37,457 nt of DNA. Origin: a virus. Below, in pieces: positions 1-37,457 of the stretch; the stretch's first letter is position 1, and every line of letters begins with the position of its first letter. The stretch covers positions 1-37,457 of IMG/VR virus record IMGVR_UViG_3300014720_000075. The stretch is one strand, 5' to 3'. The notes under the pieces were generated by a model. The model saw nothing but the letters and a program-made list of their open reading frames with translations, was not told the DNA's origin and searched no databases. The translations under genes and the position numbers were made by a program.

Positions 1-862
1 ATGCTTCTTGTTGATCTAACTGTCCAAGGGTTGCAAGTCTTGTTGCTTCCGTTGTTGCAGAAATAAGTTTTTCATTTTGTGCTCCAGATGCTGCTGCTTC
101 TGCAGCAAGGCCAATAGTATCTTTAACAGCAATACCATATTTTGTAAATTCTGCAGCTAAACCTTTAATTGCTTGAGTATTTTTATCTAATTCTGCTGGT
201 GTTGTAAATGCATCACCGTATACTTTTCTAAATCTAACAAGTGCCTGATCAATATCAGCAAATGCTTTACCAGCGGCTGTAGCAAAAATTGTTAAGGGTA
301 CAGTAAAACCAACCATGAGCTGGCGGCCAGCCCATTGAGTATTCTTACCAAAGTTAATCATAGACGTTGTAGCTTGACGAAGCATTGCTCTATGAATAGC
401 AAGTCTTTCATTAGATACTGCTGCTTCTGCATTAAATGCTGCTAGGGGACGAATAGCAATAGCATCTTTAAATCCACCAACAGATTGCCCAGCAGAAATA
501 AAACTTGTTTGTAATGCTTGTACTCTTGAATGAGCTAATGAAAGAACTTCTGCTGCTGCTGCACTATCTTTAATAAATCTAGCACTAAAGAATTGACCAA
601 GAGTTCCCTTTCCTTTAGAAAGTGTTTGATCAAGTCTGCGTGCAGAAGTCTCCATCTTAACTTGTTGTGCAGTAAACATTTGACTCATATTTACTGCATT
701 CATCAAGTCTGATGAAAGAGCACGCATAGCATCAGACTGAACAACACTATTTTTATTTAGTGTTAAATTAAATGCATTGATTTGACTTTGAAGTTGTCGA
801 AGTCCTGCAGCCGCACCAGCGGTATTAATATCAATATTAATTACTGCTCTTGCATCAGCCAT
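1..862 (-). CDS. Tail tape measure protein, N-terminal part (cut by window edge)
   Basis: The reading frame runs from an ATG at 862 off the left edge, giving 287 codons without a stop. The translation begins MADARAVINIDINTAGAAAG and continues as an alanine-, glutamine- and serine-rich, mostly helical chain typical of tape measure proteins. Further in is a hydrophobic stretch (MVGFTVPLTIFATAAGKAF), also usual for this family. Tape measure proteins set tail length and sit inside the tail tube. Position supports the call: it follows the frameshifted tail chaperone directly, with a TAATG stop-start overlap that suggests translational coupling. The C-terminal part, which may carry peptidoglycan-active domains, is outside the window. 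Confidence 0.9.
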   Translation of the reverse strand, partial: MADARAVINIDINTAGAAAGLRQLQSQINAFNLTLNKNSVVQSDAMRALSSDLMNAVNMSQMFTAQQVKMETSARRLDQTLSKGKGTLGQFFSARFIKDSAAAAEVLSLAHSRVQALQTSFISAGQSVGGFKDAIAIRPLAAFNAEAAVSNERLAIHRAMLRQATTSMINFGKNTQWAGRQLMVGFTVPLTIFATAAGKAFADIDQALVRFRKVYGDAFTTPAELDKNTQAIKGLAAEFTKYGIAVKDTIGLAAEAAASGAQNEKLISATTEATRLATLGQLDQQEA

Positions 863-1529
863 TACTTCTTCACCTCGTAATCAAGACCTTCACCGATTCC
901 AAATCCAGCTCTTTGTGCTGCATATCCTTGAAGAGCAAGAATGTCATGGGGATCGGAAGTTTGACCACCACTAAATGCCCTGGCTTTCATAGCTTCCCAA
1001 GGATTGATTTCTTGAGTTTGTTCATCAAGATTGATTCCCTTGAGTGCTGCAAAGAATTTTTTATTTTCATAATCTTCTTTATTCTTTGCTTCTAGTATAG
1101 CTACCAATTCTGGCATTGATAGGTTGTCCTCCAATTCTTGGTAATCCTTCCACTTTCCTATAAGGAATACCTGTGATTCTAGGGCGACTAAATCTAGTTC
1201 GTTCCAGCTAGAGCCGCCGCTAGTGCGTTTGGGTCATTCAGCTTGATCCCTGCTGCTATTTCAATAATTTTATAGACAGTTGGTAGATCAATTAGTTCTT
1301 CCATTTGTTCTTTTGTTGCAAGTTCTGCGTTATATTGCTTCATTGCGATAACTGCACAATCAAGAAGTAAGTTCATTGACTTGATATTATCTTCTGCAAT
1401 TTTCTCATCGCTAATCTTTTGAAATTCTTTCATAAAATCACGAAGTAGTGAGATCTTGAGTGGACGAAGACTTACTACCGTTCCATCAAGAAGCTCTACA
1501 TCTACTATGTCGTACACTTGTGTTGCCAT
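862..1529 (-). CDS. Tail assembly chaperone, long form made by -1 frameshift
   Basis: This is the inferred fusion product. The first 101 codons are those of the short chaperone; after the heptamer CCCAAAC at 1233-1227 the ribosome would slip back one base and continue in a frame open to the stop at 864-862, adding 121 residues for about 222 in total. The downstream frame has no convincing start of its own (only TTG at 1134) and is open back to a TGA at 1236-1234, just upstream of the slip site. The second half contains a region reading MPELVAILEAKNKEDYENKK. Long tail tubes of many siphophages need such a G/GT-type pair at a fixed ratio to load the tape measure. The arrangement is seen in the sequence; the slippage is inferred. 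Confidence 0.82.
1179..1233 (-). promoter_or_regulatory. -1 programmed frameshift signal: slippery heptamer plus stem
   Basis: On the minus strand C-CCA-AAC (1233-1227) sits in the correct frame for an X-XXY-YYZ slip. Eight bases downstream GGCGGCT (1218-1212) can pair with AGTCGCC (1189-1183), with one G-U pair. The flanking CTAG (1223-1220) and CTAG (1182-1179) extend the stem past a single bulged C. A slip site, a 5-9 base spacer and a stable stem are the known parts of -1 frameshift signals. Confidence 0.85.
1194..1529 (-). CDS. Tail assembly chaperone, short form (lambda gpG-like)
   Basis: This 111-residue acidic, helical protein begins MATQVYDIVDVELLDGTVVS and ends at TAG 1196-1194. 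It lies between the major tail protein and the tape measure, the standard place for the first of two tail assembly chaperones. The ATG at 1529 has an AGGAGG ribosome binding site seven bases upstream. The last dozen codons contain the slippery heptamer, so termination gives this short form and slippage gives the long form. A terminator and an extended -10 box lie directly upstream, so it may start a transcription unit of its own with the tape measure. Confidence 0.85.
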   Translation of the reverse strand: MATQVYDIVDVELLDGTVVSLRPLKISLLRDFMKEFQKISDEKIAEDNIKSMNLLLDCAVIAMKQYNAELATKEQMEELIDLPTVYKIIEIAAGIKLNDPNALAAALAGTN

Positions 1530-1554
1530 TAATATCCTCCTAGACTATAAATAA

Positions 1555-1563
1555 ATTATAACA
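1555..1563 (-). promoter_or_regulatory. Extended -10 promoter (TGTTATAAT) for the tail chaperone
   Basis: The minus strand reads TGTTATAAT about 25 bases upstream of the chaperone start, with no good -35 box. Predicted transcription starts near 1548, leaving a short leader that carries the AGGAGG ribosome binding site. It sits just downstream of the terminator that ends the tail tube transcript. Confidence 0.55.
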
Positions 1564-1571
1564 TAGGGGGT

Positions 1572-1604
1572 AAAAAGATTTAGCCCACCCCTTTCAGAGT
1601 GGGC
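1572..1604 (-). terminator. Intrinsic terminator after the major tail protein
   Basis: On the minus strand GCCCACTC (1604-1597) pairs with GGGTGGGC (1590-1583) around the loop TGAAAG, followed by TAAATCTTTTT. It lies 20 bases past the tail tube stop codon and would limit readthrough into the chaperone gene. Confidence 0.8.
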
Positions 1605-1623
1605 CAAACCAATTATTTAATTA

Positions 1624-2319
1624 TTAGACTGCACCTGTGTAAGATACAACTCTGTCAACGATTTTTCCGTAAGAACCGTTAGAAGCTGGCATTAGACGGA
1701 ATGTTACCTCAAATGTAGAGGGAGCATCACGTTTTGCTGTAGCTGAAACGTTCTGGATAGATAGAACACGAAGAGCTGCATATACACGTTGTACTGCACT
1801 ATTGCCTGTTGCTGCTGGATCACCTGTGCCTGGGCCTACGGCGATTAGAGCTCTTTCTAGTGGAACCTCTCCAAGATTGCCAGACTGTACGTTTAGAGCC
1901 TGACGAGAAGATGAACCAGTGCCAGTAAGATCTGCTGTAGCACCAGCAATTGCAATAAGTAGGTTGTCTAGAGTACCCTCTGCGAATCCTGTTACGAGGT
2001 TAACCTGCATACCTTGCTTGTACATACGAGCAACGTCTAGTAGCTGATCAACTGCAACCTCACCAAAGTTTGGTTGGAATTGAACTTCAAGGCCATTCAT
2101 TGTGTAACCAACGTTTGTCCATGTAGCTGAAGAGCTAGCTAGTGTATCTTCGTATCTTGTATTTCCAACGAATGCTGGAATACCGCTTGTTGTTTCACCT
2201 GAGAATACATATGTGGCAGAAGCTGCTGTACCTGAGTAGTATTCAAGTGGGCCTCCGTTAGCTACAAAGACCTGAGCTGCACCAACAATAATATTCTTAG
2301 CGTCACCTAGTGTTGCCAT
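1624..2319 (-). CDS. Major tail (tube) protein
   Basis: The 231-residue product (MATLGDAKNIIVGAAQVFVA at the N-terminus) has the size and mixed beta composition of siphophage tail tube subunits, with a well conserved feel around GLEVQFQPNFGEVAVDQL and STFEVTFRLMPASNGSYGKI near the C-terminus. Its place between the neck genes and the tail chaperones is the standard one. The ATG is preceded by AAGGGGTGA. Codon usage is less AT-rich than in the neighbouring neck genes, as expected for a very highly expressed gene. A strong terminator follows it. The identification rests on position, length and sequence character; I cannot run a fold comparison. Confidence 0.88.
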   Translation of the reverse strand: MATLGDAKNIIVGAAQVFVANGGPLEYYSGTAASATYVFSGETTSGIPAFVGNTRYEDTLASSSATWTNVGYTMNGLEVQFQPNFGEVAVDQLLDVARMYKQGMQVNLVTGFAEGTLDNLLIAIAGATADLTGTGSSSRQALNVQSGNLGEVPLERALIAVGPGTGDPAATGNSAVQRVYAALRVLSIQNVSATAKRDAPSTFEVTFRLMPASNGSYGKIVDRVVSYTGAV

Positions 2320-2393
2320 TTACTTTCACCCCTTATTTTTTATAGGATATTTTTGGCGTGGGGCGTTTCCTCATAATAATTATATACGAGTAT

Positions 2394-2894
2394 TTAACCA
2401 TTATTATACATATTTGATATATGATAATCGTATCGAATAACAAGTTCTGTTGAGAACATTTTGTTTGTTCCACTTTGTTGACTTGTTGGGCCAATATATT
2501 TTAATTGAGTAACATTAATGCATTGAATAAATATATTATCATTGCTTAGTGTTGTACCCGCATATTCATTAATATCATTAGCTGCAGCATCTTCTCTATC
2601 TAGTACATTCATAATAAAGTCTCGCCATTCAAAAACCTCTGATATTGATCCCTTAATTGAGTACATCATCTGCGTAGACTTAACGGGATAAAAATATTTA
2701 TTAATTGATCTTGGACGAATAAAAGAATCATAAACAATATATGGTTTATTTCCCCATGCAGTATCGCCAGCTTTTACATCAGAGACTGGGAAGAATGGAA
2801 CAATAGAACTATATTTATTATAAGTAGTTGGTTTTGCTATTTGAAACTGTCTCCATACATATTTATTAATTAGTACCTCTGAATATTCACTCAT
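2394..2894 (-). CDS. Putative tail terminator / tail completion protein
   Basis: This 166-residue protein is the last neck gene before the tail tube, the slot usually held by the tail terminator (lambda gpU-like). It is rich in Tyr, Ile and Asn and has no motif I can assign. The ATG at 2894 overlaps the stop of the upstream gene as TAATG, pointing to translational coupling. A tail terminator would cap the tube and join it to the head. The assignment is by gene order only. Confidence 0.5.
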   Translation of the reverse strand: MSEYSEVLINKYVWRQFQIAKPTTYNKYSSIVPFFPVSDVKAGDTAWGNKPYIVYDSFIRPRSINKYFYPVKSTQMMYSIKGSISEVFEWRDFIMNVLDREDAAANDINEYAGTTLSNDNIFIQCINVTQLKYIGPTSQQSGTNKMFSTELVIRYDYHISNMYNNG

Positions 2895-3583
2895 TACATT
2901 TCACCTACAGGCATGTTCATAACCCATGACAAGGCTGTTTTTCTACCAATTCCTCGTGGATCTGATGACTTTATAGCAGATGAAAAATTTTGCTCGTATG
3001 GTTTTGCATCCATAAAGTATTGATAATATCTTATTGCTCTAAGATAAACTTCTTCAAAATAACGACCATAAAACTCTTCAAATGCTTTAACAAAGGATCC
3101 ACGAACTTCTGGTCCACCAGGATTTTCTACAATAATTGGACCTGTTCTAAAATATTCTGTTCCATCAACTTCAAAGAAAAGTGCCTCTGCTTCTACTTCT
3201 TGAATGCTAACAGTTATTCCATCTTCCATAATTCTTGCCTTATCATAAAATACTTGATCAGAAGTATTGGTTGGAGTTTCAGATTGAAGAAAATCTGCTT
3301 CAATAACTGCAGTCTTTTTGCCAAGTGCTCTTTTTAATTGGAATAGTCTTGAGTTAGGATCACCTACTCTACCCCACTCATATACATGATGCAACATACC
3401 TGGATTTACTCGTGCAAGCTGATCCATATAATCATAAAATTCATCAACGCTAGCTTTAGATAATCTTGCCATAATCATTGATTCCTGAGCCTTTGTTTCT
3501 GTAATAAATCCATCAGTATATTCCACCAAAGACTTTAACATTTTTTTTGCTTCTCTGCCGTCCATTTTTACTTTATACATCAT
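2894..3583 (-). CDS. Putative neck / minor structural protein (HK97 gp10-like slot)
   Basis: The 229-residue product begins MMYKVKMDGREAKKMLKSLV, a charged helical start seen in HK97 gp10-type neck proteins, and is longer than the usual 110-150 residues. A central acidic and aromatic region (VEAEALFFEVDGTEYFRTGP) is followed by aromatic helices with FEEFYGRYFEEVYLRAIRYY. It overlaps both neighbours by a few bases, so it belongs to one translationally coupled neck operon. Two adjacent ATG codons are possible starts. Function is inferred from order between the head-tail stopper slot and the tail terminator slot. Confidence 0.5.
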   Translation of the reverse strand: MMYKVKMDGREAKKMLKSLVEYTDGFITETKAQESMIMARLSKASVDEFYDYMDQLARVNPGMLHHVYEWGRVGDPNSRLFQLKRALGKKTAVIEADFLQSETPTNTSDQVFYDKARIMEDGITVSIQEVEAEALFFEVDGTEYFRTGPIIVENPGGPEVRGSFVKAFEEFYGRYFEEVYLRAIRYYQYFMDAKPYEQNFSSAIKSSDPRGIGRKTALSWVMNMPVGEM

Positions 3584-4014
3584 ATGTCCTGATTATCCGA
3601 CCTAATAAGAGCTATTCTATAACCTTCAAGAACGCTAAACATATTAAACATTGGTTCAACATTTCGTATTTCAAATACTGTTGATTCATCTGCAGATTCT
3701 TTCCAAACCAATTTGCCAGAATTATCTTTAATATCACGAACAAGTATGTCAGTTATTCTGTATGATGATTCGTCTGATGATTTAAGAATATCTTCATTTG
3801 TACGCATTGTTATAAATAAATCATATTCAATAAATTTTTCTGGATCTAAAGCTACAGCAATTCTAGAGTCTGTATTTCTTTTAATAGCAGAACATGCAAT
3901 AGTTCTATCTTTTGACCAAGTTTTTGTTACTTCTCCCATGTCATTTTGTGTTTGAGTGGAATAATAAATATCTGCCGTCATTGGATAAAAAATTTCATCT
4001 AAGCTTTTTAACAT
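3580..4014 (-). CDS. Putative head-tail stopper (head closure) protein
   Basis: This 144-residue protein fits the head-closure slot (SPP1 gp16 or HK97 gp9-like). Its N-terminal part reads as a small beta-barrel pattern: MTADIYYSTQTQNDMGEVTK, then a stretch on a Trp-Ser-Lys and an internal Cys, similar in layout to short stopper proteins that begin with a dipeptide-rich beta hairpin with 'D-x-x-G'. Start and stop codons overlap the neighbouring neck genes. The protein would plug the portal after DNA packaging. The call combines order, size and general pattern. Confidence 0.55.
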   Translation of the reverse strand: MLKSLDEIFYPMTADIYYSTQTQNDMGEVTKTWSKDRTIACSAIKRNTDSRIAVALDPEKFIEYDLFITMRTNEDILKSSDESSYRITDILVRDIKDNSGKLVWKESADESTVFEIRNVEPMFNMFSVLEGYRIALIRSDNQDI

Positions 4015-4880
4015 TAGATCACTCCAGGAATTATTCTGTTCTTATACTTTGATAAAATTTTATCTACAGTAAAATTTCCTGTTCCCGATGCAAATGAGTT
4101 TGCAAACTGTACTTTGAATTCATTATTGTCAAATGATTGAATATATTTTCCAATATACATATTATTTCCAGAGACAACATCTGACATTAATGACTCACAA
4201 GCAAGTTGAATATCTGCTGGAACTACTCTATACCCAAAGTCTCCATCAATCAGGTAGTCATAATTTACAGCAAAGTTTGCAGAGAGGTATCTATCCTCCC
4301 ATACAACTTTATATTCCATTTTATCTTCAAGGCTATCTGATGGAATAATAGATGACTTATCAACACTAATTTTATAATCATTAAGATCTGCATCACTAGA
4401 ATCGTGGATAAGAACTCCATTTTCATACATCTTATAAAGTGTTTGAATTCTTTCATTAATTGGAAGGTAGTCAAGACCCATGCCTGTAACTTCTTTATTC
4501 TTTCTTATAAAATAAAATTGTCCAGCTTCTGATTCAATAAGGAATCTTGCAGCCTGCTCATATTGTATTGCCTGAGCTGTTGTAATATTAAGTTTTTCTT
4601 TAACTTCAGTAATATTACAGTATGGGCGAACAATATTTATATCTGTTGAATAAACAAGATTTGTTGATTGATATACAGATGCTTCAAGAACTCCGCTATA
4701 AGTAAGATAATAATTATCTAAAGTAAATGTTACTGCTTTTGCAGAGGTAGAAGTTGCAGATGCAGAATATGATGTTCCTGTAATAAGATCTTCATACTCA
4801 ATTGTATATAGGGTATTAGCAGAGCTGACATTAAATTTGGCCTGAATACTTGTAGTTTCAGGAAGTCTTAAAATTTCCAT
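4014..4880 (-). CDS. Putative head-tail adaptor with an N-terminal beta domain
   Basis: The 288-residue product seems to have two parts. Residues 1-90 are rich in Ser, Thr and Ala (for example TGTSYSASATSTSAKAVTFT) and look like an immunoglobulin-like beta domain. Residues 90-288 are helical and hold the gene-order slot of the head-tail adaptor (HK97 gp6 or SPP1 gp15-like), which is normally only 100-200 residues. An extra N-terminal beta domain would be exposed at the neck. It starts one base after the stop of the small gene upstream and overlaps the next gene as TAATG. Confidence 0.5.
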   Translation of the reverse strand: MEILRLPETTSIQAKFNVSSANTLYTIEYEDLITGTSYSASATSTSAKAVTFTLDNYYLTYSGVLEASVYQSTNLVYSTDINIVRPYCNITEVKEKLNITTAQAIQYEQAARFLIESEAGQFYFIRKNKEVTGMGLDYLPINERIQTLYKMYENGVLIHDSSDADLNDYKISVDKSSIIPSDSLEDKMEYKVVWEDRYLSANFAVNYDYLIDGDFGYRVVPADIQLACESLMSDVVSGNNMYIGKYIQSFDNNEFKVQFANSFASGTGNFTVDKILSKYKNRIIPGVI

Positions 4881-5057
4881 TTATACCCCATATGCAGTAG
4901 CAACTTCTTGTGGATTAGCAATTCTTACCTTATTGGTAATATGCATCCATGCTTCTGCTTCTTCAATAGTGATGATATTATATCCTTGACTTAATCTGCC
5001 CAACTTGCTATCAAATAAACCATTTTCAACATGAACAGCAATTCGTGTTGATGACAC
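4881..5057 (-). CDS. Small protein of 58 residues between capsid and neck genes
   Basis: A GTG at 5057 is preceded by AGGAGG with five bases between, and the frame runs 58 codons to TAA at 4883-4881. The product is MSSTRIAVHVENGLFDSKLG at its N-terminus, followed by a short helix with EEAEAWM. Small genes at this position, after the major capsid protein and before the adaptor, are common in actinophages and are usually of unknown function. It begins the neck operon: an extended -10 box lies 20 bases upstream and the next gene starts immediately after its stop. Confidence 0.7.
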   Translation of the reverse strand: MSSTRIAVHVENGLFDSKLGRLSQGYNIITIEEAEAWMHITNKVRIANPQEVATAYGV

Positions 5058-5075
5058 AATATCCTCCTGATTTAA

Positions 5076-5084
5076 ATTATATCA
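5076..5084 (-). promoter_or_regulatory. Extended -10 promoter (TGATATAAT) for the neck operon
   Basis: The minus strand has TGATATAAT just downstream of the capsid terminator. A start near 5069 would give a leader of about a dozen bases that begins at the AGGAGG ribosome binding site of the 58-residue gene. Confidence 0.6.
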
Positions 5085-5085
5085 T

Positions 5086-5116
5086 TATAAAGAAAGAAGG
5101 GAGGCTTTCGCCTCCC
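5086..5116 (-). terminator. Intrinsic terminator after the major capsid protein
   Basis: On the minus strand GGGAGGC (5116-5110), a GAAA tetraloop and GCCTCCC (5105-5099) are followed by TTCTTTCTTT. It lies about 20 bases past the capsid stop codon and should keep the very high capsid transcription out of the neck genes. Confidence 0.88.
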
Positions 5117-5137
5117 TCCCATCATATTTAGTTATGA

Positions 5138-6136
5138 TCACTTTTCGCCATAAGCTAGAGCGTCTGTTTCTTCGATTTGTACACCAAAACGAACGAATAC
5201 TGTATATTCTACTGTATCCTTCTTTGGCTTGAACTCGCGGTGGACTGTAACATCTCTCTGGAATCCCCAAATTCTATTTTCTGGGAATGTTAGTGAGACA
5301 TAATCATCTGGCATGTAAGGAACTTCCATGATGGGTAGTCCGAGAACACGATACTGTAGTGGTGCGCCAACAATCTGTGGTACTGTTCCATCGACAATTC
5401 TTTCTACGATTCTTTCAGAATTGTAGTTTCCTGTCTGAGCAAGGTTGTTTAGTAGGCTGGAGATAGTTGGGCTACCAGCATAGAACTTCATTGCTGAACG
5501 TGAACCACGGTACTTGCGTGGCATTGCTAGGATGATCTGCTGAAGATCCTGTACGGTCCAGTTGCTACCGCTAGAAGCAACTGAAGTTGCCTCATTACCG
5601 CTAGCTTCCTTAGCATAGAATCCTTCCATGATCTTTAGGAAGTTGTTTGTTCCTGATCCAACACCATTGATAGCAAGATCCTCTAGGTCGTTAGCAAATG
5701 CACGAGTCATTGTACGAACTAGGTGATCCTCTAGTGCAGTACCCTCAAGGTTGTCCTCTAGGGCTTCAGTTGAAACCTCCCAATCTAGTCTAATCTTCTT
5801 TGTTGTAACTTCGACCTTTGTGAAGGCAACTGCTGCATTTGTGTATGTGTCATCAGCTTGGTTAGCTGCACGAATAACTCTTTCACCAACATTTAGTTTT
5901 TCAAGCTCTGCTGTGTTTGAACGCATTGTTACTCTGCGACCATCCTGTGCGAGAACCTGTTGCTCCCAAATGTATTCGATGAACTGGCGAGACTGCTCAG
6001 GATTGAGAATACCGCCGTCGTCAGTTGTGCTGCCAACTACACCAAGGTCAAAAGCTGCTGGATTAGTGATTGCACCAATTCCACCAGAAACTATTGCCCC
6101 TGTTGCGGCTGCTTTTTCTAGAATTTCATCTGACAT
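5138..6136 (-). CDS. Major capsid protein, HK97 fold
   Basis: The 332-residue product follows protease and scaffold genes and has the hallmarks of HK97-type capsid proteins: a Gly/Ala-rich N-terminal arm (TGAIVSGGIGAITNPAAFDL), an E-loop region with EKLNVGERVIRAANQADDTY, a spine helix with a DHLVRTMTRAFANDLEDLAI segment, and a P-domain end with WGFQRDVTVHREFKPKKDTV and a final VRFGVQIEETDALAYGEK. There is no long N-terminal delta domain, which fits the separate scaffold. The start has AGGAGGTGA as ribosome binding site. It is followed by a strong terminator, and its codons are less AT-rich than those of its neighbours. Confidence 0.92.
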   Translation of the reverse strand: MSDEILEKAAATGAIVSGGIGAITNPAAFDLGVVGSTTDDGGILNPEQSRQFIEYIWEQQVLAQDGRRVTMRSNTAELEKLNVGERVIRAANQADDTYTNAAVAFTKVEVTTKKIRLDWEVSTEALEDNLEGTALEDHLVRTMTRAFANDLEDLAINGVGSGTNNFLKIMEGFYAKEASGNEATSVASSGSNWTVQDLQQIILAMPRKYRGSRSAMKFYAGSPTISSLLNNLAQTGNYNSERIVERIVDGTVPQIVGAPLQYRVLGLPIMEVPYMPDDYVSLTFPENRIWGFQRDVTVHREFKPKKDTVEYTVFVRFGVQIEETDALAYGEK

Positions 6137-6157
6137 TTTTTTTCACCTCCTGGATTA

Positions 6158-6715
6158 TTACCGATATAGGTCAGCGGAACTGAGGAAACGACCGCCCCAC
6201 ATCGACTTATTTACTCTTTCTTCCTGAACGATCCCGCCAAGATCGCCAGACTTGCGAACAGCGGTGTCGGCTTCGACTTCATCAATACGCTGTCCAAACT
6301 CACTAATATTGCCCTTAACTTCTGTTACGCTACCTTTTACAACTTCAACTTCGCTTGATACGGAGTCAAGTGACTTCTTTAGGCTTGCGATTTCCATTGC
6401 TAGGGACTTGATTGTTGTAGAAAATTCTCCTAGAACATCTGTAAGAGAAACCTTAATCTCATCAACAGATTTAGCCAAGTCTTCATCTTTGCTTTCATCT
6501 GCAGGAGTGGTGGATTTTTCAATAGCCTCTTCTACAATTTCTTCAGCAGCCTCTTCTGACTTCTCAATGTCATCAGTGTCAGCTACTTCTTCAACTGCTG
6601 GTTCATCAGCAAGTTTTTCAACAACCTCTTCAATAACCTCTGCCTCTTCCACAGCCTCTGACTTTGCAATCTCTTCTGTTTCTTCGACTTCAGTTATACG
6701 TTTGGTTCTTGCCAT
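6158..6715 (-). CDS. Nested scaffold protein from an internal start
   Basis: Inside the protease gene, in the same frame, an ATG at 6715 is preceded by AAGGAGGGGATTAGC, a much better ribosome binding site than expected by chance inside a gene. Initiation there would give a free scaffold of 185 residues beginning MARTKRITEVEETEEIAKSE, the exact acidic coiled-coil part. This matches the known protease/scaffold nesting of lambda C and Nu3. The protein would be a core for capsid assembly and a protease substrate. It is inferred from sequence, not shown. Confidence 0.7.
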   Translation of the reverse strand: MARTKRITEVEETEEIAKSEAVEEAEVIEEVVEKLADEPAVEEVADTDDIEKSEEAAEEIVEEAIEKSTTPADESKDEDLAKSVDEIKVSLTDVLGEFSTTIKSLAMEIASLKKSLDSVSSEVEVVKGSVTEVKGNISEFGQRIDEVEADTAVRKSGDLGGIVQEERVNKSMWGGRFLSSADLYR

Positions 6716-7519
6716 GCTAATCCCCTCCTTTTCAATATTTTCAGCAATTGACTTGGCTACTTCGTCAATCGCTTCTTCATTATCAGATTGTTCATCTGAA
6801 CTCTTTGTCATGTTATTAATAAGCTCCATTACAACATCAGACTTGTTTACATCATTGCTTTCAACAAATCCAATGTTTGTCATCGTCTTATTGCATTGTG
6901 GACATGAATATTGATTTGATGTGCTTAGGATCACCATATCGTTAGATCCACACCAGTAAACATTTTCTAGGTAATTTTTTTCAAATACCTCTGCATTATC
7001 AGCAAGCTTTTGAATAGAAACAAAGTTTGCATTTGGATTAGCTGGATTGTCAACAAGTGATAGCTCATCAAGTTCGTACTCTTTAATAAGTCTAACGGGA
7101 CCATCAGATGACTTTGTATACATATCTTCTGAGTCCTTAATTCTTCCACCAATAGAAAAGCCTGAGAGGATTCCCTCTGTTACCTTGTGCCAGGTATCTT
7201 GTGCTCCCTTTGATACGTATACATCAACAAAAATTCCATTATGAGATTCACCAGTTGCCTTGTCAAAATATTTATCTTGTTTAAAGGAAACCATTTTGCC
7301 AACAGCAAGTGGGGTATGTTGTTCACGAATATTCCCACGGAATCTTTTGAAAGCCTCAACAGATGCATCAATAGCTACTACATCACCCTGCTTGTCAAGG
7401 GTATCAAGTGTGGCCCATCCAGATACAATTCTTTTTTCCTTATCAATTTTCTGAATTGGCATTGACAGTCGTATGCTGTCTCCATCTGTAGCCCAAAAAG
7501 CTTTTGATAAAATACTCAT
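6158..7519 (-). CDS. Prohead serine protease (XkdF-like) fused to scaffold
   Basis: Residues 1-170 match the XkdF-type prohead protease pattern: SGWATLDTLDKQGD, a likely catalytic His at 68 (IREQHTP), a GILSGFSIGGR segment with candidate Ser119 or Ser122, and LDELSLVDNPANPNA. Residues about 185-215 hold an unusual Cys-containing segment with CPQC that looks like half of a zinc ribbon. Residues 269-453 are Glu/Lys-rich, with coiled-coil character, and look like a scaffold. The whole would direct capsid assembly and then be cleaved. It lies between portal and capsid genes, the standard order. An inverted repeat overlies its upstream region. Confidence 0.85.
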   Translation of the reverse strand: MSILSKAFWATDGDSIRLSMPIQKIDKEKRIVSGWATLDTLDKQGDVVAIDASVEAFKRFRGNIREQHTPLAVGKMVSFKQDKYFDKATGESHNGIFVDVYVSKGAQDTWHKVTEGILSGFSIGGRIKDSEDMYTKSSDGPVRLIKEYELDELSLVDNPANPNANFVSIQKLADNAEVFEKNYLENVYWCGSNDMVILSTSNQYSCPQCNKTMTNIGFVESNDVNKSDVVMELINNMTKSSDEQSDNEEAIDEVAKSIAENIEKEGISMARTKRITEVEETEEIAKSEAVEEAEVIEEVVEKLADEPAVEEVADTDDIEKSEEAAEEIVEEAIEKSTTPADESKDEDLAKSVDEIKVSLTDVLGEFSTTIKSLAMEIASLKKSLDSVSSEVEVVKGSVTEVKGNISEFGQRIDEVEADTAVRKSGDLGGIVQEERVNKSMWGGRFLSSADLYR

Positions 7520-7543
7520 ATCGTATCTATTATATATTATATT

Positions 7544-7567
7544 TATAACATTTATTCAAATGTTATA
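7544..7567. repeat. Perfect inverted repeat between portal and protease genes
   Basis: TATAACATTT (7544-7553), four bases ATTC, and AAATGTTATA (7558-7567) form a perfect ten-base dyad directly after the portal stop. Its minus-strand arm contains TGTTATAAA, close to the extended -10 boxes seen elsewhere, so it may be an operator over a protease promoter or an mRNA hairpin. Confidence 0.6.
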
Positions 7568-9121
7568 TTATTGTGCTGCTCTTCCTTCTCCACCAGGATT
7601 TCTACCAGTTGGTGTTGATGGAGAATCTGTTGCATTATTTTGCCTATTTACATCTCTTTGTCTTGTACCCATTGTTTGAGCAACCATTTCTGCTCTTTGT
7701 TGTGCCCCAATAACTACTGCATTTTGTCCATCAGCATTTAGTGGAAGCCCAAGTCTTGATCTTACTTCATTTGGAACAATAACTTGCATCTTAAGGTATC
7801 GTTCATCAATTTGGCTTTGAGTATTTTCATCAGTAAGGGTAAGTTCATTAAGTTTAAAGTTAAACATATCTGTTTTTTCTTTAATAATCTTATTAAGAAC
7901 CTTTTCTAGATTTCTTTGTGATGGTCTAGCTACCTGTTCTTTAAAGGTTCTATCTGATGCAAGTGCAGCAGCAATTGACATTCCTTGAACTGCACCAACT
8001 TTTGATATTGGCATTTGATGAGACATAAGAATGTCTTCACGATTTGATTTACGATACTTCTCAAAAGATCCATCTTGAATACCATTTTCAATGGGTTCCA
8101 TTTTAAATTCAACTTTATTATCTGGACTATCACCAGGAAGTGGGAGGAATAGTGTTCTATGATTTTGTCCTCTTAAACCAGACTGTAGGAATCTAAATAA
8201 TTTTTCTTCTGACTCAGAACTTAACTTGCCGCCCTTAAGTGTAACAATATATCTTGGAACAGCTTTATTTTCAAAGTAATCAACATTGAATCTTGCTGCA
8301 AGCTGATCTCCAACAACAGATGTTGCGGCAGAAAGAATATCTGGAACACCATAGTAACTATTCTTTGGAGTATATTTCTTAAGGTGAATCAACTCGTTTG
8401 GACGAGGATCTGAGGTAACAGGATTTACAGTTTTTTGATCCTGAAAGTTTCTAAAGAATACAACTCTCTCATTAACTATTTGGATATATCCATCCCGAAG
8501 GCGGCGAACACGAATAGTAGTACTAGGAATGTGACCAATATAGCCAATCTCTCCTGTAACAGTGCGTCCGATTTCAATGTATCCGTTGCCCGTTGCTTCA
8601 TAGTCAGTATATGCTTTTTCAAGGATATGGGTAAATGGATCTTCATCATTCCTACCTTCAAGCCATTCTGTTAAAGCAGATTTTGCACGATCAACTTTTC
8701 TATATGCACGAATAAGTTGATCATCTGATCCCGCTTCTTCTAGTGCTGTTCTTGTATTATCAGACATATCAAAATGATAACCAAGACCAACAATGTTGGC
8801 TACTTTTGCGTTAATTGATGCATGATTTGCAAATGAACTTTCATAGAATGATGCAAGTTCATCAAGATTATACGGTGGAACTACAACATCAAATAGTCCA
8901 TATGCTGTTGCAATTGCTTGCTCTGGAATAAGTTGTTTTGATCCAGTATCATCTTTTCCCGTCCAAACTTTTGTTAGTTGGCGAGATATTTTTCTTTTAA
9001 AGTTTGGATTAAATCCACTATAACCCTTAACTATTTCAGAGTCTGTAGCAAATATATCAGTAGTTTTCTTTTCTACTTTAACTGGATTATCAATTCTTGC
9101 TCTAAGATCATCCTGATCCAT
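7568..9121 (-). CDS. Portal protein
   Basis: The 517-residue product has the features of the PBSX/HK97 portal family: a central region with YTDYEATGNGYIEIGRTVTG, a segment with NELIHLKKYTPKNSYYGVPD, the HIPSTTIRVRRL strand, and a wing with FKEQVARPSQRNLEKVLNKI before the helical crown. The C-terminal 60 residues are Gln/Asn/Gly-rich and probably disordered. The portal ring sits at one capsid vertex and is the DNA channel. Its ATG overlaps the end of the upstream small gene by 14 bases; the protease gene follows after 48 bases. No terminase gene is next to it, which is unusual. Confidence 0.93.
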   Translation of the reverse strand: MDQDDLRARIDNPVKVEKKTTDIFATDSEIVKGYSGFNPNFKRKISRQLTKVWTGKDDTGSKQLIPEQAIATAYGLFDVVVPPYNLDELASFYESSFANHASINAKVANIVGLGYHFDMSDNTRTALEEAGSDDQLIRAYRKVDRAKSALTEWLEGRNDEDPFTHILEKAYTDYEATGNGYIEIGRTVTGEIGYIGHIPSTTIRVRRLRDGYIQIVNERVVFFRNFQDQKTVNPVTSDPRPNELIHLKKYTPKNSYYGVPDILSAATSVVGDQLAARFNVDYFENKAVPRYIVTLKGGKLSSESEEKLFRFLQSGLRGQNHRTLFLPLPGDSPDNKVEFKMEPIENGIQDGSFEKYRKSNREDILMSHQMPISKVGAVQGMSIAAALASDRTFKEQVARPSQRNLEKVLNKIIKEKTDMFNFKLNELTLTDENTQSQIDERYLKMQVIVPNEVRSRLGLPLNADGQNAVVIGAQQRAEMVAQTMGTRQRDVNRQNNATDSPSTPTGRNPGGEGRAAQ

Positions 9122-9455
9122 AGCGACCTATTCCTTTAGCTGCATCCATCCAGGCACCAAGGTCTGTATCGCTAGGGATATATCCTTCTTTCATTCTGTT
9201 AATTTGTTCAGAATGTTCTTCGTCAGTTATTCTTCTTACCCCTGGCATAAATTCTGGTTTACCATCTGGAAATCCATAATAGGCTGCAGCTTTTGTTATT
9301 TTAGACATTGCTTCAATATCGCCATGACGAGCTGGGATATTCATTGTATTTCCATTGCTATCTTTTACAATTTTCCCATCTGGCAATCTCCAGACATAAA
9401 TACCATCAATTCTGTTCTTCTGAATGACAGTTAGCTTTGGAGTATTGCTTGCCAT
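9108..9455 (-). CDS. Small protein of unknown function upstream of portal
   Basis: The 115-residue product begins MASNTPKLTVIQKNRIDGIY and contains a small beta segment with VWRLPDGKIVKDSNGN and a helical end with GAWMDAAKGIGRYG. I do not recognise the family. The ATG at 9455 is preferred to a GTG two codons upstream because an extended -10 box (TGGTACAAT) ends seven bases before the ATG, predicting leaderless translation; no ribosome binding site is visible. It overlaps the portal gene, so it is probably co-translated with it and may be a virion or packaging accessory. Confidence 0.7.
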   Translation of the reverse strand: MASNTPKLTVIQKNRIDGIYVWRLPDGKIVKDSNGNTMNIPARHGDIEAMSKITKAAAYYGFPDGKPEFMPGVRRITDEEHSEQINRMKEGYIPSDTDLGAWMDAAKGIGRYGSG

Positions 9456-9462
9456 GTACACA

Positions 9463-9471
9463 ATTGTACCA
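9463..9471 (-). promoter_or_regulatory. Extended -10 promoter (TGGTACAAT), leaderless start seven bases on
   Basis: The minus strand reads TGGTACAAT, then seven bases, then the ATG of the small gene before portal. The box lies in a perfect palindrome GTACAATTGTAC. It sits just past the stop of the LamG-like gene and may be the main promoter of the portal operon. Confidence 0.55.
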
Positions 9472-9473
9472 TA

Positions 9474-12400
9474 TTACACTGGTTTACCACTAAAAAGTGA
9501 CCACGTTATACCAGTATAGAGTTTTGTACTATCAGATGTTACCGTTAATGTTGACGAATCTTGTGCAACAATATTTGATAAACCTAGGTGTGATTCAAAA
9601 ATATCATCAACTTTTTTAATAATGCTTTGATTATAAATAGAAACATTATTAAAAAGTATTTTTGGATGAATTTCAAGTCTTCCAATGTAGTTGTCCATTG
9701 ATAAAGGATCAGTAAATGAAAATGTAATAAACGACCACGACATTGGATATAGATGCTGATTATCTAATAAGATTCCGTTTTGATAATAATTGATATTTGT
9801 ATATTCAACATCTCCAGATAATGTTTTACGATATGCCACAAGTTTTGCACGTTTATTATTATCTTGTGGAATCAGGTAAAAGTTAAATGTTTCTGTTTCA
9901 GATAACAATGTTAATATTTTTATATTTTCAGAAAACTCTCTTGACTCGTTATAACATAACCAAAAATTCATTCCATGCAAATCATATTCTGTATTTTTAA
10001 ATTGATTTATAGGAATAGAAATTCCTCTATTATAAGAAAGACTATTATTATCAATAAATGAGTATGGAAGTGATGTAATGCCAGACTCTGCCGTTAAAAA
10101 TAAATATGGCATAGAATCTTTATATATTACAAATGGATTCTTTATTTTTGTTGAATAAGATCTTCCTTGTCTAGAAAATGGATAAATTTTATTACCATTA
10201 ATTGTATTAACTGCATATAAACTTCTTTCATCAAATGAAAGAGACGCCATTGACATTCTTTTAAGAACTAGTGGATTTGTATTTATAGCATTAGTTTTTA
10301 TTTCAATATGAATTGTTATATATGCATCGTTAAATGATATTAATTCTTTTGGAGTAAAAATAACTGTTCCATCTATAATTTCAAATTTTGTTATATCAAT
10401 ATCTGTTGTAACTTGATCAAAGTCAATGATTCTTTCTTCTTCCAGATCCTTTGTTATTGTATATGTAGAATATCCAACATCACCAACATCTTGTGAAGAC
10501 TTTAATGTTACATAGCAGTACATATTTCTTTCGGTGTCATTATTTAAATTATCGCTAATAAATCCAGAGGATGGAAAATCAATATTGAACTGTATCATAT
10601 CTAAGTCTGAATCAGTTATGTCACCACGACCATTTCTTACATATGAGGCAAAATATGATAGTGGAATGGAGTCTTCCCAATAACCACATAAACCTATATC
10701 CATGATCATGCTTTCATTTGTTTTTATAAAATTAAGCGTATAATTTCCTATATATTTAACAATGTTTGATGATAAAGATATTTCTGGACTATTTGATATT
10801 ACAAATATTCCATCATTATTAAAATAATCATCTAAATCTTTATCTGTAAAAAATTTATTATTAAATGTTACAGAATATATTTTTCCTGTAAACATATTTT
10901 TTTGATTACCACCAACTGTAAAATTTATGTTTTGTGGATTTGCAAAAAAATTCTTTATAATTGCAGAATATTCTTCAGTTAATTTATCAAATTTTAATCC
11001 TGCAACAAATACATTATCATTAGCAGTTATTGAAAGGGTGTATTCATAAATAGTTGTTGAAGACGTAGTTGATTGATACTTATATATTAGTTTTTGAGAT
11101 GTTGGATTTATATAGATTTTGAATGATTCACCTGTAGCATTATTAAGAAAATGCATTAGTGTTAATTCACTTATATTTGCATCACTAATAGCTTTATTTA
11201 TTTCATCTGTATTTATGCTAAAAACACCGAACACAGAAGATACCCTATCATTTAAAACATTAAAACCTTTAAATGAAAGAAATCCATATATATTTTCATA
11301 AGATAAATTTGGTCTAAATTTTATAAACTTATTTTGTTTTGTATCATCTTGTATTGAATTATTATCTGTTAAAGTATTTACAGTAAATGTTGCACTGGCT
11401 GAATTGCCAACATACAAAATTTCTGGTTTTGAATAAGTTGTTGGTAAAGATATAGATTTTGAATTAACTTGTAAGTTTGAATAAATAGCATCTGACCATC
11501 TATTTATATCTGGATATATAAGATTTGTTGTATAGTCACTATAAGCAAAATCAATGTTTGTTAAATTGCCACCAAACTTTTTAACAATATCATCAGACTT
11601 ACCAACACCCTGACCAAATACAAACTTTCTTTTTGCTAGTTGTTCTGGAACAATGTATGGATATATTGCAATACAGTCAATTTCAAATGGATAAATATCT
11701 GATGAAGAATAAAAACCGAGCCAATCGTTATTGTAACTTAGGTCGTCAACAAATGATATTTGTGTTGGATCCATAGTTATACTAATAACTATTTCTCCAT
11801 TAATCATTACTGTTGCATAATTTGGAGTGTATGTAATATCTATAAGAACTGGTCTGTACCACTTGGGCATAAAATATGATTGTTCATAAGGACCAATTTT
11901 AAGTGTTAAAAAGTTTCTATTTACATATAGCCCGTCTAAACTATCTAATGGTCCAAATATTCTAAACGATTCTTTTTTATTTACATTTATTCTTAACCAG
12001 AACTCTGTTGTCAATTGCTTATATTTACCATTATTGTGTAAAAATCCTTTACCTGGAATAACTAATGATGGTCCATCATACGTTGATGCATAAATCTCTG
12101 TTATGTTTCCAGACCCATATACCATTGGTAACTTTGAATTTAGTGCAAGCATTTTATTATTTTCAATAAAATAATAGCCATTATCAGTATCAGAAAGACT
12201 ATATGAATCAATTTCAACAGTTTTAACTAATGATGGTGTACTTAAATATGGACTACCAATGCTAGATATTATTCCACCAGAAGCACTTAGTGATGTAAAT
12301 GGAACCGTTAGAGATCCCTCTGTATCTGCATTATATTGTTCTGACCATTGACCAACAGCAAATCTACTAATTGAAAACTTCTGATTTTTAGGAAGAATAT

Positions 12401-12929
12401 TAAAATTAATTTTTATATAAGGATATATATTTATTGCGCTTGCAGATAATACAGATGATGCTGATATGGGCATAGTATGATTAATTTTTAACCAGTCTTG
12501 TTGAGTAGGAAGATTATATGTTTTATAACTAGTCACCACACTTGAACTTACTGGATCAGTGTACTCAAAACCTATTTCAATACTGTCTATGTCATCTTGA
12601 TATGGATATATAAATGTGCTTACACATACACTATTCTTATCAGTATCTAATTCAGTCTTGCTAAGAAATGATTGAGATTTCATTGTGGTAGCACTTGATG
12701 ATCCTACAAATGTTGAATAAACAATATCAGCATCTGCTGTTCCAACTGTTTCGCCTGGTTTTGTTTTTGGCCCCACTGCTACGCTTGCAGAAGATCCATT
12801 AGTAATTGTCCAAATAGGACTTGCAGCAACTAATGACAAATAAGAAAAATCATCATCAAGATTCCAAAGAGCAATTGGATGATCACCAAAAATTGCAGCG
12901 GAATACAGATTGAAGATATTTTGTGGCAT
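9474..12929 (-). CDS. Large LamG-like structural protein (minor tail or adhesin)
   Basis: This 1151-residue protein begins MPQNIFNLYSAAIFGDHPIA followed by LWNLDDD, an opening typical of actinophage tail proteins with concanavalin/LamG-like domains. Sandwich-type repeats recur: a region near 290-420 with TTEFWLRINVNKKESFRIFG and a later copy near 990-1100 with MNFWLCYNESREFSENIKIL. No transmembrane or catalytic motif is seen. LamG-like modules bind carbohydrates, so it probably decorates the virion or contacts the cell envelope. Unusually it lies between ribonucleotide reductase and portal rather than with the tail genes. Its AT content is higher than that of the portal. Confidence 0.75.
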   Translation of the reverse strand: MPQNIFNLYSAAIFGDHPIALWNLDDDFSYLSLVAASPIWTITNGSSASVAVGPKTKPGETVGTADADIVYSTFVGSSSATTMKSQSFLSKTELDTDKNSVCVSTFIYPYQDDIDSIEIGFEYTDPVSSSVVTSYKTYNLPTQQDWLKINHTMPISASSVLSASAINIYPYIKINFNILPKNQKFSISRFAVGQWSEQYNADTEGSLTVPFTSLSASGGIISSIGSPYLSTPSLVKTVEIDSYSLSDTDNGYYFIENNKMLALNSKLPMVYGSGNITEIYASTYDGPSLVIPGKGFLHNNGKYKQLTTEFWLRINVNKKESFRIFGPLDSLDGLYVNRNFLTLKIGPYEQSYFMPKWYRPVLIDITYTPNYATVMINGEIVISITMDPTQISFVDDLSYNNDWLGFYSSSDIYPFEIDCIAIYPYIVPEQLAKRKFVFGQGVGKSDDIVKKFGGNLTNIDFAYSDYTTNLIYPDINRWSDAIYSNLQVNSKSISLPTTYSKPEILYVGNSASATFTVNTLTDNNSIQDDTKQNKFIKFRPNLSYENIYGFLSFKGFNVLNDRVSSVFGVFSINTDEINKAISDANISELTLMHFLNNATGESFKIYINPTSQKLIYKYQSTTSSTTIYEYTLSITANDNVFVAGLKFDKLTEEYSAIIKNFFANPQNINFTVGGNQKNMFTGKIYSVTFNNKFFTDKDLDDYFNNDGIFVISNSPEISLSSNIVKYIGNYTLNFIKTNESMIMDIGLCGYWEDSIPLSYFASYVRNGRGDITDSDLDMIQFNIDFPSSGFISDNLNNDTERNMYCYVTLKSSQDVGDVGYSTYTITKDLEEERIIDFDQVTTDIDITKFEIIDGTVIFTPKELISFNDAYITIHIEIKTNAINTNPLVLKRMSMASLSFDERSLYAVNTINGNKIYPFSRQGRSYSTKIKNPFVIYKDSMPYLFLTAESGITSLPYSFIDNNSLSYNRGISIPINQFKNTEYDLHGMNFWLCYNESREFSENIKILTLLSETETFNFYLIPQDNNKRAKLVAYRKTLSGDVEYTNINYYQNGILLDNQHLYPMSWSFITFSFTDPLSMDNYIGRLEIHPKILFNNVSIYNQSIIKKVDDIFESHLGLSNIVAQDSSTLTVTSDSTKLYTGITWSLFSGKPV

Positions 12930-12938
12930 ACAGTGCTC

Positions 12939-12960
12939 CTATGTTACTATTCTAACATAG
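12939..12960. repeat. Inverted repeat in the leader of the LamG-like gene
   Basis: CTATGTTA (12939-12946) and TAACATAG (12953-12960) form a perfect eight-base dyad around six bases, ten bases upstream of the gene start. It overlaps the ribosome binding site region and shares the TGTTA core with the dyad at 7544-7567. Confidence 0.55.
12949..12957 (-). promoter_or_regulatory. Extended -10 box (TGTTAGAAT) before the LamG-like gene
   Basis: The minus strand has TGTTAGAAT inside the inverted repeat, predicting a start near 12942 and a leader of about 13 bases with TAGGAGC before the ATG. The overlap of dyad and -10 box would suit an operator. Confidence 0.45.
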
Positions 12961-12965
12961 TAGCC

Positions 12966-14915
12966 TTATTTTGCTACAACACTAGAACCAATATCAACAA
13001 TATCGCAAGCCCCTGCAGTACAAGAAAGTTCTTGTGATCCTGTTGTATTATCTTCAATCTCATACAGTGGCAAAGACTCCCAGGGAATTTCCTTTGGCAT
13101 TTTTAGTAGCCACTCTTCATATTCTTCCTTGGTTATCTCTTGGTATGGAGCCTGCTTGTATGAATGCTCTGAATATGGAAGAAATGCTACTCCACCAATG
13201 TCATCAAAGTTATCATAAACCCATGCACCAACTCTAATCCATTCATCTTCCTTAACATTGATTGTCACAGATGGATTGTGCTCTGTCCAATGCTTTCTAT
13301 ATGTCTTCCATATTTCAAGGTGATCAATAGCGGATAGATCTTTTGTTACCACTGCACCATCTGGAGCTTTGATTGGAAAATAAAATACGGTTGTATCATT
13401 TGGCTTCATAACATCTGGCTCATTAGGTACACCAAAATCCTTAAGGAAAATTGTTAAAGGATCCTTGTTGTCTCCACGAACAGAGCGAAGGTAGTATGAT
13501 GAATACCAGGGGTGAATGCCACTAGATACCCCAGTTAGCTGTGATACGGTCCCTGAAGGCTTAACACAGGTAATTGATGCTGAGGGATTGATTCCTAGTT
13601 TTTCGGCCTCCATTTTATTTACTTCAACTGAGTGCTCTCTCATCTTGTCCAAAAGCATTGCTAGACCATCAGTATTTGTTGAGGTAAGAGTGTTTCCAAA
13701 AATTCCTGTAAGTGACACTCCTAGAAGTCTTTCCTCCTCACAGTTATCCTTCCATGACTTACGAATGTACTTAAAGTTTGTAAGAGTTGACTGCCATGTT
13801 CCAAGAATTGTTGCAAGCTTGATCTTGTTCATAATATCTTTAGCAGTATCATTCGCTCCAACAACTACCTCTGTTAGATTACAGAACTCATTAGGACGAA
13901 GAAGAATCTCCCCACAAGGATTTGTGCCTGCAACCTTAGATGAGTCTCTTCTACCAAACTTATCAATATGCTTTCTAACGGAATCCATATTGTAAATACC
14001 ACGTTCCCCTGACTTTGACTCATACAGATTGCGCCACTCTCTAAGGAACTGTGCTACGTTTGGCTTAGTATTATAAATGGCAGAATTATTTGCTAGTGCT
14101 CGTTGTGCATCATTCTCCCACCAATTACCATTCTTTGCCTTTGCCATTTCAAAATCATCAAGGTTAGAAAGTGAAATCAATGCAGAACGACGGACACCAC
14201 CAACAACAACTATCTCGCCAATCTTGCACATGATGTCATGTGCTTCAATGGGCTTAAGTCTACGTCCAGCAGCATTCTTGAAAATATCAACGGTAAATCT
14301 AAAAAGGGCATCAAGTGGTTCTGGTCCAGATGCACGACCACCAAATGTCTTGAGTCTTGCTCCAGCAGGACGAACCTTAGACATATCCCACTTTGGCATT
14401 TGACCTTGATTTAAAAGGGCAATGAGTTCTTTATATGACTTTGCCCATCCAAGTTTGGAATCATCAACAACAATAACAGTATCTGTTGGGTAAAATGATT
14501 CAGCATTTACAGGAAGCTGATCAATGTATTTATGCTCAACAGAGAAGCCAACACCAGTACCATTCATCAAAATATACATTGCTTCATCAAATGCACGAAG
14601 ACTATCAACGGCGGTGAATGAGCAGTTATAGGAAGCAATGTTGTCACGCTCTAGTGCAACTCCAGCAGTCATCAGGGCACGCATAGATGGCATAATATGA
14701 TGATTGAGAATAGCATCACGAATTGAACCGTATGTCTTATCATCTACATCATAGTTATAGTTTGCAGATAGATGACTTCTCATAAAACTCATGTATCTAT
14801 TTACTGTTTCAACCCATGTTTCCCTTCTTCCATCGGTGTCTATCCATCTTGCGTATCTGCTTACATGGATGAAATTTCTGTATGGGTCTTTTATAGATCC
14901 TGAGTTTGTTAACAT
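12966..14915 (-). CDS. nrdJ: Adenosylcobalamin-dependent ribonucleoside-triphosphate reductase (class II)
   Basis: The 649-residue enzyme reduces ribonucleotides to deoxyribonucleotides using a vitamin B12 radical. It matches the monomeric RTPR type: the thiyl site NPCGEILL at 332-339 with Cys334 and Glu336, the redox pair Cys98 (SYNCSF) and Cys345 (NEFCNL), the GTGVGFSVEHKY loop near 119-130, and the PSGTVSQLTG phosphate site. A C-terminal shuttle pair SCTAGACD is present. It is shorter than the 739-residue Lactobacillus enzyme. Class II enzymes need no oxygen and no small subunit, so one gene suffices. The start has AAGGAAG upstream. It supplies dNTPs with ThyX. Confidence 0.95.
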   Translation of the reverse strand: MLTNSGSIKDPYRNFIHVSRYARWIDTDGRRETWVETVNRYMSFMRSHLSANYNYDVDDKTYGSIRDAILNHHIMPSMRALMTAGVALERDNIASYNCSFTAVDSLRAFDEAMYILMNGTGVGFSVEHKYIDQLPVNAESFYPTDTVIVVDDSKLGWAKSYKELIALLNQGQMPKWDMSKVRPAGARLKTFGGRASGPEPLDALFRFTVDIFKNAAGRRLKPIEAHDIMCKIGEIVVVGGVRRSALISLSNLDDFEMAKAKNGNWWENDAQRALANNSAIYNTKPNVAQFLREWRNLYESKSGERGIYNMDSVRKHIDKFGRRDSSKVAGTNPCGEILLRPNEFCNLTEVVVGANDTAKDIMNKIKLATILGTWQSTLTNFKYIRKSWKDNCEEERLLGVSLTGIFGNTLTSTNTDGLAMLLDKMREHSVEVNKMEAEKLGINPSASITCVKPSGTVSQLTGVSSGIHPWYSSYYLRSVRGDNKDPLTIFLKDFGVPNEPDVMKPNDTTVFYFPIKAPDGAVVTKDLSAIDHLEIWKTYRKHWTEHNPSVTINVKEDEWIRVGAWVYDNFDDIGGVAFLPYSEHSYKQAPYQEITKEEYEEWLLKMPKEIPWESLPLYEIEDNTTGSQELSCTAGACDIVDIGSSVVAK

Positions 14916-14987
14916 TGATTACAACACTTCCTTTTGATAGAATTAGGGGATAAGGTATATTTTACCAGAGCATTGAAGGGACTAACA

Positions 14988-15224
14988 ATGGATATAACGA
15001 TCCAAGAAGTAAATACTTATTACAATATGGTAAAGAATGGGGAGGCACCAAATCTTTACTTCCCAGGCATTGACAATCGTGAAGGTGGAAACCTTATAAT
15101 ACCAAAGGTAGACATGAATGACAATGTTTATCTCTTTGATATTGTTTCTCAAACCAAGATCTCTCTTGGCCTAGATGTTATAGAAAAGATAAGATTCTAT
15201 ATTGCCAAGAAGAAGAACGCATGA
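14988..15224 (+). CDS. Small protein of unknown function
   Basis: The frame is open from 14919 to TGA at 15224. The ATG at 14988 is preferred because GAAGGGA lies eight bases upstream; it gives 78 residues beginning MDITIQEVNTYYNMVKNGEA. A TTG at 14934 would add 18 residues (IELGDKVYFTRALKGLT) but lacks a ribosome binding site and would overlap the leader of the divergent reductase gene; even so those residues look protein-like, so the longer form remains possible. I recognise no family. It lies between divergent nrdJ and the transglycosylase and may be expressed from a promoter inside the 5' end of nrdJ. Confidence 0.6.
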   Translation: MDITIQEVNTYYNMVKNGEAPNLYFPGIDNREGGNLIIPKVDMNDNVYLFDIVSQTKISLGLDVIEKIRFYIAKKKNA

Positions 15225-15350
15225 TAAAATTGAGGGTGGATTGGGTGGGGAAGTTACATATATTATAAATAATAATAAATATATTTATATATATTATATA
15301 AAGAGTTGAAAACGATTTATAAATAATCCTATTACTTCCTACTTCTTTAT

Positions 15351-15379
15351 TTGACACATCTGTAGCAATTTGTTAGACT
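15351..15379 (+). promoter_or_regulatory. Sigma-70-type promoter for the transglycosylase
   Basis: TTGACA (15351-15356), a 17-base spacer and TAGACT (15374-15379) precede the gene by about 30 bases. Upstream lies an AT-rich tract that includes the palindrome ATTTATAAAT (15315-15324). The same palindrome is repeated near the endolysin gene. Confidence 0.75.
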
Positions 15380-15411
15380 AGACGAATGTCTTGCCGCCGC
15401 AAGGAGGAATA

Positions 15412-15972
15412 ATGACGAAAATAAAACTGCTAGGAGGTGTGTTAGTAATGGCAATGGTTATTACAGGATCTACCGTTGCCCTTGCACAAACACGCACCGA
15501 ACAGGTGTATGCTAAGTCTGCACCTACTGCGACGGAGATGCCGCTTCCCGACAAATCCGTTATTGTAAAAAGATCTGCTGGGAAAGCGGTATCTGAGGAT
15601 ATGCCAGCTCAATGTGATAATTGGCTCGTAAAAGTTCTTAGAAATGCTGGTTTCCGTGGCGACAACCTGAGACAGGCATGGGCAATTGTTATGCGTGAAT
15701 CAGGGGGAAGAGAAGATGCTATATCTGCTACAGGAGATTATGGCATGTTTCAATTTAATAAAGTAGCATGGGGAGGAAAGGATTGGTGGGATACCAAACT
15801 TCTTCTTACCCGTGAGTATAATGCTTCCATTGCTTTTATGATTAGTGATGGTGGCAGAACTTGGTATCCCTGGGATATCGATGGTAAAGGAAATCACAAA
15901 GGTAACTATACATCTACGGGTGTTTATAATAAGTATCTTAAATGGTACAACGATTATCCTTGCGTAGTTTAA
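15412..15972 (+). CDS. Secreted lysozyme/SLT-type transglycosylase-like protein
   Basis: The start is the ATG at 15412 after AAGGAGGAATA, giving 186 residues; an upstream in-frame ATG at 15391 overlaps that ribosome binding site and is rejected. Residues 1-25 form a classical signal peptide (MTKIKLLGGVLVMAMVITGS, cleavage after ALA-Q). Residues 66-180 show the lysozyme-like fold: AWAIVMRESGGR with catalytic Glu96, then TGDYGMFQFNKVAWGG and AFMISDGGRTWYPW. Cys68 and Cys184 could form a disulfide. The enzyme would cleave peptidoglycan glycan strands outside the membrane. Having its own strong promoter and a signal peptide sets it apart from the M15 endolysin. Confidence 0.85.
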   Translation: MTKIKLLGGVLVMAMVITGSTVALAQTRTEQVYAKSAPTATEMPLPDKSVIVKRSAGKAVSEDMPAQCDNWLVKVLRNAGFRGDNLRQAWAIVMRESGGREDAISATGDYGMFQFNKVAWGGKDWWDTKLLLTREYNASIAFMISDGGRTWYPWDIDGKGNHKGNYTSTGVYNKYLKWYNDYPCVV

Positions 15973-15973
15973 T

Positions 15974-16034
15974 AAGGAACCCCCTGCTAAATACAACCTT
16001 AATTTGGTGGTAAGACATGGCAGGGGGTTTCCTT
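15974..16034. terminator. Bidirectional terminator between convergent genes
   Basis: AAGGAACCCCCTGC (15974-15987) pairs with GCAGGGGGTTTCCTT (16020-16034), with one extra T. The stem lies between the stop of the transglycosylase and the stop of the minus-strand glycosyltransferase and can end both transcripts. The loop is 32 bases, longer than usual. Confidence 0.75.
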
Positions 16035-16036
16035 TA

Positions 16037-17128
16037 TTACAAATCTCGTATTTGATGCATGACTGTGCTCCAGTCACTTCCTCTTATTTCCATTGTTTGA
16101 GTTGCCTTGAGATTTTCAAAATTTCTTTTTGCTTCTTCTTTTCTAATTTTTGGATCTTCTAATTCTGATAAATGAGAAATCCATTCTTGTGGTGTATAGG
16201 CTACCCTACCTACCCCTTCCTTCTCTAGAAGCTCATATTCGGGGCTGTAGGAGGCAATAAATGGAACTCCAGCAGCAGCATACTCAAGACCCTTGATAGT
16301 TGACTTAGCATGATTGAACTCAATGTTATTCAATGGGACAATTCCTACGTCAATCTTTTTAAAAAGCTCTGGATATTTTGTAATGGGTTTCATAGGCTCA
16401 AATGTTGTTTTTACACTTGCTGGAAGATTAAGTTGATCCGATGCTTTATTTGCATTTTTAATATTTCCAGAATGATGAAATGAAAGTCTTCTTGATGCCA
16501 TATATTCACCAAGGAACGGATCAAGTGTTTCAAGATCCATAGATCTCCAAGGTGTTGCTCCTACCCATCCAACTGTAGGAAGCCAGCCAGCATGATCATT
16601 ACGTTGTCTCCATCGATCAATATCAACACCGTTTCTAACCATGAATACATTTTTTATCTTTTTTACATTTTTATAGAAATCATAAAGAAACGGAGTAGAT
16701 GTAATAATTGCATCAGCATTATTGATAATAAACATATAATGATCTCTGTTGTTATCCTTATTCTTTTCTGGATCAGTCATTTTATGAGCAAGATTAGTTT
16801 CTGCTAAACCTTCAAACCAGTCATCAATATCAACAACAATTTTTTGCCCACCCTTTTTTGCATCAAGTACTTTTTCAGCAACAGAGCGAAGCATAATAAG
16901 TTTCATTACGATAATATCCCAGCCATGAATAGCTTTATCATCGGGAATTAAAAGACCAAATCCATGATCTTCATTATAAGCAGGGAATCCTATTCCTACT
17001 CCCCACCCATGTTTTTCTAGCTCCTTCATAGGAAGGTAGCATCGATACCATGCACACCCGTTTGGCTCTAAAGGATCTGTTCCCCACGCCCAGTCGAATG
17101 TCAGGAATGATACTGTTGGATCTGACAC
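16037..17128 (-). CDS. Glycosyltransferase, GT-B fold (GT4-like)
   Basis: The 363-residue protein has two Rossmann halves. The N-terminal half carries WYRCYLPMKELEKHGWGVGI and VVDIDDWFEGL; the C-terminal half has TVGWVGATPWRSMDLETL and the nucleotide-sugar site KSTIKGLEYAAAGVPFIA, the signature of GT4-type retaining transferases. It would move a sugar from an NDP-sugar to a virion protein, DNA base or cell wall glycan. The GTG start follows GAGAGA. An upstream terminator and an extended -10 box (TGATACAAT at 17167-17159) make it a single-gene unit ending at the bidirectional terminator. Similar enzymes are frequent in actinophages; the acceptor cannot be told from sequence. Confidence 0.85.
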   Translation of the reverse strand: MSDPTVSFLTFDWAWGTDPLEPNGCAWYRCYLPMKELEKHGWGVGIGFPAYNEDHGFGLLIPDDKAIHGWDIIVMKLIMLRSVAEKVLDAKKGGQKIVVDIDDWFEGLAETNLAHKMTDPEKNKDNNRDHYMFIINNADAIITSTPFLYDFYKNVKKIKNVFMVRNGVDIDRWRQRNDHAGWLPTVGWVGATPWRSMDLETLDPFLGEYMASRRLSFHHSGNIKNANKASDQLNLPASVKTTFEPMKPITKYPELFKKIDVGIVPLNNIEFNHAKSTIKGLEYAAAGVPFIASYSPEYELLEKEGVGRVAYTPQEWISHLSELEDPKIRKEEAKRNFENLKATQTMEIRGSDWSTVMHQIRDL

Positions 17129-17158
17129 TGCATTCTCTCAATCTATAGTAGAAAAACT

Positions 17159-17167
17159 ATTGTATCA
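17159..17167 (-). promoter_or_regulatory. Extended -10 promoter (TGATACAAT) for the glycosyltransferase
   Basis: The minus strand reads TGATACAAT 31 bases before the GTG start, immediately after the terminator that ends the holin transcript. The predicted leader is about 24 bases. Confidence 0.55.
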
Positions 17168-17176
17168 AAATATTTA

Positions 17177-17205
17177 GAAAAAGAAAAGGGACTCCTAAGA
17201 GTCCC
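17177..17205 (-). terminator. Terminator after the holin gene
   Basis: GGGACTC (17205-17199 read on the minus strand), loop TTAG and GAGTCCC (17194-17188) are followed by TTTTCTTTTTCT on the minus strand. It closes the long fibre-holin operon. Confidence 0.85.
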
Positions 17206-17223
17206 ATTTTCTTTTATGCTATA

Positions 17224-17493
17224 TTAACCACCACGCTTTGTTTTCTTAACTGGCACAGGTTCTGGTTCAGGCTCTGATACTAAACTTGGTGTTCCAGTCT
17301 TTCCTACCTTGTAAGATAGAATTGATGTTGCATATGAAAGAATGGTGCCTCCAAGTGATAGACCAATAATAGTCTGCCAATCTGCTGTGAAAACATTAAA
17401 TGCACCTGCGGTAACAAGTGCAAGAAAGAACTGGGCAAAAGTCTTGAGTGCTCTTTCGCTTGATTCTAACCAAAATGCTTTATTTGTTAACAT
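17224..17493 (-). CDS. Putative holin (r1t-like)
   Basis: The 89-residue protein opens with MLTNKAFWLESSERALKTFA, a charged amphipathic start close to that of phage r1t-type holins, then two hydrophobic spans (about 20-38 and 42-62) separated by a short turn with TADW. The tail SEPEPEPVPVKKTKRGG is acidic-Pro then basic, the usual cytoplasmic end of a holin. Holins make the membrane holes that trigger lysis. AAGGAGGAAAC precedes the ATG. It is the last gene of the operon and lies just downstream of another small membrane protein. Confidence 0.82.
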   Translation of the reverse strand: MLTNKAFWLESSERALKTFAQFFLALVTAGAFNVFTADWQTIIGLSLGGTILSYATSILSYKVGKTGTPSLVSEPEPEPVPVKKTKRGG

Positions 17494-17502
17494 GTTTCCT
17501 CC

Positions 17503-17793
17503 TTATTCTTCTACTTTATCTTCTACTGGTGTTATAGGTTGTGCATTCCACATTTTAATATCCTGATATGTAGCACCACCAATATATGCTGCAACAATGG
17601 CACCCATTAAACCAAAGGCACCAAGGGCAAGTGTTTCAGAAATTCCATTATCTTCAAGTTTAAATGTTACATAAGAAATAATAATTGCAGCGAATATTAG
17701 TGATCCAAATACTGCCCTTCTTCTAAATTTCCAAGAGGGCATAGCAGCAAGATTTTCTATTTGATAATCTGGCTTTTTCTTTTTTCCAGACAT
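17503..17793 (-). CDS. Small two-span membrane protein, possible second holin or antiholin
   Basis: This 96-residue protein has a Lys-rich N-terminus (MSGKKKKPDYQIENLAAMPS), then two likely membrane spans at about 28-45 (VFGSLIFAAIIISYVTF) and 54-73 (TLALGAFGLMGAIVAAYIGG), and an acidic end. I cannot assign a family. Its place next to the holin suggests a role in lysis timing. An extended -10 box ends exactly six bases before the ATG, and no ribosome binding site is seen, so it can be made from a leaderless mRNA as well as from the operon transcript. Confidence 0.65.
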   Translation of the reverse strand: MSGKKKKPDYQIENLAAMPSWKFRRRAVFGSLIFAAIIISYVTFKLEDNGISETLALGAFGLMGAIVAAYIGGATYQDIKMWNAQPITPVEDKVEE

Positions 17794-17799
17794 ATTTAA

Positions 17800-17808
17800 A
17801 TTATATCA
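17800..17808 (-). promoter_or_regulatory. Extended -10 promoter (TGATATAAT) with leaderless start
   Basis: Minus strand: TGATATAAT, six bases TTAAAT, then the ATG at 17793. It sits in the 17-base gap after the poly-glycine gene and may give extra late expression of the two membrane proteins. Confidence 0.65.
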
Positions 17809-17810
17809 GG

Positions 17811-18773
17811 TTATTCTCGTACCCTGAGAATTACTACTCCAGAACCACCACTACCTGGATTTGTTCCACCAGACGTTGTACCAGCACCGCCACCACCACC
17901 ACCGCCGCCAGTAAAAGCAGTTCCAGACGTTGCACTTGATGTTGAAACATTTCCCGCTCCACCCCCACCTAATCCCCCAGATGATCTAGCAGAACTTGTA
18001 TATGATGCACCACCACCTCCACCAGCAAAATAAACATCTGTTCCAGAAACCTGTCCAACAGATGCTGATGTAGCAATAGTTGATGTAATTATTTTTGTAA
18101 TAATTCCATTTCCACCAGTTCCTCCAACACCAGTTCTACCATTAGCTGTAAATCCTTGTTGTCCAGCTCCTCCTCCTCCTCCACCATTGGTCATTGTACT
18201 AGCTACTGATATACCAAAGCCACCATCATTTCCTGTAGTTGTTGTGCAAATTCCAACCTGAGTTGGACCTGTTGTACCTGTTCCACCACCACCACCACCA
18301 GAACCTGAAGCAATTGTAGTTCCCATATCGGGTGGTAAACTAAGGGAGGATGAGCCACCACCACCCCCACCTGGAGCATAATAGTTTCCTATTCTAGAAG
18401 GTCTACCATGATGACCACTAAAAGTCATAGGAACATTTTGTTCCCATGTTGTTCCGCCAGATCCAACTAAAACAGTTACACTTCCACTATTAAAAAAAAC
18501 ATTTTTTACAGATAATGCGCCACCACCACCGCCACCACCACCAAATCCTGCTGCCCCACTACCACCACCACCAACAACTAAGATATCTGCAAATCCAGAT
18601 GTATTACAAACAATGGTGTTATTTGTTTTAAAAATCCAATATCTCCAGTTAATATTATCATTATCTGTAAATGTTGCCGTTACAACTGCAGATGAACTTG
18701 CAGGGTTTTGAAAAGCTGCTGGTGGATATATAAAAAAAGGTCTATTACTATTAGAAATTTTTGATAATGCCAT
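17811..18773 (-). CDS. Glycine-rich tail adhesin, copy B
   Basis: The 320-residue protein has a 55-residue N-terminal beta domain (ITSTIWKYW-like segment INWRYWIFKTNNTIVCNTSG), then about 250 residues rich in glycine, with runs of up to nine Gly (FGGGGGGGGALSVKNVFF). Such Gly runs form polyglycine-II sandwiches in T4-type gp38 adhesins. The end is GGSGVVILRVRE. It is a clear paralogue of the gene upstream, which it overlaps by a TAATG. The role is most likely receptor recognition at the fibre tip; no receptor can be named. Confidence 0.8.
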   Translation of the reverse strand: MALSKISNSNRPFFIYPPAAFQNPASSSAVVTATFTDNDNINWRYWIFKTNNTIVCNTSGFADILVVGGGGSGAAGFGGGGGGGGALSVKNVFFNSGSVTVLVGSGGTTWEQNVPMTFSGHHGRPSRIGNYYAPGGGGGGSSSLSLPPDMGTTIASGSGGGGGGTGTTGPTQVGICTTTTGNDGGFGISVASTMTNGGGGGGAGQQGFTANGRTGVGGTGGNGIITKIITSTIATSASVGQVSGTDVYFAGGGGGASYTSSARSSGGLGGGGAGNVSTSSATSGTAFTGGGGGGGGAGTTSGGTNPGSGGSGVVILRVRE

Positions 18774-19675
18774 TATATTCTCACCCTCAATATGACTATT
18801 CCAGATCCACCATTGCCCGCTGCATTTGAAAATGCAGTTCCCCTACTAGCTCCACCACCGCCTCCAGTAAATGCAGTTCCATTAGTTGCATTAGTAGTGC
18901 TAGCGGCACCTCCACCACCTAATCCACCACTACCTTGTGTGCTTGACCCACATGCTCCTCCACCACCACCAAAATAAAGATTTGCACTAGATACTTGTCC
19001 AACTGAAGCAGACGTAGCTATTGTAGTTGTAATAATAGTTGATATTATTCCAACTCCTCCACTTGCTCCAACACCAGATGACCCGTTTGATCCTGCAGCT
19101 CCTGCTCCACCGCCTCCGCCGCCGCCAGTAGTATTTGGTGTTCCACCAGAATTTCCTTGTCCAGTTGTTCCAGAAGTTGCTGCTTGAGTAAAGCCATCAC
19201 TACCTGAACCACCGCCACCAGATCCACCAAATGTTGCTGGTACACTTGAAGTATATCTTCCTGCTCCCCCTCCACCTCCTATAGCAATATATGGACCTAT
19301 TTGTGAAGATCCACCACATCCACCACCACCGGTACTAAATGGACCAGATCCACCACGACCAACTAAAATTTCATGAATATCAATATCAAAAAAAACATTT
19401 TGTAAATTTAAAACTCCTCCAGCACCTCCACCACCAGGACTTTCAGCATTAAAGAATCCTCCACCTCCACCACCAGCTACAACTAATATATCTGCAAAAC
19501 CAGGCTCAATACATCTTATTTTTGTATTTCCTTTAAATATCCAGTATTTCCACAAAATACTATTAGTATCGGTAAAAGTATTAGTTATAGCGGGTGCAGA
19601 TATAGGATCTTCAAAGATAGCAAAACCTGGAAGGCTTTCTGTTTTTTGTAATGTTGAAAGCTTATTAACAGCCAT
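18773..19675 (-). CDS. Glycine-rich tail adhesin, copy A
   Basis: The 300-residue protein shares layout and many segments with copy B: an N-terminal beta domain with ILWKYWIFKGNTKIRCIEPG, the linker FADILVVAGGGGGGF, repeated Gly runs separated by short Ser/Thr/Asn-rich loops, the middle SATIATSASVGQVSSANLYF-like block and an end SGIVILRVRI. Conserved frame residues and divergent Gly-loop contents suggest duplication followed by receptor-binding diversification. It overlaps the genes on both sides. Location and composition point to the distal tail fibre. Confidence 0.8.
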   Translation of the reverse strand: MAVNKLSTLQKTESLPGFAIFEDPISAPAITNTFTDTNSILWKYWIFKGNTKIRCIEPGFADILVVAGGGGGGFFNAESPGGGGAGGVLNLQNVFFDIDIHEILVGRGGSGPFSTGGGGCGGSSQIGPYIAIGGGGGAGRYTSSVPATFGGSGGGGSGSDGFTQAATSGTTGQGNSGGTPNTTGGGGGGGAGAAGSNGSSGVGASGGVGIISTIITTTIATSASVGQVSSANLYFGGGGGACGSSTQGSGGLGGGGAASTTNATNGTAFTGGGGGASRGTAFSNAAGNGGSGIVILRVRI

Positions 19676-20013
19676 TATGATACCTCTGCTACAAATGCAT
19701 TAAAACAAACGCTGGCAGATGATGCTGAAACTCTTACATATGTACCAGTTGCTATTGCTGCTCCAATACTGATAAATACACTATCATTTGGGGAAATTGT
19801 TGAACCAAAGACAAGATGATCAGCAGAGGTAGGATCAGATGCACTACCCGAAGATAATCCAATTCTATAGGTTTGTGCTGATGCAGTTGTATTGCATACT
19901 GAAATTGTTGAAATTACAGATGCAGAGGCTGATGTGGGTACAAAATATAGATTACTATATGTACCTATTGCTCCATTAGCAGCAATTCCTGATCTTTTAT
20001 ATGTATTAGCCAT
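19675..20013 (-). CDS. Small fibre-associated beta protein
   Basis: The 112-residue protein begins MANTYKRSGIAANGAIGTYS and is a Ser/Thr/Ala-rich beta sandwich-like chain. Similar short proteins with 'YKVLGQ...TTLYTVP' style starts are common beside tail fibre genes in phages, often as tail decoration. GAGGTGA lies before the ATG and an extended -10 box lies 17 bases upstream of that. The following gene overlaps its stop as TAATG, so it could be the lead gene of an adhesin sub-operon. Confidence 0.65.
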   Translation of the reverse strand: MANTYKRSGIAANGAIGTYSNLYFVPTSASASVISTISVCNTTASAQTYRIGLSSGSASDPTSADHLVFGSTISPNDSVFISIGAAIATGTYVRVSASSASVCFNAFVAEVS

Positions 20014-20029
20014 ATTTCACCTCTTTAAA

Positions 20030-20038
20030 ATTATATCA
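20030..20038 (-). promoter_or_regulatory. Extended -10 promoter (TGATATAAT) inside the fibre operon
   Basis: Minus strand TGATATAAT in the 37-base gap between two fibre genes. A start near 20023 would give a short leader containing GAGGTGA and the next gene's ATG. Confidence 0.6.
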
Positions 20039-20050
20039 CAGGACTTTTAA

Positions 20051-21196
20051 TTAAATACATCCAAGGAAAAATGCTGTTTCAATACCGCCACTGCCACCAA
20101 GTTGATCATAGTTTGTTCCATTATTTGTAAATTCCCATGAGCCTGTTGATTCGTTCCATCGAATAGCGACATCTGTTGAGGATCCTCGTTCAACAATTAT
20201 TGATACATTTGCTGTTGGAGATCCAGATTCTAATGCATTAAGAGTAACTGTACTTGCTGATACATTCATTGATTGCAAGTCTCCAGAAAGTACTGCAGAT
20301 GATCCATTATTTAAAAATCTTACTTTACCCTGGTATGTATCAAGAACCATGTATGGATATGATCCAGCACCATTAAGTTTTATTTCTCCACCTTCATTTG
20401 TTCCATCCTGAGCACTTACTGTAAGATATGATGCAGTTGCATTTCCAATATTTGGAGTAGTTAATGTGGGCGATGTAGAAAGAACAACATTTCCTGCTCC
20501 AGTAGAGGTTGTCGTTCCTGTTCCACCATTTGCAACAGGAAGAGTTCCAGATACATGTGTTGTAAGACCTATTTTTCCCCAGGATGGTGGAGAACCAACT
20601 CCTCCAGCAATAAGTGCATTACCCGTTGCTACGTCTGCAAGTTTTCCAAGAGTTGTTGAGCTTGTAGCATAAAGAAGATCTCCAATGGTGTATGAGGACT
20701 GTCCTGTTCCACCATATGCTGCATTGATAGTATTAGCATTCCATGTACCAATAGTTACTGTTCCCAAAGCTGTAGGAAGCGATCCAGATGATGCAAGATA
20801 AGCATCAACAATCCCTGCAATTTGAGGTGATGCAGAATTTGCTATTTCTTGTAGTACTTGAGTATTTTCTGAAAAGAAAAGGTCCATTGTGTCAATAAGA
20901 TTTAAAATTGATTCCCATTGATCCCCACCTGGACTATTGCTATATGAATAAAATGTTCCATATGATGTACCAGAATCTGTTCTCAAAAATACATCATTAT
21001 ATTTTGGTGTTTCTCCAGTATTAATAGCAAATTGTGCTAAAGAAATAGAGTTTGGATTATATTCTCCAGTAAAAATTTGACTGCCACGTTCACCTTCAGG
21101 ACCAATATCTATAGCAACAGTGATATCTGTTGGCGCAGCAGCTACATCAAGGTCATCTTCTGTAAGAACAACTTCAAATGAACTATTAATTGGCAT
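20051..21196 (-). CDS. Tail fibre protein with C-terminal FFLGCI
   Basis: The 381-residue protein starts with a helical/beta N-terminus (FEVVLTEDDLDVAAAPTDIT), has a short collagen-like turn GPEGERG near residue 33, and a long region of fibre repeats with NAAYGGTGQSSYTIGDLLYA and PVANGGTGTTTSTGAGNVVL, which are common in tail fibres. A block VERGSSTDVAIRWNESTGSW recurs in the fibre at 22505-23761. The last residues are AFFLGCI, nearly the same as in the 178-residue fibre upstream. It would trimerise as a rod for the adhesins. Its ATG overlaps the stop of the BppU-like gene. Confidence 0.8.
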   Translation of the reverse strand: MPINSSFEVVLTEDDLDVAAAPTDITVAIDIGPEGERGSQIFTGEYNPNSISLAQFAINTGETPKYNDVFLRTDSGTSYGTFYSYSNSPGGDQWESILNLIDTMDLFFSENTQVLQEIANSASPQIAGIVDAYLASSGSLPTALGTVTIGTWNANTINAAYGGTGQSSYTIGDLLYATSSTTLGKLADVATGNALIAGGVGSPPSWGKIGLTTHVSGTLPVANGGTGTTTSTGAGNVVLSTSPTLTTPNIGNATASYLTVSAQDGTNEGGEIKLNGAGSYPYMVLDTYQGKVRFLNNGSSAVLSGDLQSMNVSASTVTLNALESGSPTANVSIIVERGSSTDVAIRWNESTGSWEFTNNGTNYDQLGGSGGIETAFFLGCI

Positions 21197-21567
21197 TATG
21201 TTCCACCATAAGTATTTGTGATATCTCTAGTTACATTTATTGTTCCTGTAACAAGCGTATAAACATTTGATCCACCACCGCTTGCACTTGCAGAAATCTC
21301 AACATCATAGACATATGATGCACCAGTTAAAGTTCTTCCAAATGAAGGTTGAATTATACATGTTACTTTTCCAGAATTGGCATTTACACTAGCAGATATT
21401 GGTGATCCAACTACTGCACTAGCATTTCCTCTTTGTGTTGCAACAGTAAATAATCCAGAATATCCTGTAAGATCAAAGGTTGATCCATCACTTGCCTTTG
21501 GATTTATAACAAATTGATAACGATCACCTTGATAATATGAAATATTATTAGTTCCAGGAAAAGCCAT
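21196..21567 (-). CDS. BppU-like baseplate/fibre connector, copy 3
   Basis: This 123-residue protein belongs to a three-member paralogue set in the window. Shared features are an N-terminal YYQGDRYQF strand, a central SGLFTVATQRGNAS strand and a C-terminal TGASYVYDVEISAS ... TLVTGTINVTRD end, the layout of the BppU N-terminal domain. Such domains dock receptor-binding proteins to the baseplate. It has its own extended -10 box upstream and GTGGTGA before the ATG. Confidence 0.7.
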   Translation of the reverse strand: MAFPGTNNISYYQGDRYQFVINPKASDGSTFDLTGYSGLFTVATQRGNASAVVGSPISASVNANSGKVTCIIQPSFGRTLTGASYVYDVEISASASGGGSNVYTLVTGTINVTRDITNTYGGT

Positions 21568-21584
21568 ATATTATCACCACATTA

Positions 21585-21593
21585 ATTATAACA
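21585..21593 (-). promoter_or_regulatory. Extended -10 promoter (TGTTATAAT) between BppU-like copies
   Basis: Minus strand TGTTATAAT in the 29-base gap between two BppU-like genes; start near 21578 and a leader with GTGGTGA. Confidence 0.55.
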
Positions 21594-21596
21594 GAG

Positions 21597-21947
21597 TTAA
21601 GATCTTTTAATGTCTTGTAAAGTGTTAATATTACCATTTAATAGTGTATATCTATTTTCACTATTTCCATTATCAGTAATTTCAACGTCATAAACATATG
21701 ATGCACCAGTTAATAGCCTACCGTTTGTTGGAGATATTGTGCATAATATTTTATATGGAGTTGAGGCACTTATTTGACAACTAGCAGAAAATATTTGTAT
21801 ACCAGAGTTACCGGATGATGTAGCAACACTAAACAGTGCAGAATAATTTGAAATATTCATAGACTCTCCATCTTCTTTTGGATATAAAAGAAACTGTAGA
21901 GTGTCACCTACATAATAATTGAAGTTATATTGATATGGAAATGCCAT
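21597..21947 (-). CDS. BppU-like baseplate/fibre connector, copy 2
   Basis: The 116-residue protein aligns by eye over its whole length with the next gene: both begin MAFP, have YY.GD..QF, SALFSVATSSGNSG, LLTGASYVYDVEITDNGNSE and a final hydrophobic strand with a terminal RS/GT. This is one of three BppU-type copies. It probably adapts one fibre type to the tail tip. Ribosome binding is weak (TGAGGAATT before the ATG), so coupling to the gene upstream is likely. Confidence 0.68.
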   Translation of the reverse strand: MAFPYQYNFNYYVGDTLQFLLYPKEDGESMNISNYSALFSVATSSGNSGIQIFSASCQISASTPYKILCTISPTNGRLLTGASYVYDVEITDNGNSENRYTLLNGNINTLQDIKRS

Positions 21948-21953
21948 AATTCC

Positions 21954-22490
21954 TCACAAACATCCAATAAAGAACGGGTCAAGACCAGCATCTGCAGCAG
22001 CAGTTGAAGCAATAGTAATTGCTCCAGAACTATTAGTAATACTAATATTTGTTCCAGCAGTTAATGTTGCTAATGTATACCCCGTTCCATTTCCTATAAG
22101 AAGTTGACCATTAGTAGGAGTAGAAGTTAATCCTGTGCCACCACGACCTATTACTAATGTTCCAGAATCCATGTTTCCAACATTTGTATAATAAGATCCA
22201 TGTTGACCATCAAGCAAGTCTGCATCTATATTAGAACCAGGGCCATCAACTTCTGCAATGGCGGTAGCAAGATTTTGGTTTACCCACATTGTTGATGCAG
22301 AATTATATGAAAGAATATCATTATCAGAAGGGCTACTAGAACTAGCTGATACTACATCTATCCATGCCCCATTAGAATAAAGACGAACCTTATCTGTTAC
22401 TGTGTTGTAATAAAGTTCTCCCTCGCTACCTGTTGCTGGATCTGATGCAAGATTAACTAGTCTTAATCCAGTTAAAAAGTTTCTTGCCAC
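21954..22490 (-). CDS. Short tail fibre protein with C-terminal FFIGCL
   Basis: The 178-residue protein starts at a GTG after AAGGAGGATT. The N-terminal 40 residues (FLTGLRLVNLASDPATGSEG, then ELYYNTVTDKVRLYSNGAW) form the small collar domain shared with the next fibre gene. The remainder has GGTGLTSTPTNGQLLIGNGT fibre repeats and ends LDPFFIGCL. It looks like a trimmed relative of the larger fibre, ending in the same FF-x-G-C motif as the 381-residue fibre. Confidence 0.78.
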   Translation of the reverse strand: MARNFLTGLRLVNLASDPATGSEGELYYNTVTDKVRLYSNGAWIDVVSASSSSPSDNDILSYNSASTMWVNQNLATAIAEVDGPGSNIDADLLDGQHGSYYTNVGNMDSGTLVIGRGGTGLTSTPTNGQLLIGNGTGYTLATLTAGTNISITNSSGAITIASTAAADAGLDPFFIGCL

Positions 22491-22504
22491 AAATCCTCCT
22501 TAGA

Positions 22505-23761
22505 TTATCCTGTTACAACAACACGATAGGCATTGCTAGATGGAGCAGTTGCAAATGTAATGGTAACAACGCTTGTGCTAGTTCTAACTACATCTACCTC
22601 TACTGTTTCATATGTTGCGTTATCATAAACTTGAACAAGAACATCTCTTGTGTCAAGATTGTGAGTAACAGTAAATTGTGTGCTAGCTGAGTTACCTACA
22701 TCTACAGTAAACTTTCTTACAATGTTGTGATAGTTGGTTCCGTTGTTGGTGAGCGTCCAGGCATCACTTGTTTCATTCCAAAGAAGCGATACATTTGTAT
22801 CATCTCCACGCTCAACTTCAATACCAGCATTTTGACTTGCAGAACCAGTAGCATTTGAATTTAAGATAATTGTGTTATCTGCTAACTCAATAATTTCTGT
22901 ATTTATATACGTTGCAGATCCACTAACAGTTAATGCTCCAGTAACATTAAGTGTTCCAATAGTTACACTATCTGGAAGTCCAATAGTTACTGCTGCACTT
23001 TCTCCAGATCCAGATACTTCAATTTCATTTGCTGTACCACTAATTGATGCTACATAGTTTCCTGTTGTATCTGTTCCAAGAGCTACTGAGTTAGCTGCTA
23101 CAGCATTTGCTGTCCCTGCTGTTGTTGCATATGTTGCAGAAGCAGCATTTCCATTAAGATTAGCATTAATTGTTGCAGGAAGACTAATAGTAACTGCCCC
23201 TACAGATGCTGAAACATCAACCTCATTTGCTGTACCAGTTATGGATGTTACACCGTTATTAGAAATTGTTACTGATGCATTTTCTCCACCAGACCCACTT
23301 ACTCCAATTCCAGTTCCAGCAGTAATTCCTGATACATAGTCCCCTGTAGTATCTGTTCCTAAAGCAACAGAGTTTGCTCCAATTGTTACAGAAATATTTG
23401 CGTCTGCAGTTCCATTAAAACTAGCACTACCACTTACATCACCACTAAGAATAATATTTCTTGATGTTGTAAGTGATGCAGCACTTCCAGTTGTATTAGC
23501 ATTAATTGTGTCAGGAAGACTGATGGTATATGTTGATCCAGATGCGGATACAACTATCTCATTTTCTGTGCCATTGATTGTAATAGATGATGAAGCAATA
23601 TCTGCCCATGATCCATTAGCATAAATTCTAAGTTTGTCGCTTCCTGTATTATAATAAATTTGACCTTCTGCACCAGATGGGTCTGTTCCAAGATTCTGGA
23701 TAACAGCATTTCTAAGTTCCAACTGATTAAGGTCTATTGGTGTAAGAAATTTTCTCGCCAT
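22505..23761 (-). CDS. Long tail fibre protein
   Basis: The 418-residue protein has the collar start ARKFLTPIDLNQLELRNAVI followed by EGQIYYNTGSDKLRIYANGS and a long array of short beta repeats (GTANEVDVSASVGAVTISLP-like units recur, for example with GTANEIEVSG). A block GIEVERGDDTNVSLLWNETS near residue 310 is shared with the 381-residue fibre. The C-terminal 75 residues (TQFTVTHNLDTRDVLVQVYD) are a compact beta domain frequent at fibre tips. AAGGAG precedes the ATG. It is the leading large fibre of the operon. Confidence 0.82.
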   Translation of the reverse strand: MARKFLTPIDLNQLELRNAVIQNLGTDPSGAEGQIYYNTGSDKLRIYANGSWADIASSSITINGTENEIVVSASGSTYTISLPDTINANTTGSAASLTTSRNIILSGDVSGSASFNGTADANISVTIGANSVALGTDTTGDYVSGITAGTGIGVSGSGGENASVTISNNGVTSITGTANEVDVSASVGAVTISLPATINANLNGNAASATYATTAGTANAVAANSVALGTDTTGNYVASISGTANEIEVSGSGESAAVTIGLPDSVTIGTLNVTGALTVSGSATYINTEIIELADNTIILNSNATGSASQNAGIEVERGDDTNVSLLWNETSDAWTLTNNGTNYHNIVRKFTVDVGNSASTQFTVTHNLDTRDVLVQVYDNATYETVEVDVVRTSTSVVTITFATAPSSNAYRVVVTG

Positions 23762-23773
23762 AGTTCTCTCTCC

Positions 23774-24115
23774 TTATGATAGATATGCCTTTCCAGAAAA
23801 TGCGTTAGAAAAAGATAATACAACTGAATTTGCATTGGGATAGTTATATGATCCTTCTACTACTGTTCCAGCAGAATCAACTACCGTTATATTTGGTATA
23901 AAATTTAAACCATGAGTAATTGACCAAGATGATGATGGTGTTGTTTGTTCATGTACATAGCTAACATCTGCTGCCGATACGGTTCCCGCTGGTCCTTGTG
24001 GACCAGTTATTCCAAGTTCAACAACTACAACTTCTTCTGTAAGATCAACAGATACATTACTATTACTTACTGTTACAGTTACTGGATTTTCAATAATCTC
24101 TACAACAGTAGCCAT
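23774..24115 (-). CDS. Small fibre protein with collagen-like turn
   Basis: The 113-residue protein has a valine-rich beta N-terminus (VEIIENPVTVTVSNSNVSVD), a single collagen-type triplet run GITGPQGPAG near residue 35, and a C-terminal domain (PSSSWSITHGLNFIPNITVV) that resembles the tip domain of the long fibre. Such single-triplet linkers are known in phage fibres as trimer nuclei. It overlaps the BppU-like copy upstream by one base (TAATG). Confidence 0.72.
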   Translation of the reverse strand: MATVVEIIENPVTVTVSNSNVSVDLTEEVVVVELGITGPQGPAGTVSAADVSYVHEQTTPSSSWSITHGLNFIPNITVVDSAGTVVEGSYNYPNANSVVLSFSNAFSGKAYLS

Positions 24116-24456
24116 TATCTTGTTACCTCTGGACTTACAATAAATTTGCCTTCAATTAGCCTATACACATTGTCATTTGAAACTAATTCTAAATCATATA
24201 CATAATTTCCAGGGATAAGTTCTGTTGTAGCAGACGCTGCAACATTAACAATAATTGTTCCAGCAGATCCACCAAGAGTCATGCCAGAAGACGATGTAAG
24301 ATCAATTACTGGATCCTCTGAGTAATGAAATTCTCGCACCTGCATCCTTGATGTATATCCACTAAGATTTACGGGAGTATCGTCAATTTTATATGTTAAA
24401 GTACGAGAAAAGGTACTGCCCTGTTGACACTTAAAGTCAACTTTTCCTGAAATCAT
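24115..24456 (-). CDS. BppU-like baseplate/fibre connector, copy 1
   Basis: The 113-residue form begins MISGKVDFKCQQGSTFSRTL; I prefer the ATG at 24456 because GGGAG lies six bases upstream. An ATG at 24483 falls at the predicted transcription start and would add nine unlikely residues. The body has FxQGDxF-like, SRMQVREF and IPGNYVYDLELVSNDNVYRL, ending in an IVSPEVTR strand, the same frame as the other two BppU-type copies but more diverged. It is the first gene of the fibre operon. Confidence 0.7.
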   Translation of the reverse strand: MISGKVDFKCQQGSTFSRTLTYKIDDTPVNLSGYTSRMQVREFHYSEDPVIDLTSSSGMTLGGSAGTIIVNVAASATTELIPGNYVYDLELVSNDNVYRLIEGKFIVSPEVTR

Positions 24457-24487
24457 GCACATCTCCCTATATTTTAATTTCATATTA

Positions 24488-24496
24488 ATTATATCA
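24488..24496 (-). promoter_or_regulatory. Extended -10 promoter (TGATATAAT) of the fibre operon
   Basis: Minus strand TGATATAAT in the divergent gap between the fibre operon and a plus-strand membrane protein gene. A start near 24481 would give a 25-base leader with a ribosome binding site before 24456. Confidence 0.65.
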
Positions 24497-24560
24497 AAGT
24501 ATTCTTCTGAAATAATTATTATATAATAGATTTATAACTAAATAGGAGAATTTTTGTTCT

Positions 24561-25007
24561 GTGAAAAAATTTTTAAAAAAATTACCCTGGGGACTAAAAG
24601 AGCGTCCCCTTGACTTGTATGCTGCTATTATGATATTCCTTGGTGGCATTTATATTTTGATTGATCCATCTTTTCCAGAAAAAAGTTCAAAAATTCTAAA
24701 TATGTCAATAATTACAGCAATAGCATTTTATATGATTATTTCTTCTGTTTTTATTATAACTGCCTTGCTTATTAATAAAAATCATTGTCCACCATATACT
24801 TTATTTTCAGAAATGTACGGATGGTTATTTATCGCATCTGCAACTTTAGCTTTATCAGTTTTTTATCTTGCAAGTATCTTTTTAGATAATTTTTATAGAA
24901 CTATTGAGTATTGGATAGCTTGGTTTTGCACATGGTTTTTTATGTTTGTTGCATCACTATTAAGATATTCTGATCTACGTCAAAAATATTCAGAGATGAA
25001 GAAATGA
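24561..25007 (+). CDS. Four-span membrane protein of unknown function
   Basis: The 148-residue protein starts with a basic MKKFLKKLPWGLKERPLDLY segment and has four likely membrane spans: about 21-36 (AAIMIFLGGIYILIDP), 48-68 (IITAIAFYMIISSVFIITAL), 86-106 (WLFIASATLALSVFYLASIF) and 118-134 (WIAWFCTWFFMFVASLL). I recognise no family. The GTG start lies after AGGAGAA with 10 bases between, and the stop overlaps the next gene as ATGATG. Together with the coiled-coil gene after it, it could form a membrane complex. Confidence 0.65.
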   Translation: MKKFLKKLPWGLKERPLDLYAAIMIFLGGIYILIDPSFPEKSSKILNMSIITAIAFYMIISSVFIITALLINKNHCPPYTLFSEMYGWLFIASATLALSVFYLASIFLDNFYRTIEYWIAWFCTWFFMFVASLLRYSDLRQKYSEMKK

Positions 25008-25360
25008 TGGATACAGCAATTATTGTTGCAATAGTATCAATATTGGCAGCCCCACTTGCAGCTTTTATGACATGGTTTGTTAATCGTAAAAAACATGTAG
25101 CAGAAATCTATAATGTTCTTTCAAAATCTTCTCAAAATGCTGTAGAAACAATGCAGTTGACAATGAATGAACTTCGTGTAGAATTAGTCGAAGCAAGAAA
25201 GAAAATTGAAGAATTAATTCAGGAAAATGAATTACTTCGTGAAGATTTACATCAACTTAAAGAACAAAACGTTTTACTTCTTAAAGAAAATAAATCATTT
25301 AAAATTAAAATTGATGAACTAACAAGAATAATGAAAATTCAAGGAGCTTTGGGAGATTAA
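25004..25360 (+). CDS. Membrane-anchored coiled-coil protein
   Basis: The 118-residue protein has one N-terminal membrane span (about 5-25, IIVAIVSILAAPLAAFMTWF) followed by a basic RKKH and a long coiled coil (residues 40-110, with ELVEARKKIEELIQENELLR). The layout resembles an i-spanin or a phage exclusion anchor, but no lipoprotein partner is seen. Two ATGs in tandem (25004 and 25007) are possible starts. It overlaps both neighbours by single bases, so the three genes from 24561 to 25575 are translationally coupled. Confidence 0.65.
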   Translation: MMDTAIIVAIVSILAAPLAAFMTWFVNRKKHVAEIYNVLSKSSQNAVETMQLTMNELRVELVEARKKIEELIQENELLREDLHQLKEQNVLLLKENKSFKIKIDELTRIMKIQGALGD

Positions 25361-25575
25361 TGATATTAGCAGAAGCTAAACAACAAGTTATTTCTAAGTC
25401 AGATAGATGCGATAGTTGTAATGCTCAAGCATGGGTTATTGTAAGAGGGATAAATGGAGAACTTTACTTCTGTTCCCATCATTTTATAAAACATGAAGAT
25501 AAATTAACTGATTGGTCTTATGAAATTATAGATGAACGTGAATTTATGAATAGCAAATCAGAATCCAGTGTATAG
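25360..25575 (+). CDS. DUF7455-like small zinc protein
   Basis: The 71-residue protein has a Cys/His cluster CDSCNAQAW (Cys17 and Cys20) and YFCSHHFIKHED (Cys38, His40 and His41), which fits a single zinc site. The pattern of 'DRCD.C.AQA' then 'L.FC.HH...H..KL' is that of the DUF7455 family, found in actinobacteria and their phages; function is not known. It is the last gene in a small coupled operon. The ATG overlaps the upstream stop. Confidence 0.72.
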   Translation: MILAEAKQQVISKSDRCDSCNAQAWVIVRGINGELYFCSHHFIKHEDKLTDWSYEIIDEREFMNSKSESSV

Positions 25576-25604
25576 TTGACTATTACTGATATATGCTATA
25601 CAAT
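25576..25604 (+). promoter_or_regulatory. Sigma-70-type promoter directly before a terminator hairpin
   Basis: TTGACT (25576-25581), a 17-base spacer and TACAAT (25599-25604). The predicted start at about 25611 is the first base of a terminator hairpin, so the expected product is a very short RNA. Confidence 0.65.
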
Positions 25605-25610
25605 ATGATT

Positions 25611-25665
25611 AAAGAGAGCAGCGTACCTCCCACCACCACCCTTCCCTCCGCTGCTCTCTTTTTTT
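25611..25665 (+). ncRNA. Candidate small RNA or attenuator with C-rich loop, ending in a terminator
   Basis: AGAGAGCAGCG (25613-25623) pairs with CGCTGCTCTCT (25649-25659), 11 base pairs, followed by a run of T. The 25-base loop is almost free of G and includes TACCTCC and CTTCCCTCC. The stem doubles as an intrinsic terminator for the upstream operon. ACCTCC is complementary to GGAGGT, present in the capsid gene's ribosome binding site. No reading frame is present. Confidence 0.55.
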
Positions 25666-25666
25666 A

Positions 25667-25675
25667 TGTTAAAAT
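25667..25675 (+). promoter_or_regulatory. Extended -10 promoter (TGTTAAAAT) with leaderless start
   Basis: TGTTAAAAT, six bases ATAAAT, then the ATG at 25682. It begins just after the T run of the terminator above. Confidence 0.6.
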
Positions 25676-25681
25676 ATAAAT

Positions 25682-25960
25682 ATGTTTAGTGAAATGTTTA
25701 GTAAAGCCGATATGACTGCGGCACAAAGAAGAAGACTTGCTGGAACTGGTGCAGCAATGCCAGATGGTAGCTTCCCCATTAGAAATAGAATGGATCTTAG
25801 AAATGCTATTCAATCAGTAGGAAGAGCATCAGATTACGAGGCAGCAAAGAAACATATCATCTCTCGTGCCCGTGCTATTGGTGCAACAGCAATGCTTCCT
25901 AAGGAATGGAATGTAACAAAGTCTTGGGGTCTACTTTTTCAGCCTAAGTTTTCAAAATAA
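25682..25960 (+). CDS. Small basic protein of the 'AMPDGSFPI' type
   Basis: The 92-residue protein carries MPDGSFPIRNRMDLRNAIQS and a helical KKHIISRARAIGATAMLPKE. This segment is common in actinobacteria and their phages as a small module, often fused to capsid or protease proteins (DUF6582-like); its function is not known. Here it stands alone. There is no ribosome binding site, and an extended -10 box ends exactly six bases before the ATG, so leaderless translation is predicted. Confidence 0.7.
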   Translation: MFSEMFSKADMTAAQRRRLAGTGAAMPDGSFPIRNRMDLRNAIQSVGRASDYEAAKKHIISRARAIGATAMLPKEWNVTKSWGLLFQPKFSK

Positions 25961-25975
25961 TATTTTGGAACCTTA

Positions 25976-26143
25976 ATGAAAATATCTGTTGAAGATAATG
26001 ATGATCCATTTGTTTGTATAACTCATAGACGATTGTGTCCATGTCAGGTTCCTAATGAATATCATTTAGTATCCAACTGGCCTTCTGATGTAGAAAAAAT
26101 TCTTGACATGCGAAAAGAACCACGCTATTATCATCATAATTAA
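25976..26143 (+). CDS. Very small protein with a CPC motif
   Basis: A 55-codon frame from the ATG at 25976 to TAA encodes MKISVEDNDDPFVCITHRRL followed by CPCQVPNEYHLV. Cys14, His17, Cys21 and Cys23 could bind a metal. The ribosome binding site is weak (GGAAC). It lies in a 200-base gap and is followed by a gene on the same strand. I do not recognise it. Confidence 0.5.
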   Translation: MKISVEDNDDPFVCITHRRLCPCQVPNEYHLVSNWPSDVEKILDMRKEPRYYHHN

Positions 26144-26162
26144 TTCCTATGGAAGGACAATG

Positions 26163-26639
26163 ATGCAAACTTTTGTTCCGTATGCAACATTTACAGAATC
26201 TGCTGCAACGCTTGATTCCAAACGTCTTAATAAACAGTTGCTAGAGGGTCGTCAAATCTATAATATTCTTGCATCACAACGTACATCAGGTGCATGGGTT
26301 AATCATCCAGCAGTAAAAATGTGGCGTGGCTACAATACTGCTTTATTTCATTACCTTGCGTTAATAAAAAAAGAATGTGACTTTCGTGGCATCAAAACAA
26401 TGAATAACTGGAATGCTATTTTAGATATTAGCAACACAGATAATGCTGATAAAAATCTTATCATGCCTAAATGGTGGGGTGATGAGCGAGTACATCTTTC
26501 TCATCGTCAAAACCTTTATAAGAAAGATCCAGAATACTACGCATTTTTAAGTGATGACAACCGTTTATCTGCAGTATCGTGTTGCGATAAATGTAGTTAT
26601 TTTTGGCCTGTTTCTAATCACGCTAAAGATTATTCATAA
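26163..26639 (+). CDS. MSMEG_6728-like / pyrimidine dimer glycosylase-like protein
   Basis: The second of two tandem ATGs (26163) is chosen because GGAAGGA sits at a proper distance; an upstream ATG at 26103 has no ribosome binding site. The 158 residues begin MQTFVPYATFTESAATLDSK and continue RLNKQLLEGRQIYNIL, then AWVNHPAVKMWRGYNTALFH, WWGDERVHLSHRQNLYKKDP and EYYAF. This is the pattern of the MSMEG_6728 family, related to T4 endonuclease V-type glycosylases (Pyr_excise). The N-terminal segment and HPAV..W are typical of the group. Role in base excision is suggested by kinship only. Confidence 0.7.
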   Translation: MQTFVPYATFTESAATLDSKRLNKQLLEGRQIYNILASQRTSGAWVNHPAVKMWRGYNTALFHYLALIKKECDFRGIKTMNNWNAILDISNTDNADKNLIMPKWWGDERVHLSHRQNLYKKDPEYYAFLSDDNRLSAVSCCDKCSYFWPVSNHAKDYS

Positions 26640-26740
26640 TTAATAAATTTAGACTGGTAGATTATAATAAAAAAATAATTACCACCCTCATGTATAATAA
26701 AGAATTGGTAGGATCTATTTAATATATTAAATGAGGAGCA

Positions 26741-27403
26741 ATGGCAGATATTCATCATTTTTACCATATGTATACAAATGGAAATTGGCAGTGGCCCACA
26801 AGAGAACATATAGAGGCTTTACAAAAATATGGTTTAGCTGATAATTTAACAACTTTTCAAGTTGGCCTTGTTGGTTCTCCTGAGAGTCGTGAAGAAGGTA
26901 AAGAATTTCTTAATTCTACTGGAATTCAATATACTATCTGTACAGAAGTAGATGATGGATGGGAGCAAGAAACTCAAGACAAAATTCTTGAATTTGCTCA
27001 GGAAAATGATGGATATGTTTTATATGCTCATACAAAAAATGCAGTAAATATTAATAATCTTCATGTTCACTGGCGTAGATCCATGACCTACTATACCGTT
27101 GTTACCTGGAAAGAATGTATTGAACTTCTAGATCAAAATGTATCAGGTGTTGGTTCTCATTACTTACCCGAATCTAATAATGAAGTTCATAGTAGATCTG
27201 GATTTTTTGCTGGAACATTTTGGTGGAGCCATCTAAAATATATTAAAAAATTTCCTGCACCAGATAGGTCTTCAAGATTTGGAGCAGAGGGATGGATTGG
27301 ATGGTTAAAAGAAACAGTAGAGGGAGGTGAAGAACCATTTACTATAAAAGATTTTAATCCTACACATCCAGCAGAACATAGTGGAATGGTTATCGACTGG
27401 TAA
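26741..27403 (+). CDS. RgpF-like glycan enzyme, tandem copy 1
   Basis: The 220-residue protein begins MADIHHFYHMYTNGNWQWPT and has an EFAQENDGYVLYAHTKNAVN segment that recalls rhamnan synthesis F-type proteins and related glycosyltransferases ('LHTK'), then a SRSGFFAGTFWWSHLKYIKK region. It is clearly homologous to the next gene. GAGGAG precedes the ATG. With the downstream copy overlapping as TAATG it forms a small operon that converges on the sugar cassette. The catalytic step is unproven. Confidence 0.65.
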   Translation: MADIHHFYHMYTNGNWQWPTREHIEALQKYGLADNLTTFQVGLVGSPESREEGKEFLNSTGIQYTICTEVDDGWEQETQDKILEFAQENDGYVLYAHTKNAVNINNLHVHWRRSMTYYTVVTWKECIELLDQNVSGVGSHYLPESNNEVHSRSGFFAGTFWWSHLKYIKKFPAPDRSSRFGAEGWIGWLKETVEGGEEPFTIKDFNPTHPAEHSGMVIDW

Positions 27404-28101
27404 TGAATAATGTTTCACATAAAACAAAAATTCATCATTTTTATCATATTTATTGTGGAGCAAATTGCTATGGTCAAGCGGATACATGGAAAGAATCTGT
27501 TGAAACACATATTGGTGCCATTAAAAGTCATGGCTTAATTAATAAACTTAAAACAGTTCATATTGGTTTAGTTGGTGGAGAGCAAGATAGGCAAAATGTT
27601 AAAAATTTTTTAACAGAAAATAATATTCCATTTACAGTTGTAGATGAACAAAATAATGGATTTGAACAGGTAACACAAAATCATCTTTATGAATTTTCTC
27701 AAAATAATGATGGATATGTTCTTTATGGACATAGCAAGGGCAGCTATAATTTTACCGATCAAAATCGTGCTTGGTGTAAATCAATGATATATTTCAATAT
27801 TATTATGTGGCAAGAAGCATTAAGACAATTAAAAAATGTTGATGCTGTTGGATGCAATTGGCACGATTTTTCTAATCAATATGCGGCTCATTTAGGTGGT
27901 CCACATACTGGACAAAAGTGGTTTGCTGGAACATTTTGGTGGTCTAAATTAAATAGAATTAAAGATATTGGTCATCCACCAACAAATAATAGTAGATGGG
28001 ACGCAGAAGTATGGATTGGTCAAATGCCAAACATTACAACTTATGATTTTAATTCAGCAGACGGTCCATACCCAGGAGCAGTAGTTACTGAATGGCAATA
28101 G
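27403..28101 (+). CDS. RgpF-like glycan enzyme, tandem copy 2
   Basis: The 232-residue protein aligns with copy 1 over its length: IHHFYHIYCGANCYGQADTW, HIGLVGGEQDRQNVKNFLTE, NDGYVLYGHSKGSYNFTDQN and WFAGTFWWSKLNRIKDIGHP. Ends WNEA-like 'DAEVWIGQMPN...YPGAVVTEWQ' match copy 1 'GAEGWIGWLKE ... HSGMVIDW'. The His-Thr/Ser-Lys and the WFAGTFWW motif are the most conserved, and so the likely active site. Its stop overlaps the convergent glycosyltransferase by 17 bases. Confidence 0.65.
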   Translation: MNNVSHKTKIHHFYHIYCGANCYGQADTWKESVETHIGAIKSHGLINKLKTVHIGLVGGEQDRQNVKNFLTENNIPFTVVDEQNNGFEQVTQNHLYEFSQNNDGYVLYGHSKGSYNFTDQNRAWCKSMIYFNIIMWQEALRQLKNVDAVGCNWHDFSNQYAAHLGGPHTGQKWFAGTFWWSKLNRIKDIGHPPTNNSRWDAEVWIGQMPNITTYDFNSADGPYPGAVVTEWQ

Positions 28102-28843
28102 CCTTCTGAATGTGATGAGATACATCAGTAGCTTTTTGTCTATTGTCTGCCTCTAGAGCTAAAACATCAGTGATACACATAATTGTTTCTCCACGTCTTT
28201 TTCTTTTATTCATTATCCAATAATGTTGACCACCAAGATTTTTCATTTTATCTGATTCTGGTATTTTATATTGAATTTGAAGTTTTCTATCTATCATTTT
28301 TTGATTTACAAGACAGTCTCCTACATGTACAATAAGAAAATTATTTGAATCTATGTGCTCAAAATGTCTACCTAAAGGATAATTTGGTAAGTTTTGAGCC
28401 AACACTCTTGCTCTTCTATAAGAAAAATATTCTTCAAATGAAATACCATAATTTCTTTGTTCATAAAATTGTTTAGACCAATCGAATGCAGGATCTGATT
28501 CCATATTTACAAGAGATACAGATGGAATATATAAATCTTTTTTTGCAACATGTGGATTACCCAGTAAAAATTCTGTTGTATTAAGAACAATTCTCGTACC
28601 TTTAATTTCTTTTTCAAACTCAATCATCATCTTATCTAATGCTGCTGCATCAAACATTTCAATAGAAGAATCATATACTTCAAATTTTGGATATTTTGCA
28701 ATTATTTTTCTACTATTATCAGTAGATGCAAAGTCAACAATGATTCCACGATCAAAATATTTATTATGATGCTCTAACCAAAGTGGTAAAAGTTGTTCTT
28801 CATTATAAATATGACTAAGTATTGTTGTTTTTACTTCTCCCAC
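28085..28843 (-). CDS. Glycosyltransferase, family 2/92-like
   Basis: The 252-residue protein begins TTILSHIYNEEQLLPLWLEH, the start of many GT2/GT92 enzymes (I-x-NE-x-LLPLW), and continues with GIIVDFASTDNSRKIIAKYP, the nucleotide-binding strand, with a 'DxASTD' element close to the usual 'DNxSxDxS'. The metal-binding DxD is not obvious: the candidate in this region is EFLLGNP where Asp would be expected, so the enzyme may be atypical. The GTG start overlaps the methyltransferase end. It is the last gene of the sugar cassette. Confidence 0.68.
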   Translation of the reverse strand: MGEVKTTILSHIYNEEQLLPLWLEHHNKYFDRGIIVDFASTDNSRKIIAKYPKFEVYDSSIEMFDAAALDKMMIEFEKEIKGTRIVLNTTEFLLGNPHVAKKDLYIPSVSLVNMESDPAFDWSKQFYEQRNYGISFEEYFSYRRARVLAQNLPNYPLGRHFEHIDSNNFLIVHVGDCLVNQKMIDRKLQIQYKIPESDKMKNLGGQHYWIMNKRKRRGETIMCITDVLALEADNRQKATDVSHHIQKAIAIQ

Positions 28844-29961
28844 TCTACCTGTGGAAAGTACTTGAGAACTTCTATTTTTCCAGAAAATATTTCTTTCACC
28901 CTTTCTATAATTTCATCAGTAAAGTTCCATGCAAGTGGAATAAGTTTAATTTTTTTATATTCATATTTTAAAACCCTTGGAGATAAAACTGGAATATTTA
29001 ATCCAGGAGTAAATAAACCGCTCTTCTCAGGTGCATCATCAATAATATACTCTGGTCCCATTCCAACCGCATTTAAAACTGTCATTGCTTTAGCTGCTGC
29101 ACCATATCCTATAATATCTTTATGTATAGTAAATTGAACTCTTAAATTATCAATAATATTTTTTGCATTATTAGAAAAATTTAAAACTTCTTCATATGTC
29201 CATCCTCGTGGATCAAAACTTGTGGGATTTTTACTAAGATGGAAAACAAAAGAGTCACCATGAATATTAGTAATAATATAATCTTTAATTCCAAGTCCAG
29301 CCTGAGAAGCAAGAGCACTCATTGATGCAGGCGAAAAGAATGAAATATGCTCGTGATAAATAGTATCAAATTCTCCTCTATCAATCATTCGTGCCTGTGA
29401 TGTTTGAATATAAATAGAGTTTGATAATTGTGATGCAACCTTAAGTATTTTTGCTGGATTATCTGTATGGGCGAGAACATTTTGAGCAATAATTACATCA
29501 AATTTTCCAAGATCTAAACATGACTCATCAAAGAAGGCCACTCTATGATTATGTTGATTTAATTCTGATAAATTTTCTGCAGGGTCTACACCATATGTTT
29601 CCCATCCAAGTCTTTTAAACGAGTCTAATTGTGATCCATCGTTACATGCAATATCAAGAACTCTTCCAATTCCATGACGCGTTGTAATATAATTTGCAAA
29701 CCAATCAAAATATTTTTTTAATGTTTTTGTTGTACCAGATCTATAAATATAGTTTTTAAATATTTCATTACGATCAACATTGACAGATAACTGTAGATGA
29801 CTACAACTCATACATCTTCTAAGGACAAGTGGAAACTCTTGCTGAGCTTGAGGTCTATCAACAAAACTATTTGCTAGTGGTTGATTATTTAAATTTAAAA
29901 CGTCTTCAAGATTATTTTTATTACATGCTACGCAATTAACTAATTCATTGTGCTTGATCAC
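28831..29961 (-). CDS. Sugar C-methyltransferase with N-terminal zinc domain
   Basis: The 376-residue protein has the three-part layout of NDP-hexose C-methyltransferases: a zinc-binding N-terminus (CVACNKNN and later CMSCSHLQLS), a SAM domain with RVLDIACNDGSQLDSFKRLG and DVIIAQNVLAHTDNPAKILK, and a C-terminal domain with IIGYGAAAKAMTVLNAVGMG. These match TylC3-type enzymes by motif order. It would add a methyl group to a nucleotide-bound sugar, giving a branched or modified sugar. Start GTG overlaps the epimerase end by 17 bases. Confidence 0.85.
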   Translation of the reverse strand: MIKHNELVNCVACNKNNLEDVLNLNNQPLANSFVDRPQAQQEFPLVLRRCMSCSHLQLSVNVDRNEIFKNYIYRSGTTKTLKKYFDWFANYITTRHGIGRVLDIACNDGSQLDSFKRLGWETYGVDPAENLSELNQHNHRVAFFDESCLDLGKFDVIIAQNVLAHTDNPAKILKVASQLSNSIYIQTSQARMIDRGEFDTIYHEHISFFSPASMSALASQAGLGIKDYIITNIHGDSFVFHLSKNPTSFDPRGWTYEEVLNFSNNAKNIIDNLRVQFTIHKDIIGYGAAAKAMTVLNAVGMGPEYIIDDAPEKSGLFTPGLNIPVLSPRVLKYEYKKIKLIPLAWNFTDEIIERVKEIFSGKIEVLKYFPQVEWEK

Positions 29962-30793
29962 GCCTAGTCACCTTTACACTGTCTATTGAGCTTGCTAGTA
30001 CAGAAATTACATTTTCTATTGTATCAAATCTATATTCACCAAACGTACGAATAAATTTTGCACAATTTAATGAAAATGAATAAGGATTATTATGGGAATG
30101 ATTAGTGGAAACGGGAACATTAAGAATATTTGCTACACTACCAGCAACTTCTCCTACAGTAACATCAACAGATGCAAGATTATATATTCCTGGTTTTGGA
30201 TTATTTAAAATTAATTTCATTCCTTCACAAAGATCGCTAAGAAATAAAAGTGATCGTTTTTTATCAATATTTGCTGCTCGCACAACATTCTCGTTGATTG
30301 CAGTATAAACCATTGAATTAATCATTAAGTCAATTCTCGTATTTGGAGATAGACCATTTACTGTTCCAAATCTTAAACCAATAATATTTTTACCATCTAA
30401 AATTTCTTTAGAGGCAATTAGATCTAAGGTAAGTTTTTGTAAGTCATAGTGTTTAAGTGGCATGGCTACTGCATCTATTTCTTCTGCACGATGATCTACG
30501 CTTCCGTATACTGATGCACTAGACGCATAAATTAAGTTTTGATCTTGTTTAAGATCTTTAACAATTCTTCTAAATAACTCAACATTATTTTCCCAGCTAA
30601 ATTCTGGATCTTTCTCGCACATCCACATAGATGAATGTCCAGCAAGTAAAATAATATTTTCATAATTTCTTATATTATAATCAAGACATTTTTTTGATCC
30701 GTACCAACCTATATCTATTACATCTGCTTTAATTCTATTTTGAAGTTCTGATCCGATATATCCATTGCCACCGACAATAATTGTTGATTCCAC
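29945..30793 (-). CDS. NAD-dependent epimerase/dehydratase (extended SDR)
   Basis: The 282-residue protein has the NAD site IIVGGNGYIGSEL at 5-17, the catalytic triad region with SSASVYGS at 92-99 and HYDLQK at 114-119 (Tyr and Lys), and LRFGTVNGLSPNTRIDLM for the sugar site, all typical of NDP-sugar epimerases and dehydratases. It is somewhat shorter than the 310-340 usual length. The GTG start lies six bases after an extended -10 TGATATAAT, so the mRNA is likely leaderless. It is the first gene of a three-gene sugar cassette. Confidence 0.85.
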   Translation of the reverse strand: MESTIIVGGNGYIGSELQNRIKADVIDIGWYGSKKCLDYNIRNYENIILLAGHSSMWMCEKDPEFSWENNVELFRRIVKDLKQDQNLIYASSASVYGSVDHRAEEIDAVAMPLKHYDLQKLTLDLIASKEILDGKNIIGLRFGTVNGLSPNTRIDLMINSMVYTAINENVVRAANIDKKRSLLFLSDLCEGMKLILNNPKPGIYNLASVDVTVGEVAGSVANILNVPVSTNHSHNNPYSFSLNCAKFIRTFGEYRFDTIENVISVLASSIDSVKVTRRDQAQ

Positions 30794-30799
30794 AGTAAA

Positions 30800-30808
30800 A
30801 TTATATCA
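30800..30808 (-). promoter_or_regulatory. Extended -10 promoter (TGATATAAT), leaderless epimerase start
   Basis: Minus strand TGATATAAT, then six bases TTTACT, then GTG at 30793. No -35 box was found at 16-18 bases. Confidence 0.7.
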
Positions 30809-30861
30809 GTATGGTAGTATGAGTGAATGTTGGTTAGAGACATGGCAAAATTATAGCACGA

Positions 30862-30890
30862 TTGACACAAACCATCATTATCGCTATAAT
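30862..30890 (+). promoter_or_regulatory. Perfect consensus sigma-70 promoter for tRNA-Gly
   Basis: TTGACA (30862-30867), 17 bases and TATAAT (30885-30890) form the exact consensus. The predicted start near 30897 is only two bases upstream of the tRNA 5' end. Confidence 0.85.
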
Positions 30891-30898
30891 ATCGATGT

Positions 30899-30970
30899 GC
30901 GGCATTGGTGAAGAAGTTATCACGGCATCCTTCCAAGTTGCAGTAGTCGGGGCAGTACCGATATGCCGCT
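30899..30970 (+). tRNA. tRNA-Gly (TCC), atypical elbow loops
   Basis: Acceptor GCGGCAT/ATGCCGC; D arm GTGA/TCAC with loop AGAAGTTA; anticodon arm GCATC/GTTGC (one T-T mismatch) around CTTCCAA, anticodon TCC; T arm GTCGG/CCGAT with loop GGCAGTA. Discriminator T is followed by an encoded CCA at 30971-30973. D loop lacks GG and T loop lacks TTC, so the usual elbow contact is missing. The perfect promoter upstream suggests it is expressed. Confidence 0.7.
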
Positions 30971-31081
30971 CCAAATTTAAGGGTACTATCCGATTATTAC
31001 GATACTCTCGCTCTATCGAAATATTTAGATAAAGGAAAAGGATTTTATTCTACAGATGCAAGAAAAGTAAAGCATGAATAA
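30947..31081 (+). other. Possible gene remnant (C-terminal end without start)
   Basis: After the tRNA an open frame runs to TAA at 31079-31081 and reads DYYDTLALSKYLDKGKGFYS then TDARKVKHE, which looks like a real protein end. There is no ATG, GTG or TTG in this frame after the upstream TAG at 30944. It may be a fragment left by insertion of the tRNA or HNH gene. Weak evidence. Confidence 0.25.
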
Positions 31082-31084
31082 TAA

Positions 31085-31741
31085 TTATATATTTTTTCTT
31101 ATATAGTACATTGGTCTACCGTTTCCAACATTACGGGCACGGTAGGTTGATGTAAGAGCATGACAATTAGGACAAATTACTTCTAGGTTATTATATGAAT
31201 GATTTAAACCATTACCATCAATATGATTAATTTCTAATATTGTATGCCCATCGTCAGGATGCGGGGTATTAAAACCACATTTCTGACACATATAGTTTGC
31301 CTGTTTTAATAAATATTTTCTTATTATTTGTGATAAACCATAATCTGTTCCACCTCTCCATGAACCACTCAACCAATCTTTTACTTTATTATCATTTTTT
31401 AATTTTGTAGAAATTTTTACAGAACATGATTTACAATAACCAGACTTTTGCTTTATAATTGTATTACATTGCAAACAACTACCCCCTGTCAGCGGATCTG
31501 GGCATGAGCCTTCTAAGCTCGTTGAGAAAGTTCGACTCTTTCTAGGGGGACAATTATTAAAAATATTCATGCAAGAAAGACACCAAGTTTTTCTTGTATT
31601 AACTGGTTCACCACAATTTCTACAACTACCCTCTGGTTTTCTTCTGTTATAAATACCTAATGTATTATTATATGTTGCAGCACAGGATCTAGAACAAAAT
31701 TTAAAATTATTTGTTTCGGACTTGCATGTTAAACAACGCAT
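31085..31741 (-). CDS. HNH endonuclease with zinc-ribbon N-terminus
   Basis: The 218-residue protein has several Cys pairs in its N-terminal half (MRCLTCKSET, FCSRSC, CRNCGEP, CLSCMN, CLQC and CKSC), arranged like serial zinc ribbons, and a C-terminal HNH domain with CQKCGFNT, EINHIDGNGLNHSYNNLEVI and CPNCHALT. Free-standing HNH nucleases in phages are homing endonucleases or DNA processing enzymes; the zinc ribbons would bind DNA. The start has no ribosome binding site; an extended -10 box TGCTAGAAT ends six bases before the ATG. Confidence 0.85.
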   Translation of the reverse strand: MRCLTCKSETNNFKFCSRSCAATYNNTLGIYNRRKPEGSCRNCGEPVNTRKTWCLSCMNIFNNCPPRKSRTFSTSLEGSCPDPLTGGSCLQCNTIIKQKSGYCKSCSVKISTKLKNDNKVKDWLSGSWRGGTDYGLSQIIRKYLLKQANYMCQKCGFNTPHPDDGHTILEINHIDGNGLNHSYNNLEVICPNCHALTSTYRARNVGNGRPMYYIRKNI

Positions 31742-31749
31742 GATATAAT
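31741..31749 (+). promoter_or_regulatory. Divergent promoter, plus strand: TGATATAAT
   Basis: TGATATAAT on the plus strand, with TTGCAT 16 bases upstream of TATAAT as a fair -35. Start near 31756 would run into tRNA-Thr. It overlaps the minus-strand box of the HNH gene. Confidence 0.5.
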
Positions 31750-31756
31750 TCTAGCA
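31748..31756 (-). promoter_or_regulatory. Divergent promoter, minus strand: TGCTAGAAT, leaderless HNH start
   Basis: Minus strand TGCTAGAAT, six bases TATATC, then the HNH ATG. Two -10 elements share bases at 31748-31749, so one polymerase would exclude the other. Confidence 0.6.
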
Positions 31757-31778
31757 TATTCGATTTATGAATAAATTT

Positions 31779-31849
31779 GCCTCTATAGCATAAAAGTAAT
31801 GCACCGCTCTTGTAAAGCGGTGAAGAGGGAGCGTTACCTTCTAGAGGCT
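31779..31849 (+). tRNA. tRNA-Thr (TGT), atypical elbow loops
   Basis: Acceptor GCCTCTA/TAGAGGC; D arm GCAT/ATGC with loop AAAAGTA; anticodon arm CCGCT/AGCGG around CTTGTAA, anticodon TGT; T arm GAGGG/CCTTC with loop AGCGTTA; discriminator T. Stems are good, but D loop has no GG and T loop no TTC. Same type of deviation as the tRNA-Gly 0.9 kb upstream. CCA is not encoded. Confidence 0.6.
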
Positions 31850-31856
31850 CAGGATG

Positions 31857-31862
31857 TATAAT
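31857..31862 (+). promoter_or_regulatory. -10 box TATAAT, five bases before the HNH-like GTG
   Basis: TATAAT followed by ATATC and the GTG start at 31868; a TG lies directly before the box. Leaderless start likely. Confidence 0.5.
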
Positions 31863-31867
31863 ATATC

Positions 31868-32164
31868 GTGCTTGAAAAAGAGAGAAGTCAGACAGAAAGA
31901 CAAAAGATTAGAAGCTATCTTGCAGCAATTAAAAATACAAGTGGCTGCATAGATTGTGGATCAATGTATCCACACTATGTTCTTGATTTTGATCATGTTC
32001 GTGGAACAAAGATTGACAATCTTTCTTTCATGGCACGGTGGTATAGTATTGAAGATATAGATAAAGAGCTAAGTAAGTGTGAAATAGTCTGTGCAAACTG
32101 TCATAGACAACGAACCCATCAGAGGAATAATGAGAAAAAGCAAACAAAGCAACTTGTGCTTTGA
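31868..32164 (+). CDS. Small HNH-like endonuclease
   Basis: The 98-residue protein begins at GTG and has GCIDCGSMYPHYVLDFDHVR and IVCANCHRQRTHQRN, a short HNH zinc nuclease core (CxxC ... DFDH ... CANCH). No additional DNA-binding domain is present. Such mini-HNH genes often sit next to tRNAs or nucleotide genes as mobile elements. No ribosome binding site; the TATAAT box is five bases before GTG. It overlaps the next gene by 35 bases in another frame. Confidence 0.8.
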   Translation: MLEKERSQTERQKIRSYLAAIKNTSGCIDCGSMYPHYVLDFDHVRGTKIDNLSFMARWYSIEDIDKELSKCEIVCANCHRQRTHQRNNEKKQTKQLVL

Positions 32165-33173
32165 CGATATACTACTTGTTCCACAAACAAGTAATGTTGA
32201 ATCAAGACATAATGTAAAGCTAACAATGAGTATTGGTAAGGGTAAAAAGGAGATTTCACTCTCACTACCCGTTATTGCTGCACCAATGGATTCAGTATGT
32301 GGATTCGAAATGTGCATAGCAATGGCTGAGTCTGGTGGTCTTGGAATTCTTCATAGATATATGTCTAAAGATGAACAATTAAAAATTGCATATGATATTG
32401 TTCAGTACGAATATGCTGGATTTGGTGTAGCAATTGCATCAAATAATGGATTTATTGAACAGGCTAAAAAGCTTTACGATATTGGAACAAGACTATTTGT
32501 TATTGATACAGCAAATGGTCATGGCATATACACATTGAGAGCAACAGCAAAATTAAGAGAATCATTTCCAGATTGTCACATTATGGCTGGCAATGTTTCT
32601 ACTGTAAAGGGATTCAAAGACCTTGCTGATTGTGGAGCAGACTCTATTCGTGTTGGTATCGGTGGCGGTGCAGCATGTACAACAAGGCTTGTAAGTGGTC
32701 ACGGCGTTCCCACTCTTGCCTCAGTTATGGATATTGAAGAATATAGAGAAAGTCGTGGAATATATAATTGTTCTATTATTGCTGATGGAGGTATTCGTAA
32801 TAGTGGAGATATGGTTAAGGCATTTGCTGCAGGAGCAGACGCAGTAATGGTTGGCTCCATGCTTGCTGGAACAACAGAGTCACCTGGATCTATTCTTATA
32901 GATAATAATGGGAAGAAGAAAAAGGTATTTCGTGGAATGGCAAGTGCAGATGCACAGTTGTCTGGAACAGGAAAGATTTCTATTCCTGAAGGCATTTCTA
33001 CTACCGTTCCATACAAAGGTAGTGTCTATGATATTTTAGATCAAATTAGCGGTGGCCTTGGAAGTGGATGCTCATATTCTGGTACAGATAAACTTGAAAA
33101 TCTTAATGTAGTTGCTGAATATATTGAGGTTACTCAAGCAAGTCTTGACGAATCACGACCACATGCTTTATAA
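32130..33173 (+). CDS. IMP dehydrogenase / GMP reductase family enzyme, no CBS domain
   Basis: The ATG at 32130 after AGAGGAATA is chosen; it gives 347 residues starting MRKSKQSNLCFDDILLVPQT. The TIM barrel has APMDSV near 51-56, the catalytic Cys183 in VGIGGGAACTTRLVSGHGVP and the phosphate site IADGGIRNSGDMVKAFAAGA and ADAVMVGSMLAGT. There is no CBS insertion. The end (GGLGSGCSYSGTDKLENL) has a Cys-Ser-Tyr like the 'CTYVGA..L' of GMP reductases, so I lean to GMP reductase, but IMP dehydrogenase is not excluded. It would shift the purine pool. It lies with other nucleotide genes. Confidence 0.82.
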   Translation: MRKSKQSNLCFDDILLVPQTSNVESRHNVKLTMSIGKGKKEISLSLPVIAAPMDSVCGFEMCIAMAESGGLGILHRYMSKDEQLKIAYDIVQYEYAGFGVAIASNNGFIEQAKKLYDIGTRLFVIDTANGHGIYTLRATAKLRESFPDCHIMAGNVSTVKGFKDLADCGADSIRVGIGGGAACTTRLVSGHGVPTLASVMDIEEYRESRGIYNCSIIADGGIRNSGDMVKAFAAGADAVMVGSMLAGTTESPGSILIDNNGKKKKVFRGMASADAQLSGTGKISIPEGISTTVPYKGSVYDILDQISGGLGSGCSYSGTDKLENLNVVAEYIEVTQASLDESRPHAL

Positions 33174-33183
33174 TAGTTTATCT

Positions 33184-33257
33184 GCCCCGTTAGAGTAGCG
33201 GTTTATCTCATCTGACTTTCACTCAGAAGAACATCGGTTCGAATCCGATACGGGGTA
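33184..33257 (+). tRNA. tRNA-Glu (TTC)
   Basis: Canonical cloverleaf: acceptor GCCCCGT/ACGGGGT with a G-T first pair, D arm GAG/CTC with GG in its loop, anticodon arm TCTGA/TCAGA around CTTTCAC, T arm ATCGG/CCGAT with TTCGAAT, discriminator A. First gene of the tRNA cluster. Confidence 0.88.
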
Positions 33258-33261
33258 CTCT

Positions 33262-33341
33262 GCCTGATAGTCCCCAAGGTGGGGAAGCGGTCTGTAAAAC
33301 CGTCGCTTAACGGCAGGTTGGTTCGATTCCAACATCAGGCA
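33262..33341 (+). tRNA. tRNA-Tyr (GTA)
   Basis: Class II tRNA with a 13-base variable region: acceptor GCCTGAT/ATCAGGC, anticodon arm GCGGT/ACCGT around CTGTAAA, T arm GTTGG/CCAAC with TTCGATT, discriminator A. D arm is C/G-rich (TCCCC/GGGGA). Confidence 0.85.
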
Positions 33342-33352
33342 CGGGAGGAATA

Positions 33353-33430
33353 ATGAATGTTGTAGATAAATATAAGTCTATGCTATTAGAAGATATTCGT
33401 GCAGATGTTTTATTGAACCGTGAATGTTAG
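33353..33430 (+). CDS. Possible tiny protein of 25 residues within the tRNA cluster
   Basis: GGGAGGAATA precedes an ATG, and 25 codons follow: MNVVDKYKSMLLEDIRADVL then LNREC. A perfect ribosome binding site and the helical amphipathic product suggest translation, though it could equally be a decayed gene start. Nothing can be said about function. Confidence 0.4.
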   Translation: MNVVDKYKSMLLEDIRADVLLNREC

Positions 33431-33447
33431 CGTTGCTTCTGGTATTA

Positions 33448-33508
33448 TACTGGACCAATTTCTAAGGGAATATATGAAATTACTGGACCAATTTCTAAGG
33501 GAATATAT
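33448..33508 (+). repeat. Tandem direct repeat, 28 identical bases at a 33-base period
   Basis: The segments 33448-33475 and 33481-33508 (beginning TACTGGACCAATTTCTAAGG) are identical and start 33 bases apart. In one frame they encode the repeated peptide LDQFLREY. Each copy carries AAGGGAATAT, a ribosome-binding-like site; only the first is followed by ATG (33474). Confidence 0.85.
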
Positions 33509-33545
33509 TAAATTAATGTACGAATACAGAAGACAGCACGGATGA
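33474..33545 (+). CDS. Possible tiny protein made from the duplicated segment
   Basis: The ATG at 33474 is preceded by AAGGGAATAT. The frame reads MKLLDQFLREYIKLMYEYRR then QHG and stops at TGA inside the next tRNA. The frame is also open upstream to 33417 with a GTG at 33420. The strongly amphipathic, repeated peptide hints at a coding origin. Low confidence. Confidence 0.3.
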   Translation: MKLLDQFLREYIKLMYEYRRQHG

Positions 33546-33612
33546 TTAACTCAGTGGCTAGAGTGGAGCCTTTACACGGCTTTGGTCGGGAGTTCGAATC
33601 TCTCATCATCCA
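33540..33612 (+). tRNA. tRNA-Val (TAC)
   Basis: Canonical cloverleaf: acceptor GGATGAT/ATCATCC, D arm ACTC/GAGT with GG in the loop, anticodon arm GAGCC/GGCTT around TTTACAC, T arm GGGAG/CTCTC with TTCGAAT, discriminator A. Confidence 0.88.
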
Positions 33613-33613
33613 C

Positions 33614-33685
33614 TCCCCGTTGGTGTAATCGGCAACACGGCAGGCTCTGAACCTGCAATACGAGGATCGTAACCTTGGCGGGGAG
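33614..33685 (+). tRNA. tRNA-Gln (CTG)
   Basis: Acceptor TCCCCGT/GCGGGGA with a T-G last pair, D arm GTGT/ACAC with GG in the loop, anticodon arm GCAGG/CCTGC around CTCTGAA, T arm CGAGG/CCTTG with the unusual loop ATCGTAA, discriminator G. It starts one base after tRNA-Val. Confidence 0.82.
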
Positions 33686-33689
33686 CAGA

Positions 33690-33756
33690 GATAGTGTAGT
33701 GTAAAGGAAGCACAATTAGGAACAACTAGGTATGAGTTCAACTCTCATCACTATCT
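33690..33756 (+). tRNA. tRNA-like element with degenerate anticodon arm
   Basis: Acceptor GATAGTG/CACTATC (extendable by GA/TC pairs), D arm GTGT/GCAC with GG in its loop, T arm ATGAG/CTCAT with TTCAACT. Between them only 18 bases remain instead of about 23: TTAG/CTAG around a six-base loop GAACAA with no T at position 33. An isotype cannot be given. Confidence 0.5.
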
Positions 33757-33762
33757 CATTCA

Positions 33763-33834
33763 TGGTCTGTAGCTCAACGGCAGAGCAATGAGCTGTTAAC
33801 TCATTGGTTGGAGGTTCGAATCCTCCCAGACCAG
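33763..33834 (+). tRNA. tRNA-Asn (GTT)
   Basis: Canonical cloverleaf: acceptor TGGTCTG/CAGACCA, D arm GCTC/GAGC, anticodon arm ATGAG/CTCAT around CTGTTAA, T arm GGAGG/CCTCC with TTCGAAT, discriminator G. Last of the main tRNA run. Confidence 0.9.
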
Positions 33835-33856
33835 CGATAAATTAAAAGGAGATATA

Positions 33857-34105
33857 ATGATTGATGCAGTTGTACTTTCATGTGCAATAAATTTTGGTGG
33901 CTTTTATTCTGAGCCAGCAAGTCGTGGAGCAAGAACTGCTGCATGTCTTGCAGCACATGATTTTATTGAAAACAGAGTTCTTAAGGAAACAGTTAGTTTT
34001 ATTTCTCTTTCTGCTCAGCAGGATTGGACAAAGATTTCCGCATATGAATGGGAAATCATTGGACGAGAAGAAGCAAGGCTAAAGAAATTAAATACAGAAA
34101 GGTAA
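33857..34105 (+). CDS. Small hypothetical protein
   Basis: The 82-residue protein starts at an ATG after AAAAGGAGATATA and reads MIDAVVLSCAINFGGFYSEP, then a helical SRGARTAACLAAHDFIENRV and an acidic/basic end. I recognise no family. It ends two bases before the cytosine deaminase gene and is probably in one operon with it and the tRNAs. Confidence 0.6.
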   Translation: MIDAVVLSCAINFGGFYSEPASRGARTAACLAAHDFIENRVLKETVSFISLSAQQDWTKISAYEWEIIGREEARLKKLNTER

Positions 34106-34107
34106 AT

Positions 34108-34551
34108 ATGCACGATCAATTAGCATATACATATGCACTAGAGGCTGCATATAAGAGTTTGAGAGATGGTGGCATCCCCATTGGTGCTGCACTTGTTGTA
34201 GATGATAAAATTATCTCAGTAGGGCATAATCAAAGAATACAGATGGGTAGCTCTATTCATCATGGAGAAACAAACTGCATTGAAAATGCAGGAAGGCTTT
34301 CTTCAAAAATATATTCAAAATCCACTATTTATACCACTCTTTCTCCGTGTACAATGTGTGCTGGAACTATCTTACTTTATAAGATTCCAAGAGTTGTTAT
34401 CGGAGAGAATGAAACATTTGAGGCAAGTGAAAGTTGGCTTAAGTCAAACGGGGTAGAGGTTGTTGTTCTTGATGACTTTGAGACAAAGCATATGTTTCAG
34501 AAATGGTGTAAAATGAATCCAAAACTATGGAATGAAGATATTGGCGTATAA
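34108..34551 (+). CDS. Cytosine deaminase, yeast FCY1 type
   Basis: The ATG at 34108 with AGAAAGGT upstream gives 147 residues. The zinc-deaminase signature is complete: His52 and catalytic Glu54 in HHGETNCIENAGR, and Cys81 and Cys84 in SPCTMCAG. The flanking segments GGIPIGAALVVD, GHNQRIQMGSS, YTTLSPC, YKIPRVVIGENETF and the end WNEDIG match, as I recall it, yeast cytosine deaminase (HGE at 62-64, C91, C94; GENVNF; WFEDIGE) rather than phage dCMP deaminases. It should convert cytosine to uracil (EC 3.5.4.1). It lies with ThyX and nrdJ as a pyrimidine-supply enzyme. Confidence 0.85.
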   Translation: MHDQLAYTYALEAAYKSLRDGGIPIGAALVVDDKIISVGHNQRIQMGSSIHHGETNCIENAGRLSSKIYSKSTIYTTLSPCTMCAGTILLYKIPRVVIGENETFEASESWLKSNGVEVVVLDDFETKHMFQKWCKMNPKLWNEDIGV

Positions 34552-34566
34552 AATTCTTGAGGAAGT

Positions 34567-34983
34567 ATGGAAGATCAATGGGCACTAGCCCTAAGCATAT
34601 GGGAAAAAATAGTAAAAGAGTTTAGAAATATTGATTCAAATGCCCCCAGCGCAAACCACAAAACCCTGACTACGGAGGAAATTATGAAAAGCAGTATCAC
34701 ACCAAACAAGTTTGTAAGCGTTGCTCTTGAAATTCTAGAAGAGCACTACAAAATGAATCCTAATATGAATTATCATCCACAGGATATTGCAGCAAATATT
34801 GGATCGATTATCTATACAATGGGAGAATCAATGGGAGTTATTCCTGCCATGCAAATGGAGCGGGAGGCAATTGCAAATAATCTGTTTGATTATATTGATA
34901 GTACAAATAATCTTACAGAAGAACAGTATAATAAGAAATATAAAAAAGAATATTTTGAACCAGAACTACCACTAAAGTACTAG
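34567..34983 (+). CDS. Hypothetical protein, two possible starts, ends in tmRNA
   Basis: From the ATG at 34567 (after GAGGAAGT) the protein has 138 residues beginning MEDQWALALSIWEKIVKEFR. A second ATG at 34684 has an even better site, GGAGGAAATT, and gives 99 residues beginning MKSSITPNKFVSVALEILEE. Both may be used. The C-terminal part is helical (IGSIIYTMGESMGVIPAMQM). The final base of the TAG stop (34983) is the first base of the tmRNA. No family recognised. Confidence 0.65.
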   Translation: MEDQWALALSIWEKIVKEFRNIDSNAPSANHKTLTTEEIMKSSITPNKFVSVALEILEEHYKMNPNMNYHPQDIAANIGSIIYTMGESMGVIPAMQMEREAIANNLFDYIDSTNNLTEEQYNKKYKKEYFEPELPLKY

Positions 34984-35242
34984 GGGCTGAGTAGGATCGA
35001 TTCTATCAGGATCTTTAAGTAGCATCTCAAGTTGAGAACCTTGTAAAAATCTCAAAAACAGTAACTGGCGCAACACAAAACGCCTACGCTCTAGCAGCAT
35101 AATAGAGCCGTGCGGCAACTGCATGGGAACAGAAAGTTGCATATGCAAGAAAAATGTAATACAATGTAATGACGCTAGTGCATAGATGTAACTGCGAAAA
35201 GAATAATGATAGAAGACGGGGGTGCAATTCCCCCCAGCTCCA
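34983..35242 (+). ncRNA. ssrA: Transfer-messenger RNA (tmRNA)
   Basis: A tRNA-like end is made by GGGGCTG (34983-34989) and CAGCTCC (35235-35241) with a T arm GGGGG/CCCCC around TGCAATT and A as the last base. A long-range helix forms from TTCTATCA (35001-35008) and TGATAGAA (35207-35214). The mRNA-like part has GCA ACA CAA AAC GCC TAC then GCT CTA GCA GCA TAA TAG, encoding the tag ATQNAYALAA, whose YALAA end is the usual degradation signal. Length is about 260 nt, shorter than the 350-400 nt of bacterial tmRNA; only part of the pseudoknot region seems kept. CCA is not encoded (the end reads ACGA). It rescues stalled ribosomes with host SmpB. Confidence 0.9.
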
Positions 35243-35255
35243 CGAAAGGATATTT

Positions 35256-35651
35256 ATGCCACTTTGGAAAACTCCGTCTGGAGTTGACAAGATTAAGATC
35301 CAGCCTAAAGTCTGGACATATGTAAAGTTTGAAAATGATAGATACTTCCCTCTTTCTAATGGGGGATGGTCTTTGGTAGAGGTGATGTTGAGAGTTGAAT
35401 ACCCAAAAACAGGGTGCCCTAAAACGCTTCGTGGCAAGTTTGTCCGATTTCCTGGAACAGCTTTCGAAGATGAAACAGGAAATAATGACGTTGACCCTAT
35501 TATCGGTGCTACTCGCCATCACCATTGGCAGCATTTTCTTATTAACCAGGGCAATATGACCTTGGGATTTCGGGTATGGCATGATGGAAGTTCTCCTATC
35601 GTTATTGATGGTAGACAGTTTAAAGCAGTAGCGTTCACACCTAGTAGTTAG
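35256..35651 (+). CDS. Hypothetical beta-rich protein
   Basis: The ATG at 35256 with AAAGGA, immediately after the tmRNA, gives 131 residues beginning MPLWKTPSGVDKIKIQPKVW. The sequence is rich in aromatic and Gly residues, with KTLRGKFVRFPGTAFEDETG and RHHHWQHFLINQGNMTLGFR, and looks like a compact beta fold. I recognise no family; similar short proteins are found in actinophages. Its Shine-Dalgarno site directly follows the tmRNA 3' end, so the mRNA must be released by tmRNA processing or made as one transcript. Confidence 0.68.
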   Translation: MPLWKTPSGVDKIKIQPKVWTYVKFENDRYFPLSNGGWSLVEVMLRVEYPKTGCPKTLRGKFVRFPGTAFEDETGNNDVDPIIGATRHHHWQHFLINQGNMTLGFRVWHDGSSPIVIDGRQFKAVAFTPSS

Positions 35652-35658
35652 GAAATAT

Positions 35659-36354
35659 ATGCATCAGGTATTAGATCACGGATATGTGAAGATGGTTTCT
35701 TCTATGGGTACAGACATAGATGTTGTTAATGCAGCACGGGTATCCTTTGATAAAGAAGTAGAAGAACTTGGTGATCGTGATAAGAAACTTATTGAGTTTC
35801 TTGTCAAGCATAAGCATGACTCTACCCTTCGTCATTGTGTTATGACCCTAGAAGTTTATGCACCGCTTATGGTTGCACGTCAATGGTACAAGCACGCTGT
35901 TGCATCAAGCCATATCGATGACCAACTAGGATGGAACGAATCTTCTCGTCGTTATGTAACAGAGAATGAAGAATTTTATGTTCCCGATGCTGACATGTGG
36001 AGATCTGCATCAACAGATAAAAAGCAGGGAAGCGGGGAACCCATTGACATCAATACTGGTGTTAAATATACACAAACACTCAATCAAATGATTAGATACT
36101 ATTCATTGATTTATAGACAGGCACTTAAAGATGGACTAGCTCCTGAACAAGCACGACTTCTTCTTCCTGCCTATGCTATGTATGTTCGATGGAGATGGAC
36201 AGCAAGCCTTAATGCATTGCTTCACTTTATATCATTGAGATATGCATCAGATGCACAATATGAGATCCGCGAATATGCGAAGGCGGTATATGAAGAAGTT
36301 AAAGAACGCTTTCCCATTACTACAGAAGAATGGATAAAACATAGAGTCCACTAG
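35659..36354 (+). CDS. thyX: Flavin-dependent thymidylate synthase
   Basis: The 231-residue enzyme makes dTMP from dUMP using FAD, NADPH and methylenetetrahydrofolate. Motif evidence: RHCVMTLEVYAPLMVARQWY KHA region followed by the WNESSRRYV signature (NEsSRRY), and a C-terminal LLLPAYAMYVRWRWTASLNA LLHF region with ISLRYASDAQYEIR for flavin and dUMP. The usual RHRxxSxNExSxRY is spread by an insert of about eleven residues (SHIDDQLGW). It is one gene downstream of the tmRNA. Start is ATG after TAGGAAATAT. Its stop overlaps that of the convergent peptidase gene (CTAG). Confidence 0.93.
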   Translation: MHQVLDHGYVKMVSSMGTDIDVVNAARVSFDKEVEELGDRDKKLIEFLVKHKHDSTLRHCVMTLEVYAPLMVARQWYKHAVASSHIDDQLGWNESSRRYVTENEEFYVPDADMWRSASTDKKQGSGEPIDINTGVKYTQTLNQMIRYYSLIYRQALKDGLAPEQARLLLPAYAMYVRWRWTASLNALLHFISLRYASDAQYEIREYAKAVYEEVKERFPITTEEWIKHRVH

Positions 36355-36872
36355 GACTTGCGAACTCCATTAGATGGGTTGATTCCCATATCCTTCATTT
36401 TCTTAATATAAAATTCTGGATCAGGATTATTGAGATAGAAGTGCATGGGATCAAACATATTTGATCTACCCTTCAATCCACCTCCATAGAATCCTCCCCA
36501 GCCAACGCCGTCATATTCTTTGACAAGATTTATTAAAACATCAAATTGCTTGGCCGATAGACATGTGCGATCTCCTTGACGAAGGACATCCCAGTTGATA
36601 TCGATAGCTATTCCAGCAGCATGATCTGAAAGCTTGCCATTGCCATTACGTGCTTCACGGTAGTTATATCCACCGGTGTTCTTATTAAGCTTCATAATCT
36701 TCTTATTAAAATCAGCGGCAAGGGCAACAAGATATGCACCAACATCTTTTCTCAATGTCAGTCTACGTCCAACAGGATTAGATGGCATAATTGTGCCAGG
36801 GATTTGAAAGGTTTTCAATGCGGCTGGCTTCCCACTCTTGGTGGCAGGCCAACCTGATAGTGTATTAGGCAT
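36351..36872 (-). CDS. M15 peptidase endolysin (D-Ala-D-Ala carboxypeptidase-like)
   Basis: The 173-residue form starts MPNTLSGWPATKSGKPAALK at an ATG six bases after TGCTATAAT, which indicates leaderless mRNA; an upstream in-frame start at 36923 would put the promoter inside the gene. The zinc site of VanY-type M15 peptidases is visible: SDHAAGIAIDINW with His84 and Asp91, and DPMHFYL with His144. The protein lacks a signal peptide and a separate cell-wall-binding domain; residues 1-60 may take that role. It would cut peptide stems of peptidoglycan at lysis, with the holin for release. Confidence 0.88.
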   Translation of the reverse strand: MPNTLSGWPATKSGKPAALKTFQIPGTIMPSNPVGRRLTLRKDVGAYLVALAADFNKKIMKLNKNTGGYNYREARNGNGKLSDHAAGIAIDINWDVLRQGDRTCLSAKQFDVLINLVKEYDGVGWGGFYGGGLKGRSNMFDPMHFYLNNPDPEFYIKKMKDMGINPSNGVRKS

Positions 36873-36878
36873 ACAAAC

Positions 36879-36887
36879 ATTATAGCA
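36879..36887 (-). promoter_or_regulatory. Extended -10 promoter (TGCTATAAT), leaderless endolysin start
   Basis: Minus strand TGCTATAAT, six bases GTTTGT, then ATG at 36872. Upstream lies the ATTTATAAAT array. Confidence 0.7.
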
Positions 36888-36936
36888 CTGCATTTTCGGC
36901 GGCAATAAAGGTCGGCGGGTCATAGTATAAATTTCG

Positions 36937-36987
36937 ATTTATAAATTTATTTATAAATTTTAATTTATAATTTTGATTTATAAATTT
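36937..36987. repeat. Array of palindromic ATTTATAAATTT units
   Basis: Perfect copies at 36937-36948, 36949-36960 and 36976-36987, a near copy at 36963-36974 (one base lost in the centre) and a partial at 36926-36934. ATTTATAAAT is self-complementary. Start-to-start spacing is 12-14 bases. The array lies 50-100 bases upstream of the endolysin promoter. Confidence 0.8.
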
Positions 36988-37010
36988 GTTTTTATATTTG
37001 ACACATATGT

Positions 37011-37160
37011 TTAGGAATTTTGTGAAGGTAAGATATCTGTATATGTAGAAAGAGAGGAATCAGGAGAAAGAGTGTCAAGAGAAAGAGAAGGAGAGATATA
37101 ATTAGCAAATTCCCCTTTTTTTGTAATTGTTTTTTCTATTAATTGTTCAATTTCCTTCAT
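37011..37160 (-). CDS. Small protein of 49 residues
   Basis: The frame from ATG 37160, with GAGGGGC just upstream, runs to TAA at 37013-37011 and encodes MKEIEQLIEKTITKKGEFAN, then a Ser/Leu/Asp-rich end (ISPSLSLDTLSPDSSLS). It starts inside the 3' end of the gene upstream. The terminal Ser-rich half is likely disordered. Unknown function. Confidence 0.55.
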   Translation of the reverse strand: MKEIEQLIEKTITKKGEFANYISPSLSLDTLSPDSSLSTYTDILPSQNS

Positions 37161-37305
37161 TATTGCCCCTCGCAATTTTTTCTGCTTCTTCCATTAAGAC
37201 TAATTTAGACATGGACATTCCTTCACCAGAGAAATCTATCATGGCTTGTTTGATTTCATCCCCGATTTTATCCCGCCAATATTTTTCACCTTTGAGCATT
37301 GCCAT
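37147..37305 (-). CDS. Small protein of 52 residues, leaderless
   Basis: The frame from ATG 37305 to TGA 37149-37147 encodes MAMLKGEKYWRDKIGDEIKQ and a helical AMIDFSGEGMSMSKLVLMEE. An extended -10 TGATACAAT ends six bases before the ATG and no ribosome binding site is present. It overlaps the next small gene by 14 bases, which suggests coupling. I recognise no family, but the WRDKIxxEI pattern looks like a real soluble helical protein. Confidence 0.6.
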   Translation of the reverse strand: MAMLKGEKYWRDKIGDEIKQAMIDFSGEGMSMSKLVLMEEAEKIARGNNEGN

Positions 37306-37311
37306 AGCTAT

Positions 37312-37320
37312 ATTGTATCA
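37312..37320 (-). promoter_or_regulatory. Extended -10 promoter (TGATACAAT), leaderless start
   Basis: Minus strand TGATACAAT, six bases ATAGCT, then ATG at 37305. Same architecture as the endolysin, epimerase and HNH promoters. Confidence 0.65.
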
Positions 37321-37341
37321 CTAGACCCGTTTTTTTTCATA

Positions 37342-37370
37342 TTGACAAAATTTTAAAAATTTTATATATT
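37342..37370 (+). promoter_or_regulatory. Sigma-70-type promoter facing right
   Basis: TTGACA (37342-37347), 17 bases and TATATT (37365-37370). It points off the right edge, divergent from the small leaderless gene. The remaining 87 bases hold no gene that I can support. Confidence 0.6.
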
Positions 37371-37457
37371 GCAGATTGGGAAAAATCTGAAAATTTTGGA
37401 AATGTGTACGATGCGCCTTTCTACAAAATTTTTTAACTTTTATTAGTGCGCCCATAA

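Follow-up and report, generated by a model that had tools for sequence, protein, structure and literature searches.

A trimmed one-piece tmRNA gene in a fragment of a Stanwilliamsviridae-like phage and the compact pseudoknot it shares with other phage tmRNAs

Genomic context of the tmRNA locus

The stretch of DNA analysed here (hereafter, the window) corresponds to an IMG/VR record of 37,457 bases, classed as linear and probably representing a fragment of a phage genome. It contains a tmRNA (ssrA) gene of 260 nt, embedded in a one-strand run of phage genes and flanked by phage genes on both sides (Table 1). A previous reading, made from the letters alone (the sequence-only reading), had placed the tmRNA beside tRNA genes, and a tRNA cluster was indeed located at nt 33184–33835. 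Two tRNA-like stretches (nt 31482–31550, 33.8 bits; nt 33690–33756, 42.9 bits) scored above the Rfam cut-off with no ARAGORN call. The tmRNA overlaps the preceding ORF by a single base, its first, which completes that ORF's stop codon. Just beyond the 3' end of the tmRNA there is a likely ribosome-binding site for the following ORF, so that the tmRNA is probably excised from a longer transcript. The window also carries a set of nucleotide-metabolism genes, namely IMP dehydrogenase/GMP reductase, deaminase, ThyX and ribonucleotide reductase (nt 32091–33173, 34048–34551, 35659–36354 and 12966–14915).

The best named relatives of the capsid protease are Streptomyces phages of the Stanwilliamsviridae (38.7% over 99% in Tomas). 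The gene order ribonucleotide reductase-portal-protease is that of phage Sham, and ThyX is close to tRNAs in both. As the ribonucleotide reductase, portal and capsid protease genes have relatives arranged alike in that family, and a tmRNA is present as well, the record is, by gene content, a fragment of an uncultured Stanwilliamsviridae-like phage, kin to the large Streptomyces phages and low in GC, a placement based on gene relatedness and order on a 37-kb fragment. Judging from its Streptomyces phage relatives, the host would be an actinobacterium. A contig 99.97% identical to the window (L058/L138) ends before the tmRNA and thus brings no confirmation of this stretch.

Table 1. Features of the tmRNA locus, its neighbourhood and the tmRNAs reached through ThyX relatives
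Feature	Position or length	Strand	Details and evidence
tRNA-Thr(tgt)	31779-31850		further upstream of the tRNA cluster; ARAGORN/Rfam
tRNA-Glu(ttc)	33184-33258	+	ARAGORN/Rfam
tRNA-Tyr(gta)	33262-33342	+	ARAGORN/Rfam
tRNA-Val(tac)	33540-33613	+	ARAGORN/Rfam
tRNA-Gln(ctg)	33614-33686	+	ARAGORN/Rfam
tRNA-like match	33690-33756	+	Rfam only, no ARAGORN call
tRNA-Asn(gtt)	33763-33835	+	ARAGORN/Rfam
tmRNA (ssrA) gene, 260 nt	34983-35242	+	ARAGORN; RF00023; fold
Acceptor stem H1, 5' strand	34983-34989	+	GGGGCUG; G3 pairs with U35239
H2, 5' strands	35001-35026	+	UUCUAUCA 35001-35008; AUCUUU 35011-35016; GCAUC 35022-35026
PK1	35028-35055	+	S1 CAAG 35028-35031/CUUG 35040-35043; S2 UUGAGA 35032-35037/UCUCAA 35050-35055
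Tag frame GATQNAYALAA	35067-35105	+	resume codon GGC 35067-35069; stops TAA TAG 35100-35105
Helix H5 around the stop codons	35088-35108	+	GCUCU 35088-35092/AGAGC 35104-35108
Compact H-type pseudoknot PK2	35108-35140	+	CCGUGC.G.GCAACU.GCAU.G.GG.AACAGAA.AGUUGC
Short linker in place of PK3/PK4	35141-35184	+	cmscan gap; inspection
H2, 3' strands	35185-35214	+	GAUGU 35185-35189; AAAGAAU 35198-35204; UGAUAGAA 35207-35214
T arm	35218-35234	+	GGGGG-UGCAAUU-CCCCC; covariance match, sequence
H1, 3' strand	35235-35241	+	CAGCUCC; covariance match, sequence
Small ORF, no assigned function	35256-35651	+	directly 3' of the tmRNA; no Pfam match
ThyX thymidylate synthase	35659-36354	+	PF02511, 144.8 bits
tmRNA of L216	322 nt		tag ASNQSTYALAA; via ThyX relatives
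tmRNA of L217	261 nt		tag GVTQNALALAA; via ThyX relatives
tmRNA of L218	L013 9711-9985, 275 nt		tag GKNINAYALAA; via ThyX relatives
tmRNA of L219	226 nt		tag ...NNQNAFALAA; via ThyX relatives

Detection and structure of the tmRNA

ARAGORN called a tmRNA at nt 34983–35243, with the tag GATQNAYALAA and two stops, and Rfam model RF00023 matched over its full length at nt 34983–35245 (82.9 bits against a gathering score of 47; E 7e-31). The two checks proposed with the sequence-only reading, a covariance search and ARAGORN, thus agree with its identification of ssrA, made from tRNA-like ends, T arm, long-range helix (TTCTATCA/TGATAGAA, at nt 35001–35008/35207–35214), tag frame and two stops. As relaxed ARAGORN thresholds give many false tmRNAs, they were never used as sole evidence. 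The fold had a minimum free energy of -77.6 kcal/mol, lower than that of any of 200 dinucleotide shuffles (z -4.07).

The sequence marks that define a one-piece tmRNA are present: a covariance score above the gathering cut-off, an acceptor stem with a G3-U pair (the alanine identity pair), T arm and H2 with no anticodon arm, and a tag frame (GGC...TAATAG) preceded by A at position -4 (A35063) and closed by a stop. A discriminator A is found at nt 35242, and CCA is absent from the gene, which ends ...CTCCA-CGA. On this sequence evidence, the presence of a complete phage-encoded tmRNA at nt 34983–35242 is confirmed.

The four-pseudoknot plan, typical of tmRNAs but not universal and hence not defining, is reduced to PK1, assigned manually from sequence positions, and PK2; neither cmscan nor inspection recognised a further pseudoknot at nt 35141–35184, and PK3 and PK4 are missing. 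C35108 is common to H5 and PK2, so that H5 may consist of 4 pairs; its counterpart is GCACU/AGUGC in the related phage loci L217, L219 and L305. The T loop (nt 35223–35229, TGCAATT) has a G in place of the nearly universal U55, a substitution shared with L218 (TGCGATT) among the phage tmRNAs examined, and the region of the D-loop (GGATCGA) lacks one base.

This combination of PK1 and PK2, with PK3/PK4 absent, is also that of plastid tmRNAs and some cyanobacterial members (PMC1168896), which are not phage-encoded and resemble the window gene in pseudoknot plan. In E. coli, tmRNA stays active when its pseudoknots are replaced (PMC2481249) which, together with the plastid molecules, makes the loss of PK3/PK4 compatible with function.

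In a comparison set of 60 actinobacterial genomes, tmRNA was found in 55, with lengths of 317–389 nt (median 354) and RF00023 scores of 100–217 bits. At 260 nt the window gene is thus shorter than host genes, as had been supposed from sequence, while host ssrA has the same fold and tag ending.

Tag reading frame

In E. coli the frame is chosen through A86, at position -4 from the resume codon, and to a lesser degree through U85, at -5 (PMC2481249). With GGC as resume codon, the equivalents of both are in place (A at -4, U at -5), whereas GCA would have U at -4 and C at -5; moreover, homologous phage tmRNAs start one codon earlier than GCA, with G or A, after a conserved AUAAAC/U. Since only GGC has the expected bases and relatives start at the same codon, the tag is most likely GATQNAYALAA. 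Of the tag first proposed, ATQNAYALAA, the YALAA end and the two stops stand, but it started one codon late and omitted the leading G.

Besides those of L217 and L218 (Table 1), the tags of relatives include L305 GNSQNAFALAA, L307 GNTQATFALAA and Karimac ANSNVASAYALAA. A frame broken in relatives and a covariance score under the threshold had been named beforehand as evidence against a tmRNA, and neither applies: the score is above the cut-off, and in L216–L219 the frame is open and ends in ALAA. The ALAA codons of relatives show synonymous changes with the tag frame kept; the frame is under selection in these phages. ALAA is the end of most actinobacterial tags too. Two host tmRNAs from small low-GC actinobacterial genomes (L330, L333) carry 8-residue tags, AEPAYALA and AETAYALA, with a single final A.

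Other phage tags lack the ALAA end: BillNye ...YALVTV, L302 ...FALQTV, L299 ...SLATV, Iota (L314) ...AAALV, L297 GTSHEAPMQLAS and L300 ...EVALAVA. Phage tags ending in VTV, QTV, ATV, LV, LAS or AVA may be stable tags that escape ClpXP.

tmRNAs of related phages

Searching IMG/VR through ThyX relatives led to four further tmRNAs (Table 1). In contig L013 the tmRNA of L218 lies 15 bases upstream of thyX, which starts at nt 10001, that is, in the same place as in the window. Standard ARAGORN made no call for L218 and L219, and in L218 PK1 is apparently replaced by a small hairpin (UUGG-CAA-CCAA). Reduction goes further in L305 (nt 1501–1727), L307, L308 and L219/L306, whose tmRNAs of 226–227 nt are without recognisable PK1, PK3 and PK4 and fall below 250 nt, the minimum given in a 2005 survey for tmRNAs that have a reading frame (PMC1168896). 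Long forms also occur, of 424 nt (L303/L235) and 468 nt (L304/L239), with 27-residue tags ending APVALAA and the same compact pseudoknot; the L235 contig encodes groEL and the L239 contig thymidylate synthase.

Capsid protease and ribonucleotide reductase baits retrieved many close relatives; among 100 records searched, most of them fragments, tmRNA was found only in thyX-linked ones, three over the cut-off and one just below. With the IMPDH protein as bait, viral contigs yielded no relatives. No tmRNA is seen in several long contigs from related phages (e.g., G001, 101 kb), which shows the gene to be dispensable in part of the group; in the sequences at hand it is an accessory gene of the wider related group. 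A tmRNA over the cut-off was present in all six complete Stanwilliamsviridae genomes (Samisti12, Peebs, Tomas, Karimac, Sham and BillNye), and in Rhodococcus phage Trina none exceeded it. In the related contig L217, a manA RNA motif lies between two tRNA genes (nt 256–440, minus strand; RF01745, 82.4 bits). In the L251-type phages, for which enterobacterial hosts were considered, one tRNA resembles those of T5-like phages and the 1017-aa protein is without match.

Phage tmRNAs had been described in the sequence-only reading as known mainly from cluster C mycobacteriophages. Nearer kin are found in the Streptomyces Stanwilliamsviridae, where the tmRNA of cluster BE1 is already published (PMC5764925). 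As in the window, cluster BE phages (Karimac, Samisti12, Peebs, Tomas) have a one-piece gene among tRNAs, an ALAA tag (ANSNVASAYALAA and similar), a compact 3' pseudoknot with an AACAGAA loop and a genome without SmpB. Their tmRNAs, however, measure 269–281 nt and lie near 98 kb of the genome, whereas that of the window is 260 nt long, AT-richer and placed just upstream of thyX, and its tag, unlike theirs, begins with Gly. Cluster C (the Bxz1 group), represented here by Iota, has a phage-encoded one-piece tmRNA too, but of 437 nt, with the tag ATDTDATVTDAEIEAFFAEEAAALV and no GGAACAGAA pseudoknot; the long tag without ALAA that marks this cluster (AAALV end in Iota) is not that of the window, which ends in YALAA.

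A compact 3' pseudoknot shared by phage tmRNAs

The exact pattern CC.GNNC.n.S2.GNNU.N.GG.AACAGAA.S2' matched in 21 viral contigs, and in 19 of them the match was a tmRNA, from Streptomyces phages and from uncultured phages of other kinds. In 84,980 bacterial species the same pattern gave 22 matches, none of them a tmRNA, and GGAACAGAA, present in the window, was absent from the 29 actinobacterial host genes with an ARAGORN tmRNA call. The motif was also missing from Iota and from Bacillus phage G.

In 18 aligned phage tmRNAs, 98.1% of cells were paired and nine of 12 pairs had two-sided changes, with none of 500 shuffles as high, although the pattern used for scanning dictated part of S2, so that S2 counts from loci found in this way are biased toward sameness. 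Independent evidence of paired changes comes from L218, Tomas, Peebs, Sham and BillNye, found by other routes; the S2 stem is replaced in L218 (CTAGAC/GTCTAG) and in Tomas (GTGACT/AGTCAC).

We tentatively propose, as a possibility that falls somewhat short of probable, that the window gene belongs to a phage-resident tmRNA lineage marked by the compact pseudoknot, which would have passed between unrelated phages, shrunk (to 226 nt without PK1) and split into ALAA-keeping and ALAA-replacing branches.

Proposed function and alternative explanations

Extending the earlier remark that no smpB was seen, a search for smpB (PF01668) across 25 records of related phages, among which are eight whole genomes, found none; of the 14 named genomes in the control search, 10 gave a PF01668 match. 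The tmRNA of the window, itself a 37-kb fragment of a genome that may carry smpB elsewhere, most likely uses host SmpB, given the relatives without the gene.

In all the sequence tests that could be applied the molecule appears functional, and it is very probably a working one-piece phage-encoded tmRNA adding ribosome-rescue capacity with a degradation tag. In the predicted fold, the tRNA-like domain is joined by H2 to PK1, the tag frame, H5 and one compact pseudoknot. The 3' CCA would be supplied by a host enzyme, and host AlaRS would charge the RNA via the G3-U pair; with host SmpB and EF-Tu it would then enter ribosomes that had stalled on a broken or non-stop mRNA. Translation would resume at GGC, add the 11-residue tag and stop at TAA TAG, freeing the ribosome, and the ...ALAA end would direct the tagged peptide to host ClpXP-type proteases. 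The phage may gain extra rescue capacity in infection, while host and phage mRNAs degrade, alongside its phage-borne tRNAs.

The sequence-only reading had also considered that the phage redirects trans-translation, or keeps it running when host ssrA is lost. Replacement of the host tag by a phage tag that alters the fate of stalled proteins is conceivable where the ALAA end has been lost (BillNye, L302, L299, Iota, L297), but it is improbable for the window copy, which with its closest relatives keeps ALAA as most actinobacterial tags do, so that the same fate, ordinary degradation, is expected. Loss of host ssrA found no support here; to our knowledge, this gene is near universal in bacteria.

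Slightly less probable still is a decoy RNA that sequesters host SmpB, AlaRS or EF-Tu and so damps host trans-translation. This role has been proposed for an RNA of mycobacteriophage DS6A that consists of the tRNA-like domain only, and inhibition of this kind is reported for a DS6A-like molecule (PMC4131195; PMC11915505). The slight deviations in T loop and D-loop would suit such a role; yet the tag frame, stops, A at -4, PK1, H5 and PK2, unneeded by a decoy, are all kept, and relatives preserve frame and PK2 with compensating changes.

Because ssrA is a common integration site (PMC11915505), an integration remnant or captured bacterial fragment was considered, and is very unlikely: the gene is complete rather than a bare 3' end, it is flanked on either side by phage genes with no integrase seen, the pseudoknot occurs in other phage tmRNAs and, by exact-pattern scan, in no bacterial one, and in a second phage L218 has the equivalent position. 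The reading as a chance match or pseudogene, suggested by a score of 82.9 bits below the actinobacterial range, is equally implausible with an E-value of 7e-31, stems and frame intact, a z of -4.07 and PK2 covariation.

A working rescue tmRNA, as preferred here, is ordinary for this phage family, from which tmRNA genes have been described before, and the trimmed form and the pseudoknot shared across phages add modestly to this picture. The finding extends the tmRNA of the Streptomyces Stanwilliamsviridae to low-GC uncultured relatives, and the naturally trimmed phage tmRNAs provide a set for asking which parts of a tmRNA are needed.
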